Assembly (NCBI GenBank): GCA_024655945.1
Contig: JANLFK010000003.1
Coordinates: 186,001 to 250,000 of the forward strand
Length of the DNA: 64,000 nucleotides
Direction of reading: 5' to 3'
Source: a candidate division KSB1 bacterium
GTDB lineage: Bacteria > Zhuqueibacterota > Zhuqueibacteria > JANLFK01 > Oleimicrobiaceae
Shown: positions 1 to 64,000 of the stretch, one piece after another
How positions within the stretch are numbered: position 1 is the first letter of the stretch
Layout of the letters: each line of letters begins with the position of its first letter
Program-made: the position numbers and the translations under genes
The notes under the pieces: model-generated
What the model saw: the letters and a program-made list of their open reading frames with translations, nothing else
The model's database searches: none
Told to the model about the DNA's origin: nothing

Positions 1-436
1 GCTGGCGAGAGCGCGCCTGCTGCAGGAGGTTGACGCTTCGCCCCCAGTCGAACAGGTTCTGCGCCACCGACAGCCTGGCGTAATGGCTGTTGCGCTCCAC
101 ACCCTTCTGCACTATCTCGCGCTGTTCGTAGATGACTTGGCCAGTTTGAGGGTCAAAGCCCACCGGCACGTCCATCTTGCGAATGCGGTCGCCCTGAATG
201 AACCGCCCGGAGGCGAAACTGGCGTTCACGTGTGGCAGAAGGCCAGACCAGGTGCCTAACGTCGTGGCCGCCGCCAAATCCACCCCCAGTTCCGCCTTGC
301 GCACCCCGGCGTTCTTCTCGAGGGCCAGGGCGACACAGTCCTCCAAGGTGAAGGGACGCCCCGCTTGTTGCGCCGCAAGCCCCCCAGCCGCGGCAAGCAC
401 GCACAAAGTTGCAACGACGACACCAACCCTTGCCAT
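1..436 (-). CDS. TolC/outer-membrane efflux family protein, N-terminal part only
   Basis: Only the first 145 residues lie inside the window; the gene runs off the left edge. The start ATG at 436 is followed by a hydrophobic signal peptide ending near ALAA/GLAAQQ and then by FTLEDCVALALEKN, the usual opening of the first helical repeat of TolC-type outer-membrane efflux proteins. Further on, LSVAQNLFDWGRSVNLLQQ also fits the family (conserved 'Q.LFD.G' segment before the first beta strands). The family forms trimeric outer-membrane exit ducts for RND/MFS pumps or type I secretion. It lies 27 bases downstream of the Yip1-like gene on the same strand. Partner pump genes are not visible, so the substrate is unknown. 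Confidence 0.75.
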   Translation of the reverse strand, partial: MARVGVVVATLCVLAAAGGLAAQQAGRPFTLEDCVALALEKNAGVRKAELGVDLAAATTLGTWSGLLPHVNASFASGRFIQGDRIRKMDVPVGFDPQTGQVIYEQREIVQKGVERNSHYARLSVAQNLFDWGRSVNLLQQARSRQ

Positions 437-463
437 ATCCCTGCTCCCAGAATGCCAGCCGGC

Positions 464-1174
464 CTAAGTGAGCGCTGCGGTGATGGCAGCCGCGGCCAGC
501 GCGTAGACTATGTAGAGTGCCACCACGCCAGTGGCCGCCTTCTTCGTAGTGAAGCGGTAGACGACCGCCATACCAATGCACACCAGCACCAGCTCCCACA
601 GCGAGAAGACATCCGTGCGCGCCAGAAGCTGGTAGAGAAAGGTGCCCTTCTGCTCAGGGTCAAGGAACGCGGCCAGGCTGGTCTGCACGTTCACCGTGCC
701 CCGGGAGAGCATCAGCGGCGTCTTGACGATGGTGGCCAGCACGCCGATCAGCGACGTCCAGGTGTACATGGCAAACACCTTCTTGAAGTTGCTCGCCCCA
801 CCCAGCACGATGTTTCCCAGAAAAAGAAGGACCAGTGCGACGACCACTATGGCCACCACCGCGCCAACCGGTGCCATCACTGGGCCGGTGATCCGCCCGA
901 TCTTCGCCCCCACTGCCAAGGCCCGGTCTGCCTCCTCTGGGCTCATGCCGCGCTGTTCGATCAGCTTGTCCCGCTGCTTGGCCATGCCTTCTTCCATGGC
1001 CATTGGCGTGATGAAAATGGCCGCCACCATGGCCGCAATGACCACCAGCACCAGCGGTAGAACCCACCGCGGCCGGCGGTCGATCGCCTCATAGGCCTCG
1101 CGCGGACTGACAAAAATGTTGACCAACGTCCCTAACAGGGAATCCCCTTGCGCAGACACCTGCTGATTCTCCAT
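464..1174 (-). CDS. Yip1-domain integral membrane protein
   Basis: A 236-residue protein. An upstream in-frame extension exists, but the ATG at 1174 has a clear GGAGG eight bases ahead and the protein then begins in the Yip1 style: a short polar N-terminus and the phrase VNIFVSPREAYEAI just before the first membrane segment. About five hydrophobic spans follow (roughly residues 38-60, 100-130, 135-155, 165-190 and 212-234). Yip1-family proteins in bacteria have no well-defined role. It sits between the tRNA nucleotidyltransferase and the TolC-like gene on one strand, with 174 bases separating it from the former, so it may have its own promoter. Family assignment is by overall pattern and moderately sure. 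Confidence 0.65.
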   Translation of the reverse strand: MENQQVSAQGDSLLGTLVNIFVSPREAYEAIDRRPRWVLPLVLVVIAAMVAAIFITPMAMEEGMAKQRDKLIEQRGMSPEEADRALAVGAKIGRITGPVMAPVGAVVAIVVVALVLLFLGNIVLGGASNFKKVFAMYTWTSLIGVLATIVKTPLMLSRGTVNVQTSLAAFLDPEQKGTFLYQLLARTDVFSLWELVLVCIGMAVVYRFTTKKAATGVVALYIVYALAAAAITAALT

Positions 1175-1348
1175 GCTCGTTTCCTCCGCACCTTGGTCCT
1201 TCTGCAGCTCTGCGGCCAGGTACCTTGCGCCCACGGCCCTGGCTCCGTAATTGCTCACAGAGTATACACTTCGCGAGGGGCAACTATTGCATGCCGGCTT
1301 CTCCAAAAAACCAGAAGATGGAACGAAAAAGCACCAGAAAAGTTTCGG

Positions 1349-2761
1349 TCAGGGCAACCGCTTTCGCGTGGGCTCGCCGCTGGCCAGCACCTCGTCCTTG
1401 ATGGAAAGCAGATAGCGGTAGGCTGCATCGTGCTCATTGGGGATCTGGCCGTCCAGGATCGCCTCCTCAATCATCTTTTTCAGGCGGCCGACCATGGGGC
1501 CCGGTCCAATGCCGCACACCGCCATGATTTCGTCGCCGCGCACCGGCGACTGGAAGGCGCGCATGCGGTCTTTCTCTTCGACCTCGTGGATGCGCTGCAC
1601 AAGATGGTCAAAGTTGGCCAAGTGCTGGCTCACCCGCGCGGGATTGCCCGAGGTAATGTCCGCCCGGCAAAGGATGAAAAGTTCCTCCAGGTGCTGGCCA
1701 GCCTGGACGATGAGCCGACGAATGGCCGAATCGCTGACGCCTTCATCTGCCAAGTGAATGGGGCGCAGGTGCAGGCGAATCATCTTCTCCGCGTACTTTT
1801 CCGTTTCGTTGGGCAGGCGCAGCCGCCGGCAGATGCCCTTCATCATGCGCGCACCGATCTCATCATGCCCATGAAAAGTCCAGCCCACGCGCGGCACAAA
1901 GGCCTTGGTCTGCGGCTTGGCCACGTCGTGGAAAAGGGCCGCAAAGCGCAACGGAAAACTCTCGCTCACTGCCGCCACATTGTCCAGAACCTTGAGCGTG
2001 TGCAGGAAGACATCTTTGTGGTGGTGGCGACCGATCTGCTCGACGCCCTTGAGCGCGCTGATCTCGGGCAGCACCACTTCCAGCACCTTGGTCTCGCCCA
2101 TCAGCCTGAAGCCGATGGAGGGGCGGCTCGCCATGAGGATCTTGCGCAGCTCCTCAGTGATGCGCTCCTGGGAAACGATGGCCAGCCGCTCGCGCATGGC
2201 CGCAATCGCCGCCTTGGTGCGCTTTTCCAGACGGAAGTCAAGCTGGGTGGCGAAGCGTATGGCACGCATGATGCGCAGCGGGTCATCCTGGAAAGTCACC
2301 TCGGGGTCCAGCGGCGTGCGCACCACGCGATGCTCCAAGTCTTGCCTGCCGCCGAAAGGATCCACCAGCTCCATCCACGAGGCGCGGTTCACGGACAGGG
2401 CCATGGCGTTGATGGTAAAGTCGCGCCTGGACAGGTCGTCAGCGAGGGTGGCCTTGCGCACCGCGGGCTTGCGCGAATGGGGCTCGTAGCTCTCGGCTCT
2501 GGCCGAGACAAACTCCAACTTGCGGCCGTCAAGCAGGAAGGAGGCGGTGCAGAACTTGTCGTACACGACAAAGCCCGTGCCCTGGAGCCTCTTCTTGGCC
2601 AGGCGCGCGAACTCCGGGCCGTCGCCGACCACGACAAAGTCGATGTCGGCGCTGTCCACGCCGCGCAGGCGGTCGCGCACAAAGCCCCCCACGGCGTAGA
2701 CCGGCAGGCCTTGCTCGTCAGCCAGCGCCCCTATTTGCGCAAGGATCTCCTCAGTGGTCAC
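1349..2761 (-). CDS. CCA-adding enzyme / poly(A) polymerase family nucleotidyltransferase with HD domain
   Basis: Class II tRNA nucleotidyltransferase that builds or repairs the 3' CCA end of tRNA (or adds A). The N-terminal nucleotidyltransferase domain shows GGFVRD (about 25-30), the metal-binding pair in DIDFVV (39-44), RRDFTINAMA and DDPLRIMRAIRFA. An HD phosphohydrolase-type domain follows, with LFHDVAKP around H278-D279. With the GTG start at 2761 the protein is 470 residues, the length usual in FCB bacteria; a longer TTG start at 2842 only adds a non-conserved tail. The 5' end overlaps the last codons of the broken PD-(D/E)XK gene by 11 bases, which suggests coupled translation in an operon coming from ubiB. 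CCA-adding versus A-adding specificity cannot be read from sequence alone. Confidence 0.88.
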   Translation of the reverse strand: MTTEEILAQIGALADEQGLPVYAVGGFVRDRLRGVDSADIDFVVVGDGPEFARLAKKRLQGTGFVVYDKFCTASFLLDGRKLEFVSARAESYEPHSRKPAVRKATLADDLSRRDFTINAMALSVNRASWMELVDPFGGRQDLEHRVVRTPLDPEVTFQDDPLRIMRAIRFATQLDFRLEKRTKAAIAAMRERLAIVSQERITEELRKILMASRPSIGFRLMGETKVLEVVLPEISALKGVEQIGRHHHKDVFLHTLKVLDNVAAVSESFPLRFAALFHDVAKPQTKAFVPRVGWTFHGHDEIGARMMKGICRRLRLPNETEKYAEKMIRLHLRPIHLADEGVSDSAIRRLIVQAGQHLEELFILCRADITSGNPARVSQHLANFDHLVQRIHEVEEKDRMRAFQSPVRGDEIMAVCGIGPGPMVGRLKKMIEEAILDGQIPNEHDAAYRYLLSIKDEVLASGEPTRKRLP

Positions 2762-3902
2762 GTTGCCTCGGAAATGCTGCGACCCTAGGTCCCGGCTGTT
2801 GCCGACCCTCCCCTGCCTCTGCCTCGTGAGGGCCTTGTTCAATCAATTCGCGAAGGACACCGATGATTTCTGCGCTCCTGCCCATCCATTCATCGGGCTG
2901 AAATGGCACCAGCCTACGCTCATAATCCGGCGGAAAGTGGAGCCCCGCCTTTTCCTCCAGCCTATCCTTGAGCTTTTTTCGGAATTGGAGCGTTGCCTTG
3001 CTGTCATTCAGCCAGTGGAAGTTGACTTGGAGCACTCCGTGCGAGAACACCGTGAATACCGACCGCGTGCTGATGCTGTTATACTTGGGATTGAACGATC
3101 CGCGAAGGGGGCCAGTGCCCCACGAGACGCTGTCAGCAGTGCGTTGAGCGCATTCAAACAACTCCCGTACCTTGTTCTCGGCCGCTTTGTCCAGCCTTTG
3201 CCGAAGATCCTCGAAGAAGGTACTCTGGTCCCACCTTTATCTTGGCGCCAAGCTCGAGGGCGGGTTCTTGATCGTCTCCGCCCCATAGAGCTTGGGTACC
3301 AAAATATCAAAGTCTTCGTCCCTGTAGAATTCCAGCTCGCACGCCAGCAGTCTGAACCTGCTGTTGGCGTTTATGAAGCTAACCAAATGCTTCAGTTGGT
3401 CATGGACGTGGTCCATGAGGAAGATGAAAGTAAATCGACCAGAGCTGAGGTCCGATTTGAATCGGTCGAGAACCTCGTCCACCTTGTCGTAATCAAATCC
3501 GAAGGCGTCCGCCACTTTCGCGCGCAATGAGACGCCGGATACCTCGCTTACCGCTCCCTCAAGCATCTCATCTATGTCGGCGGAGTCCTGAAAGGCTTTC
3601 CACAGCGCAGCTCCATAATCGAGAACCTGGGCCACTACAAACCTCTTGTCAGGATTCTTGTAGAGCTTGGTTTCGATGATGTATGCTGCCCCCTCCTCGT
3701 CGATGGCGAGAGCGTCGATTGCCCCACTTGACGTGGTGAACTCGCGAGCGAGCACGCATGGCTGCATGTCCTCTCGAATGTCATCGAGGGGAATCGCACC
3801 AGGGTTTTCTCGAATGTACCGCTGCAGCTCTTCCTCTTTGCCGACGGCCGTAGGGAGGATCTTCTTGGCGGCTCGACCTCTCTTCACCACTACTATGGGC
3901 AT
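2751..3902 (-). pseudogene. PD-(D/E)XK nuclease-like protein interrupted by one in-frame TAA
   Basis: The 221-residue first half starts at ATG 3902 behind GGAGGGAG. It contains a PD-(D/E)XK-type core, IDALAIDEEGAAYIIETK, with D63 and E77-x-K79, resembling NucS/DUF91-like and related restriction-fold proteins. A TAA at 3237-3239 then stops translation. Reading continues without any frame change on the other side (RWDQSTFFEDLRQRLDKAAE, then SVSWGTG, FTVFSHGVLQVNF and FQPDEWM) to a stop at 2751. Together this makes one 383-codon reading frame in which a single codon, flanked by AGA and AGG, is a stop; AAA or AAG to TAA is the simplest explanation. Both halves keep good coding character, so the lesion is recent, an assembly error, or bypassed. 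The gene lies between ubiB and the tRNA nucleotidyltransferase and overlaps the latter by 11 bases. Function unknown. Confidence 0.8.
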
Positions 3903-3940
3903 GCGTCTCCCTCCTGCCGATCTCTCCTGGTTTGCTTGTT

Positions 3941-5614
3941 CTACAACCTCCCCGACCGGAGTATGGCAACCACCAACCGCACCCCCAGCAGGCCAGCAAA
4001 TGCATAGCCCACAATCCCCAGGACCGAAACACCCAGCAGGGACGGCCCCACATGCGCCGCGATAATCATCGAGGAAGCGACGATGAGGGCAGCGATGATC
4101 AAGCTGAAGGAAAGCCGGTTAGAGGAACGGTCAACCTCGCGAATGAGGTTTTCCAGCCCTTGATGCCTGAGCTCTGCACCTATCTTTCCGGCACTCAGGC
4201 GTCGCAGCAGCACCTCCATTTCGTGCGGCAAGGTCACTGCGAGCCGGTACAGGTCGCGCAGGCCTCTCTCCAGCTGGTAGGCAACCCGTTCCGGTTCAAA
4301 CTGCCGCCACATGAGCTTGCCCGCATAGGCGCCAATGGCCGCTGCAAAAGAAAACTCGGGGTCGAGCTTCTCGGCGATGTCCTCGTAAGAGCCTAAGGTC
4401 TTGCCCAAGAGCATCAAGTTGGACGGGACGCGCAGCCGGTGGCGCGCTAACACCGCCACCGCGTCGTCGAGGACCGCCTTCATCCGCAATTTGCCCAAGT
4501 TGGCGCCGTAGTAGCGGTCGATGAACTCGCCGATGTCCAGGCGGAGAAGCCACTCATCACCGCCCTGGGGAACGATCCCCATCTGGGCCATCACGCGCAG
4601 GATGAGGCTCACGTCGCGCCCCGTCACCCCCACCAGCAGGTCGGCGAACAGAGCCAGCATCTGGTCGTCCAGCCGGCCCATGATGCCAAAGTCGACCGGG
4701 GCGATCGTCCCATCGCTGCGCACCAGCAGGTTGCCAGGGTGTGGATCGGCGTGAAAGAAGCCATCCTCGAAAATCTGCTTCAGGACAAAGTCGGCGCCCC
4801 GCCGCACCAAGGCTTTCAGATCGATGCCCAGGGCGCGCAGGCTCTCCACATCCGAGATCTTGACACCCTCCACATACTCCAGCGTCAGCACCCGGGAGGT
4901 GGTCAGCTCCCAAAACACGGCTGGCACGCGCACCCCGGGGAGCGTGGCGCAATTGCGGGCGAACAGCTCCACATTGCGCGCCTCGCTGAAAAAGTCCAAC
5001 TCGCGCCTGGTGCTCCTGGCCAACTCCTCCACAAGCCCCACCGGATCGAACTGGTGGCCTTCAGGCAAATGGCGTTCGATGAGGCGCGCCAGGTCCAGGA
5101 GGATCTCCATGTCCACCTCGATGAGCTCGGCGATGCGCGGCCGTTGGATCTTGACCACCACCTCCTGTCCATCCACCGTGCGCGCGCGATGCACCTGGGC
5201 GATGGATGCCGATGCCAGCGGCGCGCTTTCGATGGAAGCGAAGCGCGACGAAGCCGCCCCCTGGAGCTCCTGATTCAGCGTGTGCTCCAGGACGGAAAAC
5301 GGCTCCGGGCGCACTCGGTCCTGGAGGAGGACCAGCTCGGCAAGAAGGTCGGCAGGCACCAAAACAGACCGCGTGCTCAGCACCTGGCCAAGTTTCACGA
5401 ACGTGGGGCCGAGCTCCTCCAAGGCCATGCGGATGCGACTGGCGGTGGTAACGCCTTCCACCCCACGCCGCACGCGCGACAGTCGCCGCCCCAAGTGCAG
5501 GTAGGCAGCCAGGTCCAGCCTTTCGGCCAGGTCGGCGAACCCGTACTTGATCAGCACCATGGCGATCTGGCGGTAGCGCTTGAGGTGGCGGTATCGCCGG
5601 TGAATCCTGAGCAC
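3941..5614 (-). CDS. ubiB: ABC1/UbiB-family atypical protein kinase-like protein
   Basis: A 557-residue member of the ABC1/ADCK/UbiB family, ATPase/kinase-like proteins linked to isoprenoid quinone biosynthesis or lipid handling at the inner membrane. Family marks include the KxGQ motif in TFVKLGQVLSTR, the Ala-rich loop SASIAQVHRA, the catalytic stretch FFHADPHPGNLL near residues 284-295 and the DFG in PVDFGIMGRL. Two C-terminal membrane segments (about 505-555) match the UbiB layout. The GTG at 5614 was chosen because AGAGGAG lies five bases upstream and the protein then opens with RIHRRYRHLKRYRQI, as relatives do; the longer upstream frame looks non-coding. A good promoter lies 75 bases upstream. 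First gene of a probable operon with the PD-(D/E)XK remnant and the tRNA nucleotidyltransferase. The symbol is by family. Confidence 0.88.
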   Translation of the reverse strand: MLRIHRRYRHLKRYRQIAMVLIKYGFADLAERLDLAAYLHLGRRLSRVRRGVEGVTTASRIRMALEELGPTFVKLGQVLSTRSVLVPADLLAELVLLQDRVRPEPFSVLEHTLNQELQGAASSRFASIESAPLASASIAQVHRARTVDGQEVVVKIQRPRIAELIEVDMEILLDLARLIERHLPEGHQFDPVGLVEELARSTRRELDFFSEARNVELFARNCATLPGVRVPAVFWELTTSRVLTLEYVEGVKISDVESLRALGIDLKALVRRGADFVLKQIFEDGFFHADPHPGNLLVRSDGTIAPVDFGIMGRLDDQMLALFADLLVGVTGRDVSLILRVMAQMGIVPQGGDEWLLRLDIGEFIDRYYGANLGKLRMKAVLDDAVAVLARHRLRVPSNLMLLGKTLGSYEDIAEKLDPEFSFAAAIGAYAGKLMWRQFEPERVAYQLERGLRDLYRLAVTLPHEMEVLLRRLSAGKIGAELRHQGLENLIREVDRSSNRLSFSLIIAALIVASSMIIAAHVGPSLLGVSVLGIVGYAFAGLLGVRLVVAILRSGRL

Positions 5615-5687
5615 GCCTGCTCCTCTGCTTGCGGTCAACTCCCGGTTCTCTGCTCCCGCACAGGAGCCCAACTGCCGATGATGGGTT

Positions 5688-5716
5688 AATTTAGCAAACC
5701 TCCGGCCAAAAATCAA
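5688..5716 (-). promoter_or_regulatory. Sigma70-type promoter for ubiB
   Basis: On the minus strand TTGATT and TAAATT are separated by 17 bases, with TGC directly before the -10 (extended -10). It faces ubiB and leaves a leader of about 65 bases. The same TGCTAAATT -10 recurs ahead of the gene at 23838. Confidence 0.55.
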
Positions 5717-6045
5717 CGCGTTTGTGGGTGGCCGACATCCGGTCAGAGCGTCTCATTTCTAACACACTGTGTCACCATGTCGCAACGGCCTGCCATCTGC
5801 TGCGCCACCCGGACAGTGCAAAGGGATAGAGACAAACGGAGGCGCGCTGCAACATCCTGCTGCATCGAAAGTTAGCCCGCCCCAAGCTGCCCAAGGCGCC
5901 TCGCCAAGTCCATTGCTGCGCCCCGGGGCGGTTGTGTGCGTGGCACTACATTTGCCAAACCTGTTAGGCGACGAGTGGGCCTTCCCGCGGCGAGAGCGCC
6001 GCGTGCAGGGAGAGTGTCCGGGCCCGCAAGTTGTTCAAAAAGTGC
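5717..6045. other. Gene-free divergent intergenic stretch
   Basis: Between the two divergent promoters for ubiB and the 1481-residue secreted protein there is no convincing gene. The open frames here lack ribosome sites and recognisable content. Base composition stays GC-rich until about 6030, where it becomes AT-rich at the promoter. No repeat or strong hairpin was seen. Confidence 0.5.
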
Positions 6046-6073
6046 TTGCTTTTGTGAAATCAATTGCTAATTT
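6046..6073 (+). promoter_or_regulatory. Probable promoter for the large secreted protein
   Basis: TTGCTT and TAATTT are spaced by 16 bases, with TTGC preceding the -10. The stretch is the only AT-rich part of the intergenic region. The -10 overlaps CTAATTTG, one base off the Bacteroidetes-type TAnnTTTG. It would give a leader of about 75 bases. Confidence 0.45.
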
Positions 6074-6155
6074 GTGCTCTGTGCAGGGGTGGGACGAGCG
6101 GTTTCGGTGGTCACTGTCTGCTTCAGGGGCACAACTATAAGCAGTGGAGGCTGAG

Positions 6156-9100
6156 ATGGCAGCGAAAAGGATACAGGCCAGCACGCTGATCGGGGTTGGT
6201 CTCCTCCTGTTCTATTTCACAGCGGCATCTGCGCAGCAGGGCTCCATAGGCAATCGCGCTACTGCCGACCCCGCCTACACCGGGTATGCAGCTTGGATCA
6301 AGCTGACCGTGGCGGGGCCCGATGGCAACAATGCCCTCAACGACAACTTTGCGGGCGCCAAAGTGGAGATCGACCTGAACATCGACGGAGACGACAACGA
6401 GACCACTAACCCTGGCGACGTCTACCAAGCCAGCGGCGACGCCGGCGAGTTGGTATCCGACCCGATTGAGGGGCAAGGCGCCTTCGACCGGTACTTTTTC
6501 GTGCGCATCAAGTCGGGGGCCAGCAACCCCTTTCCTGATGGCAAGGGCTACGACACGGACATCCGTCCGCGCGTCAAGTTTGCCGCAAGCGGCTACCTGC
6601 GCGTCGGTGGCGTACCCATTCAGACCGAGACCGGCTTTGTCAACGCCACCGACGACATCACCCCCAGGATGCGTAAGGTCGAGCACTACGACGACGGCAC
6701 AGGGCATACGGCCGGTTCTCCCGGCAATCAGGTGCAGTATGACGGCTACATCGACAAGATCGTCATCGAGTGGAGCGAGGCCATGCGCACCAGCAACGTG
6801 GCTGCCAGCACCGCCATCTTCGGCGGCCTTGGCTCCTCGGTGAGTAGCATCGAGGCCATAGGAGCGTGGACAGACAACAAGCACTTTGTCATGTGGCCGG
6901 TCTCCATCTCGCCGAACTCCGGCATCACCCCGACCCTTTCTTATTACCCCCCACCCAGCAACAGCGACAAATTTGCCAGTGCAACCTTGCAATACGCTGA
7001 AACGCATTCCAAGGTGGTAACCGACCGCTCCGGCCCCGCCATTGTCAGCGCGCAGACCAAACGTGCTTCCCGCCGCCAGGCGCTGGCTCAAGCGCTCGCG
7101 GCGAAGCGCATCCGCGTGCTCTTTAGCGAGCCCGTGGCCTTCAACGACATCGAAGGTTCTGACTTTACGGTGACCGTCAACGGCGTCAACAACCCGGTGG
7201 CCAGCATTGTCTCGCCCCCCACCGCCAATCCGCCGACCAATACCTACGAATTCGCCCTGACCAACAACTTTGTCCATGAGGACGTGACCGGCAACATCTC
7301 CTACACCGGGACGATGCTGGTGCGCGACGTCAGCCCGGACAGCAACTACAACGGTGTGGGCCCCACGAGGACAATCACCGACGGCATCCTGCCGAACATT
7401 GTCTCTGTGCGCACGGTTGACGGCCTCTCGGCCACCAATGCTGGTGCCAACGGGTGGGGTTATCTGGACTGGGTAGAGGTCACCTTTGACCACACTTACA
7501 AAGGCATGGACCAGGCCCGCGTCAGCACTTCGGGCTTCACCGTCACCGGCACTGGCATATTCACGATTGGCGCCACTGGCAGTTGGGCCGATGCCACTAC
7601 GTTCCGCATTCCTTTGGTGGCCACTACCCCAAAAGTGGCCAATACCGACCTTGTGCCCACGGTGACCTATGTGAACCCGGGCTCGACCACAGGCTTGCGC
7701 AGCGCGGTGAACAACGGGTTGGCCGAGAACTTGCTGGCAACCGATGTGACCCCCTCCTCAGAGAACGCTTCGCCCGTGCAGATTGTCGACGGCGCCGGGC
7801 CAGCCCTCATCGAAGCCTACACTGCCGGTGGCAACAGAATCCGGCTGACGTTCAGTGAGAAGGTCAACACGGCCGGTTGGCCCACCACCGAGCGGGCCGC
7901 CGAGGTGCCGTCTCGCTTCAAGTGGTTCGTCGGCCTGCGGAACTTCAATGCGGCCGGGACCAAGGTCTTTTTCACCGGGCTCTCCGGCACCAATCAAGAC
8001 AATGTAATCTACCTTAACAGCACTGGGTCCACCTGGACAAAGACTGACAGCGGCTTCGTTAACTTCTATGGCACCAATGTCGTCTACGACGTCGCTCCCA
8101 CTCTTAATGGCAACTTGCAGTGGGACGACGACGGCTCCTTGGTCGGCTTTGCCGGGACCGGTTCCGACGTCAAAGTGAAACGTGACAACATCGCCCCCAT
8201 CCTCCTTGGTTTGTACACACAGGACTTTGACGCCGACGGCAAGTTAGACCACTACCGTTTCGTGTTCGATCCTCTGTCTCCCATCTTCCCGAAGACGTCG
8301 TTCAAGGCGGTAAACTGGCGGATCGTGGGCTATGACGGAGCGAAATCGGGCATTGCCCTGAACATGAACGTCTACAACCCGTCCCACGCACAGTACAAGC
8401 CCACGGCCATCAACACCTTTGGCGACACGGTGGAGGCGTATATCTCGTTCAACGAGACCACCGCCGGTGGCCCGCTTGCCACCCCATATGGCGGTGACAC
8501 GGGTAACGTGCCGGACGTGATCGTAGAAACCGGAAAGGGCTTTGCCGACTGGGCCGACAATGTGATGGCCGCCTTGGGCGAGGGGCTCGCCTTAGAGAGC
8601 GACAAGGCTGGCCCTGCCATCATGAGCGCCAAGACCATCTCCACCACCACCGTGGAGGTGCTCATGAGCGAGAAGGTCCAGGGACTGGACTTGGCCGACT
8701 TTGACCTGACCATGGGGTTTGCCCCGCCGCTGGCGTCCGTGACGCAACCCAGCGACGCCCGCGTGTTGTTGACCGTCGCCCCTTACGCCCAGTGGGCGCC
8801 CACGCAGACGGGCACCGTTCGCCTGACCGGGATCAACAAAATCTATGACGACATCGCCGGCACCGACAACGGCAACATGCAGACTGCCTCCATTGCCGTG
8901 ATCGATGCCACGGCCAGCCACTTCATAGTGAGCCAGATCTACAAGGAGGGATCCCAGTTCACCGGCGTACCGTTCGACATCAAGGTCATCGCCAAGGACT
9001 CGCACGGCAACACTGACGTGAACTTTACGGTCCCCATCCAGTTCGCCGCCAACAAGCAGCGGGTAACGCTCCCGACTGGGGTACAGCGCCTGACCAACGG

Positions 9101-10601
9101 AGAAGGTGTGTTCCAGATCGTCTGCTACGACACCACTTCCAATTTGGTGATCACGGCGTACAAGACGACCGACCCCGGAGTGAACGGCTCAACCGAACCA
9201 ATAACGGTGGCGGAAGCGGTCATCGATGCGCCGGACACGCTCACCGTCAAGGACTACAAGGGCGCCGATGGCAGAGGCGACCAGGGTGGCTACGTGACGC
9301 TTGTCTGGGACTTTTCGCAGAACCATCCTGGCATAGGCACCGTTAACATCATCGACTACTATCAGATTTACCGCGTGGTCGAAGGTAAGCTCTTCCATTG
9401 GGGCACGGTGCAAGCGACCGACCCGCGGCAGAGCAAGGCAGACTCGGTGCGCGTGGTGGTTCCCACTTATGACAATGTGATCTCCGACTTTTACGTGCAG
9501 GCCGTCAAGAATCCGCCCACGTTCACAACTGCGGCTTCGCCGGCGGCCGATGAGGATGCCATCCCGCTGCCGGCAGGGTACGTGTTAGCCGTGCCGCCAA
9601 AGGCTGACGACGGCCAGGTGACTGTGGCGGCCGCTATGACTGCCGGCCAGTTAGTGTCGCCCCTCACCAAGGGCACTGGTGGTGCCACTGACGACATCCC
9701 GCCGGCAGCCATCACCGAGGCGGCTATCCGCAAGATCAGCGCGCAGGCGAAGCTGTTCTGGCCGAAGGTCACCAAAGGGATCGACGGCTCGCCGGAGCGC
9801 TCGCGCATTACCTATCGCGTGTACGCGCACCCCAGCAATGCCTACTTCAACGTCGGCGATCCGGGCGCGGTGTTGCTGGGCAGCAGCACAGACACCTTCC
9901 TGGTGGTGAACGTGGATGCTCTGCGGCGCTTCTACATGGTGGTGGCCATGGACGACAACAACATGTCTGGCCCCTCCAACCGGGTCGGCCATTATGGCTT
10001 TGGCTTGAACAAGGGAGAAACGCGCAAGTATACCCACATCTCGCTGCCGCTCATCGATCCGAACATCACGGATGCCAAGTCGTTGGCCGCCAGCATCGGT
10101 GGCGTGGCTGCGGTGTACAAGTTGGACCCGGCCACCAACGCCTACACCACCTACTGGCTGCCAGATATGGGTTTGGGCACGAACTTCTCCATCACCCCTG
10201 GCATGGCCTGCTTGGTCAACCTGAAAAGCGACGCGCCAAGCACCTGGTTCATGGTGGGGTCGGTACCGTACCCAGGCAGCGTCCGTTTCACGCTGGCGAA
10301 GACCAAGACGCGCACCTACAACGAGATCAGCGTGCCCTTGGATCGCCTGAACCTGACCAACGTCGCACAGTTAGCCGCCAGCATCGGCGGCGTGGAGGCG
10401 CTCTACCGGATCGACCCGGCTACCAACGCCTTCACGCAGTATTGGCTTCCGGCGCAGAGCCTGGGCACGAATTTCCCCTTGAACCCTGGCGAGCCGGTAC
10501 TCCTGTTGGTGAACCAGTCGGCTCCTAACCAGTGGCCGTCAGGCAGCGTGACTACCGCGCTACCTTCGGGCGAGCAGCCTGTGGGCGCAAGGGAAGAATG
10601 A
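6156..10601 (+). CDS. Large secreted multi-domain Ig-like surface protein
   Basis: A 1481-residue exported protein. The ATG at 6156 follows GGAGG by five bases and opens a signal peptide (MAAKRIQAS..., hydrophobic core, cleavage near TAASAQ). Six related modules can be traced, each opening with a phrase such as DRSGPAIVSA, DGAGPALIEA or DKAGPAIMSA and going on to '.V.FSE.V' (about residues 166, 290, 408, 547, 676 and 816), which is the SbsA-Ig/Big-like pattern of bacterial surface proteins. Two fibronectin-III-like segments follow (about 1026-1130 and 1182-1280). The end is a tandem pair of about 95-residue modules. No enzymatic motif and no YPNPFNP-type tail are visible, so a structural or adhesive role outside the cell is inferred. 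It is followed 57 bases later by a second secreted protein, probably in the same transcript. Confidence 0.75.
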   Translation: MAAKRIQASTLIGVGLLLFYFTAASAQQGSIGNRATADPAYTGYAAWIKLTVAGPDGNNALNDNFAGAKVEIDLNIDGDDNETTNPGDVYQASGDAGELVSDPIEGQGAFDRYFFVRIKSGASNPFPDGKGYDTDIRPRVKFAASGYLRVGGVPIQTETGFVNATDDITPRMRKVEHYDDGTGHTAGSPGNQVQYDGYIDKIVIEWSEAMRTSNVAASTAIFGGLGSSVSSIEAIGAWTDNKHFVMWPVSISPNSGITPTLSYYPPPSNSDKFASATLQYAETHSKVVTDRSGPAIVSAQTKRASRRQALAQALAAKRIRVLFSEPVAFNDIEGSDFTVTVNGVNNPVASIVSPPTANPPTNTYEFALTNNFVHEDVTGNISYTGTMLVRDVSPDSNYNGVGPTRTITDGILPNIVSVRTVDGLSATNAGANGWGYLDWVEVTFDHTYKGMDQARVSTSGFTVTGTGIFTIGATGSWADATTFRIPLVATTPKVANTDLVPTVTYVNPGSTTGLRSAVNNGLAENLLATDVTPSSENASPVQIVDGAGPALIEAYTAGGNRIRLTFSEKVNTAGWPTTERAAEVPSRFKWFVGLRNFNAAGTKVFFTGLSGTNQDNVIYLNSTGSTWTKTDSGFVNFYGTNVVYDVAPTLNGNLQWDDDGSLVGFAGTGSDVKVKRDNIAPILLGLYTQDFDADGKLDHYRFVFDPLSPIFPKTSFKAVNWRIVGYDGAKSGIALNMNVYNPSHAQYKPTAINTFGDTVEAYISFNETTAGGPLATPYGGDTGNVPDVIVETGKGFADWADNVMAALGEGLALESDKAGPAIMSAKTISTTTVEVLMSEKVQGLDLADFDLTMGFAPPLASVTQPSDARVLLTVAPYAQWAPTQTGTVRLTGINKIYDDIAGTDNGNMQTASIAVIDATASHFIVSQIYKEGSQFTGVPFDIKVIAKDSHGNTDVNFTVPIQFAANKQRVTLPTGVQRLTNGEGVFQIVCYDTTSNLVITAYKTTDPGVNGSTEPITVAEAVIDAPDTLTVKDYKGADGRGDQGGYVTLVWDFSQNHPGIGTVNIIDYYQIYRVVEGKLFHWGTVQATDPRQSKADSVRVVVPTYDNVISDFYVQAVKNPPTFTTAASPAADEDAIPLPAGYVLAVPPKADDGQVTVAAAMTAGQLVSPLTKGTGGATDDIPPAAITEAAIRKISAQAKLFWPKVTKGIDGSPERSRITYRVYAHPSNAYFNVGDPGAVLLGSSTDTFLVVNVDALRRFYMVVAMDDNNMSGPSNRVGHYGFGLNKGETRKYTHISLPLIDPNITDAKSLAASIGGVAAVYKLDPATNAYTTYWLPDMGLGTNFSITPGMACLVNLKSDAPSTWFMVGSVPYPGSVRFTLAKTKTRTYNEISVPLDRLNLTNVAQLAASIGGVEALYRIDPATNAFTQYWLPAQSLGTNFPLNPGEPVLLLVNQSAPNQWPSGSVTTALPSGEQPVGAREE
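10017..10585 (+). repeat. Tandem ~96-residue C-terminal modules in the secreted protein
   Basis: Residues about 1288-1382 and 1384-1476 are copies of one module: both contain '.Y..IS.PL', LAASIGGV, DPATNA(Y/F)T.YWLP and LGTNF...PG, offset by 96 residues. The copies differ at many positions, so the duplication is old. Confidence 0.8.
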
Positions 10602-10658
10602 CCGGTGGGGATACCCCCACTTTCGGTGACCATGGAAGACTACCCAAGGGAGGTTGCT

Positions 10659-11612
10659 ATGAAAGGCCTGCTGAGCTTTGCCCTGGTGCTCTTGGCAATA
10701 GCGGTGCTCATCGGCCCGGCTGCAGCACAAGGGCCGCTCACCGCTATCGTCTACGGGCAGGTCCTCAATCCTGACCTGAGCAAGCCCGATTCGGCGGACA
10801 TCAAATACCGGGCTTACCTGACCAATGACCCGCTTGACACCCTGGTGGGTCGCTCGCAGAACGAAGGCATGTGGAGCTTAGCACTGGCCCTGTTTGCCGG
10901 CGGCTCCTTCCCCTGGCAAGCGGGCGACACCTTGGCCATGCGGTTCGAGAACGTCGGCAACGGCCCCTTCAAGGGCGCGGTGACCTACCTGCGCTACGTG
11001 ACCACGAACGAAGACCTGCAGTATGCTGGCCAGTCCGCGCTGCCGGTGGAGCTTGTCGAGTTTGTTGCCGCCGTGGAGCAGACTGAGCTTGCCACGCGAG
11101 TGCGCCTCACCTGGAAGACGGCCTCCGAGAGCAACAACTTTGGCTTCGAAGTGCAGCGTTCCCCCGACAGGAGCAACTTCCAGACGCTGGCGTTCATCCC
11201 CGGCGCCGGCACCACCGCCGCGCGGCAAGCCTACGAATACGTGGACCAGGAGGTAAGGGTCGGCACCTACTATTACCGTTTGAAGCAAGTGGATCGCGAC
11301 GGCTCTATCCAGTTCACCGAGCCGCAATGTGTCGAGGTGGCTGCGCCGCGAGCCTACGCGCTGCGGCAGAACTACCCGAACCCGTTCAACCCGTCAACCG
11401 AGATTGTGTACCAGCTCAAGGAGGGTGGGCGAGTCTCGCTGGTCGTGTACAACGTCTTAGGCGAGCAGGTGGCCTCCTTGGTTGACCAGGTGCAGGAAGC
11501 AGGCATCCATCGCGTGACCTTCGACGCTTCCGGCCTGCCCACAGGTGTGTTTTTCTACCGGCTGCGGGTGAACGGTTTCGACCAGATGCGCAAGATGGCG
11601 GTGTTGAAGTAG
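10659..11612 (+). CDS. Secreted protein with type IX/Por-like C-terminal sorting domain
   Basis: A 317-residue exported protein. ATG 10659 lies behind GGGAGG and opens a signal peptide ending near GPAAAQ. The middle part (about residues 135-220) has the fibronectin-like segment LTWKTASESNNFGFEVQRS...YRLKQVDRDG common in FCB secreted proteins. The C-terminus begins ALRQNYPNPFNPSTEIVY and continues '.V.L.VYN.LGE.V..L' to a '.G.FFYRL' close, the FlgD-Ig/type A sorting module used by type IX secretion in Bacteroidota and seen widely in Ignavibacteria, Calditrichota and KSB1. Probably co-transcribed with the larger secreted protein upstream. Substrate or ligand unknown. Confidence 0.82.
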   Translation: MKGLLSFALVLLAIAVLIGPAAAQGPLTAIVYGQVLNPDLSKPDSADIKYRAYLTNDPLDTLVGRSQNEGMWSLALALFAGGSFPWQAGDTLAMRFENVGNGPFKGAVTYLRYVTTNEDLQYAGQSALPVELVEFVAAVEQTELATRVRLTWKTASESNNFGFEVQRSPDRSNFQTLAFIPGAGTTAARQAYEYVDQEVRVGTYYYRLKQVDRDGSIQFTEPQCVEVAAPRAYALRQNYPNPFNPSTEIVYQLKEGGRVSLVVYNVLGEQVASLVDQVQEAGIHRVTFDASGLPTGVFFYRLRVNGFDQMRKMAVLK

Positions 11613-11733
11613 TCCCTCCAGAGGCGCGCGGGTAAGGCTCGGCGTCGGACACTCTTTCCTGCCCCCGGGTGTCCGCACGCGTGAGAAGTTCGCGAGTTCG
11701 CCCGCGCGCCTTCGTCTTTCCCGCCACAGAGTG

Positions 11734-11766
11734 AGAGCCGAGCCCCATCAGGGAGAACCCGGCTCT
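11734..11766 (+). terminator. Weak possible terminator after the secreted-protein pair
   Basis: AGAGCCG (11734-11740) can pair with CGGCTCT (11760-11766), followed by TTCCCCTT. The loop is about 19 bases and the T-run is short, so this is only a candidate. It lies between the sorting-domain protein and the proS promoter. Confidence 0.3.
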
Positions 11767-11790
11767 TTCCCCTTCCTTCCCTGAAAATCC

Positions 11791-11818
11791 TTGAAATTGT
11801 CCCCGCTTTGCGTTATCT
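11791..11818 (+). promoter_or_regulatory. Possible promoter for proS
   Basis: TTGAAA and TTATCT are spaced by 16 bases, in a short AT-richer patch 75 bases before the proS start. Confidence 0.4.
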
Positions 11819-11893
11819 TTTGGCAATCGTTGGGCATCTGCCGACAACGGCCCCAAAGCGCGCCTGCGAAGCACGACCGTCAAGAGGAGACCT

Positions 11894-13324
11894 ATGGCCA
11901 AGGGAATCACTCCGCGACACGAGGATTATGCTCGCTGGTACACCGACGTCATTGCTGCTGCAGAGCTTGCCGACTATGCACCGGTCAAAGGGTGCATGGT
12001 CATCCGCCCGAACGGCTACGCCATTTGGGAGAAGATCCAGAGCACCTTGGATGGCATGTTCAAAGAGACTGGTCATGTGAATGCCTACTTTCCGCTGTTC
12101 ATTCCGGAAAGCTATTTGCGGCGCGAGGCGGAGCATGTGGAGGGCTTTGCCCCAGAGTGCGCGGTGGTGACCCATGGCGGCGGCAAGAAGTTGGAGGAGC
12201 CCCTGGTGGTGCGGCCGACCTCCGAGACCATCATCTGGGCCATGTATCGCAACTGGATCCATTCGCACCGCGACCTGCCGCTGCTCATCAACCAGTGGGC
12301 AAACGTCGTCCGCTGGGAGATGCGCACTCGTCTCTTCTTGCGCACCACCGAGTTCCTTTGGCAGGAGGGGCACACTGCCCACGCCACCGAACAGGAAGCC
12401 GAGCAGGAAGCGCTGCTCATCCTGGACCTCTACCGCCGCTTCGCCGAAGAATACATGGCCATGCCGGTCTTTGTGGGAATGAAGACGGACAAGGAAAAGT
12501 TCGCCGGGGCCGTGCGCACCTATTGTATCGAGGCCATGATGCAGGACAGGCGCGCGTTGCAGGCGGGAACCTCCCACAACTTGGGACAGAATTTCGCCAA
12601 GGCCTTCGATGTCACCTACCAGGACGAGCAGGGGAAGCAGCAGTACGTGTGGGCCACCAGCTGGGGTGTCTCTACGCGTCTCATCGGCGCACTGATTATG
12701 TGCCACAGCGACGACAATGGCCTTGTGCTGCCGCCACGCTTAGCAAGCCTGCAGGCGGTGGTGGTGCCCATCTGGACGGGCGACACCGAGCGTGACGCGG
12801 TGCTGGCCTATGTCCGCCAGCTCACCACCTCGTGGGCCGGTCGCCTGAGCTTCAAGATCGACGACCGCGACAACTACCGGCCGGGCTGGAAGTTCAACGA
12901 GTGGGAGCAGCGTGGCGTGCCCATCCGCATCGAGGTCGGGCCGCGCGACATGGCGCAGCAGCAGGTCGTGCTCGTGCGACGCGATACGCGCCAGAAAACG
13001 GTCGTGCCTGCCAGCGCCCTGCCCGGCGCAGTGGCGGAAGAGTTGGAGTCCATGCAACGAGACTTGCTGACGCGAGCGCGCGACTTTCGCGACCGCCATA
13101 CGCAGACGGTCAGCGACTACCCGACTCTCACCCGTCTCATCGAAGAACCAGGGGGCTTCTTCTGGGTGGACTGGTGCGGAGAGCGTGCCTGCGAAGACCG
13201 CTTGCAGGAAGAGACCAAGGCGACCATCCGCCTCATTCCGTTCGAGCGCGCGCCCGAGCGCGGGCCGTGCATTCTTTGCGGACACCCATCCCAGCACCGG
13301 GTGCTGGTGGCAAAGGCCTACTGA
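11894..13324 (+). CDS. proS: Prolyl-tRNA synthetase, archaeal/eukaryotic-type (class II, no editing domain)
   Basis: Charges tRNA-Pro with proline in the cytosol. At 476 residues it is the short ProS3 form without the inserted editing domain. The start has GAGGAG four bases ahead. Class II landmarks are visible: [17 protein letters not shown] (about 105-121), the motif-2 loop [16 protein letters not shown], and the motif-3 region [20 protein letters not shown] with [14 protein letters not shown]. The anticodon-binding domain follows, and the C-terminal domain has the paired cysteines CGERAC and CILC expected for its zinc site. The same family occurs in many bacteria, so it is not itself a sign of transfer. 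It is followed by the AGCS symporter after 87 bases. Confidence 0.95.
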
Positions 13325-13411
13325 GGTGCCAACCACGCGTGCTGCACAGACAAGGGCTTCGTAGGGAGCAGAGCTGGGCAATAGCGAGCGCGAGGATCAG
13401 AGGAGAAGACA

Positions 13412-14776
13412 TTGGAAGAGACACTGCTCCGCTTCTGCAAGGGATTTAGCGACATTGTGTGGGGCCCACCGATGCTGGTCTTGTTGGTCGGCACCGGCAT
13501 CTTCCTGACCATCCGGCTGCGCGGGCTGCAGTTCCATGGCCTGCTCCATTCGCTTTACCTGGCCCTGGTCAAGCGCAAAGAGGAAAATGCCACTGAGGGG
13601 GACATTTCGCATTTTCAGGCGCTGATGACCGCCTTGGCGGCCACCGTAGGCACCGGCAACATCGCCGGGGTGGCCACTGCCATTGCCTCCGGGGGCCCAG
13701 GGGCCCTGTTTTGGATGTGGATCACCGGCCTGTTCGGCATGGCCACCAAGTACGCCGAGGCAGTGCTTGCCATCAAGTATCGCGAGGTGGACGAGTTCGG
13801 GACCATGAGCGGTGGGCCCATGTACTATCTGAGCAAGGGGCTCGGCGCCAAGTGGTTGGGGGTCATCTTTGCCGTGTTTGCTTCGGTGTCTGCGTTCGGC
13901 ATTGGCAACATCGTGCAATCCAACTCGGTGGCCGAGGCAGTGCGCACCTCCTTCCCCGTGGTGCCGACTTGGGCAGTGGGGGCGGTCATGGCCGTGGCCA
14001 CGGCATTGGTGCTCCTTAGGGGCATCAAGAGCATCGGCAGGGTGGCGAGCCTCCTGGTGCCGGTCGTGATCGTCTTCTACATGCTGGGCGCTACCGCGGT
14101 GGTGATCCTCAACTACCGAGGCGTCCCCAGTGTCTTCTCCTTAGTCGTGAAAGGGGCGTTCACCGGGACGGCAATGTTCGGCGGCTTCCTTGGGGCCTCG
14201 GTGCGCGAGGCCATCCGCTGGGGGGTAGCGCGTGGCGTCTTCTCCAATGAATCCGGCCTGGGCAGTGCCCCCATCGCTGCTGCTGCTGCGCAGACCAGGA
14301 ATCCGGTCACCCAGGCGCTGGTCTCGATGACGCAGACGTTCATCGACACCATCGTCGTCTGCTCGTTCACCGGCTTTGTCATCATCTCCACTGGCCTGTG
14401 GTCCAGCGGCAAGACCGGCGCAGAACTGACCACGCTCGCCTTCAACCATGGCCTGCCCGGAAACAGCGGCGGCATGATTGTGGCAATCGGGCTCATTCTT
14501 TTCGCCTACTCCACCATCATCGGCTGGAGCTACTATGGCGAAAAGTCGCTGGAGTACCTATTGGGGCCCGCCTCGGTCAGGCCCTATCGCGCGCTCTTCT
14601 GCGTGATGGTCTTCGTGGGGAGCGTCATCAGCAAGTTGGAGCTCGTGTGGTCATTCGCCGACGTCATGAATGGTCTCATGGCCCTGCCCAACCTGGTGGG
14701 ACTGCTAGGCCTGTCCGGGGTTGTGGTGGCAGAGACGAAAAAGTACTACTGGAGTGAGCGGGCAGGGCTACGCTAA
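13412..14776 (+). CDS. Sodium:alanine (AGCS family) amino-acid symporter
   Basis: A 454-residue inner-membrane transporter with about ten hydrophobic spans. The start is TTG at 13412, six bases after AGAGGAG. AGCS family signatures are clear: [34 protein letters not shown] near residues 70-110, [32 protein letters not shown] near 270-290, and [16 protein letters not shown] near 370. The family takes up alanine or glycine with sodium. It lies between proS and the Cys-rich gene on the same strand. Exact substrate is not readable. Confidence 0.93.
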
Positions 14777-14801
14777 GCACTTTGGCCCATGTGAGGTAAC
14801 T

Positions 14802-15251
14802 ATGAACGCGAAGCGTGAGAAGATCGAGCTGGAGATCCCATCCAAGGCGGTGCACATTAGCCACGCCGCCTGTAGCAACGGCTGCAGCCTCATGGACGAA
14901 ACGGTGCAGATCGGCGGCCACCCTTCCATCAAAGCGAAGATCTGCCACGCCGGACAAGAGGGGGTCATCAACCTCGATCCGGTGTACGGCAGCTTTGAGC
15001 ACCGCTGCACCATCGAGGTGCCTGCCGGGGCCGTCGTCGAGTTCTTCTGTCCCCGTTGCGGGGTCTCGCTCAAGGGACAGGACACCTGCAACGTCTGCTC
15101 GTCGCCGACCTTTGTGCTGCATCTGCCCCGGGGCGGCGTCATCGAAGGCTGCCTGCGCAAAGGGTGCTTCGAGCATTCCCTGAAGATTGTCGATGCAGAA
15201 CAGCTGCTCAAGCGCCTGTTTGACGAACACACCCTGGACGCCTACCTGTGA
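14802..15251 (+). CDS. Conserved-looking Cys-rich protein of unknown function
   Basis: A 149-residue soluble protein that I do not recognise. ATG 14802 is preceded by GAGG. It has ten or more cysteines arranged in pairs: ACSNGC near the N-terminus, single C's in KICHAG and RCTI, then FFCPRCG, DTCNVC and GCLRKGC, so one or two zinc-ribbon-like sites seem likely. No signal peptide or membrane segment. Its last four bases overlap the era start (GTGA), indicating tight coupling with a ribosome-assembly GTPase; proS lies two genes upstream. A role in translation or as a metal-bound accessory factor is a guess from context only. Confidence 0.6.
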   Translation: MNAKREKIELEIPSKAVHISHAACSNGCSLMDETVQIGGHPSIKAKICHAGQEGVINLDPVYGSFEHRCTIEVPAGAVVEFFCPRCGVSLKGQDTCNVCSSPTFVLHLPRGGVIEGCLRKGCFEHSLKIVDAEQLLKRLFDEHTLDAYL

Positions 15252-16159
15252 GCCAGCCGAGCACAACCGCGCAGCTGCCGCACAAGGTCGGCTATGTGGT
15301 CTTAGTGGGCAGGCCCAACGTCGGCAAGTCGACGCTGGTGAACGCGCTCCTGCAGTTCAAGTTGTCCATTGTCACACCCAAGCCACAGACCACGCGTCAC
15401 CGCATCTTGGGGATTCTCTCGGAGCCCGGATGCCAGGTTATCTTTCTCGACACCCCTGGCTTGATCCAGCCGCGCCATGCATTGCAGGCGGCGATGATGC
15501 GGGCTGCGGAGCGGGCCATGGCCGAGGCGGACATTGTCGTCGTTTTGCTTGACGTTTCCGCGCCTTTGGAGGAGGAGGATTTTCAGACGCTGGAGCAGGT
15601 CAAAGCTCGCAACAAGCCGCTGCTCATCGCCCTGAACAAGATCGACCTCGTCAACAAGGCCAACCTCCTGCCTGTTATCGATCAGCTCGCGCAACGCTTC
15701 CCCGAGACGGAGATTATTCCCATCTCTGCCCTGCACCGAGATGGGCTCGATGACCTCAAGACGGCCATTGTGCAGCGCCTGCCCGAGGGCATGCCCCTCT
15801 ACCCGGAGGATCAGCTCACAGAGCATCCGGAGCGCTTTTTTGTGGCAGAAATCATCCGCGAAAAGATTTTCGAGCGTTATGGTGAGGAGATCCCCTACGC
15901 CACCGCCGTGCAGATCGAAGAGTTCAAAGAACGCGCTGGGGGAAAGGATTTCATCAGCGCCCGCATCGTGGTGGAGCGTCCTTCGCAGAAGGCCATCCTC
16001 ATCGGCAAGGGCGGACAAGCCCTCAAGGAGGTAGGCAAAGCGGCACGCGCCGAGATCGAACAGTTCTTAGGGCGGCCCATTTTCCTGAAACTCTGGGTGG
16101 CGGTGCGGGAGAAGTGGCGTTCCGACGAAACGCTGCTGCGCGAGTACGGCTACCAGTGA
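15248..16159 (+). CDS. era: GTPase Era
   Basis: Ribosome-assembly GTPase that binds 16S rRNA near its 3' end and acts in 30S maturation. At 303 residues it has standard length. GTP-binding motifs are present: G1 GRPNVGKST (about 20-28), the switch region PKPQTTRHRILGI, G3 DTPG, and G4 NKID. The C-terminal KH domain is recognisable from KAILIGKGGQALKEVGKAARAEIE. The start is GTG, overlapping the stop of the Cys-rich gene by four bases (GTGA), with no independent ribosome site, so its expression is probably coupled. The following SpoIID gene starts 184 bases later. Confidence 0.96.
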   Translation: MSQPSTTAQLPHKVGYVVLVGRPNVGKSTLVNALLQFKLSIVTPKPQTTRHRILGILSEPGCQVIFLDTPGLIQPRHALQAAMMRAAERAMAEADIVVVLLDVSAPLEEEDFQTLEQVKARNKPLLIALNKIDLVNKANLLPVIDQLAQRFPETEIIPISALHRDGLDDLKTAIVQRLPEGMPLYPEDQLTEHPERFFVAEIIREKIFERYGEEIPYATAVQIEEFKERAGGKDFISARIVVERPSQKAILIGKGGQALKEVGKAARAEIEQFLGRPIFLKLWVAVREKWRSDETLLREYGYQ

Positions 16160-16343
16160 GGTGTCACTTCCCACCCCGGTATCGACCAAGGTGTGATCCA
16201 AAGCCAATCAGCGCGGGCGCCTTTGGCAGTGCAGTACCGAGGTTTCCATGAGCAAGGTTGTTGAGGAGGCACCAGTTCTCTCCGCCCGTCGAGGCAGAGT
16301 GCGGACACGGGTTGGGTCCTGCAAGGGTAGGAGTCCTGTTGCC

Positions 16344-18029
16344 ATGAGGCTCCGCCCCGCTGCGCCTCGTGTCTGCTCGCCGCCAACTCTGCTGCTTGCC
16401 TTGGCGCTCGTTGCCGCGGCGGTGCTGTGGCTGACCTGTGCGCCGCGCGTGCCCTCCCCTGGAGCGCCGGTCACCCCGAAGGAGCCCGAGGTGACCATCC
16501 GCGTCGGGATTGTGCAGAACCGGGCGAGCGTGCAGTTTGCCACTGCCGATCCCTACCGCATCGTTGAAGTCGGGGGCAAACTCCTTATCGACAAGGGGCA
16601 GGCGCGCTCGCTGTGGGAGGTGACGGTGGAAGGTGGCAAGCCAGCACCGTCGCTCTTTTTGCTGGTCGTGCAAACCACCAAAGACCGTGCTGCCGCCGAG
16701 CGGCTCCTCGCGGACCTGCGTGCCAGAGGCGTCGAAACGACCATCGACCTGCTCGGGAAGGTGGTGCGAGTAGACGACAGGGAGCTGCGCGATTACCGCA
16801 GCTACCGCGTGCGCCTGAAGCGCTCCTTCGCCTCCCGGCAGGAGGCACAGAGGTGGCAGGGGAGCGTGGCGGGCATCTGGACCACCATCGTCGAAGAGCC
16901 AGCTGAGACGCCGGAGGGGACTCTCTCTCTCCGGAACCTACACACCGGTCAACGCATCTTCTCCTCCGTGCCTGTGCGCATAGAGGGTTCGCGCGTGGCT
17001 ATCAAGGATGTGCCGGTCGGCGAAGGCTACATCTACGAGCGGCGCGAAAACCGCCTGTTTCGCGGCGCGATGGAGTTCATGGTGGATAGGGCCGGCAAGG
17101 TCACGGTGGTGAACGTGGTGAGCCTGGAGGACTACCTGCGCGGGGTGGTGCCGTACGAGATGCACGGCGATTTTCCCCTGGAGGCGCTCAAGGCGCAGGC
17201 AGTGGCAGCGCGCACCATGGTCGTCTACACCATGGGCAGCCGGCATCCGAATGACCCTTTCGACGTCTGCGCCGATGTTCACTGTCAGGTCTATGGCGGA
17301 GTCGTCGCAGAAACCGAGCAGAGCAACTTAGCGGTGCGCGCGACTGCAGGGGAGGTGCTCACCTATGGCGGGCAGCTGTGCGAGGTCGTGTTTTCCAGCT
17401 CCTGTGGAGGGCACACGGAGAACAACGAGAACGTCTGGCAAGGCCCTGCGCAACCGTATCTGCGCGGCGTGCTCGACATCCCGGAAGGGGCAAAACTGAG
17501 CGGCCGGTACGATTTGGCCAAAGAGGAGGTGCTGCGTCGCTGGATCGAGGGGCGACCTGGGGTCTTCTGCAACGTTGGCCAGTCCTCTGTCCCAGCAGGC
17601 TTCGCTTACGCAGCTGAGGCCTTTCGCTGGGAGCTGAAGGTGACCGGCGGCGAGCTCCGCCGCACGATAGTTGCCGCGACTGGCCAGGACCCCGGGGACG
17701 TGACAGAGCTAATCCCCCTGCAACGCGGTGTTTCCGGGCGCATAGTCCGACTGCAAGTGATGGGCAGGAACAAGACTGTCACTATTTCCCAGGAGCTGAA
17801 TATCCGCAAAGCCTTAGCCGAGCCCCCGTTGCGCAGCTCGTGCATCGTTATCGACCGCAAGCAGTCGGTATCTGGGGAGGTTCTTTTCCGCATCCGCGGC
17901 GCTGGCTCAGGCCATGGCGTGGGCATGTGCCAAACCGGCGCCGCCATGATGGCCCTGCGCCTCGGCAAGGACTATCGGCAGATCCTTCGCCATTACTTCA
18001 GCGGGGCAGAGATCACCGGGCTCTATTGA
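16344..18029 (+). CDS. SpoIID/LytB-domain exported protein with SPOR-like N-terminal part
   Basis: A 561-residue envelope protein. The ATG at 16344 was preferred over 16248 because it places a short basic segment before the hydrophobic stretch TLLLALALVAAAVLWLTC, a signal sequence or lipoprotein-like anchor; the earlier start would leave a long Arg-rich tail. The C-terminal two-thirds is a SpoIID domain: SLEDYLRGVVPYEM, FPLEALKAQAVAARTMVVY, VFSSSCGGHTE and the ending GSGHGVGMCQTGAAMMA. SpoIID proteins are lytic transglycosylase-type enzymes acting on denuded glycan strands, and in non-sporulating bacteria they work in general wall remodelling. An SPOR-like alpha/beta segment (about 70-180) may bind peptidoglycan. 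The metalloenzyme gene begins one base after its stop. Confidence 0.85.
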   Translation: MRLRPAAPRVCSPPTLLLALALVAAAVLWLTCAPRVPSPGAPVTPKEPEVTIRVGIVQNRASVQFATADPYRIVEVGGKLLIDKGQARSLWEVTVEGGKPAPSLFLLVVQTTKDRAAAERLLADLRARGVETTIDLLGKVVRVDDRELRDYRSYRVRLKRSFASRQEAQRWQGSVAGIWTTIVEEPAETPEGTLSLRNLHTGQRIFSSVPVRIEGSRVAIKDVPVGEGYIYERRENRLFRGAMEFMVDRAGKVTVVNVVSLEDYLRGVVPYEMHGDFPLEALKAQAVAARTMVVYTMGSRHPNDPFDVCADVHCQVYGGVVAETEQSNLAVRATAGEVLTYGGQLCEVVFSSSCGGHTENNENVWQGPAQPYLRGVLDIPEGAKLSGRYDLAKEEVLRRWIEGRPGVFCNVGQSSVPAGFAYAAEAFRWELKVTGGELRRTIVAATGQDPGDVTELIPLQRGVSGRIVRLQVMGRNKTVTISQELNIRKALAEPPLRSSCIVIDRKQSVSGEVLFRIRGAGSGHGVGMCQTGAAMMALRLGKDYRQILRHYFSGAEITGLY

Positions 18030-18030
18030 C

Positions 18031-18921
18031 ATGCGCGTGCTCATGATTTTCGTGGACGGCCTGGGTATCGGCCGCTATGACCTGGGATTGAACCCCTGTA
18101 CCGCTGAGGGCCTGCGCTTCTTCAACAACTTTGCCGATCGCCAGCGCATGGAGCCTCTGCCGTTCGGCGGCATGGTGCTCGGCCTGGACGCCACCCTGGG
18201 GCTGCCCGGCCTGCCGCAGAGTGCCACCGGCCAGACGGCGCTGCTAACGGGCGTGAATGCTGCCCAGCTTCTTGGCCGCCACCTCAACGGCCTTCCCAAC
18301 GGCAAGCTCCGTGAAGTCATCGCCCAGCACTCCCTGCTCACGCTCCTGGCCGAGCGCGGCCGTAAGGCAGCCTTCCTCAACGCCTTCCGCCCGCCTTTCT
18401 TCGACTATGACCCGTTCCATATCATCCGCCACCTGTCCGTCACGAGCGTGTGCAATCTGTACGCGGGGCTGCGCTTCTTCGACCTCGACGACCTGCGCGC
18501 CCGCCGCTGCATCTATCAGGACTTTACCAACGAGGCGCTCCGTCGCCGTGGGCATGAGGTGCCGGTGTTCTCGCCGGAAGAAGCAGGAACCATCCTTGGC
18601 ACCCAGGCCGCCGCCCATGAGTTTTGCCTGTACGAGTACTTTCAAACCGACCGGGCCGGCCACGCCCAGGACATGGCCGGGGCAGTGCAGTTGCTCCAAA
18701 GCTTGGAAAGACTTGTAGCCGCCGCGTTGGAACATGTTGACTTGGAAGAGATGCTGGTGCTGCTTACCAGCGACCACGGCAATATTGAAGACCTGTCCAT
18801 GAAGGGGCACACCCGCAATCCGGCCATGACCCTGATCTGGGGCAGAGAAATGCAGGCTTTCGCCTCGGGCATCAGCTCCATCCTGGACGTCGCCCCAAAG
18901 ATCCTCAGTCTCCTCGGCTGA
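18031..18921 (+). CDS. Alkaline-phosphatase/iPGM superfamily metalloenzyme
   Basis: A 296-residue protein whose start follows the SpoIID stop by one base, so the two are translated together. The fold signature is that of the metalloenzyme superfamily of cofactor-independent phosphoglycerate mutase, phosphopentomutase and alkaline phosphatase. The N-terminal metal aspartate is in MIFVDGLGIG (D9), the nucleophile loop is SATGQTALLTG (T near residue 70), and the second metal set is in DRAGHAQD and LLTSDHGNIED. It is shorter than iPGM (about 510) and lacks the inserted transferase domain, so it is more likely a phosphatase or phosphodiesterase. No signal peptide. Substrate unknown. Confidence 0.75.
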   Translation: MRVLMIFVDGLGIGRYDLGLNPCTAEGLRFFNNFADRQRMEPLPFGGMVLGLDATLGLPGLPQSATGQTALLTGVNAAQLLGRHLNGLPNGKLREVIAQHSLLTLLAERGRKAAFLNAFRPPFFDYDPFHIIRHLSVTSVCNLYAGLRFFDLDDLRARRCIYQDFTNEALRRRGHEVPVFSPEEAGTILGTQAAAHEFCLYEYFQTDRAGHAQDMAGAVQLLQSLERLVAAALEHVDLEEMLVLLTSDHGNIEDLSMKGHTRNPAMTLIWGREMQAFASGISSILDVAPKILSLLG

Positions 18922-18955
18922 GTCTCATCTTCTCCGCGCGCGGCGCAAAAAGGGC

Positions 18956-18984
18956 TTGACACTTCTGATATTATTTGCTATAAT
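18956..18984 (+). promoter_or_regulatory. Consensus sigma70 promoter for the BFN gene
   Basis: Perfect TTGACA, a 17-base spacer and perfect TATAAT, with TGC in front of the -10. The sequence here is sharply AT-rich within a GC-rich genome. It leaves a leader of about 75 bases before the start at 19065 and is the best promoter match in the window. Confidence 0.88.
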
Positions 18985-19064
18985 TATTTGGCATTAGGCT
19001 CCAGTCAACTTCCGGGAACGGCCCTGCCGGGGACGGGGCGCGACATTTACGCGAGGTTCATGAC

Positions 19065-19622
19065 ATGTTAGTCTCGGTACGAGTTGATCGGGTCACGTTG
19101 GACACCGCGACGAGTCGGTTCGTGGTCGTTCTTAGGGACGATGCCCACAATCGCTGGTTGCCAATCGTGGTTGGCTCCACCGAGGCCCAGGCCATCGCCC
19201 TCCAGCTGGAGAAGGTAGAGCCTCCCCGTCCGCTGACCCACGATCTCATGAAGAACCTCCTGGAATCCCTCGACGCCAAGGTGTCGAGAGTTGTAGTCAC
19301 CGAGCTGCGCGAGAACACCTATTACGCGAAGATCGGGCTGCAACTTGACGGCAAGAAGCGGGAGATCGACGCACGCCCCAGTGATGCCATCGCCCTCGCC
19401 CTGCGCATGAATGCGCCGATCTTTGTGGTGGAGGAGGTGATGAAGAAGGCGGCCGTAGTTGACCGGCAGGAGGCCAGGGAGCGCGAAGTGCCGCTCGAGG
19501 AGCGCTTAGAGCATTTGGCGGCAGAACTGGAGGGCGCAATCCAAGAAGAGCGTTACGAGGACGCGGCGCGCCTGCGCGACGAAATACGCAAGCTGAAAGA
19601 GCAACAGGCCGCGTCAAAATAA
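19065..19622 (+). CDS. Bifunctional nuclease family (DUF151) protein with C-terminal UVR motif
   Basis: A 185-residue cytosolic protein. Residues 1-130 form a BFN/DUF151 domain: LPIVVGSTEAQAIALQLE, RPLTHDLMKNLL, and DARPSDAIALALRMNAPIFV are characteristic. The last part, LEHLAAELEGAIQEERYEDAARLRDEIRKL, is a UvrB/UvrC (UVR) motif, as in many DUF151 proteins and in Clp-associated factors such as McsA. DUF151 proteins have been described as RNase/DNase in plants; their role in bacteria is not settled. It is a single-gene unit with a consensus promoter in front and a strong terminator behind, which suggests steady, high expression. Confidence 0.9.
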   Translation: MLVSVRVDRVTLDTATSRFVVVLRDDAHNRWLPIVVGSTEAQAIALQLEKVEPPRPLTHDLMKNLLESLDAKVSRVVVTELRENTYYAKIGLQLDGKKREIDARPSDAIALALRMNAPIFVVEEVMKKAAVVDRQEAREREVPLEERLEHLAAELEGAIQEERYEDAARLRDEIRKLKEQQAASK

Positions 19623-19739
19623 ACACACGTACACCCTGTCGCCATCACCCTCGGCGGCAAGAAGCACCCGCGACGGAGCGGGGCGGCAGAGGTACAGGTG
19701 GGTGGGACCGGTCAACCTTCGCAGGTGGAGCATACAGCG

Positions 19740-19767
19740 GGCACTCTGAGGAGTGCCTTTTCTGTTT
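19740..19767 (+). terminator. Rho-independent terminator after the BFN gene
   Basis: GGCACTC (19740-19746), loop TGAG, GAGTGCC (19751-19757), then TTTTCTGTTT. The perfect 7-bp stem with a 4-base loop and T-run lies 118 bases after the BFN stop, in the convergent gap before the UroD-family gene. Confidence 0.88.
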
Positions 19768-19906
19768 ATCGCTGGCCGCACCAAGGTCTTACGGCCTTAC
19801 ACAAACCGGGCGCAACCATGCGCAAGAGGTCCGTCCCTGCTAAGAGAGTTCTCGGCGTCTCCCTTTTCTCTGCGCCCTCTCGCCTTTGGCCGGTTTCCAA
19901 AAACCG

Positions 19907-20989
19907 TTAGTAGACGCACTCGCGTGCCGCGTCGGCATAGGCCTGCAAGTTCTCCACCGGCGCATGGAAGAAGTGGTCACAGGTGCTGAGGATGTAGCCG
20001 CCGCCAGGACCTGCCGCGGCAAAGTTGCGCAGCACCATTTCCCGCACCTTTTCCGGCGTGCCGTAAGTGAAGCCGTGCGTCTGGTTCATGCCGCCGATCA
20101 TGCACACGTACTGCCCCACGCGCCGTTTTGCTGCTGCCAAATCCACGTCGCCGCCGATCTCACGCGGCGTTAGGGTCTCGATGGCGTCCACCTCCGTGCC
20201 CACAATCTTCTCTAAAATGGGCATCATGCCGCCGCAGGTGTGGTACACCACCCGCATGCCCACTGCATGCAGGGCGCGATGGACTTCGCGGTCACAGGGG
20301 GCCACAAACTGCTCGAAAATCGCAGGCGAGATCACCGTCGTTGAGGCGTCGCCGCCCCCTCCCTCGATGAGGTCGTAAGCGCTGTCTTTGTACTGCTCCA
20401 CAAAGGCCAGCTTCTTGTCGCGCAGAATGCGCAGGAACTCGTGCACCCAGGCCGGGTCGTCGAAGGTGGCGATAATCATCCGCTGCGTGCCGTACCACTG
20501 GCAGGCGTCCTGCCAGCACCCAGGCTGTTGGTAGGGAAGCGCCCCGCGCACGATGCCGTCGTCTCCGACCCGTTCCCGCCAGGCGGCAACCAGCTCTTTG
20601 TCCAGGCGCGGCACCGGCAGGTACTTTTCGATCCAGCGAATTTGCTCGGGGTGCTTGAGTGGATAGTCGGCGACCCAGGAGGTGTACTGGTCCGCCTCGT
20701 GCACGGCCACAAAGCTGCCCTCGGGCGTGGTGATGGTGCGCAGCCAGCGCCGGTAGTCGGGCCGCTCTTCCACCACCTCTTCGGTGACCCGCCATTGGGG
20801 ACTTTCCATGTCCAGAAACGGCGAGACATAGATGGAACCATCCAGCCCGAAGAGGCGAAACGCCTCCAGGGGGTCAATGCCGCCCAGGTAGTGGTCGAGG
20901 TAGTACTTCATCCAGTCGTGCAAAGTGGCCGGCAAGCGATCCGGCTTTTCGCGATGCAGTGCCGTCAAAAGCCGCTCCCGTGAAGTCAT
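19907..20989 (-). CDS. Uroporphyrinogen decarboxylase (URO-D) family protein, methyltransferase-like
   Basis: A 360-residue protein of the UroD fold family. ATG 20989 overlaps the M28 peptidase stop (ATGA) and has GGAGAGGG upstream; the open frame continuing further upstream is the shadow of the peptidase. It opens TSRERLLTALHREKPDRLPATL as these proteins do. It has VVYHTCGGMMPILEKI (about 265-280), a His/Cys pair that in corrinoid-dependent methyltransferases of this family binds zinc, and ends with GGYILSTCDHFFHAPVENL. The haem-pathway motifs of HemE are lacking, so a role in one-carbon or methyl transfer is more likely than haem synthesis. No corrinoid protein gene is near. A 6-bp hairpin (CGGTTT/AAACCG, 19891-19906) sits right after the stop, without a T-run. 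Confidence 0.8.
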   Translation of the reverse strand: MTSRERLLTALHREKPDRLPATLHDWMKYYLDHYLGGIDPLEAFRLFGLDGSIYVSPFLDMESPQWRVTEEVVEERPDYRRWLRTITTPEGSFVAVHEADQYTSWVADYPLKHPEQIRWIEKYLPVPRLDKELVAAWRERVGDDGIVRGALPYQQPGCWQDACQWYGTQRMIIATFDDPAWVHEFLRILRDKKLAFVEQYKDSAYDLIEGGGGDASTTVISPAIFEQFVAPCDREVHRALHAVGMRVVYHTCGGMMPILEKIVGTEVDAIETLTPREIGGDVDLAAAKRRVGQYVCMIGGMNQTHGFTYGTPEKVREMVLRNFAAAGPGGGYILSTCDHFFHAPVENLQAYADAARECVY

Positions 20990-22503
20990 GGATGCGCCCT
21001 CTCCTGATGGGGACCAATTGTTGCGCCGTCGGCCAAGGTGCGGGCAGTGAAGTACGCCAGCTGCGCCGCGGCCGTAAAGAGCTCCGCTCGCAACGTCTCC
21101 GGCCTGTCGGAGGGAAGATGCAAGTGCTCGTAACCGTTGGTGGTGGCAAAGTAGAGGTTGGGCACGCCCCGGCGATGGAATGGACCGGCGTCGGCTCCGC
21201 CGCCGCCTCCCGTAGCCGCACTGAGGAGCCGTGTGTGCAACCGATCCTGCTCCTGCACCATGGCAAGAAGCCCCGGAAAGTCCTTCCCGCCATAGACGGC
21301 CACGCTGTCGCCGGTGCCGATGCAGTCCAGGTTCAGCATGGCAACCGTCCGTTCCAAAGGGAAGGCCGGTCGGCTCGCGTAGGCCTCCGCGCCGAGCATC
21401 CCCTGCTCCTCGCTGGCGAAAAGGGCAAAGAGCACGCTCCTGCCTGGCGGGGAAGGCGCTTGGGCGAAAGCCTTGGCGATGGCCATCACCGCGGCGCTGC
21501 CGGAGGCATTGTCGTTGGCCCCTGGGTAGTAGACCTGCGGCGACTGCCGCCCCACGTGGTCCAGGTGGGCGCCGATGACTACGCACTCCTCCTTCAATTC
21601 CGGGTCAGACCCCGGCAGCAGGGCGACGACGTTCATGGTGCGCTTTGCCTTGGCGTAGCGGGCGCGGACGTTCACTTTCACCTTGGTGGGCAAGGCGAAC
21701 GAGCGCGGTGTACGGGTCGAATCGATGGCCGCCTGCAGCGCCGCCAGGCTCACGCCCGCCTCTCGCAGAATCTCGTTCGCCACCGCCACGTCGATGTGGA
21801 GCTGGGGGATATCCTGCTGCTCGCCAGGTCCATGCAGCACACTGCCGATGCGCCTTTGCACCGGCTGGTTATTTGGGCAGGAGACAAGGAGCAAGGCGCG
21901 GGCACCGCGGCGGCGCGCGGCTTCTGCCTTGCGTCTGGGCATGGCACGCTCGCCCCAGTTCGCACCTTGCGCTTGCCATGCCGGCGGCTGCTTGAAGGTC
22001 AACACCACCTTGCCGCGCACGTCCACGCCCGCATAGTCGTCGTAGCCATTTTCGGCACAGGAGAGGCCGTAGCCGCAAAAGACCACCGGCGCCGTGACCT
22101 TGCCGCTGCCGCTAAAGCCGCGCGCCACAAACTCCTCGCCGAGCACGCACTCGCGCAAGGGCCGGCCACCCGCGTTCAAGATCGCCAGGCGAGGGGGACT
22201 GAGAAACTCGTTGTATTCCACCTCGAGGTACTGGAAGTAGCCCTCGTCTCCGGCCGGCCGCAAGCCAAGGTGTTTGAACCACTCGGCAGCGTACGCGGCC
22301 GCCTGGTCGTACCCTTTGCCTCCTGGCAATCTGCCGTCCAGCTCGGGCCGACAGAGCTCCCGCACGATGCCCATAAGCGTGGGTGCGCCGATCGCCTCTG
22401 CACCTACCTGAGCTGGGGACACCTCTGCGTTGCCGCACAGGAACAGCAGGACCGCCAATGCCCCAACCACACCCCCTGCCACCATCGACTTTGCGGCTTT
22501 CAC
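20986..22503 (-). CDS. Secreted M28-family metallopeptidase with PA-domain insertion
   Basis: A 505-residue exported zinc aminopeptidase-type enzyme. The GTG at 22503 has GAGGAG nine bases ahead and is followed by a signal peptide (AAKSMVAGGVVGALAVLLFLCG). A protease-associated segment (about 120-260, with VVFCGYGL and RARALLLVS-like strands) is followed by the M28 catalytic core: GAHLDHVG (zinc His), YYPGANDNASGSAAV (bridging Asp), LFASEEQGMLGAEAY (catalytic Glu-Glu), LNLDCIG (Asp) and a late His in NGYEHLHLPSD. All expected metal ligands seem present. It acts outside the cytoplasm on peptides of unknown identity. Its stop overlaps the UroD-family start, and the SnoaL-like gene lies 131 bases upstream. 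Confidence 0.87.
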   Translation of the reverse strand: MKAAKSMVAGGVVGALAVLLFLCGNAEVSPAQVGAEAIGAPTLMGIVRELCRPELDGRLPGGKGYDQAAAYAAEWFKHLGLRPAGDEGYFQYLEVEYNEFLSPPRLAILNAGGRPLRECVLGEEFVARGFSGSGKVTAPVVFCGYGLSCAENGYDDYAGVDVRGKVVLTFKQPPAWQAQGANWGERAMPRRKAEAARRRGARALLLVSCPNNQPVQRRIGSVLHGPGEQQDIPQLHIDVAVANEILREAGVSLAALQAAIDSTRTPRSFALPTKVKVNVRARYAKAKRTMNVVALLPGSDPELKEECVVIGAHLDHVGRQSPQVYYPGANDNASGSAAVMAIAKAFAQAPSPPGRSVLFALFASEEQGMLGAEAYASRPAFPLERTVAMLNLDCIGTGDSVAVYGGKDFPGLLAMVQEQDRLHTRLLSAATGGGGGADAGPFHRRGVPNLYFATTNGYEHLHLPSDRPETLRAELFTAAAQLAYFTARTLADGATIGPHQERAHP

Positions 22504-22634
22504 CCGCAGGCGCTCCTCTCTCTTTTTCCTCCCTGCCCAGGAAAGCAGTCTTGCCCCTGCCCTCTGCGGGCAGTCACGGGCGACGCTCTCCGCCCGCGAT
22601 TTGAGGCGGTGGCACCCCTTCCTGCCTCTTGGCC

Positions 22635-23036
22635 TCACTTTTTCTCATAGGCGTGATGGGCGCGCGAAAAGTGTTCGTGCACCACCTTCCACTCGCCGTC
22701 GCGCCTGGCGTAGACGTGCGTGCCACGCCCTTCGATGATCCGCGGCTTACCCTTCTTGTGCAGGGTTACCGTCCAGTAAAAGCTGACCACGGCGACATCG
22801 CCCAGCACCTGCACCTGCGGCTGCAGGACCTTAAAGTCCACCTTGTCCGCCTGCGTGAGGTAATACTCGATAGTCTGCCGCAGGGCGCGCAGGCCCTTGA
22901 GCCGCGCATGACGGGTGGAGGAGAAACCGATGAGTTCCTTGTCAAAGTGGGCCAAGATGGCCTTGACGTCGCCTTGGTTGAAGGCCTTGGCCTGCGCCTT
23001 TTCCAGGTCCACCAACGTCTTCTTGAGATCTTCCAT
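22635..23036 (-). CDS. SnoaL/DUF4440-like (NTF2 fold) small protein
   Basis: A 133-residue soluble protein. ATG 23036 follows AGGAGGAGAG closely; a longer frame upstream is unlikely. The pattern fits the NTF2-like/SnoaL-3 fold: EKAQAKAFNQGDVKAILAHFDKELIGFSS at the start (the 'A...GD...I...F..D' opening), then KGLRALRQTIEYYL, VQVLGDVAVVSFYWTVTL and a final WKVVHEHFSR. Such proteins bind or turn over small molecules, or serve as stand-alone stress-related proteins. No catalytic set can be assigned. First gene of the minus-strand group with the M28 peptidase and the UroD-family protein. Confidence 0.75.
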   Translation of the reverse strand: MEDLKKTLVDLEKAQAKAFNQGDVKAILAHFDKELIGFSSTRHARLKGLRALRQTIEYYLTQADKVDFKVLQPQVQVLGDVAVVSFYWTVTLHKKGKPRIIEGRGTHVYARRDGEWKVVHEHFSRAHHAYEKK

Positions 23037-23441
23037 GTCTCCTCTCCTCCTGCGTTGGTTTGATGGCACGTGGGGACACGGCATGCTGTGCCCCAAATCA
23101 TGCGGTGCCCGTGGGATTGTCGAGATCCCATGCGGGTGGCCACCGGCCGGCTCGGCCTCCGGCGTGCTCCACCAGAAAGTGGAGCGCCGGTGAGTTCTGC
23201 CCCGGCCTGCGGATGGGCGTTAGCGGCACCGCCTCAATCGCCGTGGCGCCCTTCTCCTGCAGTCCGGCGGGCACAGGATAGCCCATGAAGCGAAGGTAGC
23301 CAGGACATGGCCTCGCCGGTGCGGCACCGCACTGCCGGATGAATATTGAGCAAAATTCGGCAAAAAATCAAGAGGTTTGTGAGGGTGGCGGAGGAGGACG
23401 TGGGCCGCCGAGAAACGCAAGCGGCAGCGCGCACGACCGGA
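23037..23441. other. Intergenic stretch with a possible promoter and a doubtful small frame
   Basis: No firm gene. On the minus strand a 62-codon frame at 23098-23286 (opening MGYPVPAGLQEKG) has an open lead-in but no ribosome site; it might be the tail of a decayed gene. From 23442 onward the gap is filled by the structured repeats listed separately. Confidence 0.35.
23342..23371 (-). promoter_or_regulatory. Possible promoter for the SnoaL-M28-UroD group
   Basis: On the minus strand TTGATT and AATATT are spaced by 18 bases, in an AT-rich patch. The -35 and start of the spacer closely resemble the ubiB promoter (TTGATTTTT then GCCG). It would give a leader of about 300 bases, so it is uncertain. 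Confidence 0.35.
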
Positions 23442-23519
23442 AACCTCCGGGAGGTTAGTCAACCAGATCCGCGTGCCCAAATGGCCTTTCGCTGCACCCG
23501 CCAAGACCTCCCGGAGGTT
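23442..23519. repeat. 78-bp palindrome-ended element, copy 1
   Basis: Begins with AACCTCCGGGAGGTT (23442-23456) and ends with GACCTCCCGGAGGTT (23505-23519), its reverse complement apart from one base. The two are 48 bases apart, around a core containing CCCAAATGGCC. See copies 2-5. Confidence 0.85.
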
Positions 23520-23555
23520 GGCCTGCCACAGGCACCGGCCCCAACCGCGGAGGAT

Positions 23556-23582
23556 GGCACGCCAGAGGCGTACGCGCCCAGG
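23556..23582. repeat. 27-bp hairpin repeat, divergent copy with compensatory change
   Basis: Begins GGCACGCCAGAGGCGTAC and ends CGCCCAGG. It matches the copies at 23744, 28034 and 28162, but stem positions 5 and 15 are swapped from G-C to C-G, which keeps the pair; one other stem pair (positions 3/17) is lost. Confidence 0.6.
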
Positions 23583-23633
23583 GGGCTTGGACACTTCCTG
23601 GCTCCAAGGAGCAACCCGCACCCAGCGGCCGGA

Positions 23634-23712
23634 AACCTCCGGGAGGTTGTCGCAGGCCTGAGCAGACGCGGAATGGCGCGAACTGACCTGGTGGGCTAAC
23701 CTCCCGGAGGTT
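23634..23712. repeat. 78-bp palindrome-ended element, copy 2
   Basis: AACCTCCGGGAGGTT (23634-23648), a 49-base core ending in GACCTGGTGGGCT, and AACCTCCCGGAGGTT (23698-23712). The core runs in the same orientation as copy 3. Confidence 0.88.
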
Positions 23713-23743
23713 CGTCCACCACATGCGGCTGACCCACGGGCTC

Positions 23744-23770
23744 GGCAGGCCGGAGGCCTGCGTACCCAGG
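23744..23770. repeat. 27-bp hairpin repeat
   Basis: GGCAGGCCGGAGGCCTGC followed by GTACCCAGG. The stem GCAGGCC/GGCCTGC has a 3-base loop. It lies just upstream of the promoter of the glycosyltransferase gene. Confidence 0.8.
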
Positions 23771-23786
23771 AAGCGCATTTTCCCCT

Positions 23787-23816
23787 TTGTTTTTGCCTGG
23801 GCGGTTGCTAAATTTG
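23787..23816 (+). promoter_or_regulatory. Promoter for the GT9 gene
   Basis: TTGTTT, 16 bases, TAAATT with TTGC ahead of the -10. The same stretch also fits the Bacteroidetes type exactly: TTTG (23786-23789), 19 bases, TAAATTTG (23809-23816). It lies 22 bases before the start, so the leader is very short. Confidence 0.55.
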
Positions 23817-23837
23817 CCACAGCAACTTTGGAGGGCT

Positions 23838-25034
23838 ATGGCAAGTCTGTTCGACACATTCCACCGGCTGCTGCGCCGGCGGCAGATCCACGACGCGCAG
23901 CGCAGGGCGAAGGTGCTGCTCTTCCGCGGCCTGCGCAGCTTCTTCCCGGTGTCCACGATGAGCGTGCGGGAGATCGGTAACTTGCGGTGCATTCTGGTGG
24001 TGCGCCAGCACAACCAGCTCGGCGACATGCTCTGCGCCACGCCGACTCTTCGCCTCTTGCGCCAGGCCTACCCGCGCGCCGACATTACTCTCATCACCAG
24101 TCCGGCCAATTACCCGGCGGTGGAGCACAACATCCGCCTGGACCGCGTGCTGGTGTTCGACAAGATCGGGTTTGCCAAGCAGCCGCGTCGCTACTGGCAC
24201 TTTTTGCACACGTTGCGCTCGCTCAAGCCAGACGTGGCCATCGTTTTGTCCACGGTCTCCATGTCGGTGACCTCGGACGTGCTCGCCTACCTGTCGCGTG
24301 CCCGCTATCGCGTGGGCGCGGCGGCCATCGACGGCGTGCCCAACACCACCGGGTTTCTCTTCAACGTGCCGGTCACGTTGGATTGGCGCGCGGAGCCGCA
24401 TCGTCACCAGGCCTTGCGCAACATGGACATGCTGCACCCCCTCGGCCTGAGGAGCACCGACCTGCAGGCCGAGCTCTTCCCGACTCCGGAGGAGCGTGCC
24501 CGGGCGGCAGAGCTCCTGGCGAGGATCGGCTCAGGCGTCAAAGTGGGGATTCATCCTGGGGCGGGCAAGCCGGCAAACCGCTGGCCGGTGGCCAATTTTG
24601 CCGAGCTGGCCAACGCCTTGGCGCAGCGCTGCGGCGCCCACATCGTCATCACCGCCGGCCCGGATGACGGGCAGGTGCTCGAGGAGCTTGTGCCTGCGCT
24701 GCGGGCGCCGCACACGGTGTGCCTGAATCGGCCCCTCGGTGAGCTGGCCGCCATCATCGATGGCTTGGACTTGATGGTCAGCAACGACACCGGGGTCCTG
24801 CACGTGGCCGGTACGACCCGGGTGCCGCTCATCTCGCTTTTTGGCGCCACCGATCCGGAGCAATGGGCCCCTGCGCGGCCGGCGAGCTACTACCTGCAGC
24901 GGCCCCGCCTGAGCGACATCAGCGTGGAGGAAGTGGAGGCGCTTGCCAGCCGGCTGCTGGCGGAGGCTAAAGCGGCGCGGGGTTATCGCCGGCAGCAACG
25001 CAGGCCCAAGGCCAGAACCCCCATGGTTGGCTGA
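23838..25034 (+). CDS. Glycosyltransferase family 9 (heptosyltransferase-like)
   Basis: A 398-residue cytosolic or membrane-associated glycosyltransferase. ATG 23838 is preceded by GGAGGG. GT9/heptosyltransferase marks are VVRQHNQLGDMLCATPTLRLLRQAYPRADI near residues 55-85, VGIHPGAGKPANRWP near 230-245 (the nucleotide-sugar phosphate loop), and the donor-site region DLMVSNDTGVLHVAGTTRVPLISLFGATDPEQW near 310-345. Such enzymes add heptose or related sugars to lipopolysaccharide core. It stands alone between repeat-filled gaps and has its own promoter, so it is not part of an LPS operon here. Confidence 0.88.
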   Translation: MASLFDTFHRLLRRRQIHDAQRRAKVLLFRGLRSFFPVSTMSVREIGNLRCILVVRQHNQLGDMLCATPTLRLLRQAYPRADITLITSPANYPAVEHNIRLDRVLVFDKIGFAKQPRRYWHFLHTLRSLKPDVAIVLSTVSMSVTSDVLAYLSRARYRVGAAAIDGVPNTTGFLFNVPVTLDWRAEPHRHQALRNMDMLHPLGLRSTDLQAELFPTPEERARAAELLARIGSGVKVGIHPGAGKPANRWPVANFAELANALAQRCGAHIVITAGPDDGQVLEELVPALRAPHTVCLNRPLGELAAIIDGLDLMVSNDTGVLHVAGTTRVPLISLFGATDPEQWAPARPASYYLQRPRLSDISVEEVEALASRLLAEAKAARGYRRQQRRPKARTPMVG

Positions 25035-25057
25035 CCTCCTGCAGGTGGAGCGCGCTG

Positions 25058-25135
25058 AACCTCCGGGAGGTTTTCGGAAGCGGGACTGGGGGCCAAATGG
25101 CCAGAGTGACCTGGTGGGCGAACCTCCCGGAGGTT
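25058..25135. repeat. 78-bp palindrome-ended element, copy 3
   Basis: AACCTCCGGGAGGTT (25058-25072), 48 bases with GGGGGCCAAATGGCC and GACCTGGTGGGCG, then AACCTCCCGGAGGTT (25121-25135). It occupies most of the gap between the GT9 gene and the flavoprotein gene. Confidence 0.9.
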
Positions 25136-25177
25136 TCCTAAGGGGGAGGTTCGCGGAAGAAATGACAACGGAGGCAG

Positions 25178-26848
25178 ATGATGAAGCGTATTGCAGAGCA
25201 GTTGCAGAAGATTGTCGGCGAGGATTACCTCTTTACCCCGCAGCGGCCGGAGTACTGGGCCTACACCTTTGGGGACGCCACCATGTACCGCTCCCGCCCG
25301 GACTATGTGGTCTACCCGGGATCGATCCAGGAGATCCAGGCGGTGGTGGAGCTTGCCGGACGGCACAAGGTCAAGGTGGTGCCTGGGGCCGGCCTCACCG
25401 GCCTGTCCGGAGGCGCCCTGTGCAACGGCGGCATCCTCCTCAACCCATCGCGGCTGCGCGAGGTGCTGGACATCGACCCCATCACCCGCACCGTGGTCAC
25501 GCAGCCGGGCATCAGCTGCGCCGAACTGAATCGCCGGTTGGGGCCCTTTGGCATGGTCATTCCGGTGGCTCCTGCCTCGCACGAGATTTCCACCATCGGC
25601 GCCAACATCGCCGAGTCATCAGGCGGCACCTGGGGCATGTCCAAGGGCACCTTCAAGAACTATCTCTTGGCACTAAAGGCAGTGGATGGCAAAGGCCGCC
25701 TGTTCAGCGCCGGCCACCGCTGTCCCAAGGAGAGCACCGGGCCAAATCTGGTGGGCTTGATGATTGGCTCGGAAGGCACCTTAGGCATCATCGTGGAGCT
25801 GACCTTCTGCTGCGACTTTTTGCCCGAAGATACCTGGACCATCCGCTGCAGCTTCCGCGACGAGTCGGTGCTGCAACAGATTCACGAGGCGGTGGCCAAA
25901 GCGCGCATCAACCTTTTCTCCTTTGAATACATGGACACCAAGATGATGGCCTGCTTTGGCAAACAGAACATGCTCCTGCTGTTCCAGACTGCAGGCGGGA
26001 CGCATGAGGCCAAAGAGAACGCGGAAAAGTTGGTGGCCGTGCTCAAGGCACTGGACCCCCTGGAGCTGCGGTACACCAACGACCCCAAGGAGGCAGACGA
26101 GCTCTATGCGGAGCGGCGGAGCTGCTTAGGAGCCATGGCCAAGTTCAAGCGCGAAAAGCCGGTCATTGTGCAGTTCGACCCGGTGCTGCCCATTGCCAAG
26201 TTTGCGGCCGGGGTGCGCAAGATGCGCGAGTTGGCCGCGCGCGAGGGGTTGGAGCTCATCATCTACGGGCACGCAGGCGACGGCAACCTGCACCCCAGCT
26301 TTATCGTGCGCGACTGCCAGGAGGACAAGGAGAAAGCGGCGCGCGTGGTGCGCGAGTTCGACGCCTGGATCGAAGCGGAGGGCGGTTGCTTTGCCGGCGA
26401 ACATGCCATCGGCAACTTTTTGGGCAGATGCGAGGAGGAGCTGAGCCCCGACCTCGTGGAGTACGTCAAGGGCATCAAGAAGGCCTTCGACCCGCTGGGC
26501 ATCCTCAATCCAGGCAAAGTCTTTGACGTGCAGGCGCCGAGCCTGTCGATGGACCCGGTGCTGCCGCAGTACCAGGCCATCTACGAGCTCGGCAAGCTCT
26601 GCTGCAAGTGCCACCTCTGCAAGAACGACAGCCCGCGCTTCAAGGAGGTGCCGTTCGAGCACCACACGATCCGCGGGCGGATTGCCATGATCGACGCCGC
26701 GGCGCGCGGCAAGGTGTCGTTTGCCGCGATCAGGCCCTTTGTAGAGGAAATGCGCCCGTGGACAACGAACATGAACTGCCCCACCTTCATGAAGGAAGAG
26801 GTGGGCAAGCTGATTGACCTGGCCATGCAGGCAGGGAGGGGGGCATGA
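25178..26848 (+). CDS. FAD-linked oxidase, glycolate oxidase (GlcD)-like, with short Cys-containing tail
   Basis: A 556-residue flavoprotein; the gene starts with ATGATG behind GGAGG, and the second ATG (25181) has the better spacing. The FAD-binding PCMH domain shows VVPGAGLTGLSGGAL (about 67-81) and ISTIGANIAESSGGTWGMSKGTFKNYLLAL. The C-terminal oxidase domain has IYGHAGDGNLHPSF and ends GEHAIGNFLG...FDPLGILNPGKVF. Relatives oxidise glycolate, D-lactate or D-2-hydroxyacids. About 80 extra residues follow, with LCCKCHLCKND and a later NCPTF, which looks like the start of an iron-sulphur domain but lacks the full CxxCxxCxxxCP set. The overlap with glycerate kinase (ATGA) suggests joint work in glycolate/glycerate use. 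Confidence 0.88.
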   Translation: MMKRIAEQLQKIVGEDYLFTPQRPEYWAYTFGDATMYRSRPDYVVYPGSIQEIQAVVELAGRHKVKVVPGAGLTGLSGGALCNGGILLNPSRLREVLDIDPITRTVVTQPGISCAELNRRLGPFGMVIPVAPASHEISTIGANIAESSGGTWGMSKGTFKNYLLALKAVDGKGRLFSAGHRCPKESTGPNLVGLMIGSEGTLGIIVELTFCCDFLPEDTWTIRCSFRDESVLQQIHEAVAKARINLFSFEYMDTKMMACFGKQNMLLLFQTAGGTHEAKENAEKLVAVLKALDPLELRYTNDPKEADELYAERRSCLGAMAKFKREKPVIVQFDPVLPIAKFAAGVRKMRELAAREGLELIIYGHAGDGNLHPSFIVRDCQEDKEKAARVVREFDAWIEAEGGCFAGEHAIGNFLGRCEEELSPDLVEYVKGIKKAFDPLGILNPGKVFDVQAPSLSMDPVLPQYQAIYELGKLCCKCHLCKNDSPRFKEVPFEHHTIRGRIAMIDAAARGKVSFAAIRPFVEEMRPWTTNMNCPTFMKEEVGKLIDLAMQAGRGA

Positions 26849-27993
26849 AGATCGTCGTTGCCCCGGATTCGTTCAAAGGGAGCCTGTCGGCGCTGCAGAT
26901 TTGCGAGGCCATGGAGCGCGGCATCAAGCGCGTCCTGCCCGAGGCAGAAGTCGTGAAGATCCCCATGGCCGACGGCGGGGAGGGCACGGTGCAGGCCTTG
27001 GTCTCTTCCACGGGCGGCCACATAGAGAAGATCACGGTGGTGGGGCCGTTGGGCGAACCGGTGGAGGCGGAGTACGGCATCCTGGGCGATGGTCAGACGG
27101 CGGTCATCGAAATGGCGGCTGCCTCTGGCCTGCCAATGGTGCCTGTGGCCAAGAGGAATCCGGTGCTCACCACCACCTTCGGCACCGGGCAGCTGATGCG
27201 CGCGGCCTTGGCGCGCGGCTGCCGGCAGCTCATCGTCGGCATAGGCGGCTCCGCCACCACCGACTGCGGCACGGGGATGGCGCAGGCTTTGGGCGTGCGC
27301 TTCTATAGCAGCGACGGCAGCGAAATCACCGACTACATGTGCGGCGGGCTGATGGCGGAAGTGGCGCGCATCGACCTTGCCGGCAGATTGCCGGCGTTGC
27401 TCCAGGCAACAGTGACAGTCGCCTGCGATGTGGACAATCCCCTGCTCGGCCCGCGCGGCGCGGTCATGACCTACTCGCGACAAAAGGGTGCCACCGACGA
27501 GCAGCTCGCCCTGCTTGAGGCGAACATGACCCACCTTATCGGCGTGGTGGAAAAGACCATCGGCCGCTCGGTGCGCGACGTGCCGGGGGCAGGTGCAGCT
27601 GGCGGGTTGGGGGCCGGGCTCATCGCCTTTGCCAATGCCACGCTCCGGCCCGGCGTCTCCCTTGTGCTTCAGGCCTCGCGCTTTGCCGAACGCATCCGGG
27701 GGGCTTCCTTTATCCTTACCGGCGAGGGGAAGGTGGACTTCCAGACCGCCTACGGCAAGACCATCAGCGGGGTGGCGGCAGAGGCGCAAAAGCAGGGGAT
27801 ACCGGTGATCGTGCTGGCCGGCACGGTGGAGGAGGAGGCGGAGAACCTGTACGAGCGGGGGGTGGTGTCGCTGTTTTCTACCTGTCCTGGGCCGATGAGC
27901 ATAGAGGAGGCGATGGCGCAGGCGGCGACGCACGTGGAAAAGGGTGCCGAAAGGATCGTCCGCGTCCTCACTGCCGTCGCCCTCACGCGCTGA
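26845..27993 (+). CDS. Glycerate 2-kinase (GarK/GlxK type)
   Basis: Phosphorylates D-glycerate to 2-phosphoglycerate, feeding it into glycolysis. At 382 residues it has the usual length of the type 1 family. The opening KIVVAPDSFKGSLSALQICEAMERGI is diagnostic, followed by IPMADGGEGTVQAL, RGCRQLIVGIGGSATTDCGTGMAQALGVRF (about 126-155), PGAGAAGGLGAGL, and SFILTGEGKVDFQTAYGKTI near the end. The start overlaps the stop of the GlcD-like gene by four bases (ATGA), so the pair forms an operon for glycolate/glycerate metabolism. A perfect 11-bp hairpin follows 15 bases after the stop. Confidence 0.95.
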   Translation: MKIVVAPDSFKGSLSALQICEAMERGIKRVLPEAEVVKIPMADGGEGTVQALVSSTGGHIEKITVVGPLGEPVEAEYGILGDGQTAVIEMAAASGLPMVPVAKRNPVLTTTFGTGQLMRAALARGCRQLIVGIGGSATTDCGTGMAQALGVRFYSSDGSEITDYMCGGLMAEVARIDLAGRLPALLQATVTVACDVDNPLLGPRGAVMTYSRQKGATDEQLALLEANMTHLIGVVEKTIGRSVRDVPGAGAAGGLGAGLIAFANATLRPGVSLVLQASRFAERIRGASFILTGEGKVDFQTAYGKTISGVAAEAQKQGIPVIVLAGTVEEEAENLYERGVVSLFSTCPGPMSIEEAMAQAATHVEKGAERIVRVLTAVALTR

Positions 27994-28007
27994 GGTAGGT
28001 GCCGCAG

Positions 28008-28031
28008 GCCCATGCGGCAGGCCGCATGGGC
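28008..28031. repeat. Perfect 11-bp hairpin after the glycerate kinase gene
   Basis: GCCCATGCGGC, AG, GCCGCATGGGC: an 11-bp perfect inverted repeat with a 2-base loop, starting 15 bases after the stop. It has no T-run, so it is not a standard terminator; a transcript-end stabiliser is possible. It lies directly beside a 27-bp hairpin repeat. Confidence 0.75.
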
Positions 28032-28033
28032 TG

Positions 28034-28060
28034 GGCAGGCCAGAGGCCTGCGCACCCAGG
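28034..28060. repeat. 27-bp hairpin repeat
   Basis: GGCAGGCCAGAGGCCTGC followed by GCACCCAGG, identical over 27 bases to the copy at 28162 and two bases different from the one at 23744. Confidence 0.82.
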
Positions 28061-28069
28061 GCAGCCCAA

Positions 28070-28147
28070 AACCTCCGGGAGGTTTGTCGACCAGGCCTGC
28101 TTCGCCCAATGGCCATCTCCCGCACTTCCAACAACCTCCCGGAGGTT
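28070..28147. repeat. 78-bp palindrome-ended element, copy 4
   Basis: AACCTCCGGGAGGTT (28070-28084), 48 bases including CGCCCAATGGCC, AACCTCCCGGAGGTT (28133-28147). Its core is inverted relative to copies 2 and 3. Confidence 0.9.
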
Positions 28148-28161
28148 GCTTCACAATATGC

Positions 28162-28188
28162 GGCAGGCCAGAGGCCTGCGCACCCAGG
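28162..28188. repeat. 27-bp hairpin repeat
   Basis: Identical to 28034-28060. It is placed between element copies 4 and 5, just as the divergent copy at 23556 lies between copies 1 and 2. Confidence 0.82.
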
Positions 28189-28196
28189 GCAGTCGA

Positions 28197-28254
28197 AACC
28201 TCCGGGAGGTTCGCCCGTGGGGGCCATGTCGGCCTGGTCGGCGTGCAGCGGCCC
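28197..28254. repeat. 78-bp element, copy 5, right end missing
   Basis: AACCTCCGGGAGGTT (28197-28211) and a recognisable core (GGGGGCCATGTCGGCCTGGTCGGCG), but the right-hand palindrome is absent where the transaminase gene ends. Confidence 0.65.
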
Positions 28255-29112
28255 TCACGGCCTGGCGCCGGGAGGGAGCACCTTTGCGTAGAATGCCTCC
28301 TGCAGGCGGCGGGTCACCGGCCCGGGGGCGCCCTCGCCCACCACCAGCTCATCGATGCGTACGATGGGGGTAATCTCCACCGTGGTGCCGATGAGCATCG
28401 CCTCTTCAAACTGCCCAAGTTCAGCACGCGGGATCGGCACCTCTTTGGCAGGTATGCCCAGCTCCTCGCACAGGCGCAGCACCACCGCGCGCGTCACCCC
28501 GGGCAGAATCAGGTTCGACAGCGGCGGCGTGTACAAGGTGCCGTCCCTGACAAAGGCGACGTTGCAGTGCGTCCCCTCGGTCATGAAGCCGTTGCGTGCC
28601 CAAATGGCCTCCACTGCCCCCTGGTCAATTGCCCGCTGCCTGGAAAGCACATTGGGCAGAAGGGCGATGGACTTGATGTCGCAGCGCAGCCAGCGCAGGT
28701 CGTCTTCCAAGATGACCTTCACCCCCTGTTCGATCTCCTCCCAGTGCGGCTTGAAGGGGGAGGTGCTGATGTAGACGGTGGGCGGCGTGCCCGGCGGCGG
28801 AAACCAGTGCCGCCGCGGCGTGTAGGCCCCACGGGTGACCTGCACGTAGGCAATCGCCTGCTCTTCATCGTGATTGTTTTCCTCCACCAGGCGTTGCATA
28901 ATGGACGGACAGGCCCCAAGGTGCGGCGCGTCGATGCGCAGCTCGCGCAGCCCGCGCGCCATGCGCTCTATGTGGGCCTCCGTCTGGAAGAAGACGCCGT
29001 AGTAGCAGCGAACCACCTCGTAGACGCCGTCGGCAAACTGAAAGCCCCGCTCATACGGGGGCAGGCACACTTCCTCTTCCTGCAAGTACCGGCCGTTGTA
29101 GTAGACGAGCAT
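28255..29112 (-). CDS. Class IV aminotransferase, D-amino-acid transaminase-like
   Basis: A 285-residue PLP enzyme of fold type IV. ATG 29112 with AAGGA upstream gives the usual family opening LVYYNGRYLQEEEVCLPPYERGFQFADGVYEVVR. The catalytic lysine region DDLRWLRCDIKSIALLPNVLSRQ matches D-alanine aminotransferases (Lys in CDIKS) better than branched-chain enzymes; GFMTEGTHCNVAFV and the late IGTTVEITPIV are also typical. It would make D-glutamate/D-alanine by transamination, useful for peptidoglycan. A GTG at 29154, overlapping the previous stop as GTGA, is a possible earlier start. It lies 38 bases downstream of the giant lamin-tail gene, an unexpected neighbour. Substrate range is inferred. 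Confidence 0.85.
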   Translation of the reverse strand: MLVYYNGRYLQEEEVCLPPYERGFQFADGVYEVVRCYYGVFFQTEAHIERMARGLRELRIDAPHLGACPSIMQRLVEENNHDEEQAIAYVQVTRGAYTPRRHWFPPPGTPPTVYISTSPFKPHWEEIEQGVKVILEDDLRWLRCDIKSIALLPNVLSRQRAIDQGAVEAIWARNGFMTEGTHCNVAFVRDGTLYTPPLSNLILPGVTRAVVLRLCEELGIPAKEVPIPRAELGQFEEAMLIGTTVEITPIVRIDELVVGEGAPGPVTRRLQEAFYAKVLPPGARP

Positions 29113-29150
29113 GGAGGGTCCTTTCCGCATCGTCGATCGTATCACCTCTC

Positions 29151-32100
29151 TCACAGTCGCCCTGCCAAGACCACTGTCGCTCTGGCGGTTTCCACGGTGC
29201 CGGCTGAGGCGTTGAGCGCTTCCAGGTAGACGATGTACACCCCGATGCGTGCCTGCTGGCCGTGGTCGTCCTTCCCGTCCCAGACCACCGCGTTGCAGGC
29301 GCCCACCGGTTGGTTGCTCGCCAAGAAGCGGATGAGGCGGCCGGTGACGTCGTAGATCTTGATGTTCACCGAGGCCGTGGCCATCGGCAAGGCGAAGGAA
29401 ATGACCGCAAAGTCGTCGCGCCCGTCTCCGTCAGGCGAAAAGGGCGAGGGCGATACGCTGAGCGTCGTGCGTGGCGGCACCACTATGGTGAGGACGCTAT
29501 TGGCGCGGCCTGGCGTCCCACCAGCCCTGTCCACACACGAGCTCCAGTTGGACTTGAGCTGCGCGGGCAGGGTTGGGTTGATTCTTTCCAGCGACACGCC
29601 CGTGCCCCCACCCCAGCTCTGGTCGTAGGCCACACTGTCGATGACGGCGCCGTGGGGGTCGTAGACGACCACGGCATCGCCAGTGGCGGAGAGCGCCGGC
29701 CAAGAGGGTATCACGAGTAGTGGACTTGGGCCAAGTTCTCCGCTCTTCGCCAAGGAGGAATCCTGAGCCAGCAGCACAAAGCCGCCGGGCGGCACTACCA
29801 AAGGCGCCTTGCTCACCATCCGGCGCTTGGCCACGTCCGCATCGGAGAAAAGCCACTTCTCTATGTTCACCGCCCCCTCGCTGCGGTTGTACAGCTCCAC
29901 CCACTCACCCATGCCGGTGAGGGGCGAGTACATGATCTCGTTGATCACCAGCGTTCCCTTGGCAAAGCCCACCACGAGTTCAGCCACGGCGACGTTGTTA
30001 GCCAGCTTCATGTCGCCTGCGCACGTCACCTGAACGCCAATCCACATGACGCCGGACGGGGCCTCGCGCCATTCCATTTCTACGGATCGGCACTCATCAG
30101 GCAGCAGTCTTGCTATGTCAACTGGCTCTCCCAATCGCTCGCTCGGCTCAAACAAACTATCGCGGTTGCTGTCCCAGAAGAACTCCACGTGCGGGTGCTC
30201 GGCGGCTGCCCGGCCTTGGTTGCATATTTGGACCCCGAGGCGAACGCTTTCGCCGACGCGTGGCTTCTCAGGGAAGAAAGAGAGGCCGGCAGGAGCCACA
30301 CCAACGTCCACCGCCAATGGGCTCACGCTGTTTTCCATCCCTGGTGTGGCGCCCTCGGGGGCAGTACTGAGCCGCCAGTTGCTGCTGTCCTGCGAGCCCC
30401 ACTCGTAGCGCACGCGTTCCAGAGACACACCCGTGCGCATCCCCCAGCGGGAAAAGTAGTGCACGCTGTCCACCACCACACCCGCAGGGTCGTAAACCCG
30501 CACCTCATCCTGGTCATTGTTGAGCGCCGGCCACCCGGTGACCACCGTCAGCAGCGGGGCAGGCAGAGAGCCGTACTGAAAGCGCAGTGCGGAATCCGCT
30601 GCCACCAGCACAAAGCCCCCCTCGGGCACGCGCAGCCGAGTAGCGCCGAACAGTCGCGGCCCAGAGGTCACATCCCCCAAGGCCCAGCCGTACAAGTCCA
30701 CCTCGCCGGGACCTGCATTGTACAACTCCACCCACTCCGGCTGCCCGGAAAAAGGCGCGTACATAATTTCGTTGACCAGCACCTGCCCCACCGGGAAGGC
30801 CACCACTAACTCCGCAAAACGACGGTCATTGTCCGGCCGCTGGTCATTTGGGCAGCTCGCCACCACTGCGATGCTGTGCACTCCGGCCGGCACCCCTTCC
30901 CAGCGGAAGAGCAAGGTCTGCCTCCCCCCGCTGGCCAATTCGCCCACCACCTGCGGCGTGGCGAGCAGTTCTGCAGCCGTCAGCACGGAGTCGCCGTCGG
31001 CGTCCCAGTAGCAGCTCACCTCCACGCCGGCCACAGTCTGGCGTCCCACATTGCGCACCGCCGCTGCAATGGTCACCGTCCCCTGGGCACGAGGCACAAA
31101 CGGCGCCCACTGGATCGAACCCGCCACCACCTCGACGTCCACGGGCAAGGGACTCACGCTGTTCACCAGGCCTGGCGTTCCGCCCCGGGCGTTCACCGAG
31201 GCGCGCCAATTGCTGGACGAAGTGGATGGCTCTTCCGCACGCACCCTTTCCAGAGACACCCCTGTTGCCACCGGCCCCCAAGAAGCAGCATAAGCCACGC
31301 TGTCGATGGTCGCCCCAGTCAAATCGCGGAGGACCACCAGGTCGGCGTCGTTGTTGAGGGTTGGCCATTTGCTGCCAATCGTCAGCAGGGGACCACGGAA
31401 CTCCGGGAAATCCCTCTTCATGGTGGTGTCCTTGGCCACGACCAGATACCCGCCTGGCGGCACCACCAGGTGCCGATCGGTAAGGCGCACCCGCGTGGTG
31501 ACGTTTTCATCGCTCACCGTCCAGTCATAGAGGTCCACGCCCTCGTCGCGAGGGTTGAACAGCTCTATCCACTCGCTGGCACCGGAGCGCGGCTGGAACA
31601 TAATCTCATTGATGATGAGATCGCCTCCTTGGAACGGCACGCGATACTCCCCATAGGCCATGTCGTCGGAGGTGTCCGGATCTTCCACCTCCAGCAGCCG
31701 GGCGATGATGCGGGTAAGCCCAGGGGCAGCGGCCCCCAGCTCGATCCTGCACAACAAAGAGTCGCCACCTGCCAGACCTGCCAACGGGCAGCAGAGGCCC
31801 ACCAGTTCTTGCGCGCCGGTGTGGAGGTCATAGTTCGCGTCGCGGTAGAAGGCGACCATGCCGCTCTCTGCCGTATCCATGCCGTGGTTGTAGACCCATA
31901 CCGAAGCGCGCACCGTTTGCCCGGAGCGCGGCTGTAGCGGCTCAAACTGCACCCCCGCAGCGCCAAGTCCAACGTGCTTATCGCGGGGACGAATACTGTT
32001 TGGGGCATTGGGCGTACCCCCCAATGGCGCCCGGCAGAAGCCCCAGTTCCTGCGACTGTTGGTTGGCCAGTCTGGCCTCACCCGCTCCAGGGACACGCCG

Positions 32101-33392
32101 GTTTCACCACCCCACGAGGCGGTGTAGTACAGACTGTCCACAGAAAAGCCTGCGGCATCCCAAATGACCACTGCGTCGCCGGTGTTGTTGAGGGCAAGCC
32201 AGCCCCGTTTTGGTACAAAGACCGGACCCGACAAAGTGGGGAAGAGTGCCCGAACCAGGGTGTCTTCCGCGAGCAAAGCGAACCCACCAGGGGCAAGGAG
32301 CGCCTTCGTGTCGGTGATGGTCAGGCGTGCAGCAATGCGGGAATCGCTGAGCGACCACAGCCGCAAGTCGAGCGCCTCCGGGCTGCGGTTCAGGATCTCC
32401 ACCCACTCGGGCTCCCCTGCACTCGGCCAGTACATGACTTCGTTGATGACCACTTCGCCGGGCCATACCCCGACGCCAAGAGTTGCCCTCTGCTGGTCGT
32501 TCTCCGGGGAGCTGTCGCCTTGGCCCCCCACCCGCGCTATAAGCTGATGCACTCCGGCTGGCACCGCATGCCACGTCAAGTTCGCCACCGCGCTGTCGCC
32601 GGGCTGGAGAGAGGGGCTAAAGAACGGCGGTTCCAGGAGTTCCTCTTCACTGCCTAAATCGTCCTCGTTGCGGTCCCAGTACAGAGCAATCTGGCAGCTT
32701 GCGATTTCCTTGCGGCCGGCGTTCAGCGCGACCACCGTGAACTGCACGCTCTGGCCGCGCCGGACACGCGAAGGCGACCAGCCCACCCTCTTGAGCGCTA
32801 CGTCTATGGCTCCGACGCCGACACTGTTGGGCGCCCCTGGCGTGCCGCCAAGCACACGGCTGTTCGCCCAGTTAGCGGGCGCGTCGCCAGCTTCCAGGTC
32901 GATCTTTTCGTCGGAGTAGCCCTGAGGGTTACCGAGTGTGTAGCGGTAGCGGCTCACGGTGTCGCCCCGGGCATTGGTGAGAATCACTCGTTCTGGGAGG
33001 CTGTTTGACCAGCCACCGCTGCCAAAGGCACTGTCGTCGATTTTCACAATTAATGCTTCGGCAGGGATAACGCCGTCGTAAGTGCTGGAGTTGCCGAAGT
33101 AGCTGCCGTCCAGGATGACGGCGAACTGCCGCGGCCCCAGGGTCATCCCCCAGCCTGCGTCGACAATCTTGTCCAACTCGATGCTGTCGCCAATAGCCCA
33201 ACCGGTGAGGTCGACCGAGTCCGTGGCGCTGAGGTTGAAAATCTCCACATACTCGTCGTGGGCCTCGCTGGTGGCGGGATCGAACATGACCTCTGACAGC
33301 GTCACCTGCCCCAGGATGCGACCTGGGCCTGCAGCCAAAAGCACGAGTGTTCCGATGAGGAAGAGGCGGCGACAAGACTTCGAATCAGCCAC
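29151..33392 (-). CDS. Giant secreted protein with five lamin-tail domains, CARDB-like modules and FlgD-Ig C-terminus
   Basis: A 1413-residue exported protein. The GTG at 33392 (GAAGG ahead) opens a signal peptide, RRLFLIGTLVLLAAGPG. Five lamin-tail domains begin at about residues 30, 313, 590, 870 and 1147, each with '(V/I)NE(V/I)M(Y/F).P..G..EW(V/I)E(L/I)(F/Y/L)N' and a later 'G.S(L)ER(V/I)'. Between them lie CARDB-like segments with a 'YWDRNEDD'/'FWDSNRDS'-type motif, so the unit repeats with a period near 280 residues. The end (about 1307-1413) is an FlgD-Ig module opening SVSPSPFSPDGDGRDDFAVI with 'IYDVTGRLIR' and 'WDGKDD.G', used in this group for surface display. Lamin-tail domains in bacteria occur in secreted nucleases and adhesins; no nuclease core is seen here. 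Role unknown, extracellular by inference. Confidence 0.85.
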   Translation of the reverse strand: MADSKSCRRLFLIGTLVLLAAGPGRILGQVTLSEVMFDPATSEAHDEYVEIFNLSATDSVDLTGWAIGDSIELDKIVDAGWGMTLGPRQFAVILDGSYFGNSSTYDGVIPAEALIVKIDDSAFGSGGWSNSLPERVILTNARGDTVSRYRYTLGNPQGYSDEKIDLEAGDAPANWANSRVLGGTPGAPNSVGVGAIDVALKRVGWSPSRVRRGQSVQFTVVALNAGRKEIASCQIALYWDRNEDDLGSEEELLEPPFFSPSLQPGDSAVANLTWHAVPAGVHQLIARVGGQGDSSPENDQQRATLGVGVWPGEVVINEVMYWPSAGEPEWVEILNRSPEALDLRLWSLSDSRIAARLTITDTKALLAPGGFALLAEDTLVRALFPTLSGPVFVPKRGWLALNNTGDAVVIWDAAGFSVDSLYYTASWGGETGVSLERVRPDWPTNSRRNWGFCRAPLGGTPNAPNSIRPRDKHVGLGAAGVQFEPLQPRSGQTVRASVWVYNHGMDTAESGMVAFYRDANYDLHTGAQELVGLCCPLAGLAGGDSLLCRIELGAAAPGLTRIIARLLEVEDPDTSDDMAYGEYRVPFQGGDLIINEIMFQPRSGASEWIELFNPRDEGVDLYDWTVSDENVTTRVRLTDRHLVVPPGGYLVVAKDTTMKRDFPEFRGPLLTIGSKWPTLNNDADLVVLRDLTGATIDSVAYAASWGPVATGVSLERVRAEEPSTSSSNWRASVNARGGTPGLVNSVSPLPVDVEVVAGSIQWAPFVPRAQGTVTIAAAVRNVGRQTVAGVEVSCYWDADGDSVLTAAELLATPQVVGELASGGRQTLLFRWEGVPAGVHSIAVVASCPNDQRPDNDRRFAELVVAFPVGQVLVNEIMYAPFSGQPEWVELYNAGPGEVDLYGWALGDVTSGPRLFGATRLRVPEGGFVLVAADSALRFQYGSLPAPLLTVVTGWPALNNDQDEVRVYDPAGVVVDSVHYFSRWGMRTGVSLERVRYEWGSQDSSNWRLSTAPEGATPGMENSVSPLAVDVGVAPAGLSFFPEKPRVGESVRLGVQICNQGRAAAEHPHVEFFWDSNRDSLFEPSERLGEPVDIARLLPDECRSVEMEWREAPSGVMWIGVQVTCAGDMKLANNVAVAELVVGFAKGTLVINEIMYSPLTGMGEWVELYNRSEGAVNIEKWLFSDADVAKRRMVSKAPLVVPPGGFVLLAQDSSLAKSGELGPSPLLVIPSWPALSATGDAVVVYDPHGAVIDSVAYDQSWGGGTGVSLERINPTLPAQLKSNWSSCVDRAGGTPGRANSVLTIVVPPRTTLSVSPSPFSPDGDGRDDFAVISFALPMATASVNIKIYDVTGRLIRFLASNQPVGACNAVVWDGKDDHGQQARIGVYIVYLEALNASAGTVETARATVVLAGRL

Positions 33393-33445
33393 TGCCCTTC
33401 TCCCCGCTGGTGATGAACGGTAGCTGGTCTGCAGCGACCACGGGA

Positions 33446-34732
<1,287 letters not shown>

Positions 34733-34757
34733 TTAGGGGCACGCCACCACGTGCCAT

Positions 34758-34800
34758 TGCGAAACAAGACTCCGAATCGGCCCCTTCCCGACCCGGAGTC
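34758..34800 (-). terminator. Terminator-like hairpin after the secD-secF-STAS genes
   Basis: On the minus strand GACTCCG pairs with CGGAGTC (34794-34800 with 34768-34774), a 2x2 internal loop follows, then an inner TCGG/CCGA pairing closes a 7-base loop. TTGTTT comes directly after. It lies 40 bases past the STAS stop and before purA. Confidence 0.55.
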
Positions 34801-34840
34801 CCAACCGCACACACCTCCCCGCAGGCACATTGCCTCCGGT

Positions 34841-35179
34841 CTAAGCGAAACTCTCGACCGCCTCTTCCACGCTGTCGAAGGTCTCAAACACGTGGATCAG
34901 CTTGGTGATAGTCATCAGGCTGCGAATGCGCGGCGTCACGCACGCCAACTTCAGGTCGCCACCGTTGTTGCGCAGGGTGCTCAGCGCGCTGATCAGCAAA
35001 CCCAGTCCGGAGCTGTTCATCCACTGCACCTGGGCCAGGTCAGCGACCACCTTCCTGGCCCCGGCCTCGATCAGCTCGTGGACCCTTTCGTTGAGGAGCC
35101 CAGCGTCCGGTCCCCCCATTACTTTGCCCGCCAAGGAAAGAACCGTCACCGGGCCAAACTGTCGTTCGGTGAGCGTCAT
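34841..35179 (-). CDS. STAS-domain anti-sigma factor antagonist
   Basis: A 112-residue single-domain STAS protein of the SpoIIAA/RsbV type. It opens with GPVTVLSLAGKVMGGPDAGLLNERV and has the phosphorylation-site region VQWMNSSGLGLLISA, with the acceptor Ser in NSSGLG, followed by LACVTPRIRSLMTITKLIHVFETF. Such proteins bind an anti-sigma factor/serine kinase and are switched by phosphorylation. No kinase, phosphatase or sigma gene is near, so the partner must be elsewhere. It lies 27 bases downstream of secF and ahead of a terminator, so it is probably the last gene of the secD-secF transcript, an unusual pairing. Confidence 0.9.
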   Translation of the reverse strand: MTLTERQFGPVTVLSLAGKVMGGPDAGLLNERVHELIEAGARKVVADLAQVQWMNSSGLGLLISALSTLRNNGGDLKLACVTPRIRSLMTITKLIHVFETFDSVEEAVESFA

Positions 35180-35206
35180 CGCTCCCTCCTATACCCCTAT
35201 GCCTAA

Positions 35207-36148
35207 TCAGGCCCGGGCCACTTCCCGGTGGAGCTTCCTGCGCTCAAGCCACCCCCGCCAGGCCACGACAATAGGGCTAGCCACAAAAATGGACGAGTAG
35301 GTACCGATGGTGACCCCTATCAGGAGGGCAAAGGCAAAGCCGTGGATGACCCTCCCCCCGATGAAGAAGAGCACAATCAGCACCATCAGCGTCGTGAGGG
35401 CGGTAATCACCGTCCTGCTCAGGGACTGGTTGATGCTGGTATTGACGATGGTGTGAATGTTCTCGCGCCGCATGATCTTGAGGTTTTCCCGGATACGATC
35501 GAAAACCACAATGGTATCGTTCAGGGAGTAACCGACCAGGGTTAAGAAGGCCGCGACCACCACCAGGCAGATTTCCATGTTCAGCAACGAGAAGATGCCC
35601 AGCGTGATCAGCACGTCATGGAATAGGGCCACCACTGCACCCACAGCGAAACGGAACTCGAACCGCCAGCTAATGTAGATGAGGATGAGCAACAGCGAGA
35701 TGAAGATGGCCAAAGTGGCTGCGCGTCGCAGCTCTGCGCCGATCTTGGGACCCACGGATTCAATGCTCAAGACCTCGTAGCTCTTGTCAGGCAAGTCGTT
35801 GGTCAGCTGGTCCTTGATCTTCTCGGCAACCCGTTCGCCACTCAGCTCGCCCTGTTCAACCCGGATGAGGACGTCGCTGCCGGTCCGGGCGCCGCGCAAC
35901 GAGGTGGAGGCCTTGATCTCGGCAGTGCCAAAACCGATTTTCGATAGCGACGCCCGCACCTGGCCCACGCTCACCTGTTCCTTGAATTCCAACACAATGG
36001 AGGTGCCGCCGCGAAAATCGATCCCGTAACGCGGCCCGCCATGCGCAATCAGAGAGATGAGGCCTGCCAGGATCAGGACACCGGAAAAGGTGTAGGCTGC
36101 TTTGCGCATGCGCAGGAAGTCTATGGATGTCTGCTTGAAGAGTTGCAT
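35207..36148 (-). CDS. secF: Protein translocase subunit SecF
   Basis: A 313-residue inner-membrane protein that with SecD uses proton motive force to aid export through SecYEG. ATG 36148 lies nine bases after AAGGAG. The N-terminal helix and IDFRGGTSIVLEF (the 'DF.GG' motif, about 38-50) lead to the periplasmic domain, followed by five membrane segments with YSLNDTIVVFDRIREN (about 200-215), NTSINQSLSRTVITALTTL and IGVTIGTYSSIFVASPIV. It follows secD after 39 bases. All expected features are present. Confidence 0.96.
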   Translation of the reverse strand: MQLFKQTSIDFLRMRKAAYTFSGVLILAGLISLIAHGGPRYGIDFRGGTSIVLEFKEQVSVGQVRASLSKIGFGTAEIKASTSLRGARTGSDVLIRVEQGELSGERVAEKIKDQLTNDLPDKSYEVLSIESVGPKIGAELRRAATLAIFISLLLILIYISWRFEFRFAVGAVVALFHDVLITLGIFSLLNMEICLVVVAAFLTLVGYSLNDTIVVFDRIRENLKIMRRENIHTIVNTSINQSLSRTVITALTTLMVLIVLFFIGGRVIHGFAFALLIGVTIGTYSSIFVASPIVVAWRGWLERRKLHREVARA

Positions 36149-36187
36149 CTGGTCTGTCTCCTTGTGATGCCGCATCGCCGCGAACCA

Positions 36188-38263
<2,076 letters not shown>

Positions 38264-38351
38264 CGACAGACTACCTCCTGAGAGGAAATGGCTCAACTCC
38301 ACTGCTTGGCGCGGAGCTCAGGCTGCACCCCGCGGGGCGCACCACAAAAGC

Positions 38352-38382
38352 CAAATATAGACCATTCCCACCTAAAAGTCAA
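38352..38382 (-). promoter_or_regulatory. Promoter for secD-secF-STAS
   Basis: On the minus strand TTGACT, 17 bases, TATATT. The same site reads as TTTG, 20 bases, TATATTTG, an exact match to the Bacteroidetes-type TAnnTTTG. Leader about 85 bases. Confidence 0.68.
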
Positions 38383-38404
38383 ACGGAAAAAAGGCACAGC
38401 CTGC

Positions 38405-39955
38405 TCAGGTCTTCGGCACCAGCTGGCGCACCGCATCGATGATTGTGCCATCACGAAACTCGATGAGCGCGACGATGCGCTCGGCGAAGGTGGGCTTTTC
38501 CGGCTGCCCTGTCAGGTCGACCGCCATGCGATAGAGCTTGTCGATGGGCACGATGGGCAAACTGCTCCGTTTCAAGCGCTGCAACAGGTCTTTGCGCCGT
38601 GGGTTGATGGCAATGCCGCGCTCGGTCACCACCACGTCGATCATCTCGCCTGGGGCAGTAACGGTCACCACTTTATCCACGATGATCGGCACTCGCCCCC
38701 GCACCAACGGCGCGGTGATAATGGTGACCTCTGCATCGGCAGCATCCGTGAACCCACCGATGCCGTGCAGCAACCAGCCATCAGAGTGGGTGTTGACATT
38801 GACGTTGAAGTCGAGGTCGATTTCCGTGGCGCCCAGCACCGACACCTTGACCATTTGGGCGAAACAACCCTTGCTGTGGTAGTTGTAGGACACGAAAGGA
38901 TTGGTCTCGATGTGGCGCGGATTGTCGCGAAGGGACTGCACTCCGGCCAGGTCGAAGCTCTGGCCGTCCAGGATGTAGCGCGTGAGGCCCTGGTTGAGCA
39001 GGTCCACCATGAATTGGGTGGAGCCACCCCGCACAAAGTCGGCGACCACACCGGCACGCGCCATGTGCTCGGCCATGAACTGCACGAAGGCAAGGGAGAC
39101 GCCCCCGGCCCCTGCCTGAAAAGAGAAGTGCGGCTCGTGCATGATGCCGCTGTCCACCACCAGCTGCGCAGCGTACTTGGCGATGAGCAGCCGCGTGGGG
39201 CTGCGCGTGATCACCGTGGTGCCGGAAACGATGCGCGCCGGGTCCCCTATGGCCTCCACCTGGACGACGTAGTCGACGTTGCCGCCCTGGATGCTCCACG
39301 GGTAGCAGGGAAAGGGCACGAGGTTGTCAGTGACGACTACCACCTTGTCGGCGTAAAGGGAATCTGCCAAGGCAAAGCCGAGTGGGCCGCATGCCGATTT
39401 GCCATAGACGCCGTTGGCATTGCCGTGCGCGTCGACAGCCGGCGCAGCGATGAAGGCGACATCGATGTGCAGGTCGCCATCCTGGATGGCGCGATAGCGG
39501 CCGCCATGGGAACGGAGCACGCACACGCTCTTCATCTTTCCTAACGAGCACGCTCGGCCCACCGGCCCGTTCATCGATCCCTCGACCCGACGCACCACGC
39601 CCTTTTCGATGTGCCGCACCAACGGCTCGTGGCAGGGGAAGAGCGCAGAGGGGGCGACCACCAGGTCTTTGAGGCCTCTGCGCGCCAGCTTGTCCATGAC
39701 CATGTTCACCACATAGTCGCCGTCCCGCAAGTGGTGGTGGAAGGAGACCGTCATGCCGTCCCTGATGCCACAGGCATCAATGGCGTCGTCCAACGACTTG
39801 AGGAGCTTGTTGCGATAGTCGCTGGCGGCGCGGATGGGCGCGCCAGCAGTACGTCCCCCGCCTTCGTCGGCGTGAGCCCCCTGAAATGGTCGCAGCTTTC
39901 TCCCTTCAATCTCGGTGGGCACTAACCGTCCCACGGCGTTCTCTACCAGGTCCAT
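38405..39955 (-). CDS. citF: Citrate lyase alpha subunit (citrate CoA-transferase)
   Basis: Transfers the acyl-carrier thiol from acetate to citrate in the citrate lyase cycle, giving citryl-ACP. At 516 residues it has standard length. ATG 39955 has GAGG upstream. Characteristic phrases are TVSFHHHLRDGDYVVNMVMD (about 98-117), DVAFIAAPAVDAHGNANGVYGKSACGPLGFAL, FQAGAGGVSLAFVQFMAEHM, RYILDGQSFDLAGVQSLRDNP, DGWLLHGIGGFTDAADAEVTIITAPL, and VVVTERGIAINPRRKDLL. It lies 19 bases downstream of the fused citD-citE gene. The accessory genes citC, citX and citG, needed to make the active holo-ACP, are not in the window. Last gene of the probable pduS-pduT-citDE-citF transcript. Confidence 0.94.
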   Translation of the reverse strand: MDLVENAVGRLVPTEIEGRKLRPFQGAHADEGGGRTAGAPIRAASDYRNKLLKSLDDAIDACGIRDGMTVSFHHHLRDGDYVVNMVMDKLARRGLKDLVVAPSALFPCHEPLVRHIEKGVVRRVEGSMNGPVGRACSLGKMKSVCVLRSHGGRYRAIQDGDLHIDVAFIAAPAVDAHGNANGVYGKSACGPLGFALADSLYADKVVVVTDNLVPFPCYPWSIQGGNVDYVVQVEAIGDPARIVSGTTVITRSPTRLLIAKYAAQLVVDSGIMHEPHFSFQAGAGGVSLAFVQFMAEHMARAGVVADFVRGGSTQFMVDLLNQGLTRYILDGQSFDLAGVQSLRDNPRHIETNPFVSYNYHSKGCFAQMVKVSVLGATEIDLDFNVNVNTHSDGWLLHGIGGFTDAADAEVTIITAPLVRGRVPIIVDKVVTVTAPGEMIDVVVTERGIAINPRRKDLLQRLKRSSLPIVPIDKLYRMAVDLTGQPEKPTFAERIVALIEFRDGTIIDAVRQLVPKT

Positions 39956-39974
39956 TCCCACACCTCGTGGTTCC

Positions 39975-41162
39975 TCAGTCGATAAGGCCAAGGGCCTTCG
40001 CCAGTTGCAGGGTGCGTCTTGCCCGTGCCACCACGGGCGCATCGATCATCTTTGTGCCGAGACTGGCGACGCCTGTACCGCGTTGCTCTGCCTCCTCCAG
40101 TGCGGCAATCACCTGCTGCGCATGCGCAATCCGCTCCGGAGTCGGGGCAAACGCGCGATGGATGGGCTCGATCTGCGCCGGGTGAATGACCCCTTTGCCT
40201 TCAAAGCCCAAGGCGATGGCCTCTTCTGTGCTTTTCAGCAAGCCGTCGACGTCGGCAACGTCGGAGAACACGGTATCGATGGCCTGCACGCGCGCCGCCT
40301 TTGCCGCCAGCACCAGCAGGCTGCGCGCCACAAAGCTCTCCTTGCCCTCGGCGGTGCGCTCCGCGCCGATGTCTGCGGTGAAATCCTCCGCCCCAAAGCA
40401 GAGGGCAACCACCCGCTGGCTGGCCGAGGCGATGTGGTAGGCGTTGAGCACCCCTCTCGCACTCTCGATGAGTGGCATGAGCCAGATCTGGTAGCGAAGG
40501 TGGTGCTCTCGCTCAAGGGCAGCCACTCTCTGCTCGACCTCCAGGACGCTTTCTGCCGTCTCGCACTTGGGGATGAGGATCGTGTCCGGCTGGGCCGGCA
40601 CCACCATCTCCAGATCTGCGGCGCCGAACTCTGCGGATAGGGCGTTGATGCGCACGATGCGCTCGGCCGCACCAAAGTCCACCGCCAGTAGGCTGTTGCG
40701 CACTAACACGCGGGCTGCGGCCTTGTCCGCAGGGGCCACCGAATCTTCAAGGTCCAAGATGACGCTATCCGCCCCGAAGAGTCCCGCGTTGAGCATCAGG
40801 TCGGGGTTGTTGCCGGGCAGGTAGAGGCGCGTGCGCCGCAGGCGGTCCTTGGGCACCTGCCTCCGCTTGACCCGCCGCTCAGGCCAAACCCCGAGCCCTT
40901 CCACCGCCCAGAGGGCGCGCACGCCCGCCTCGACACGGGCCTGAATGACGTAGTCTAAGGCGCCCTTGTCGTCTACCGCCACGGAGGCATGACGCACGCC
41001 CAAGGCCTCGAGGGTAGAAAGAATGGTGGCGCGGATTTGTGGGCCAAATGTGCCGGCCACCGAGCTGACTAACTCGAGCCGGATGCCACCCCGCGTGCGT
41101 CGCTCGATGGTCAACAGCAGGTCACTCTTGTCACTTCTTCCGACTTGCACCCTCTCTTGCAT
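39975..41162 (-). CDS. Fused citrate lyase gamma (ACP) and beta subunits, CitD-CitE
   Basis: A 395-residue protein. Residues 1-85 match the gamma subunit: VQVGRSDKSDLLLTIE at the start, where Ser13 aligns with the prosthetic-group serine of E. coli CitD, then SSVAGTFGPQIRATILSTLE and VAVDDKGALDYVIQARVEAGVR (the CitD hallmark 'VDDKGALD..I.AR.EA'). After a basic linker, about residues 105-395 are the beta subunit (citryl-ACP lyase): RRTRLYLPGNNPDLMLNAGLFGADSVILDLEDSV, IRINAL, DTILIPKCE, LIESARGVLNA, LCFGAEDFTADIG and GFEGKGVIHPAQI. In most operons citD and citE are separate genes. ATG 41162 follows GAGGAAAG. It lies between pduT-like and citF, all on one strand with short gaps. Confidence 0.92.
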   Translation of the reverse strand: MQERVQVGRSDKSDLLLTIERRTRGGIRLELVSSVAGTFGPQIRATILSTLEALGVRHASVAVDDKGALDYVIQARVEAGVRALWAVEGLGVWPERRVKRRQVPKDRLRRTRLYLPGNNPDLMLNAGLFGADSVILDLEDSVAPADKAAARVLVRNSLLAVDFGAAERIVRINALSAEFGAADLEMVVPAQPDTILIPKCETAESVLEVEQRVAALEREHHLRYQIWLMPLIESARGVLNAYHIASASQRVVALCFGAEDFTADIGAERTAEGKESFVARSLLVLAAKAARVQAIDTVFSDVADVDGLLKSTEEAIALGFEGKGVIHPAQIEPIHRAFAPTPERIAHAQQVIAALEEAEQRGTGVASLGTKMIDAPVVARARRTLQLAKALGLID

Positions 41163-41198
41163 ATGCTTTCCTCAACAACAGAGCCGCAGCGATTCCGT

Positions 41199-41759
41199 TC
41201 ACAGCAGGCTGGTGACCAGCTCTGCCTTCGGGGCTGGGATCACCACCTTGCGCATCAGCAAGCCTTTGGGCTGCACCACTGCCGCGCCTGCCTCCACAGC
41301 CGCCCTGGCGGCCGCCACCTCGCCCGTGAGGGTCACGAACGACTTGCCACCAAGTCCCACGGCCAGCCGCACTTCGATGAGCGTCACCTTAGCCGCCTTG
41401 GCCGCGGCATCGGCCGCCTGAATGCTGGAGGCAACCGAAAAGGTCTCGATGATCCCCAGCGCTTCGACGTGCTCGACGGCAGAGGTGGCGCTGATGGCCG
41501 GGAAAACGCCCTGGTGCACGCGTGGCAGGACCATTTCGTCGACCACCGTTTCGCCACCTCTGGCCACACCGGCATTGACGCTGCTCTGTACGGCCGCGAC
41601 ATCGCCACGCACCAGGCAGATATACTTGCCGGGGCAGACCGTCTTGGCCGCCACCAGCTCCACCTCGCTCACCTTGAGCATGGCATCCGCTGCCTCGATG
41701 CCCACCGCGATGCTGTTGAACTCCACCAAGCCTATGCAGTCACGCGCCGCTTGCGTCAT
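41199..41759 (-). CDS. pduT: BMC-T microcompartment shell protein, PduT-like
   Basis: A 186-residue protein made of two tandem BMC domains, the layout of trimeric pseudohexameric shell proteins. It resembles PduT: IGLVEFNSIAVGIEAADAMLK, VELVAAKTVCPGKYICLVRGDVAAVQSSV and VLPRVHQGVFPAIS in domain 1, then LGIIETFSVASSIQAADAAAKAAKVTLIEVR and GLGGKSFVTLTGEVAAARAAV in domain 2. The Cys in KTVCPGKY corresponds to the PduT residue that holds a 4Fe-4S cluster at the trimer pore. ATG 41759 is close behind GAGGAG. It lies 20 bases after pduS, its known electron partner. No BMC-H or BMC-P gene is in the window. Confidence 0.9.
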   Translation of the reverse strand: MTQAARDCIGLVEFNSIAVGIEAADAMLKVSEVELVAAKTVCPGKYICLVRGDVAAVQSSVNAGVARGGETVVDEMVLPRVHQGVFPAISATSAVEHVEALGIIETFSVASSIQAADAAAKAAKVTLIEVRLAVGLGGKSFVTLTGEVAAARAAVEAGAAVVQPKGLLMRKVVIPAPKAELVTSLL

Positions 41760-41779
41760 CGCTCCTCTGCCATTTCCAA

Positions 41780-43084
41780 TCACGCCGCTTCGATGCAGAC
41801 CATTTCCTCGTCCACTTCTGCCACTCGGCCGGAGATGGAGGCCTGCACCCGGGCGCTCACTTCGTCTGGGCGGCAATCGCCGATGAGTTGGCCGGCAGCC
41901 ACTTGCTGGCCGCGCCTCACCACGGGCCGCGCTGGGGAGCCCGCATGTTGCTTGAGGCGAATGCGCACGCGCTTCGGCACCACTTCCTGCTCACAGTACC
42001 GCGCCGGACGGGCATAGGGCGCGAGCTGGAACCGAGCCATCAGCCGCGATGTGGGAATGCGCCCACTGCCCATGCGAACGCGCGCCTTGGTCTCGCGGGG
42101 CTGGGGCGCCTGCACCCCCGCACTGCGCAGAGCACCCTTCAGCTCCCTGTTCACCAGGCGCGGCGACAAGCCCATTGGGCAGGCGTATTCGCACGCGCCG
42201 CACTCTGAGCAGAGCAGCGCCATGTGGCCGACCTCGCTCTCCGCAGCCAGCCCCAAGGCCATGCTCCGCATGACCCGATGCGGTTCCAAGTGATGCCCCA
42301 GCAGGTAGCGATTGCACGTCTCGGTGCACAATACGCACTGGGTACAGGCAGACCTCGCGTTGCGCAGCTGGTGGGCAACACTCTGCATGCGCCGCTGCGC
42401 ACAGGGGTGGGCCAAGGGGAGCACAATCACCGCTGCCGTGGTCTTGTCGATGGGGGTCTCCGGATCAGTGGTCAGTGCCCCCATCATGACGCCGCCCATG
42501 AAGAATGCGGGGGCTTGGCACTGCGCGCCTCCGCAGAGCGACAAGAGCTCCCGTACCGTGGTCCCCACAGGAACGCGCACCACCTTGGGCTGCTGCACAC
42601 AGCCGCCCACGGTCAGGGTGCGGTGCGTGACCGGCTCGCCTTGCCAGGCAGCAGCCACATTGCGCAGCGTCTCGACGTTTTGCACCAGCACACCCACTTG
42701 CACGGGCAGGCCCCCTTCGGGCACCGACCTGCCGGTGGCAAGAGCCACCACCTCATGCTCGTCACCCGCCGGGTAAACGTCGGGGAGCTCCACCACCTCG
42801 GCAGCATCACGCAGCGGAGCAACCAGATCGCGGTTCTTCTTCTTGACAGCGATGGCGACCCTCTGGGCACCTGTTGCCTGCGCGATCAGCCGCAGCCCCG
42901 TCAGCACTTGCTCCCCCTCGACGCGCAAGACCTCCTGGTCGCTGTAGAGAAGAGGTTCACACTCCGCGGCGTTGGCAATCACCCACTCCACTCGGTGGGC
43001 GACCTTGTGGTGCGTGGGAAACCCTCCACCACCTGCGCCGACCACCCCTGCAGCAAAGAGCTTTTGTGCCAAAGAGCTCACCAC
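41780..43084 (-). CDS. pduS: PduS/RnfC-like electron-transfer flavoprotein with two 4Fe-4S sites
   Basis: A 434-residue soluble protein of the RnfC/PduS family. It opens with LAQKLFAAGVVGAGGGGFPTHHK and VIANAAECEPLLYSDQ (NADH/FMN-binding Complex1-51K-type fold). It has a ferredoxin part with two clusters, CTQCVLCTETC and CSECGACEYACPMG (about 245-315), and ends with a barrel-sandwich segment. PduS acts in propanediol microcompartments as a cobalamin reductase passing electrons from NADH, and interacts with PduT. The GTG start at 43084 has no strong ribosome site, 25 bases after the amidase stop. Here it precedes pduT and citrate lyase genes; no B12-dependent dehydratase is in view, so its acceptor is unknown. 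Confidence 0.9.
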   Translation of the reverse strand: MVSSLAQKLFAAGVVGAGGGGFPTHHKVAHRVEWVIANAAECEPLLYSDQEVLRVEGEQVLTGLRLIAQATGAQRVAIAVKKKNRDLVAPLRDAAEVVELPDVYPAGDEHEVVALATGRSVPEGGLPVQVGVLVQNVETLRNVAAAWQGEPVTHRTLTVGGCVQQPKVVRVPVGTTVRELLSLCGGAQCQAPAFFMGGVMMGALTTDPETPIDKTTAAVIVLPLAHPCAQRRMQSVAHQLRNARSACTQCVLCTETCNRYLLGHHLEPHRVMRSMALGLAAESEVGHMALLCSECGACEYACPMGLSPRLVNRELKGALRSAGVQAPQPRETKARVRMGSGRIPTSRLMARFQLAPYARPARYCEQEVVPKRVRIRLKQHAGSPARPVVRRGQQVAAGQLIGDCRPDEVSARVQASISGRVAEVDEEMVCIEAA

Positions 43085-43109
43085 AGTTCACCAGGCCCTC
43101 TGCTACTGG

Positions 43110-44687
43110 TCAGCGCAGCGCCTCACTCCAACCGGATGGCTGGCGTGACCCGGTGGACAGCGGCGTCTCGTAGGTCTCCTTGAAACGCTTTATCCCTTCG
43201 AAAATGCCGCGAGCGATCCGCTTGTGGTGACCCTTCATGCGCAGGAGCTTTTCCTCCTCCCGGTTTGAAATGAAGCCCACTTCCACCAGCACACTGGGCA
43301 TGGAGGCACCCACGAGCACGTAGAAGCCGGCCTGCTCAACGCCGAGATTGGGCGTCTTGGCCCATCGCTCCAGGCCGCGGGAGATGAGACCAGCTAATTG
43401 CTCGCTTTCGCGCACGAATTCGTTGTGCGCCATCACCGCAAGAATGAAGTTAGGGTTGGCCATCTCGTCGTAGCCGTTGGCCGCCGACTCGTACTCCTGG
43501 AGCACGGCATTCTCGCGGCGCGCCACTTCAAGGGCTTCCTCGGACTTGGCAGGACCGAGGATGTACACAGAGAAGCCGCGCGCCTTTGGGCTGCGGTGGG
43601 CATTGGCGTGGATGCTGATGAACAGCTTGCCATTCCGCCGGTTGGCCAAAGTGGTGCGCTGCTTGAGGGTGGGGTAGGTGTCTCCAGTGCGCGTCATGTG
43701 CACGGTCAGACCCAGTTCGTCCTCAAGCATGGCGCGCAGCTCTTTGGCCACCGATAGGGTCACGTCCTTCTCATAAAGTCCAGTGGGACCGATTGCGCCG
43801 GGGTCCTTGCCCCCATGGCCGGGGTCCAAGACAATCGTGTCGACGCGCCACTTCTCCCTCTGGGCCCGCAGGTCGTTCACGAGGTCGGTGGACAGGGTGT
43901 CCTGAGAAGGCAACGACACCCACACCTCCGCGCCCTCGCTGGGGATGATCACTTGCCTCTTTGTGGGGTTGCCACGCAGCCTGAGGGCGACGCGGGCCAG
44001 CTCAGGAGAGAGCTGGCTGGTGTACCACTGGCGCACTATCTTTGCCCGGTCGTCCAGGTTGGCAACCGTACTGTCGACCGTGCCCTTATAGAAATCCACA
44101 TACAGCCACCCATTGCCCGGCAGGCTAGTGTAGACGTCCGAGGCGGCAAAGCGCCGCGTGGTGGCAATGCGTACCAGAGTGCCGTTCGCCTTCTCCTCCA
44201 CAGTGACGCCCTGCACGGCGCCACCACCTGCGGCAAGCGTCAGGGTTGCGCTGTTCTCATCCCACTGCAGGCCTGCCGGCAGATAATCAGCCACCGCTTC
44301 CAGGAAGTACTGCACGGGCACGAACAGCTCCCCGTCACGCAGCAAAGCCTCTATGGGCATGTGGCGGACCGCGTTGCCGATGACTATGAAGCAGTTGAAG
44401 GGCGACACGGTGAGCTCCGCCTTGCCCAGGTAGAGGACCGTCTTGTTCGCCTTGGCGGTCTTGACCGTCCGCCCGCCCAGTGCAGCTGCCAGCTCATCGA
44501 GTGCAACATAGTGGCAGCCGCTCTGTTGAAAGGCGCGCAGCTGCCTGGTCTGCGCGTCTTCCTTGTAGCGCACCAGCACGCCCTGCACCTGGCCCGCCAA
44601 TGACCCCGCCTCCAGGATCAGCCAACAAAAAAGCGCCATGCTGAGGGCTTTGCTCAGCATGGGACGCATCTTCTTGGCATCGACCAT
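43110..44687 (-). CDS. N-acetylmuramoyl-L-alanine amidase with AMIN-like N-terminal region
   Basis: A 525-residue exported wall hydrolase that cuts the amide between N-acetylmuramic acid and L-Ala. A signal sequence (MLSKALSMALFCWLILEAGS) is followed by a copper-amine-oxidase-N-like segment (YVALDELAAALGG, GELFVPVQYFLEAV), then an AMIN-like part (about 160-260). The amidase_3 domain (about 285-500) has DTIVLDPGHGGKDPGAIGP (zinc His), GLYEKDVTL (Glu), FISIHANAH (His) and VLVEVGFISNREEE (catalytic Glu). The start codon is uncertain: GTG 44690, ATG 44687 or a downstream ATG before the signal peptide. The next gene downstream on the strand is pduS, but a functional link seems unlikely. Confidence 0.9.
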   Translation of the reverse strand: MVDAKKMRPMLSKALSMALFCWLILEAGSLAGQVQGVLVRYKEDAQTRQLRAFQQSGCHYVALDELAAALGGRTVKTAKANKTVLYLGKAELTVSPFNCFIVIGNAVRHMPIEALLRDGELFVPVQYFLEAVADYLPAGLQWDENSATLTLAAGGGAVQGVTVEEKANGTLVRIATTRRFAASDVYTSLPGNGWLYVDFYKGTVDSTVANLDDRAKIVRQWYTSQLSPELARVALRLRGNPTKRQVIIPSEGAEVWVSLPSQDTLSTDLVNDLRAQREKWRVDTIVLDPGHGGKDPGAIGPTGLYEKDVTLSVAKELRAMLEDELGLTVHMTRTGDTYPTLKQRTTLANRRNGKLFISIHANAHRSPKARGFSVYILGPAKSEEALEVARRENAVLQEYESAANGYDEMANPNFILAVMAHNEFVRESEQLAGLISRGLERWAKTPNLGVEQAGFYVLVGASMPSVLVEVGFISNREEEKLLRMKGHHKRIARGIFEGIKRFKETYETPLSTGSRQPSGWSEALR

Positions 44688-44712
44688 CACCCGAGGTTGT
44701 ACCTCCGCCCTT

Positions 44713-45594
44713 TCACTTCCGCGTCAGGTAGCGGCTGGCCTGCTTCAGCTCCTTCTTTTCCCTCGAGGTGAGGTTGTCATAGCCCACCTCGTTGATCTTG
44801 TCCAGGAGCATATCCACGCGCTGGCGATAGCGTTGCATCTTCTCCCAGCGGCGCTGCTGGGCCTCCACACGACGGTTCCGCCACCACTGCCGCACACGTA
44901 CCAGTGGATTGCCAAACAGCCAGCCGCGACGCAAGTAGAAGTAACCGACGACCATGCCCCCAAGGTGGGCCAAGTGGGCGATGCCCCCCTCGCTGCCGAA
45001 CAGGCTGCCAATCCCACCCAACAGTGACATCCCGCCGAAAAGCAACACCAAGTACTTCGCCCTGATCTGGATGGGGAGCACGAAGAATAAAAACAGGGTG
45101 ATGACACGCTCCGGGAAAAGCAGGCCATAGGCCATGAGGAGGCCGTACACCGCCCCGGAAGCGCCCACCACAGGCACTGCCGAGTGCAGACGGAACACCA
45201 GATGGAAAACGCCCGCCCCAATCCCGCAGGTGAGGTAGTAGGACAGTAGGCGCCGCCAACCCCAGACCCGCTCCAGCTCCGCGCCGAACACCCACAGGAA
45301 CAGCATGTTCACCAGGAGGTGGAGCAAGTTCCCGTGCAGGAACATGTAGGTGAAGATCTGCCACCACCATCCTTTGCCCACCACCCAGGCTGGGATGAGG
45401 GCAAGGAAGGCCTCCAGGCGAGGAATGCGCACCGGCAGAAGGAGCCTGCCCGAGACAACCATCGGCTGCAGGAATGCGTTCCCCAACTGCTGGACAATGA
45501 ACATGACTATGTTGGCGGCCAACAGCCACTTCACCGCCCTGGGCATGGCCACCATGGCCAGGCTGAACCTGGTTCTCAGCCGGTCTTCATACAT
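44713..45594 (-). CDS. Rhomboid-family intramembrane serine protease
   Basis: A 293-residue membrane protease with six or seven hydrophobic spans. The catalytic serine is in VVGASGAVYGLL (GASG motif, about residues 140-150) and the catalytic His in IAHLAHLGGMVVGYFY (about 205-220); the WWWQIFTYMFLHGNLLHLLVNMLFLWVFG segment carries the conserved HxxxHxxxN. A basic C-terminal tail of about 65 residues, with NRRVEAQQRRWEKMQRYRQRVD and a closing LTSREKKELKQAS, is common in FCB rhomboids. It lies 25 bases ahead of the amidase start and 15 bases after the barrel gene. Substrates unknown. Confidence 0.92.
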   Translation of the reverse strand: MYEDRLRTRFSLAMVAMPRAVKWLLAANIVMFIVQQLGNAFLQPMVVSGRLLLPVRIPRLEAFLALIPAWVVGKGWWWQIFTYMFLHGNLLHLLVNMLFLWVFGAELERVWGWRRLLSYYLTCGIGAGVFHLVFRLHSAVPVVGASGAVYGLLMAYGLLFPERVITLFLFFVLPIQIRAKYLVLLFGGMSLLGGIGSLFGSEGGIAHLAHLGGMVVGYFYLRRGWLFGNPLVRVRQWWRNRRVEAQQRRWEKMQRYRQRVDMLLDKINEVGYDNLTSREKKELKQASRYLTRK

Positions 45595-45609
45595 TCGGCT
45601 TGGCTACCC

Positions 45610-46260
45610 TTACCAGAGGCCCATCACCACGGTCACCCTGGCACCGATGCCCGACAGGTCCACCTGGTCCCACACGGGCAGCCCTGCAGGCGTCTCGGTA
45701 CGATTGCGCGACACCTCGGCGCTGCTGTAGAACACCTCAGCGGAAATGTCCGACCGGCGCCCTAGCCTGTACATGATGCCGCCGCCAACCTGCCAGGTAA
45801 AACCGCTGTAGAAGCGCCTCTCTGAAATGTCCTGAGCAAAGTTCTGCTCCTTGTTCCACAGAAGCTCGTAGCCAAGGCTCCCGCGCAACAAGTAGGCATG
45901 CACTCTGCTGCCCCGCATTCTCACCAGCAGCTCTGCGAGGAGAGGCACAATCGTGGTGTTGTAGTCAACCTCTTTCTGGATGGTGGTCTCACTGACGCCG
46001 CTTTGGTACTCTGTGGTCGCCACTGCGGAAGTCTTCACATAGTGCCTGCGGAACAAGTCGGCGGCAATGCCGATGGACACTGCTTCATCTACCTCGGCGC
46101 CTAACGAGGCACCGATGGAAAAGCCAGACTTGGCGTCTTTGGGGCTGAGGAACCCAACTCTTACGCCTAACTGCTTTTCCCACTGCGCCGAAGAGGTGAC
46201 GGGTACCAGCGCCATGCATAGCACCGTCAACACGACAGCTGTCGCCCACCTGCGTCTCAT
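45610..46260 (-). CDS. Outer-membrane beta-barrel protein
   Basis: A 216-residue exported protein. ATG 46260 has GAGGAGGAG six bases ahead. A signal peptide (RRRWATAVVLTVLCMALVPVTSSAQ) is followed by alternating strands typical of small barrels: LGVRVGFLSPKD, FSIGASLGAEV, VSIGIAADLFRRHY, VPLLAELLVRMR, HAYLLRGSLGYELLW, FTWQVGGGIMYRL and a last strand ARVTVVMGLW ending in an aromatic residue, as barrel insertion signals do. Function not assignable. The gap to thiD (46261-46366) is AT-rich (two TTGATT boxes on the minus strand), so it may have its own promoter. Confidence 0.75.
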   Translation of the reverse strand: MRRRWATAVVLTVLCMALVPVTSSAQWEKQLGVRVGFLSPKDAKSGFSIGASLGAEVDEAVSIGIAADLFRRHYVKTSAVATTEYQSGVSETTIQKEVDYNTTIVPLLAELLVRMRGSRVHAYLLRGSLGYELLWNKEQNFAQDISERRFYSGFTWQVGGGIMYRLGRRSDISAEVFYSSAEVSRNRTETPAGLPVWDQVDLSGIGARVTVVMGLW

Positions 46261-46366
46261 GGTATGCTCCTCCTCACTTGGGTAAAAGCGTTGCCGAAAG
46301 CTATAAAAGGGTACAAATATCACGGGAAAAAATCAAGGGAAATCAAGGTAATGGCTGTGGCGCCTG

Positions 46367-47146
46367 CTAAGGCTCCACAAAGTGGTTGAGGCCAGCGATG
46401 CCATTGCCCACCTGCTCGGCATGAGCGATGGCCTTGGTCACAAAGGCCTTGGCGCCACGCACCGCCTCGACAAGAGGCTTGCCCTTTGCCAGTCCTGCCG
46501 CGATGGCCGCCGAGAACGTGCAGCCGCTGCCATGAGTATGCGGATTGGCGAGCCGTTCCCCCCGCAGTTCCAGCATAGCCTGTCCATCGAAGAGCACGTC
46601 GGTGGCGTCCGAGGTGCGGTGTCCGCCCTTGACAACCACGGCGCGCGCGCCGCGGGCGAGGATGCGCTCTGCGGCACGCTTCATGTCGTCCAAGCTCTCG
46701 ATGTGCATCTCTGCAAGAGCCTCCGCCTCGGGGATGTTCGGCGTTACCACCTCGGCCAGGGGCAGGAGCTCCTCCACCAGCGCCTGACGCGCCTCGGGCT
46801 GCAACAGAGGCTCGCCCCGCTTGGCCAGCATCACCGGGTCGACTACGACGTTGCGTACCTGGTGCCGACGCAGCTCGGCAGCCACGGCGCGCACGATCTG
46901 GACATTGGACAGCATACCCGTCTTCGCTGCATCGGCGCCGATGTCCTCCAGCACGCAGTGAAGTTGTTCGGCCACGAACTCCGCGGGCAGGGCGAAAATA
47001 CCGTGCACCCCCATCGTGTTCTGCGCCGTCACCGCGGTGATGACCGACATCCCGTAGACCTTGAAGGCACAGAAGGTCTTGAGGTCAGCCTGAATACCTG
47101 CCCCGCCTCCGGAGTCGGAACCAGCGATGGTGAGTGCGCGTACCAT
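46367..47146 (-). CDS. thiD: Hydroxymethylpyrimidine/phosphomethylpyrimidine kinase
   Basis: Phosphorylates HMP and HMP-P in thiamine synthesis. A 259-residue ribokinase-fold enzyme of standard length. It starts VRALTIAGSDSGGGAGIQADLKTF, followed by YGMSVITAVTAQNTMGV, AAKTGMLSN, VVDPVMLAKRGEPLL, VTPNIPEAEAL, VVVKGGHR and the anion-hole motif HTHGSGCTFSAAIAA. ATG 47146 follows GAGGAAG. It lies 13 bases after the radical SAM gene and ends a run of tightly packed genes (plsC-like, queH, radical SAM, thiD). No THI-box riboswitch is apparent ahead of the group. Confidence 0.95.
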   Translation of the reverse strand: MVRALTIAGSDSGGGAGIQADLKTFCAFKVYGMSVITAVTAQNTMGVHGIFALPAEFVAEQLHCVLEDIGADAAKTGMLSNVQIVRAVAAELRRHQVRNVVVDPVMLAKRGEPLLQPEARQALVEELLPLAEVVTPNIPEAEALAEMHIESLDDMKRAAERILARGARAVVVKGGHRTSDATDVLFDGQAMLELRGERLANPHTHGSGCTFSAAIAAGLAKGKPLVEAVRGAKAFVTKAIAHAEQVGNGIAGLNHFVEP

Positions 47147-47159
47147 GACTTCCTCGCCG

Positions 47160-48176
47160 TTACGGCAGCCCTATGCCATGAATTGGTGCCCCGCAGTGGG
47201 CACAGGCGCCTTCCCGCAAGCGCACCTGCCTGACGGAGAACCCGTGGCGCTCGATCACCGTCGCCCCACACTTGTAGCAGTAAGTGTGCTCGCCTTCGTC
47301 GCTCGGGACGTTGCCGCTGTACACGTAATGGAGTCCCGCCTCCAACCCTATCTGCCGCGCACGGTGCAGCGATGCCAAAGGAGTGGGAGGAAGATCAGTG
47401 AGCCGGTACTGAGGGTAGAAGCGCGTCACGTGCCAGGGGGTTTCTTTGCCCAACTCCTCGACAATGAAGCGGGCGATGGCCCGCAACTGGTCCTCCTGGT
47501 CCACGTGGGTTGGGACCAGAAGCGTCGTCACCTCCACCCACATGCCGAGCTCCTTCATCAGACGCAAGGTCTGCAGGACGCTGTCCAGTCTGCCGCCGAC
47601 CACCTTGCGGTAGAACTGCTCGTCAAAGCCCTTCAGGTCGACGTTGGCCGCATGCAAGACTCCCTGCAGACGCCTGAGCGGTTCCTCGCAGATGAAACCA
47701 TTGGTGACAAAGACATTCTTGATGCCGTGGGCAACCGCTCCTTGAGCGCACGCCTCCGCGTACTCGTAGAACACAGTCGGCTCCGTGTAGGTGTAGGCGA
47801 TGGTACGACAATGGTGCCTGAGGGCGGCAGCCACCACCTCGTCCGGCGGGAGATCTTCCCCTGCCACGTGCCCGGTGTTGCGCGGCATCTGCGAAATGTC
47901 GGCGTTCTGGCAAAATCGACAGCTGAAGTTGCATCCTACCGTGGCCAGGGAAAACGAGCGCGACCCGGGGTACACATGGAACAAAGGCTTCTTCTCGATG
48001 GGGTCCACATGTACGGCGATCGCCTTGCCGTAGACCAGCGAGTAGAGCACCCCACCCTTGTTCTGGCGCACGCCGCAGACGCCCGTCTTTCCCTCGCCTA
48101 TGATGCAGCGGTGCGGGCACAACTCGCAGCGCACTTTGCCCCCCTCGAGTTTGGCGTAGAACAGCGCCTCCTTCAT
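47160..48176 (-). CDS. amrS: AmmeMemoRadiSam-type radical SAM enzyme
   Basis: A 338-residue radical SAM protein of the PFL-activase-like group known as the radical SAM member of the AmmeMemoRadiSam system. It has the N-terminal Cys set CELCPHRCIIGEGKTGVCGVR (about 17-37), the radical SAM cluster CNFSCRFCQ (about 81-89), YTEPTVFYEYAEA, VFVTNGFI, NVDLKGFDEQFYRKV, WHVTRFYPQYRL, and two late zinc-ribbon pairs CYKCG and CAHCG. ATG 48176 is right after AGGAGGAG and overlaps the queH stop (ATGA). The partner Memo and AMMECR1 genes are not in the window. Substrate is not established for the family. Confidence 0.88.
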   Translation of the reverse strand: MKEALFYAKLEGGKVRCELCPHRCIIGEGKTGVCGVRQNKGGVLYSLVYGKAIAVHVDPIEKKPLFHVYPGSRSFSLATVGCNFSCRFCQNADISQMPRNTGHVAGEDLPPDEVVAAALRHHCRTIAYTYTEPTVFYEYAEACAQGAVAHGIKNVFVTNGFICEEPLRRLQGVLHAANVDLKGFDEQFYRKVVGGRLDSVLQTLRLMKELGMWVEVTTLLVPTHVDQEDQLRAIARFIVEELGKETPWHVTRFYPQYRLTDLPPTPLASLHRARQIGLEAGLHYVYSGNVPSDEGEHTYCYKCGATVIERHGFSVRQVRLREGACAHCGAPIHGIGLP

Positions 48177-48736
48177 TTCTCCTCCTGGCCACGGTTCCTG
48201 CGGCTGAACAGGCAGCCGCAGTAGTTCTGGCGATAGAGCCCCAGCGCCTTGCTCAGTTCGATGCTGCGCTCGAAGCCATCTTGCTTCTTGAAGTTTGCCC
48301 CCAGGAATTCCAGGCCGTATTGTGCGGCCAGCTCCTGCCCGAGCGCGCAAATGGTGCGCGCATCCTTGTGCGGGCTCACCGTCAGGGTGGTGGCGAAGAC
48401 CGAAATGCTCAGGTGCTTCGCCTGGCGCGCGGTGGCTTCCAGACGCATTCGGAAACAGACATGGCAGCGCCGGCCCTTCTCCGGTTCCTCTTCCAGTCCC
48501 TTTACCATCGCCAACCAGAGCTGGTCTTCGTACGGGCCGACAACCAGTGGCACCTCCATCGCCTGCGCCACTTTCCGCATTTCTTCCAGGCGCAGGTCAT
48601 ACTCGGCGCGCGGGTGGATGTTCGGGTTGTAGAAGAACACCGTTACTTCCCACGCCGGCGACAGCCGTTCTATGGCCACGGTGGCGTCCGGGGCGCAGCA
48701 GGCAAACAGGAGAATGGGTCGGCGACTCTCGGTCAC
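48173..48736 (-). CDS. queH: Epoxyqueuosine reductase QueH
   Basis: A 187-residue QueH (DUF208) protein, which reduces epoxyqueuosine to queuosine in tRNA, an alternative to QueG. The GTG at 48736 lies one base after the acyltransferase stop and seven bases after GGGGGAG. Conserved cysteines are in LFACCAPDA (near residue 12), RRCHVCFRMRLEATA, and QNYCGCLFS near the end; FFYNPNIHPRAEYDLRLEEM and FATTLTVSPHKD also fit. These residues hold its iron-sulphur cluster and metal. The longer open frame upstream is antisense to the acyltransferase logic and was discarded. Confidence 0.92.
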   Translation of the reverse strand: MTESRRPILLFACCAPDATVAIERLSPAWEVTVFFYNPNIHPRAEYDLRLEEMRKVAQAMEVPLVVGPYEDQLWLAMVKGLEEEPEKGRRCHVCFRMRLEATARQAKHLSISVFATTLTVSPHKDARTICALGQELAAQYGLEFLGANFKKQDGFERSIELSKALGLYRQNYCGCLFSRRNRGQEEK

Positions 48737-48737
48737 G

Positions 48738-50015
48738 CTATTTCTCCCCCAAGGCGAAAATGCGCTGCATGAGGAACTCGGCCACCTCTGGCAAACGATC
48801 CGCCGGAAACCGCAAGGCAAAGGGGTGCCCCACGGTGAGCGTGACTCGATGCCGTTGCACGTGACTGTCCCAGCGCGGCAGCACTTCGAATGAGCCACGG
48901 ATGCGCACCGGCACGATGGGCACGCCGGCGCGGAGCACCAGACGCACGGTCCCCACCTTTGCTGGCAGCGGGCGACCGTCCCAGGTGCGCTCCCCCTCCA
49001 CAAAAATCCCCACCGGTTCCCCGACTGACAAAATCCTCAGTGCATTGCGCACCACGGACGGGTCGACCTCATGACGACGGACCGGGATGACCCGCAATTG
49101 GCGCATCAGCCAGCGGACTGCCCCGTTCTCGAACTCCGAGTTCTTCGCCAGGTAAGCCACTTTGCGCGGCAAGAGCGCGAGCGTGAAGAAGGAATCCAAG
49201 TAGCCTTCGTGGTTGATCACCAGGATGAAGGGCCCGTTTCGTGGCACATTCTCGCGACCTTCCACTCGCACGCCGAACAAGGCTCTCAGCAGAAGTGCGA
49301 GCGCCATTTTCAGGGAAGAGTAGAGGAGCCTGGTGGCAAGCGATTCCCGCGGCGGTCGCTTTTCCACCTGCCACCGCACCAGATGTCGCCCCTCGGCGCG
49401 GCAGGGCCAACGGAAGGTAACCTGGGGTTGAAACTCCACGATTTCCGCTGCCCCGCGCCGACGCCAAAACGCTCGGAGCGCGTCCCGGCAGAGGCATTCA
49501 TACTTCAACGGGCTTTCGTGGAGAAAGCGAATCTGGAAGTAACGCTGGTCGCGAGCCTTGAGCACAAAATAGTGCGCGTCCGTGGTCACGCAGGTCACCT
49601 CTTGCCAGGGAAATGTCCACTGTCGCTCCTTGCCCAAGAAGTGAAAAGCCTCGTCGGTGAGCTTGACCTGCCCTTGATCGACTGGTACCATGCGTTCCAA
49701 CTCGGCCTCGACCCCCGCGTAGGTGCGGTATCGCCCTGCTGGGCGCGCCTGTCTGAGCACCGCCGCCTGGCTGAGGACAGTGAGGCCCACGTCCTGAGAC
49801 ACCCCTGCCCCTGGACGGTTCGCACGCAGTTCCGGCAGAGGCGCCATCTGGTCGAACCAGAAGGCGCAGTCTCGGAAGCGCCCGTTCACGCCCAGTAAGC
49901 GACCACGCCGTTTTACCTCTGCGCCACACTGCCTGCACACCGTCCTGCGCCCAGCCCTGGCAATGGCATCCGGAGTCTTGCACAACGGGCATACGTACAA
50001 CAGATCGCCGATCAT
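48738..50015 (-). CDS. PlsC-type acyltransferase with N-terminal zinc-ribbon and unassigned domain
   Basis: A 425-residue protein. The C-terminal half (about 215-425) is a 1-acylglycerol-3-phosphate acyltransferase: LVINHEGYLDSFFTLALLPRKV (HX4D motif), FENGAVRWLMRQLRVIPVRRHE, GIFVEGERTWDG and GVPIVPVRIRGSF. The N-terminal 215 residues are unusual: YVCPLCKTPD and RRTVCRQCGAEV form a CxxC/CxxC ribbon, and about 90-200 looks like a small beta-rich (PH/GRAM-like) domain with W/F strands such as FPWQEVTCVTTDAHYFVLKA. It would make phosphatidic acid or acylate another lipid at the inner membrane. First gene of the plsC-queH-amrS-thiD group. Confidence 0.83.
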   Translation of the reverse strand: MIGDLLYVCPLCKTPDAIARAGRRTVCRQCGAEVKRRGRLLGVNGRFRDCAFWFDQMAPLPELRANRPGAGVSQDVGLTVLSQAAVLRQARPAGRYRTYAGVEAELERMVPVDQGQVKLTDEAFHFLGKERQWTFPWQEVTCVTTDAHYFVLKARDQRYFQIRFLHESPLKYECLCRDALRAFWRRRGAAEIVEFQPQVTFRWPCRAEGRHLVRWQVEKRPPRESLATRLLYSSLKMALALLLRALFGVRVEGRENVPRNGPFILVINHEGYLDSFFTLALLPRKVAYLAKNSEFENGAVRWLMRQLRVIPVRRHEVDPSVVRNALRILSVGEPVGIFVEGERTWDGRPLPAKVGTVRLVLRAGVPIVPVRIRGSFEVLPRWDSHVQRHRVTLTVGHPFALRFPADRLPEVAEFLMQRIFALGEK

Positions 50016-50153
50016 CCTGGCCCTTTTGCTGCGATTAGTGCCTCAACGTCGAGCGCCGATCAATCTGTGCAGCCGGCAAACAGCTGCGCGCGCCTGCTCC
50101 AACCTGGAGTCCTGGCAGAGCACCAGCAGCCGCCAGCCTGCTTTGCCAACTGA

Positions 50154-50182
50154 AAACTACAAAACGCAGGGACATGATGCAA
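50154..50182 (-). promoter_or_regulatory. Probable promoter for the plsC-queH-amrS-thiD group
   Basis: On the minus strand TTGCAT, 17 bases, TAGTTT, about 140 bases before the first start codon, in the AT-rich part of the gap. Confidence 0.42.
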
Positions 50183-50215
50183 GTTGATTCTTCACGGGTC
50201 TCCGGCGGGGAGCAT

Positions 50216-52888
50216 TCAGTGCAGGCGCACAAGCTTCGTGGTCGTCACCAGGTTCGGGAGTCTTGCCTGCACCAGATAGATGCCGGAAGGAACTGGCACG
50301 CCTGATGAGTCTCTTCCGTCCCACGGCAGACGGTGCCGACCCGCCTCCAGTGGGCCTCGGGCCAGCAGGCGCACCCTGCGCCCGAGCAGGTCGTACACTG
50401 CCACCTCCACGGCGGCACATCCCTTCTCGAGCTGCAGGAGGACCGTCGCACTGGCCTTGAAAGGATTTGGGTAGACAGCGAGCGGCCCCTGTTCACCAAC
50501 CGCCGTGCGAACCCGGATGGGCAAGGAGAAGTTTTGCTGGCGCGGCGCATTGGTCATCACCAGCAGGCGCGCCCGGGCATCCTGCTGCGCACAGCAGCGG
50601 ACCGAAAGCGAAACGGTCCCACCTGGTGGCACGGCACCCTCTGTGGGCTCGACTTCCACCCAGGGCGCGAGTACGTGGGTGCGGAGCAGAGCAAGGTCGC
50701 CGCCGCTGTAGCCTTGTCCGAGAGGCGGCCATGCCACTGCCTGGCTCTCCAGGGGGCGATCTCCCAGCCGCTGCGCAAAAAACGAAAGGCGAGGCCAGGT
50801 CTGGTCCGGGCCAGCGACTGCCTGCAAGGCGATGCGCGCCTCCATCACCGCGCACGGCAGGCCATGTTCATCGACGCCCTGCCCATGCTCTACCGTGAAG
50901 GCCGGCTCTGCGTACCAGCGCTGCTCCCGGGCAGCGGCCTGCGACGACGAGCTGGCGATGAGGCTCATGCGCGGTCCGTCCGGCGCCGACTTTAATTGGA
51001 CGCCGATCACATAGCGATCGGCATCCCGCAAGAAGTACCATTGCTGCCGCACGAAGAGCCAGTCTGCGTTGTTCTTCAGCTTGATGGTGCCGAGCACCTC
51101 GCCGTCACTGGCCACGGGCACTTCTGCTGCGTCCCACCAGCGCGCGGCGTCTAAGGCGTGCGGCACAACCTCAGCTGGCGGCGACAGAGCCTCGGTTGTC
51201 TCCTTTCCTTCTGGGAGCACCCGCGTCCGAAAGAGCATCAGGCCGTCACCCCGATTGGTCAGGCGGACAGCCTGCTCGCCACAATGCCCCGGGCGCACGA
51301 AGAGGCTAATCTCCTCAGGATGCACAGCTGCCAGCACCTGGCCCTGCACTGACGAGGCAAGAAATCCGGCAGATGGGAACCTGGCCTGGCAGCCCGAAGC
51401 GTCGCGAGCCACCAAGAAGTAGCGCACCGAGGTACCGCCCTCCTGAGGCGGGACGAGCCCTTGCCACCAACGGTGGCCGAGGGAGGCCAACGGCAGGCAG
51501 TGGAACTGCGCAAGGCTGTCCTGGGCATAGCAGAGCGTCACCTCCTCCGCGCGGTGGTCATCGAAGACCTCGCACTCGACCACATGGGGCTCACGCGTGG
51601 CAACTGCCGCCGGCAGGGGGCGTACCTGGCCAAACCGTGGCGGCTGATTCGGAACCAAGACGTCCACAAAAATGGTGTCGGCCCTTTGCCCGCGAATCCG
51701 GATGGCCACCCCCGTGTCGACGTCCTGCACAAGGCTGTCCGTCGAGCCTTCCACCAGGCGATAGCCCTGCGAACTGGGGTTGGTGAGCGGCCCGAAGTGG
51801 TGGCCGCCTGCCGTGGGCGAGCCGCTGCGGAAGAAGTCGGCCGCCGAGCCAGTATAGTCCGGCGAAAGATCCAGCGAGTCCAAACCGGCGATGCGGTCGG
51901 GAAGACCGGCCGTGTACAAGCCGGCGGCGCTCTCCACGTCCCACACCTCCGGCCCACTCCTGGGCAAGCCATCGTCCACCTTGATGTGCCAGATGAGCAA
52001 TCCCCTCCCCGCGTATGCCGCGTCGTAGTCAGTCCCCTGATGGTTGCACACCCAGAAGTACTGGTTTGGCGTGGCGAAGATGCGCAGCACCGTGCCGCCC
52101 CGCCGCATGTCCGCCAGCGCAACGTTGCACAGCGTGTCCGTCACTTCCACCACCTGTGCAGCGTCGAGCCACCCCACGCGGTAGAGGTTCTCCACACATA
52201 AAGGCACCAGGCGATGGACCTTGGCGTCCATCAGGCAGTAGTCCGCGAAGTATTTTCGCTCATACCCCGGTGGGTGGACAAATCCGAGCAGATGGGCGTA
52301 CTCGTGGGCGACAAGGCCGAAGAACATCTCCTTCGGCTGCACGTCCACCAGAATGCCCGGGCCGCGGTAGGCCGCGACCGCCGCACAGGGGAGATAGGCC
52401 ACGCCGGAAACGCCCGGCAGGCAGTCTTGGAGAAAGGCTAACACCAAGACGTCCGTAGCCGCCAGGCCCTCGGGGTGGTCCCTCGCTAATGCGTTAACCA
52501 CCTCTGTGCACAATCGGGGCAGGTCTGTAGTGGGGTTGAATTCTGCGTAGCTGGAGCTGGCGAGGTAACATCCAGTTCCCGACGCCCGACGCAGGAGGGT
52601 GTGCATCCTGGCGTGCTGCCGCCCACGTGACATTTTGAGAAAGTAGTCTGAGAAGAGAGTTTCCAGTTCCTGCCAAAATGGCGGCACCAGCGTGTCCGCC
52701 TGGTCGGGGAAGGCAACGTAGGCGATGCTGACCAGGACGCTGTCCCCGCCGGCCTGGGCGGTCACGGAAGCCACGCTCGGCGGCGTCCCGCAAATTCCCA
52801 ACGCGGGCGCGCGAACGCCGCCGTGCGCCAGGGTTGTGCCCGCCAGCACCACGGCAACTGTCATCCCAACGGCTATTCGGGACTTCAT
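50216..52888 (-). CDS. Secreted M6-like metalloprotease with C-terminal FlgD-Ig/sorting module
   Basis: An 890-residue exported protein with a signal peptide (MKSRIAVGMTVAVVLAGTTLAHG). The catalytic site is LVAHEYAHLLGFVH, HExxHxxGxxH at residues 195-205, in the setting of the M6/immune-inhibitor-A-like secreted proteases (early VLVSIAYVAFPDQADT, later YCLMDA, FWVCNHQGTDYDAAYAGRGLLIWHI). Beta-rich regions (about 400-800) follow, and the end is an FlgD-Ig module: AVYPNPFKASATVLLQLEKG, VAVYDLLGRRVRLL, LPWDGRDSSG. M6 enzymes are usually processed outside the cell. No ribosome site is clear. It lies after the FHA-TonB-like gene by 172 bases, and may or may not belong to that operon. Confidence 0.8.
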   Translation of the reverse strand: MKSRIAVGMTVAVVLAGTTLAHGGVRAPALGICGTPPSVASVTAQAGGDSVLVSIAYVAFPDQADTLVPPFWQELETLFSDYFLKMSRGRQHARMHTLLRRASGTGCYLASSSYAEFNPTTDLPRLCTEVVNALARDHPEGLAATDVLVLAFLQDCLPGVSGVAYLPCAAVAAYRGPGILVDVQPKEMFFGLVAHEYAHLLGFVHPPGYERKYFADYCLMDAKVHRLVPLCVENLYRVGWLDAAQVVEVTDTLCNVALADMRRGGTVLRIFATPNQYFWVCNHQGTDYDAAYAGRGLLIWHIKVDDGLPRSGPEVWDVESAAGLYTAGLPDRIAGLDSLDLSPDYTGSAADFFRSGSPTAGGHHFGPLTNPSSQGYRLVEGSTDSLVQDVDTGVAIRIRGQRADTIFVDVLVPNQPPRFGQVRPLPAAVATREPHVVECEVFDDHRAEEVTLCYAQDSLAQFHCLPLASLGHRWWQGLVPPQEGGTSVRYFLVARDASGCQARFPSAGFLASSVQGQVLAAVHPEEISLFVRPGHCGEQAVRLTNRGDGLMLFRTRVLPEGKETTEALSPPAEVVPHALDAARWWDAAEVPVASDGEVLGTIKLKNNADWLFVRQQWYFLRDADRYVIGVQLKSAPDGPRMSLIASSSSQAAAREQRWYAEPAFTVEHGQGVDEHGLPCAVMEARIALQAVAGPDQTWPRLSFFAQRLGDRPLESQAVAWPPLGQGYSGGDLALLRTHVLAPWVEVEPTEGAVPPGGTVSLSVRCCAQQDARARLLVMTNAPRQQNFSLPIRVRTAVGEQGPLAVYPNPFKASATVLLQLEKGCAAVEVAVYDLLGRRVRLLARGPLEAGRHRLPWDGRDSSGVPVPSGIYLVQARLPNLVTTTKLVRLH

Positions 52889-53060
52889 TGTGGCGTCACA
52901 GGAAAGGACGATGAGGCATGGTTTCGCGAGGCAGCAGAAAGCACCTGCGCCCCGCGCGTGGCCGGGACCTGGAGTCAGCTCACGACTTGCTTACACTCCC
53001 CAGCGTGCCAGCCGCCGAGCGCAGATAAGCAACCTCCCTGCCCAGCTATCCCGACTACCT

Positions 53061-54410
53061 TCAGCTCTCGCGGTAGAAGACGAAGGGGTAATTCACCACC
53101 ACGGTGCCACTTTCTATGGGCTCAAAGCGCCAGCGGCGCACCGCATTTACCAGTTCGTTGAGGAACTCGCGATCGGAGATGGTGCTCTCCACCACCTCCA
53201 CCTTGCTTACCAGCCCACTGGCGGTAATGGTGATGTCCAGGCTGACTTTGCCTTGCAGATTCGGGTTTCGCTTCAGGTACTTGTTGTAGATATAGGTGAT
53301 GCGCCCCATGTTGGCGCTGACCACCGCGCGCAGAGTTTCTGGGTCGCGACGGCCACGCGCCTCCTCGCTCCCGGTCACTGTGGCGGTGCGCTCAACAGAG
53401 ACAGTCCCCTCCTTCTTCAACTCCACGCTTGGCACGGATGAGTCCAGGTCGCCGAGCAGGTCGTCGATGCCGCCGCGTTTTGTGGCGTCAAACAGTTCCT
53501 CCAGGCCGGAGCCTTTGCTACTGCCGCCTCCGTTGCGCCGCCCCACGCGCAGGTCGGTTTCGCCCGCCACCGCCGCCAACTCATGCACCAGCCCTTTGTC
53601 CATCAGGATATCCACCAAACTGCCGGAGCGCCCCCCTTGGCCCGTGCCGGAGATGAGGCCCAGCAACCCCTTGCTGGTGACGGTCCTGCCCTCGCCCCCA
53701 CTTCGCTCGCCGCCACCGCGTTGTCCTTCCGAGGAACGCTCCGCCCCCTCTGTTTTCGGCTTTTCTGCCGTGGCGGGCGCCACCCCGCCGCGCCCTGTAT
53801 CCGCGACCGGCGTCAGCTGCGAGCGCACCACAAAGCGTGCAAAGCGCTGCGGCACCTTCTCTAAGTCAACCGGCTTGCGCTCGGTAATGGTCATGCCGCT
53901 CAGTTGCCACACGGTCAAACCCACGACCAGAAGCAAGCTCGCCAGCACCAACTTGAAGAGCGGCTCGTCAGTGAACCTCTTGAGCAGGTTGTGGCCAAGT
54001 GAAAACTCCGTCGCCTGCGGAAGTACCGCCACTTTGGCCTTTTCGCAGGCAAAATCGACGCGCACCGGCCCGACGGTCAGAGAGCCCTGTTTGCCAGGCA
54101 GCAAAGGCAGAAGGTAGGAATTGGCCCGCCTGGGCAGCAAGCCGTGCTTCACCAGGTCGCGCACGTTGAGGCGAGAATCATCAACCCACACTTCACCGTG
54201 AACAAAACCCTGGATCTGGGCAACAAACCTCCCATTCAGCCAGCCAATCAGGACGTGGCGCTCCGGAAAGTCCTCTCCATAGACGACCACATCGTTGCCT
54301 GGCGACCGCCCCACGGTGAGCCGCTCCCCCTCGCCCAGCACACGCTGGCTCACGCCATCGCCCTGGCTCACCCTGACCCGCAACTGTTGGACTATGCGCT
54401 CTTTTGCCAT
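53061..54410 (-). CDS. FHA-domain inner-membrane protein with AgmX/TonB-like C-terminus
   Basis: A 449-residue bitopic protein. ATG 54410 was chosen so that it opens with an FHA-like fold: LTVGRSPGNDVVVYGEDFPERHVLI (about 31-55). A single membrane span, LFKLVLASLLLVVGLTVWQL (about 150-170), is followed by a long Gly/Ser/Glu-rich low-complexity linker (about 205-290), then a C-terminal domain: DPETLRAVVSANMGRITYIYNKYLKRNPNLQGKVSLDITITASGLV...FLNELVNAVRRWRFEPI, the AgmX/PglI/TonB-like pattern. In Myxococcus proteins of this architecture (GltG, GltJ) link the cytoplasm to the periplasm in the Agl-Glt complex. It directly follows two ExbD genes and ExbB, so it is likely the transducer moved by that motor. 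Confidence 0.85.
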   Translation of the reverse strand: MAKERIVQQLRVRVSQGDGVSQRVLGEGERLTVGRSPGNDVVVYGEDFPERHVLIGWLNGRFVAQIQGFVHGEVWVDDSRLNVRDLVKHGLLPRRANSYLLPLLPGKQGSLTVGPVRVDFACEKAKVAVLPQATEFSLGHNLLKRFTDEPLFKLVLASLLLVVGLTVWQLSGMTITERKPVDLEKVPQRFARFVVRSQLTPVADTGRGGVAPATAEKPKTEGAERSSEGQRGGGERSGGEGRTVTSKGLLGLISGTGQGGRSGSLVDILMDKGLVHELAAVAGETDLRVGRRNGGGSSKGSGLEELFDATKRGGIDDLLGDLDSSVPSVELKKEGTVSVERTATVTGSEEARGRRDPETLRAVVSANMGRITYIYNKYLKRNPNLQGKVSLDITITASGLVSKVEVVESTISDREFLNELVNAVRRWRFEPIESGTVVVNYPFVFYRES

Positions 54411-54475
54411 CTGTTCCGCGTCACCCTCACCAACCCTGACCACCCGCGTGCATCGCTCTCGAAACTCATGCCCGT

Positions 54476-54988
54476 CTACTCGGTGCGCAGCACTGCGAGG
54501 TTCATATCGTTGTACCCCATGCGGCCGCACGTGACCATGACCCGCTTAAGCAGCTCAAACGGGGTGCTCTTGTCCCCCTGGATGGTGATGTTGCCGGCAA
54601 ATGAGCTCACCGCGCCCAGTTGGCCGATCCCTTCGGTCAATGCCCGCAAGTCCTGAAGTTCTTTGAGCAGAGCAGCGATCACCAGGTCGCTGCGCGCCAA
54701 AACGTCGGCGTTGCGCACGATGGGCCGCCCGTCCAGCAGAATCCATTCGCGCGTGAGGGCCACGATTGAGGTCGTCTTCGGCGGCAAGGTGGCAGTGGAC
54801 TGCGGCAGGCGCAAGTCGCGCGCAATAGTCATGATCTGCCCCTCGGCCGAGTAGCTCTTCAGCAGGAACACCAGCAAGATGGTGAACATGTCGATCATCG
54901 ACGTCAGCCGCAAGGTAAAGCTGCCGGTGCGGCTCCGTCGCCGGGTTGGAAACAGCTGCCACCCTGTGCTCTCTGTGGAAAGGTTCAT
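54476..54988 (-). CDS. ExbD/TolR-family protein with intact proton-channel Asp
   Basis: A 170-residue protein with one N-terminal membrane span. FTLRLTSMIDMFTILLVFLLKSYSAEG contains Asp33, the position that corresponds to the essential membrane Asp (D25 in E. coli ExbD). The periplasmic part has DLRLPQSTATLPPKTTSIVALTREWILLDGRPI and ends in the ExbD fold with '.I.GDKSTPFELLKRVM.TC...GY...N.AVL'. In the Exb/Tol/Mot motors, five ExbB chains surround a dimer of this subunit, and proton flow through the Asp drives motion. It lies 65 bases upstream of the FHA gene and 21 bases after the first ExbD. Confidence 0.9.
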   Translation of the reverse strand: MNLSTESTGWQLFPTRRRSRTGSFTLRLTSMIDMFTILLVFLLKSYSAEGQIMTIARDLRLPQSTATLPPKTTSIVALTREWILLDGRPIVRNADVLARSDLVIAALLKELQDLRALTEGIGQLGAVSSFAGNITIQGDKSTPFELLKRVMVTCGRMGYNDMNLAVLRTE

Positions 54989-55009
54989 GGTCGCGATTGC
55001 ATTCGCCTT

Positions 55010-55468
55010 TCAACCAGCCAACGAAATGTTAGGAAAACCCGCCTCTCGGCAGGTGTCCATCACCTTGACGATGACTTCGTAGAGAATTGTGGAGGCTGGG
55101 GAGATGACGATGTCCTCGCTCTCCGGGTACTTGGCCTTCACCGCCTTCAGCTGCGCGGTCAGGCCCTTGTAGTCAAAGGCGCCACCCACCTTAGGAAGCT
55201 TCGGGTGGTTCATGTAGGGGCTGTTCAGCTGAAAGCCATCCTCCTCCACCGCCAGAATGTTGAGGATCGCCGGTTTGTCTTGGGCAGCGACGGCGCTCTT
55301 GCGCCCTGCAGCCGGCAGGGAGAGCTCCAACACGGCGATCTTCACGAAAACCGCGGTCAACAGCAAGAAAGGGACGAGGATGAGGAAGAGATTCATGACG
55401 CCGATGATATTGACGTCGGCCTCGCCGCGAACCGTGCCCCTGCCGATTGCCGCCTTCAAGTTCATCAC
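55010..55468 (-). CDS. Second ExbD-like protein, channel Asp replaced by Asn
   Basis: A 152-residue ExbD family protein. ATG 55468 overlaps the ExbB stop (ATGA). The single membrane span reads VNIIGVMNLFLILVPFLLLTAVF; where the usual motif has Asp (as IDMF in its neighbour), it carries Asn26. The periplasmic domain is well kept: '.I..DGF.L', DYKGLTAQLKAVKAKYPESEDIVISPASTILYEVIVKVMDTCREAGFPNISL. A subunit pair with one active and one neutral chain is plausible (ExbD works as a dimer), so this is probably not a decayed gene. Assignment firm, channel role inferred. Confidence 0.86.
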   Translation of the reverse strand: MMNLKAAIGRGTVRGEADVNIIGVMNLFLILVPFLLLTAVFVKIAVLELSLPAAGRKSAVAAQDKPAILNILAVEEDGFQLNSPYMNHPKLPKVGGAFDYKGLTAQLKAVKAKYPESEDIVISPASTILYEVIVKVMDTCREAGFPNISLAG

Positions 55469-56103
55469 TTGCCTCCGCGCACCGTCAACCCTTGAAAGAT
55501 GCGCGCCACGCTCTCATTGATCTCGTCGACGATGCCGTTGGTCTTCTCCTGCAGGTAGCCGTAGGCCAACAGGCAGGGGATGGCCACAATTAGGCCAAAG
55601 GCCGTGGTGTTCATGGCCTGCGAGATGCCCACCGACAATAGCTCCGCTTTCTGCGCTGCTTCTGCTTGCGCCACCGCCTGGAAAGAGACAATGAGACCGA
55701 AGATGGTTCCCAAGAGCCCGAGCAGCGTCGCCACATTGGCGATGGTAGAGAGGTAGTGGGTACGTTTCTCCAGCTTGGGCACTTCCACCAAGGCGGCCAG
55801 CTCGAAGGCACGCTGCACGTCCTTCTCACCTCCGCCGTTCTGGAACTGTTCCAGGCCAGCCCGCACGATGCGCGGCAGGGGCGCCTCCGAACGCCGCGCG
55901 TACTCGATAGCCCTCGCCACGTTGCCGGAATGCACTAACTCCTGAATGCGGTTCACAAATGCAGGGGTATCGATGCGCGTCCTAAACGCTAACACGATGA
56001 TACGCTCGATGGCTATCGCATAGCCGAATACCATCGCTAAGGCGATGACATACATGAACGGCCCACCGTGCTTGAAAAACGCCGCAATGGTCTCCAAACT
56101 CAC
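55465..56103 (-). CDS. ExbB/TolQ/MotA-family motor stator protein
   Basis: A 212-residue inner-membrane protein of the MotA/TolQ/ExbB family. The GTG at 56103 follows GAAGGAGGGC. Three membrane helices: FMYVIALAMVFGYAIAIERII (about 16-36), then after a long cytoplasmic stretch LSTIANVATLLGLLGTIFGLIVSFQAV (about 118-144) and SQAMNTTAFGLIVAIPCLLAYGYL (about 160-183). The 'A..ATLLGLLGTI.G.I' and 'AL.TTA.GL.VAIP' family motifs are both present. It forms the pentameric proton-driven stator with the two ExbD proteins, with which it overlaps or nearly touches. Confidence 0.93.
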   Translation of the reverse strand: MSLETIAAFFKHGGPFMYVIALAMVFGYAIAIERIIVLAFRTRIDTPAFVNRIQELVHSGNVARAIEYARRSEAPLPRIVRAGLEQFQNGGGEKDVQRAFELAALVEVPKLEKRTHYLSTIANVATLLGLLGTIFGLIVSFQAVAQAEAAQKAELLSVGISQAMNTTAFGLIVAIPCLLAYGYLQEKTNGIVDEINESVARIFQGLTVRGGK

Positions 56104-56169
56104 GCCCTCCTTCTTCTTCCCAAAGCGACTCGACCTTTCTTGTAAAGCTCAGCACCTGCTCACGCTCTC

Positions 56170-56544
56170 TCACCAGGGGATGTAGTCCCGGGCGTGGCGG
56201 TTGAGCGTCTTGCGCACCACGTCGCGTTCCACCGGCCGAAAGATTTCCTGGAAAAAAGACCGGTCGATGCCGATGTCATCCACGCGTGGATCGGTCCCGG
56301 GCACGATGAACACCGCCTGCGGCTTCTCAATGCGCCCGAGCACTTCGATCTTGTTCAAGATGATCTTGACCGCATCCTCGCCCACCGACGGGTCACGGCT
56401 GCTGACCTTTTGCTCCACGTCGGAGACGATCTTGTTGAGTTTCTCCTCCACAGGCTTCTGCGGCGCTCCTGCCACGCTCACCATCCCGCTGAGCATGGCC
56501 AGGCAAATGGCCGCCAGCCAGCGGAGGTTACTACATCCACGCAT
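56170..56544 (-). CDS. Small secreted protein of unknown function in the Exb operon
   Basis: A 124-residue exported protein that I do not recognise. ATG 56544 lies seven bases after AGGGG and three bases after the TPR gene stop. The signal peptide (RWLAAICLAMLSGMVSVAGA) is followed by a charged helical stretch, EEKLNKIVSDVEQKVSSRDPS, then AVKIILNKIEVLGRIEKPQAVFIVPGTDPRVDDIGIDRSFFQEIFRP. Its position between the large TPR protein and ExbB with almost no gaps indicates that it is part of the same envelope complex; a periplasmic adaptor is a guess. Confidence 0.7.
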   Translation of the reverse strand: MRGCSNLRWLAAICLAMLSGMVSVAGAPQKPVEEKLNKIVSDVEQKVSSRDPSVGEDAVKIILNKIEVLGRIEKPQAVFIVPGTDPRVDDIGIDRSFFQEIFRPVERDVVRKTLNRHARDYIPW

Positions 56545-56547
56545 CGC

Positions 56548-59460
56548 TTACCCCTTGTTCGTCCCAGGCCTCTGGGCCGGGCCCAGGCCGCCTTCCGTAC
56601 CGAGTTCGATGAGCAGCGCCTGCATGCGCTTGCGGCTTTCGGCAACCCACTCGTTCTCGATATTGCTCTCCTCAGCCCGCCTGACATTGGCCCGGTAGGT
56701 CTCCAGCGCCTGCACCTTGAATGGCTGGGCGGTCTCTGCCAGTTTCTCGTCATAGGTGAGGCGCTCATCAGGCGTCAGGTTGTCAGGCCGGGGCGACTCG
56801 AGGAACGCTCGCACAAACTCTTCAAAGGCAAGGCCAATCCGGTAGGACGCGGCCGTAGCCCATTCGGCGACCTTGTACTTGGCCGCTTCCTTGTACGCTT
56901 CAAGGACCAGCCTCAGCTCGTCGCGCTTGCGAGCGAGATTCTTGTCCAGCGGTGGCACCAATTGGATGCGACAATATTCATCGAAATGGATTTCGCCGAG
57001 CATGAACTGGGCATGGGCGGCCACGTAGTCATCAACCACCACGCCGCGCAGGATGTAGGTGTTGTACTGGCTGATGGTCTTGGCGAATGCATCCTGCGCC
57101 GCCCTGAAGTCTCGCTGGCGGAAGGCCATGTCGCCCACCTTGAACATCACCTCCAGGTATTCATCTGGCTCGGCCCCACCAAGAGCAACGTAACGTTCGT
57201 AAGCGCGGCGCGCTCCTTGCCAGTCCTGCAGATTTTCGCAGCAGGAGCCGGCGTGGAACAGCGCGCGCTGGGCGTACTTGGAGTTAGGCACCAGCTCCAC
57301 CAGCCGCCCAAAGTCCTCGGCGGCCTCGCGCCATTGGCCGAGCCCTTGCCGCAGAACGCCGGCGCGGTACAGGGCCTCGTCGACCAGGGCGCTGCGCGGA
57401 TGTCGGCGCGGTAACTGTTCGAAGAGCGCAACCGCCTTTTCGCTCTCCCCCTCTTTCTCCCGCAGGAGTGCCGCCTCGTACAGGGCCCGCTCTGCTACCT
57501 CCGGATCGCTGGCCGAAGCAGCGAGCTGCTCAAAGCCGGCGGCCGCCTCTGGCAATCGCCCTACATCCCGCAAGCTCTCGGCCGCCTTGAAGCGTGAGGA
57601 AGCGATCATGCGGTTTGCCCGCTCGGCAAACTCGGCCGAATCCGCGTAGGTAGTTGCCAGTCGCTGGTACCACTCCTCCGCCTTCTGGTAGTCTGCATTC
57701 TTGAAGTACGACTGGGCGATCATGTTCATGGCCTGGGCGGTGTAGGGACCGCGTTCCGCCATCTCTGCCACCTTGCGGTACGCCTGCACCGCCAGGTCGA
57801 AATTACCCAGCCCGTAGAGTGTCTCGCCCAACTTCATGAGCACCTCGGTGCGCTTGGGACTCTGCGACAGGAAGCGTTCAAAGTCGTTGCAGGCCTCCAC
57901 CAACCGCGCCTGATTAGGATGCGCCACCACCACAGCCTGCATGATGCCCGAGGCCAAGAAGTCGTCAATGTACGCCGTGACAGTATCGGCCATGGCGCCC
58001 TTTTGGCAGAGGTTGTAGTAGCAGAGGATACGGTTGTAAGCTGCCTGCTCCTTGAACGTTGTCTCCTCGTACTGCGTCATGCACTGGTAGTACGCCTCGG
58101 CAGCCCCTTCGAAATCTCCCACCTCGTAGAGGCATTCGGCAAAGTAGTAGTTCACCCGATAGGCTTTCTCACCGCGGGGGAACTTGCTCAGGTATTGCGA
58201 GAACCTATCGATGGCCAGCCGGTAGTCGCGCACGCTGTTTCCCTCGTGCGCCTTTCGCTGGTAGTAGATGCCCAACTCGTAAAGCGCCTCTTGCGCCAAA
58301 TGCAGGGCGTCGCTACGGATTTCCCCCTCAGGATACTGGGCAAGCCATGCGCTGCCCGGGCCGAAGTTCGTGGCGAGCACTTCGCGGGCCTCGTTCGCCT
58401 TCTCCTCATCGCCGGCGCGCTCATAGGTCTCGACGATCCGCTTGTAGAGCAGCGGCGCATCGTGGTAGAAGGGAAACACCTCCAGCATCGTCTTGTAAGT
58501 CTCGATGGCTTCGTCGTAGCCGTTGCGCGCGTTGTAGGTGTCTGCCATCTTCAGGAACACCTGAATGGGGTAGTCTCGGCCTTGCTTCTTCTCGAAAAAG
58601 GCGCGCGCCTTGGAAGGCCCGCCGAATTCGGTGAACGAGGCGGCTACGTACTCGATGGCCTCGCGCCGCAAGTCGGCTTTACTCTTGTTCCCTCCTCCGG
58701 CAACTCGCTTGCCCGCCGTCAGGGCGGTGGTCTCCTCGATGAGGTAGACAAAACTGCTAATTGCATTGGCAAAGTCGTTGCTGTTGTAATATGACCAACC
58801 CAGCTTGTATAGCCCCATCTCAAAGTAAGGGCTATCCCACTTGTCGAGCAGCCGTCGGTAATGGTTGATGGCCTCCTGAAACTCGCGCCGCTCAAAGTAG
58901 TACTCGCCCAAGCGAAAGTTCACCTCCGGCGCCAGCGGGCTGGAGGGCACCTCAGCAAGAAGGCGGACAAAGTACTCCTTGGCCTTCTCGCGATTCCCCT
59001 CGTCGAGGTAGCTCATGCCCAGCCGGTAGAGGACCCGGTCCTTGAAGTCGACATTGGGGAACTTTTCCAGAAGCTTGCTTGCCGTAGCAATAGTCTTTTG
59101 CAGGTTGATACGCGGCATGACCGGCTGGATCGCGAGGAGGCCTTGGTCGTACTTGGCCATCTCTGCCTCGTAGAGCGTCATCTGCCGCTGGAATTCCAAG
59201 TCGGCTTTGCGCGCATACAGCTCTGCCAACTGGAACATGACGGTGGGGGCAAACTCGGAGGCCGGGTACTTGCTCAGCAACATCTCGTTTTCCTTGATGG
59301 CCTCATCGAGTCGCGCCTCTTCTAAGGGCGAGATCCGGCCCTCCTGGACCGATTGCGCCAGGGGAGCATGCACCGGCATGCCCACAAGAAGACAGACCAC
59401 ACCCAAGATGAGGAAGGCCCTCATGTGCTTGTTGCCAGAGTCATTCCACCTCTGCCGCAT
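56548..59460 (-). CDS. Large periplasmic TPR-repeat protein
   Basis: A 970-residue exported protein. ATG 59460 begins one base after the stop of the preceding TPR gene, with GGAG nine bases ahead. After a signal segment (MRAFLILGVVCLLVGMPVHAPLAQS), nearly the whole length consists of tetratricopeptide-type helical repeats: EKAKEYFVRLLAEVPSSPLAPEVNFRLGEYYF, EAIETYKTMLEVFPFYHDAPLLYKRIVE, AVQAYRKVAEMAERGPYTAQAMNMIAQSYF, and so on to about residue 900. It is a protein-interaction scaffold without a catalytic motif. Long periplasmic TPR proteins accompany ExbB/ExbD and AgmX-type proteins in the Myxococcus gliding cluster and related loci; the link here rests on context. Confidence 0.85.
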   Translation of the reverse strand: MRQRWNDSGNKHMRAFLILGVVCLLVGMPVHAPLAQSVQEGRISPLEEARLDEAIKENEMLLSKYPASEFAPTVMFQLAELYARKADLEFQRQMTLYEAEMAKYDQGLLAIQPVMPRINLQKTIATASKLLEKFPNVDFKDRVLYRLGMSYLDEGNREKAKEYFVRLLAEVPSSPLAPEVNFRLGEYYFERREFQEAINHYRRLLDKWDSPYFEMGLYKLGWSYYNSNDFANAISSFVYLIEETTALTAGKRVAGGGNKSKADLRREAIEYVAASFTEFGGPSKARAFFEKKQGRDYPIQVFLKMADTYNARNGYDEAIETYKTMLEVFPFYHDAPLLYKRIVETYERAGDEEKANEAREVLATNFGPGSAWLAQYPEGEIRSDALHLAQEALYELGIYYQRKAHEGNSVRDYRLAIDRFSQYLSKFPRGEKAYRVNYYFAECLYEVGDFEGAAEAYYQCMTQYEETTFKEQAAYNRILCYYNLCQKGAMADTVTAYIDDFLASGIMQAVVVAHPNQARLVEACNDFERFLSQSPKRTEVLMKLGETLYGLGNFDLAVQAYRKVAEMAERGPYTAQAMNMIAQSYFKNADYQKAEEWYQRLATTYADSAEFAERANRMIASSRFKAAESLRDVGRLPEAAAGFEQLAASASDPEVAERALYEAALLREKEGESEKAVALFEQLPRRHPRSALVDEALYRAGVLRQGLGQWREAAEDFGRLVELVPNSKYAQRALFHAGSCCENLQDWQGARRAYERYVALGGAEPDEYLEVMFKVGDMAFRQRDFRAAQDAFAKTISQYNTYILRGVVVDDYVAAHAQFMLGEIHFDEYCRIQLVPPLDKNLARKRDELRLVLEAYKEAAKYKVAEWATAASYRIGLAFEEFVRAFLESPRPDNLTPDERLTYDEKLAETAQPFKVQALETYRANVRRAEESNIENEWVAESRKRMQALLIELGTEGGLGPAQRPGTNKG

Positions 59461-59461
59461 G

Positions 59462-60847
59462 CTACCGCTCCTGTAGCCCTTCCTTCGTTGGCGTTCCACC
59501 CGTACCCCTGAGGAACAGGGCCCGCGACTTGCCATATTCCGCGTAGGCACGCCAGGTCTTGCGCTCCAGCTTCAAGTTCAGGTTCTCCCGCAGCGCCGAA
59601 ATGGTGCTATGCATCTCCAGGAAGCGTTGCTGCTCCTGGACAATGTTCTCCAGGAGGGCGCGCCGTGTCTCGTCGAGCCGCGCCTTTTCCTCCTTGAGAT
59701 GAGCGGGCACGCGCGATTGCCCACCTACCTGCAGCGCGTCCAGCAGGTTCGCCTCCAGCAGAAGCAAGTCCTCGCGTAAGCGCTCTATCTCTTGCTCCTG
59801 CGCACTCAGGAGACGGCTGAGCTGTTGCACCATTGCGGACAGATTGTCCTCTTCGGGAAACAGCTCGATGAGCTTATCGTACACCTTTACCGCATCGTCA
59901 TAGACACCAAGCTGCACATAACAACGACCCAGCAAAAACAGTGCCTCTTCACTCTTTGGGTCTTGGGGGAAGCGCGACACGAGAGTCATTAGCGGCGCTA
60001 CGGCCCCTGCATAGTCGGCCATCTTCACCGAGGCCCAGCCACAACCCAAGAGGGCCTCAGGGTAGCGGCGATGCTCGGCTGAAACGTCGGCAAAGTAGCC
60101 GCGCGCCTCTTTAAAGTAGCCTAGCTCATAGTAGAGATATCCCAGGGTGAGCCGACCCTCATCGACTACCGCACGACGCTCCTCTGATATTATCGGCAAA
60201 GAGACCAACTTGCGAAACACCGCTACCGACTTGGTCACCCGCTTCATCTTGAGTAGGGACAGGCCCACGGTATATAGGCCGTAGCCGTAGTAGTCGCTGC
60301 GCGGGTCCAGGTTGAGCAAGGCCTCCAGCGCGCTGGGATAGTCTTTGATGTTGTAGTAGCTCTGCCCCGCATAGTAACGGGCCTCGTCGTCGACGTCCAC
60401 TGGGCGGGGCGCCTGCAGCAAGGCCTCGTACAGGTTGAGGCTCTCCTGGTACCTGCCCTGCTTGTACCGCGTCTTTTGTAGGCCGAGCAGCCCCTTGGCT
60501 AACAAAGGGCTCCCGAAGTGGTTCTTCACCAGGTAGGTGTAGGTGGAACTGGCGGCATTGTAGAGTTCCATCTCATACAGGCAGCCCCCCAGCAGGAGGA
60601 GCACCTCGTCGGTTCTCTTGAATTCCGGATAGTAGTCCAACAGGAGCGCGAGGTCGCGTGCCGCTTGCCAATAGGAGCCTGACTTGATGTAAGATTTGGC
60701 TTCGCTCAGCAGCCGGTCGGCCACCCGCTCAAGATCGCGGTCGGCAGCGCGCCCCACTGCCTGCGGATAGGCCGAGACGCAACACGCCAGCCAGACGCAC
60801 GCCGCCAGGGCTATGTATCGCCATCCTGAAGACACCAGCACTCCCAT
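59462..60847 (-). CDS. Exported TPR protein with C-terminal coiled coil
   Basis: A 461-residue exported protein. The start is uncertain (ATG 60847 or GTG two codons later); the signal peptide is SSGWRYIALAACVWLACCVSA. Residues 40-320 are TPR-like: YWQAARDLALLLDYYPEFKRTDEVLLLLGGCLYE, NAASSTYTYLVKNHFGSPLLAKGLLGLQKT, SEEALFLLGRCYVQLGVYDDAVKVYDKLIELFP. The rest (about 330-440) is rich in heptads, SRLLSAQEQEIERLREDLLLLEANL and ETRRALLENIVQEQQRFLEMHSTI, a predicted coiled coil. It is followed with a one-base gap by the larger TPR gene, so the two are a matched pair. Confidence 0.82.
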   Translation of the reverse strand: MGVLVSSGWRYIALAACVWLACCVSAYPQAVGRAADRDLERVADRLLSEAKSYIKSGSYWQAARDLALLLDYYPEFKRTDEVLLLLGGCLYEMELYNAASSTYTYLVKNHFGSPLLAKGLLGLQKTRYKQGRYQESLNLYEALLQAPRPVDVDDEARYYAGQSYYNIKDYPSALEALLNLDPRSDYYGYGLYTVGLSLLKMKRVTKSVAVFRKLVSLPIISEERRAVVDEGRLTLGYLYYELGYFKEARGYFADVSAEHRRYPEALLGCGWASVKMADYAGAVAPLMTLVSRFPQDPKSEEALFLLGRCYVQLGVYDDAVKVYDKLIELFPEEDNLSAMVQQLSRLLSAQEQEIERLREDLLLLEANLLDALQVGGQSRVPAHLKEEKARLDETRRALLENIVQEQQRFLEMHSTISALRENLNLKLERKTWRAYAEYGKSRALFLRGTGGTPTKEGLQER

Positions 60848-60882
60848 CAGCCCCAAATCGGCCTGGGCAGCGTCGGCTACAG

Positions 60883-61893
60883 CTACCTTGGCTTCTCCGG
60901 CTTTTCCAGTTCCTTCTTCATGTTCTCCAGCTCGCGGGCGGCTTGCTCCCGGCGTTGCCGGAGGCGTTCGGCCTCCCGCTGGGCTTCCAATTGCCTGAGC
61001 CTTGCCTCGCGCGCCTTCTTGTCCAGCGTCCTGAACACCGTAAGCCGCCGCGACACGCCGAGAACAACCTTCCAGTCGGCATATCGCTTGTGAAACTCGT
61101 CGGTCACCTCCGGCCTGCGCGCCAGACTCACGTCCACCGCCAGGTCGGCCAGCAGTCCAAAGGGCGCAAGGAAGCGTATGCCCTGCGTCAGTCTCTGCGA
61201 ATTATGATACCAGCGCACTGAGGTGTTGTTCAAGAACAGCTCGCCTGTGTACTCGGTGAAGAGGTAGGAAGAGCGCACAGGGATTTTGATCCCTACACCA
61301 AGCAAGACCTGATCGACGCGCGCGGTAAAGAACCGATCGTTGAGGTCGTGGTCGATATACCCCAAGTTGAAATGCGCCTTGAGCGGGGTCAGCGGAAAGG
61401 AGCGCCTCAGATCCCACGTGGCCACGCCGAGCAGCGCCACAGCGGTCTTTCCAGAAGAGTACGGCTCGAACGGCACGTTGTGGTACTCTGCCGTGGGCAA
61501 TACCACCATCGGATAAAAGCCGAGGCGGAAGCTGCTCCATCTGAACGGCACCACTTTCAGGCCAAGCCGCGTGTCTCCGGGCATCGGCGTGAGCTGCTGA
61601 CCGTCGTCCTGGTACAAAGCCATACCGGCGGTCAACTCAAATGTCTCCGAGAGGGCGAACGTCAGGCTGCTATTGATGGTAAAGTCTTTGACCATCACCG
61701 AGGCATTGCCCCGGGCCTCCACGAAACTCAGGCCGTGGAGGGTCATATTCATTTGCCCAGGAATCAAGGCCTCGGCCGACTGCACGCGCAACAAGCCTCT
61801 GCCTCCCAACATCGTAGATTGCGCTGGGACCGCCACGGGCAGCAAAAGCACGGTGAGCGCCAGAAATGCCTTGACAGAGGAGTGCTTTGTCAC
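60883..61893 (-). CDS. Exported, probably outer-membrane barrel protein with charged C-terminal helix
   Basis: A 336-residue exported protein. The GTG at 61893 (GAGAGGG ahead) begins a signal peptide, TKHSSVKAFLALTVLLLPVAVPAQS. Strands alternate through the middle (MNMTLHGLSFVEA, RLGLKVVPFRWSSFRLGFYPMVVL, KTAVALLGVATWDLRR, VLLGVGIKIPVRSSYLFTEYTGELFL, LADLAVDVSLARR), as in an outer-membrane barrel. The last 60 residues are a long charged helix (REARLRQLEAQREAERLRQRREQAARELENM), unusual for a barrel and possibly contacting the periplasmic TPR proteins. First gene of the Exb/TPR operon, 35 bases ahead of the first TPR gene. Function unknown. Confidence 0.7.
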   Translation of the reverse strand: MTKHSSVKAFLALTVLLLPVAVPAQSTMLGGRGLLRVQSAEALIPGQMNMTLHGLSFVEARGNASVMVKDFTINSSLTFALSETFELTAGMALYQDDGQQLTPMPGDTRLGLKVVPFRWSSFRLGFYPMVVLPTAEYHNVPFEPYSSGKTAVALLGVATWDLRRSFPLTPLKAHFNLGYIDHDLNDRFFTARVDQVLLGVGIKIPVRSSYLFTEYTGELFLNNTSVRWYHNSQRLTQGIRFLAPFGLLADLAVDVSLARRPEVTDEFHKRYADWKVVLGVSRRLTVFRTLDKKAREARLRQLEAQREAERLRQRREQAARELENMKKELEKPEKPR

Positions 61894-62023
61894 CTTGTCC
61901 CTCTCTGTTCCACAAGCCTTGGAGGACCCGCATTGCAGGGTTGCAACGCCACGCGTGCTCTCCCCGGCCGGAAAGGGGTTTTGCGCCTCTTCCCGGCAGG
62001 GAGTAGCAGCATTTTGATTTTTA

Positions 62024-62052
62024 AATTTACACGCAAAGCATCGGATATGCAA
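62024..62052 (-). promoter_or_regulatory. Promoter for the barrel-TPR-Exb operon
   Basis: On the minus strand TTGCAT, 17 bases, TAAATT, in an AT-rich stretch. Leader of about 125 bases to the GTG at 61893. It is the only clear promoter found before the operon. Confidence 0.55.
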
Positions 62053-62135
62053 GCTCTTTTTCGCCCTTCAGCGGACGCGCCACGCTTCTCGCTCGCTGCA
62101 CCTCCGCTTGGCACCCCTTGCCTTTGCCCCAGGGG

Positions 62136-64000
62136 TCACACCATGCCTCTGCGCCGCCGCAGAAACCATTCGCTGGCCAGGAGGGCCACCAGCACCGCCA
62201 GCACTGCCTCACAGCGCGCATAACGAAACTGCACCTGCGACTTCTTGCTCACCACGCGCAGGGGGAGCCCCTGGGCAAGAGGTTCTAGGTCGTTCCAAAC
62301 TACCATGAATCCGCCGGAACGGCTAGCCATCTGCTTCAGCTCTTCCACCCGGCTGGTGGTCGACAGATACTCCACGCTCCAGCGTGTGACCGTGAAGCGC
62401 CCGGTGTCGGTAGACGCGACTCCCCTGCGCGGCATGGCCTCCGCAACGAATTCGTAGTCGCCTTCCACATCAGCAGTGGTCTTGGCCTCGTATCGCCCAG
62501 CGCCTGCCTCCTCCAACACCAGCTCTTTGCTTCCCGCCGGGCCGCTCACCTTAGCACGCACCTGCGCTCCTTCTAAGGGATTGAGGTCGGGGCCAAAAAG
62601 CTGTCCGACAAAGGTGACTGTCTCGCCGCTGCGATAGAACTCGCGGTCAGTTCGCACGTGGAAGAGCTTCTGCTCCTCCCGCAAGGAGAGCCAGCGCACA
62701 CTGTTTTTTACAAAGGTGAGAAAGAGCGAATTGTCTTTGCCTATCCCCCACATCATCAGGTCCCAGCGCCAGAACCCGGAGGCGAGCAGCGCGACAGACC
62801 TGCTCTCTGGCGTCTGGCGGGCGACAATCAGCGGCGCACCCTTCGTTGCCCTTGCCGACGGCTCCGCACCAAAGGCGAGCACTTCGGCGTCGGGCCAGAG
62901 AGGGACGTCGGAAAACGACAAAATGACCGGGGGAAGTTCTTCCCAAGCTGCGGCGTTGGCAGGCCCACTCTCGGCGATTGCAGTAAGCGGGTGGAATGGC
63001 GCATCCTGCATGCGGACCGTGCGCAACTCAGGGCCGCGCAGGCGGGGCGTCCCGTTGAGGGGAAGGCTATCCCACAGCGTTGCCAGCCGCTCAAAGTCGA
63101 TGCCCTCCCCTCCGGCCCAAAAGAGGGGCAGGTGGCGCGCGCGGATGGCACCTGCGACCTGGGCAACCAAGGCGGCGTCGCTTTCTGTTGCCGGAAAGTC
63201 CACCAGCAGCGCGCAGTCCGCTTCCCTGAGCGCTTGCACAAGGCTCTGCGCCGAGGCCCTGTAAAAGCCGCCCCCCTTGCGGCAGACGTAGATGTGCGCC
63301 GCCACATTGGCATCTGCTTCCAGTGCCTTGCCGAGGAAGACCACATCGTGGCTGGGGCGCCCTGCCAAGAGCACCACCTTTATCTTGCTGGCAAGGGCCT
63401 TGACGACGAACTCGGCGCGGTTGTTCTCGTAGGTCTGCTCGCCAGGCAGATGCGACACGGTGACCACGTAGCGCCGCGCTCCTGGGGCATCAGGCCGGAA
63501 ACGGAGCGTCACTTGCGTCTCGGGCTGGCTTGCGGCGAGCGGCACGATGCGCCTGTCGAGCACCCGGCCGGCCGTCTGCAGTTCCACAACGAGGTTCGCC
63601 TGGTCAAAACCTCGGTTGAGAAGTCGCACTTCCACAGGCACTTCTGATCCCACGTAGGTGACCTCGTTGGCCAGCGCCGAGTGCACGATCAGATCGCGCG
63701 GCGGATTACTGCTGCCCACCGCCACCGGAAAGAGCGGCCATGCACTCTTTTCCCCGAGGCGCACGAGTCGCTCCCCCACATTCGCCGCTCCGTCGGTGGC
63801 AATGACCACCCCGGCCACGGGCTGGCCGCGCAGTTGCTCCGCCAAGTCCCTCAGCGCCGCCTCCAGGTTGGTTGCCAGTCCGTCGAAGCGGAGGGTGTCC
63901 TGCCCCGGCTGGAACTCCCCATCAAGGCCCGAGGAGAACAGGTAGAACGGCATGTGCGCGCGCGCGGCAAGGGAATGGAGCTGGCTGCTGCCCAGGACGG
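62136..64000 (-). CDS. BatA/vWA-type large membrane protein, 5' part outside the window
   Basis: At least 621 residues; the frame stays open to the right edge, so the N-terminus is missing. The visible start region reads as the second half of a von Willebrand A-like domain: DTLRFDGLATNLEAALRDLAEQLRGQPVAGVVIATDGAANVG, with the TD(G) metal-site motif. Beta-sandwich segments follow (EVPVEVRLLNRGFDQANLVVELQ, TFVGQLFGPDLNPLEGAQVRAKV), a Rossmann/GATase-like middle (KIKVVLLAGRPSHDVVFLGKALEADANVAAHIYV) and a C-terminal membrane span near the end (AVLAVLVALLASEWFLRRRR). The plan fits uncharacterised vWA membrane proteins related to BatA and aerotolerance operons in FCB bacteria. Neighbours upstream are unseen. 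Confidence 0.72.
   Translation of the reverse strand, partial: VLGSSQLHSLAARAHMPFYLFSSGLDGEFQPGQDTLRFDGLATNLEAALRDLAEQLRGQPVAGVVIATDGAANVGERLVRLGEKSAWPLFPVAVGSSNPPRDLIVHSALANEVTYVGSEVPVEVRLLNRGFDQANLVVELQTAGRVLDRRIVPLAASQPETQVTLRFRPDAPGARRYVVTVSHLPGEQTYENNRAEFVVKALASKIKVVLLAGRPSHDVVFLGKALEADANVAAHIYVCRKGGGFYRASAQSLVQALREADCALLVDFPATESDAALVAQVAGAIRARHLPLFWAGGEGIDFERLATLWDSLPLNGTPRLRGPELRTVRMQDAPFHPLTAIAESGPANAAAWEELPPVILSFSDVPLWPDAEVLAFGAEPSARATKGAPLIVARQTPESRSVALLASGFWRWDLMMWGIGKDNSLFLTFVKNSVRWLSLREEQKLFHVRTDREFYRSGETVTFVGQLFGPDLNPLEGAQVRAKVSGPAGSKELVLEEAGAGRYEAKTTADVEGDYEFVAEAMPRRGVASTDTGRFTVTRWSVEYLSTTSRVEELKQMASRSGGFMVVWNDLEPLAQGLPLRVVSKKSQVQFRYARCEAVLAVLVALLASEWFLRRRRGMV

Follow-up and report, generated by a model that had tools for sequence, protein, structure and literature searches.

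What kind of machine is encoded by eight closely spaced genes of a candidate division KSB1 bacterium that combine an ExbB/ExbD-type motor with TPR proteins and a transducer carrying FHA- and TonB-like domains? The genes lie in a 64,000-nucleotide stretch of DNA, here called the window, and were compared with related loci from other genomes.

Layout and conservation of the operon

The eight open reading frames (53061-61893, all on the minus strand) are separated by intergenic gaps of -4 to 66 bases and encode, in order, a barrel, a TPR protein ending in a coiled coil (TPRcc), a long TPR scaffold (TPR970), a small secreted protein (SSP), ExbB, ExbD1, ExbD2 and the FHA/TonB transducer (Table 1). 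All eight had been proposed as a single-strand operon in an initial sequence-only reading, which also correctly recognized the long TPR protein but gave it 970 residues; counted from the ATG that precedes the signal peptide, its length is 958. Conservation of the neighboring genes in relatives had been set beforehand as a test of that reading. Forty loci of the phylum were fetched, and nearly all of those not truncated at the end of a contig retain the order of the eight genes, which is thus not a chance arrangement: the operon is real and conserved as a unit.

The genomes compared are mostly metagenome assemblies. The AgmX/PglI tail of the transducer was found in 82 of 82 genomes of the phylum (KSB1/Calditrichota records), and type-A ExbD2, tallied by hand at a threshold above 200 bits, in 59 of 82, including 54 of the 63 genomes of the window's class, with several of the absences falling in incomplete or motor-swapped genomes. 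A second, paralogous operon (operon B) is located about 90 kb away in the same genome; its TPR proteins are longer, and its transducer lacks the FHA domain. Upstream of the operon lies a gene for a VWA/BatA-like protein, found in the same place in nine fetched loci, while the downstream gene, which adjoins the operon only within the genus, encodes an M6-type protease-like protein that ends in a T9SS sorting tail. The KSB1 flanks contained no pointer to a cargo, and the flanking genes that recur there (PAP2-like, VWA-like and TsaD-like) offered no clue to function.

When 84,980 species were scanned once, the module also turned up in records of Fermentibacterota, Fibrobacterota, Deferrisomatales and 'Deltaproteobacteria'. 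It is further present, with a partly different gene order, in the phylum of genome G082, where a search for GltG returned nothing above the cut-off. Neighbors in the cluster of genome G124 (L187) match GltG (122.8 bits), GltC (85.9) and the myxobacterial outer-membrane protein family OMP_myx_plus (109.2), and the ExbD pair of this cluster falls into the same ExbD1 and ExbD2 clades as described below. Two Fibrobacterota carry genes for Wza/Wzc and glycosyltransferases directly after the module and in the same orientation, a neighborhood that hints at polysaccharide handling.

Table 1 Features of the operon, its flanks and related loci. Positions in the window unless a locus is named.
Feature	Position	Strand	Details
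Outer-membrane beta-barrel	60883-61893	minus	336 aa, GTG start, signal peptide
TPRcc, TPR and C-terminal coiled coil	59462-60856	minus	464 aa, signal peptide; Pfam TPR_6 1.9e-19
TPR970, long TPR scaffold	56548-59424	minus	about 958 aa, signal peptide; Pfam TPR_6 3.6e-45
SSP, small secreted protein	56170-56544	minus	124 aa; alignments
ExbB/TolQ/AglR-type motor ring subunit	55465-56103	minus	212 aa; PF01618 (MotA_ExbB) 7.9e-31
ExbD1, Asn26 in place of the proton-carrying Asp (codon 55391-55393)	55010-55468	minus	PF02472 2.5e-18
ExbD2, proton-carrying Asp33 (codon 54890-54892)	54476-54988	minus	PF02472 9.7e-13
FHA/TonB transducer	53061-54410	minus	449 aa, ATG start; profile and fold searches
VWA/BatA-like protein gene, upstream	62136-63998
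M6-type protease-like protein gene, downstream	50216-52888
Operon B	L160 (G000:C3, about 149-160 kb)		adjoins genes resembling M23 peptidase and ParB
Motor-less type-A operons, TonB-related transmembrane segment	L204-L207, L057; L210 4996-5748; L212 6157-6912
Fibrobacterota module with Wza/Wzc and glycosyltransferase genes	L130 11507-17685; L132 7475-14717

Transducer and envelope components

The transducer consists of a cytoplasmic FHA-like domain (residues 6-126), a transmembrane helix (residues 150-171), a disordered Gly/Ser linker and a C-terminal domain (residues 334-448); AlphaFold2 predicts these parts as a beta sandwich, a single transmembrane helix, a disordered linker and a TonB-like fold. 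Its last 90 residues match the AgmX/PglI tail (NF033768) with 93.4 bits (6.7e-27) compared with about 30 bits (6.1e-7) for the Pfam model TonB_C, which confirms the AgmX/PglI-type C-terminus first read from the sequence, as opposed to only an ordinary TonB end. The C-terminal part also matches GltG (NF033760) with an E-value of 7.9e-23, although its score is far below the equivalog cut-off of 650. The same reading had joined this end, via a linker and one membrane span, to a cytoplasmic FHA domain. This architecture is supported by the predicted fold, for which a fold search matched FHA domains, with an E-value of 1.9e-4 at best, as well as TonB C-terminal domains, FusB among them; however, the Pfam FHA model stays below its cut-off in the window's transducer (0.029). 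Phospho-control through the FHA domain, likewise proposed, was rejected as unsupported: at the phosphothreonine-contact positions, which were placed by visual comparison with the FHA consensus, the Arg of GR is found in 14/42 sequences, the Ser of SxxH in 0/42 (Pro in 41/42) and the Asn of NG in 3/42, and five genomes have lost the FHA domain from a transducer that is otherwise kept with barrel, TPR proteins and SSP. For the FHA-like domain, a docking or regulatory role with no need for phosphothreonine is probable.

As a sequence search of solved structures gave no credible match for the barrel, a fold search was used. The AlphaFold2 model (mean pLDDT 88) has 12 strands (residues 47-285) and a predicted C-terminal periplasmic helix of 42 residues (residues 289-330), and the closest solved fold identified by Foldseek is FapF (5o68, E 3e-7). 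The barrel is conserved in the phylum, and Fermentibacterota encode a counterpart with a helical tail whose similarity to the KSB1 barrel sequence is marginal. Both TPR proteins are matched by many TPR models in a Pfam scan and give weak or generic TPR matches to Glt profiles, among them a weak match of TPRcc to GltC (3.6e-6). TPR970 is present in all phyla examined.

No Pfam family matched SSP. Alignments revealed the motif G.(I/L)EKPQ.VFI.PG...(I)(D/E)RSFF.EIFR.VE, which is retained beyond KSB1 in Fermentibacterota, Fibrobacterota, Deferrisomatales/'Deltaproteobacteria' and the phylum of G082. Judged by these alignments, SSP is a conserved family of small, putatively periplasmic proteins at the GltF/NfsF position and is new here. 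A tally of C-termini found a terminal Trp in most SSPs; this conserved, YIPW-like end is perhaps a docking tail.

Unequal ExbD pair and motor loss in one family

Asn26 of ExbD1 aligns with Asp23 of Escherichia coli TolR. Among 137 ExbD1 copies, the proton-site residue is Asn in 126, Ser in 9, Cys in 2 and Asp in none, whereas Asp is found in 142 of 142 ExbD2 copies, some genomes entering these counts twice. In a tree of 71 sequences, which leaves out Myxococcus, ExbD1 and ExbD2 form reciprocal clades (support 99/97), each spanning all phyla, and the Asn/Asp asymmetry is therefore old. ExbDs elsewhere in the window's genome carry Asp, the operon B pair is again Asn/Asp, and both ExbDs of an ordinary ExbB-ExbD-ExbD-TonB locus in relatives carry this residue. 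As far as these alignments and the tree go, the ExbD pair is made up of two ancient clades, always one Asp and one non-Asp partner, an arrangement that is new here.

Since the aglQ D28N exchange abolishes motor function in Myxococcus (PMC3858216), an axle built from ExbD1 only should be dead, and both an ExbD2 homodimer and an ExbD1-ExbD2 heterodimer are possible axles. If the axle were an ExbD2 homodimer, ExbD1 would be an accessory subunit, acting in assembly or peptidoglycan anchoring outside the rotating axle. The missing acidic residue is in line with such a role, as is the fact that the stoichiometry of two-ExbD motors is unknown (PMC9389320). However, in all phyla examined ExbD1 retains the ExbD domain with its transmembrane and periplasmic parts, and its gene accompanies that of ExbD2; we regard the accessory role as rather unlikely. 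The conserved pair with one Asp-less member argues for a functional heterodimer. The division of labor between AglQ and AglS in the Agl motor is stated to be an open question (PMC9389320), and a single small operon now makes it accessible to tests.

Five genomes of family f7 (G048, G049, G051, G052 and G053) have kept the type-A barrel, TPR proteins, SSP and transducer while ExbB, ExbD1 and ExbD2 are gone from the operon; in G050, a member of the same family, the operon is intact. The motor-less transducers have lost the FHA domain and carry instead a coiled coil and a transmembrane segment of roughly 63 residues that is 44-59% identical (best E 6e-19) to TonB of the ordinary Ton locus (ExbB-ExbD-ExbD-TonB), which was found in G053 and G051. 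The simplest reading of these sequences is that the f7 transducer was re-plugged onto the ordinary Ton motor, the transmembrane segment presumably having been exchanged in this direction, which would represent a natural motor swap and is new here. A transmembrane swap that accompanies motor loss is as expected if the motor acts at this segment, and the five genomes with a motor-less, apparently re-plugged operon amount to an experiment of nature on the site at which the transducer is driven. We tentatively propose, with somewhat less than even confidence, an obligate ExbD heterodimer with a single Asp, stepping unlike the symmetric 5:2 Ton, Tol and Mot motors, in a widely conserved class of envelope motors, where exchange of the membrane segment would allow the transducer to be re-plugged onto an ordinary Ton motor, as in this one family.

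Proposed machine and comparison with known systems

It is likely, in our judgement, that the operon encodes a proton-motive-force-driven force transducer spanning the inner membrane, periplasm and outer membrane and representing a variant of the Agl-Glt/Nfs core complex. Starting from what can be read directly from the sequences (the parts, their order and conservation, the Asn/Asp asymmetry and, in one family, motor loss with a changed transducer) and from the predicted folds of barrel and transducer, we infer a heterodimer, a set of contacts, a force path and a cargo as follows. ExbB would form a ring around an axle of ExbD1 (Asn) and ExbD2 (Asp), most likely a heterodimer with one working proton site. 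This motor would act on the FHA/TonB-like transducer at its membrane helix. On a long flexible linker, the AgmX-type TonB-like domain of the transducer would cross the periplasm and reach the TPR proteins, SSP and the barrel. The outer-membrane side would then be pulled or moved so that a surface component, for example polysaccharide or adhesin, is transported or the envelope is remodelled. Nfs and Glt act on surface polysaccharides (PMC3858216), and these precedents together with the Fibrobacterota neighborhood suggest transport of a surface polysaccharide or adhesin.

The near-universal presence in the class, where several absences fall in incomplete or motor-swapped genomes, and the lack of a recognizable TolB in the window's genome suggest a second possibility, namely a housekeeping machine of the envelope that takes the place of Tol-Pal in outer-membrane constriction and stabilization and not one for surface transport or motility. 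The presence pattern fits housekeeping equally with motility or transport. A search for TolB_N gave no match in the window's genome, few and weak ones in the class and only weak ones in about 40% of the phylum. The best models are TolQ for ExbB, TolR for ExbD1 and YbgF/CpoB for the TPR proteins; TolQ/TolR-like motor scores and TPR proteins are features in common with Tol-Pal. However, the TolQ and TolR scores are far below the curated cut-offs, the operon contains no gene for TolB or a Pal-like protein, the AgmX/PglI tail of the transducer is not TolA-like, and the same genome holds a second, paralogous operon. We consider Tol-Pal-like housekeeping rather unlikely.

An energizer of the Ton type, serving uptake via TonB-dependent receptors with the TPR and barrel genes as accessories, would share the motor type and the TonB-like C-terminal fold, and the genome encodes 32 Plug domains. 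None of these is found in the operon, whose barrel is 12-stranded and without a plug. Moreover, the tail scores higher as AgmX than as TonB, conservation of partners extends to TPR proteins, SSP and the barrel but not to a receptor, and the two ExbDs are unequal where the ordinary Ton locus of relatives keeps Asp in both, making a Ton-type energizer very improbable. A dedicated gliding-motility machine like Agl-Glt of Myxococcus would share the motor type, GltG-like transducer, TPR and outer-membrane barrel parts and a gene order parallel to gltA-H/nfsA-H. Against this, no equivalents of GltI, GltJ, GltK or GltH were recognized within the operon, the Myxococcus core genes alone are not sufficient for motility, and most carriers are not known gliders (PMC3169522). 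We consider a dedicated gliding machine improbable.

Of the known systems, the Agl-Glt core complex (aglRQS and gltDEGC)(Luciano et al. 2011, PMC3169522) shares with the operon ExbB and two ExbDs in one cluster, an FHA-TM-TonB-like transducer with an AgmX/PglI tail, a likeness seen in family profiles and predicted folds, and TPR proteins, for which the likeness consists of the weak GltC match and otherwise generic TPR. It also occurs as a single gene cluster outside Myxococcales. In contrast, the operon described here resides in other phyla, adds the 12-stranded outer-membrane barrel with its C-terminal helix as well as SSP, and does not conserve the FHA phosphothreonine residues; both AglQ and AglS are reported in a review to carry a conserved Asp (PMC9389320), although this does not define the core complex, whereas ExbD1 has Asn, Ser or Cys in every copy. 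Core clusters are reported to carry one extra, non-myxobacterial gene (PMC3169522), which could be the barrel or SSP. The Nfs sporulation complex of Myxococcus xanthus (nfsA-H; PMC2875238, PMC3858216) shows a parallel order of barrel, TPR protein, long TPR protein, small secreted protein and FHA/TonB protein (NfsG), with barrel and SSP (124 aa; NfsF, 94 aa) likened to NfsA/B/F by gene position. Here, the motor is inserted between the F and G positions, whereas Nfs relies on AglRQS in place of a dedicated motor and comprises further outer-membrane proteins and one more TPR protein. With the AgmX/PglI C-terminus, the order conserved within and beyond the phylum, the predicted outer-membrane barrel and the parallel with nfsA-H/gltA-H, the compact, Agl-Glt-like envelope-spanning machine originally envisaged has held up. 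The operon extends the Agl-Glt class to KSB1 and Fermentibacterota, which suggests that the outer-membrane barrel and the small GltF-like protein may be old Agl-Glt parts and not myxobacterial additions. Judged by its sequence, it best fits a variant of the core complex of Luciano et al. and not a Myxococcus-type gliding machine proper.

Follow-up and report, generated by a model that had tools for sequence, protein, structure and literature searches.

Two adjacent genes in the window, the 64 000-nucleotide stretch of DNA analysed here, raise the question of whether a motor of the ExbB–ExbD type can run with one of its two ExbD-family subunits lacking the proton-carrying membrane Asp. All window features given below lie on the minus strand. 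Read in the direction of transcription, the gene run contains a TPR protein with weak likeness to GltC (59462..60856; NF033756, E = 3.6e-6, far below the cut-off), a second, large TPR protein matching TPR families with YbgF/BamD-like repeats (56548..59550), a 124-residue protein with no Pfam match and a weak best NCBIfam match (56170..56544; E = 0.012), an ExbB/TolQ/AglR-like ring subunit that keeps the pore Thr residues of TM2 and TM3 (55465..56103; PF01618, E = 7.9e-31), the two consecutive ExbD/TolR-like subunits ExbD-1 (55010..55468; PF02472, E = 2.5e-18) and ExbD-2 (54476..54988; PF02472, E = 9.7e-13), and a linked protein with an FHA domain and a TonB-C/AgmX-PglI C-terminus, a GltG-like putative force transducer (53061..54530; NF033768, E = 7e-27, above the cut-off). 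Both ExbDs scored above the PF02472 cut-off of 25.4 bits (66.8 bits for ExbD-1 and 48.7 bits for ExbD-2) and are thus members of the ExbD/TolR family; the match of the FHA/TonB-C protein to NF033760 (GltG; E = 6.4e-23, 81.1 bits) was below the equivalog cut-off of 650. Of 55 trios, a trio being ExbB followed by two ExbD genes, 49 have a GltG-like gene as their immediate downstream neighbour. As judged by family matches, the set of ExbB, two ExbDs and GltG-like transducer is that of an Agl/Glt-type motor.

The ExbD-1 column assigned by alignment to the proton-carrying Asp is encoded by AAT (Asn, 55391..55393), and ExbD-2 carries Asp33 (GAC, 54890..54892). In the HMMER alignment, which is gap-free across the site, the Asp of E. 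coli TolR pairs with N26 of ExbD-1, and many ExbD-1 orthologues contain the motif [D/E]-[I/V/L]-N-[V/I/L]-T-P-x-x-N at the canonical spacing; the register is therefore secure. A preliminary description of the locus had reported Asp in one ExbD and Asn in its neighbour at this codon, which the sequence and the TolR alignment confirmed. A shifted alignment or a substitute acid lining the channel, the objections it had itself foreseen, were ruled out by the ungapped TolR alignment and by the lack of any acidic residue between positions −5 and +13 of the site in Asp-less ExbD-1 proteins (0/264); Glu or Asp at +14, at the periplasmic end, was present in 69 of these 264 and is not conserved. The GTG start of ExbD-1 (55468) directly precedes an ATG (55465), and since most orthologues begin M-N-L at that ATG, the likely start, the neutral residue is probably Asn25 rather than Asn26, and the overlap with ExbB is probably one base (TGATG) instead of the four bases described earlier. 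The accompanying claim that the Asn protein is intact stood: dN/dS of ExbD-1 within the genus was 0.022–0.039, and we therefore see no decay. Four ExbD-like proteins of the genome that lie outside such trios keep the Asp, including one tandem pair of the ordinary TonB type, and among the ExbD-like proteins of this genome Asn is limited to two trio ExbD-1 proteins. The notion that any tandem ExbD pair loses an Asp was ruled out by a tandem pair on contig C10 of the same genome that keeps both. On family score and alignment, ExbD-1 is a member of the ExbD family by descent, without the proton-carrying Asp.

In its own phylum, 76 of 82 genomes gave a match at E ≤ 0.001, and the 59 that hold a close orthologue all carried Asn in ExbD-1 (59/59) and Asp in the partner ExbD-2 (59/59). 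The alignment of orthologues suggested in the preliminary description as a check thus upheld its observation, and chance was ruled out by the fixation of Asn. A second, diverged ExbB/ExbD-1/ExbD-2 trio of the same genome, located outside the window (C3:150490-151516), has the same Asn/Asp arrangement, and in 61 copies of this paralogous trio (G028, G038 and G067 left out of the count) ExbD-1 had Asn in 60 and Asp in one, with Asp in all 61 partners. The single Asp-bearing ExbD-1 (L127, genome G078) lies inside an Asn clade and keeps the Pro at +7, a possible reversion; no ExbB was found at that locus. When genome contigs were scanned with the partner ExbD-2 as bait, which introduces no bias on the ExbD-1 residue, 80 loci were recovered, with Asp in every partner (80/80) and, for the 79 with an upstream subunit, Asn in 70, Ser in six and Asp in three.

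Matches to the partner were also found in 147 of 167 genomes of the Fibrobacterota group (at 1e-15), 13 of 14 of the Coatesbacteria group, 38 of 42 of the Fermentibacterota group and, for the Deltaproteobacteria/Deferrisomatales group, in 41 of 198 at 1e-3 and 14 of 198 at 1e-15; a plasmid search with the same protein gave no match. A total of 363 loci were scanned and contained a trio in 359, from which duplicates were dropped according to the last 120 residues of both ExbDs to give 276 distinct trios; loci L002–L012 and L246–L261 (own-genome or duplicate loci, and weak matches taken as ordinary ExbD) were left out before this count. In these 276 trios, a non-random sample drawn from loci hand-picked from the match lists, the partner Asp was invariant (276/276), and the ExbD-1 residue was Asn in 235, Ser in 14, Gly in 10, Cys in five and Asp in nine, with no residue assigned in three, making it non-acidic in 264 of the 273 with an assignment. 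Asp-less ExbD-1 occurred in loci labelled KSB1, Fibrobacterota, Fermentibacterota/Sabulitectum, Cloacimonetes and Deltaproteobacteria/Deferrisomatales, and in the Coatesbacteria group. On an ExbD-1 tree of 75 rows built with the trait column removed, in which many inner branches are weak and the position of the root is not fixed, three changes sufficed for acid versus non-acid and 14 were needed for the five residue states. Neutral residues therefore appear to swap often, with gain or loss of the acid being rare, and Asn itself appears dispensable. The Asp-less state is thus real, conserved and wider than the preliminary description could show, which covered neither its presence in several phyla, nor Ser, Gly and Cys besides Asn, nor the linked loss of an ExbB Glu and the natural ExbB–ExbD fusions described below.

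Loss of the Asp is accompanied by changes in both ExbD-1 and ExbB. The transmembrane helix of ExbD-1 has a Pro seven positions beyond the Asn (codon 55370..55372), and Pro at +7 was found in 256 of 264 Asp-less versus one of nine Asp-bearing ExbD-1 proteins. In alignments to ExbB and TolQ chains, a Gln codon of the window ExbB (CAG, 55618..55620) takes the place of Glu176 of E. coli ExbB. The equivalent residue was Glu in two of 255 Asp-less trios versus all eight Asp/Asp trios (L294 left out), and since, apart from L244, the Asp/Asp trios come mostly from a single clade, the comparison holds few independent contrasts. The TM2 pore Thr and the second Thr of the TM3 pair were kept in all trios examined. 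Because nearly all Asp-less trios are without the ExbB Glu and their ExbD-1 is without a substitute acid from −5 to +13, one of the two Asp and the Glu ring would have been lost from the pore together. The sequence AMNTT, with an Asn beside the TM3 Thr pair of ExbB, was present in 171 of 210 unfused Asn trios. At the position of the kink Pro141 of E. coli ExbB, the window ExbB has Thr in TM2, as do 253 of 255 Asp-less trios, and seven of eight Asp/Asp trios have Val (L294 again left out). All eight Asp/Asp trios (L184, L188, L192, L244 and L289–L292) carry an ExbB in which the TM3 pair starts with Cys rather than Thr.

In 20 distinct trios (L225, L226, L240, L242, L279, L280, L283, L286, L288, L303, L316, L317 and L351–L358), ExbB and an Asp-less ExbD, in this order, form a single ORF of about 435 residues, with ExbD-2 encoded separately; L294, which looks fused solely because of a masked run, was left out of this count and of the ExbB tree. 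The fused ExbD-1 has Asn in 16, Ser in two and Gly in two, both Pfam domains scored over the cut-off in the four fused ORFs tested (4/4), and the fusion requires one change on the ExbD-1 tree. A free second ExbB was found directly upstream in all 15 fused loci that had enough flanking sequence (15/15), 13 of which are also followed by a GltG-like gene. No such ExbB was found upstream of the 54 unfused trios that had 1 kb or more of sequence on that side (0/54). In the free ExbB, TM2 keeps its Thr and TM3 has TT or ST at the pair, some of the TM3 words being a shifted match. On the ExbB tree the free and the fused copies are sister clades (SH-aLRT 89 and 90), and within a locus they are 35–48% identical, which points to one duplication behind both. 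That both copies have been kept for so long suggests a mixed ExbB ring, in which the number of fused subunits would be fixed. Internal re-initiation giving free ExbD-1 from the fused genes was considered and rejected: a start codon with a ribosome-site-like word was found in none of the 20 linkers, and no start codon at all in five of them, by a crude and insensitive rule that finds such a start in 99 of 253 unfused genes. The free ExbB genes of the fused loci (L391–L405) have a conserved terminal tail of the type THNNIKIFTDNKLIKEI.

The placement of ExbD-1 was analysed from helix conservation, coupling and a structural model. Conservation was even round the circumference of the ExbD-1 (moment P = 0.86) and ExbD-2 (P = 0.33) helices, which fits helices enclosed in a pore, and ExbB TM2 and TM3 each had one conserved face (P = 0.003 and 0.012). 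Mean-field coupling analysis was performed on 263 trios (Neff 173 at 80%; L294 left out here and in the conservation analysis), which are related sequences, so that shared ancestry can add signal. The helices of ExbD-1 and ExbD-2 coupled in parallel register (same-depth mean 0.70 versus 0.27 for far pairs, with 0 of 2000 permutations as high), and this was lost when one helix was flipped (0.38 versus 0.44). ExbD-1 coupled to ExbB TM3 (0.34 versus 0.12, P = 0.034); its coupling to TM2 was not significant in the 263 trios (P = 0.156). Among neighbouring ExbB helices used as controls, TM2–TM3 behaved as expected, and TM1–TM2 and TM1–TM3 gave no signal in the same set; TM1 coupling is therefore uninformative on a peripheral position of ExbD-1. 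The AlphaFold model of ExbD-1 (pLDDT 82) has a helix at residues 21–49 and an ExbD/TolR periplasmic fold, with TolR (5by4) and ExbD (8pek) as top fold matches. Coupling and conservation would fit a putative 5:2 rotary motor, with five ring subunits and two axle helices in the pore.

The best reading of these observations, and in our judgement a probable one, is an asymmetric heterodimer. The ExbB ring would enclose one ExbD-1 helix and one ExbD-2 helix (5:1:1), protons would pass solely via the ExbD-2 Asp and past the Thr residues of the ring, and ExbD-1, kept neutral by selection, would serve as the passive half of the axle, its helix bearing the Pro, and hold the active half in a fixed orientation; the work would be passed to the GltG-like TonB-C protein. 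With one proton carrier there would be no alternating 36-degree steps between two Asp, and each proton would give one stroke from one site, either of 72 degrees or as a swing. We infer this complex, an asymmetric form of which had been proposed in the preliminary description, from the Asn/Asp fixation, the selection on ExbD-1, the invariant partner Asp, the even helix conservation, the helix coupling, the fusions, the extra free ExbB and the loss of the ExbB Glu, all of which fit it, the coupling being tempered by the relatedness of the 263 sequences, the silent TM1 controls and the P value for TM2. To this extent the proposal in the preliminary description is partly supported. The addition of a free ExbB at every flanked fused locus fits the need for an Asp-less subunit present once per ring. 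Against a one-Asp heterodimer, both AglQ and AglS of Myxococcus xanthus are reported, in the available passages of the papers, to carry the membrane Asp, the AglQ site being essential, and the neutral residue of ExbD-1 varies on the tree. A covalent ExbB–ExbD-1 join, as in the 20 fused trios, would not be tolerated by a free-spinning heterodimeric axle; the fusions suggest that one lineage or more has the neutral half-axle tied to the ring, in favour of a swing or of a role fixed to the ring.

The fusions might be taken further, with ring and Asp-less half-axle forming one mechanical unit, that is, a mixed (e.g. 4+1) ExbB ring with a dedicated fused subunit and a reciprocating motor derived from the rotary 5:2 family. 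We hold this to be possible but rather unlikely; if true, free spin would be impossible, leaving the lone Asp helix to oscillate or to move stepwise round a fixed one. The same fusions, with linkers that lack a recognizable internal start, would also suit an ExbD-1 that lies off the axle, in which case an ExbD-2 homodimer would form the axle and ExbD-1 a ring-bound arm outside the pore, for example holding the ExbB ring fast to peptidoglycan, with rotation left to the axle rather than the ring. Such an arm would not need the Asp, and N, S, G and C are all tolerated at the site; TonB and TolA, moreover, bind outside the ring according to the available part of PMC12215075. An arm remains doubtful to us, as the ExbD-1 helix has no variable, lipid-facing side and couples in parallel with the ExbD-2 helix, and the free ExbB of the fused loci would be superfluous if any ring subunit could bear an arm.

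It is improbable, in our view, that two homodimeric motors share one ExbB, with active ExbD-2 pairs and proton-dead ExbD-1 pairs acting as a competitive brake or reserve. Competition by dose would be a simple regulator, and the family scores of both ExbDs and the ExbD-type periplasmic domain of the ExbD-1 model are in keeping with it, but the strict gene pairing and the co-evolution in parallel register speak against it, and the fusion with its extra ExbB suggests a set ratio. An Asn that takes part in the proton path, through a water wire or a Thr-Asn relay, such that both halves conduct with one carboxylate, would accord with Asn being by far the commonest replacement (235/264) and with the ExbB Asn of AMNTT; we consider it very unlikely, because 15 of 264 trios have Gly or Cys here and another 14 have Ser, Gly offering no side chain for a relay. 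Decay, a sequencing error or an alignment slip in ExbD-1, for none of which any support was found, can be practically disregarded in view of the low dN/dS, the fixed Asn and the ungapped TolR alignment at the site.

The heterodimeric one-Asp motor favoured here was compared with the closest known systems. E. coli ExbBD (Ton) and TolQR (Tol) share with the window trio the ExbB ring with Thr148/Thr181-type residues, the ExbD fold and the register of the transmembrane site, but have identical ExbD or TolR chains, two Asp and ExbB Glu176, whereas the trio has one Asp and no Glu. The flagellar stators MotAB and PomAB share the 5:2 principle. The Asp-bearing partner has Asp-x-x-Thr, as does MotB; MotB chains are identical, and no Asp-less paralogue is known. 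The GldLM gliding motor is likewise proton-driven and, in the passages available, is compared with 5:2 motors, but has its critical acid, a Glu, in TMH2 of GldL and falls outside the ExbD family. In gene content the trio resembles AglRQS/Glt of M. xanthus, which also has one ExbB/TolQ-like and two ExbD/TolR-like genes, a GltG/AgmX-type TonB-C transducer and TPR proteins, and differs in the two reported Asp where subunit 1 of the window has none. According to the available text of PMC3169522, the core Agl/Glt cluster occurs outside Myxococcales, Fibrobacteres included. Sequence searches of the PDB gave no AglRQS-type entry. The available part of PMC9389320 poses as an open question if AglQ and AglS each pair with themselves or with one another; in the trios described here the sequences themselves divide the labour between the two chains.

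According to the available part of PMC12215075, rotary models of MotAB, ExbBD and TolQR all share two assumptions, a step of 36 degrees for each proton and a channel that switches between two essential Asp. The loss of Asp from one of two proton-carrying parts, kept across several phyla, is not predicted by textbook motor models, and the one-Asp class, being widespread, selected and incompatible with two-Asp alternation, offers a natural test of the rotary mechanism; if the one-Asp axle is true, models that alternate two Asp need revision. In the accessible portions of the open-licence PMC literature, no description of an Asp-less ExbD, a heterodimeric axle or a natural ExbB–ExbD fusion was found, nor was an Asp-less ExbD mentioned in those of PMC12505986, PMC12204202 and PMC10341847. 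The fused genes are ready-made constructs for structural work. Elsewhere in the window, positions 50216-52888 encode an 890-residue protein whose C-terminus is of the FlgD-like/Por secretion type and which also matches a metallopeptidase weakly.
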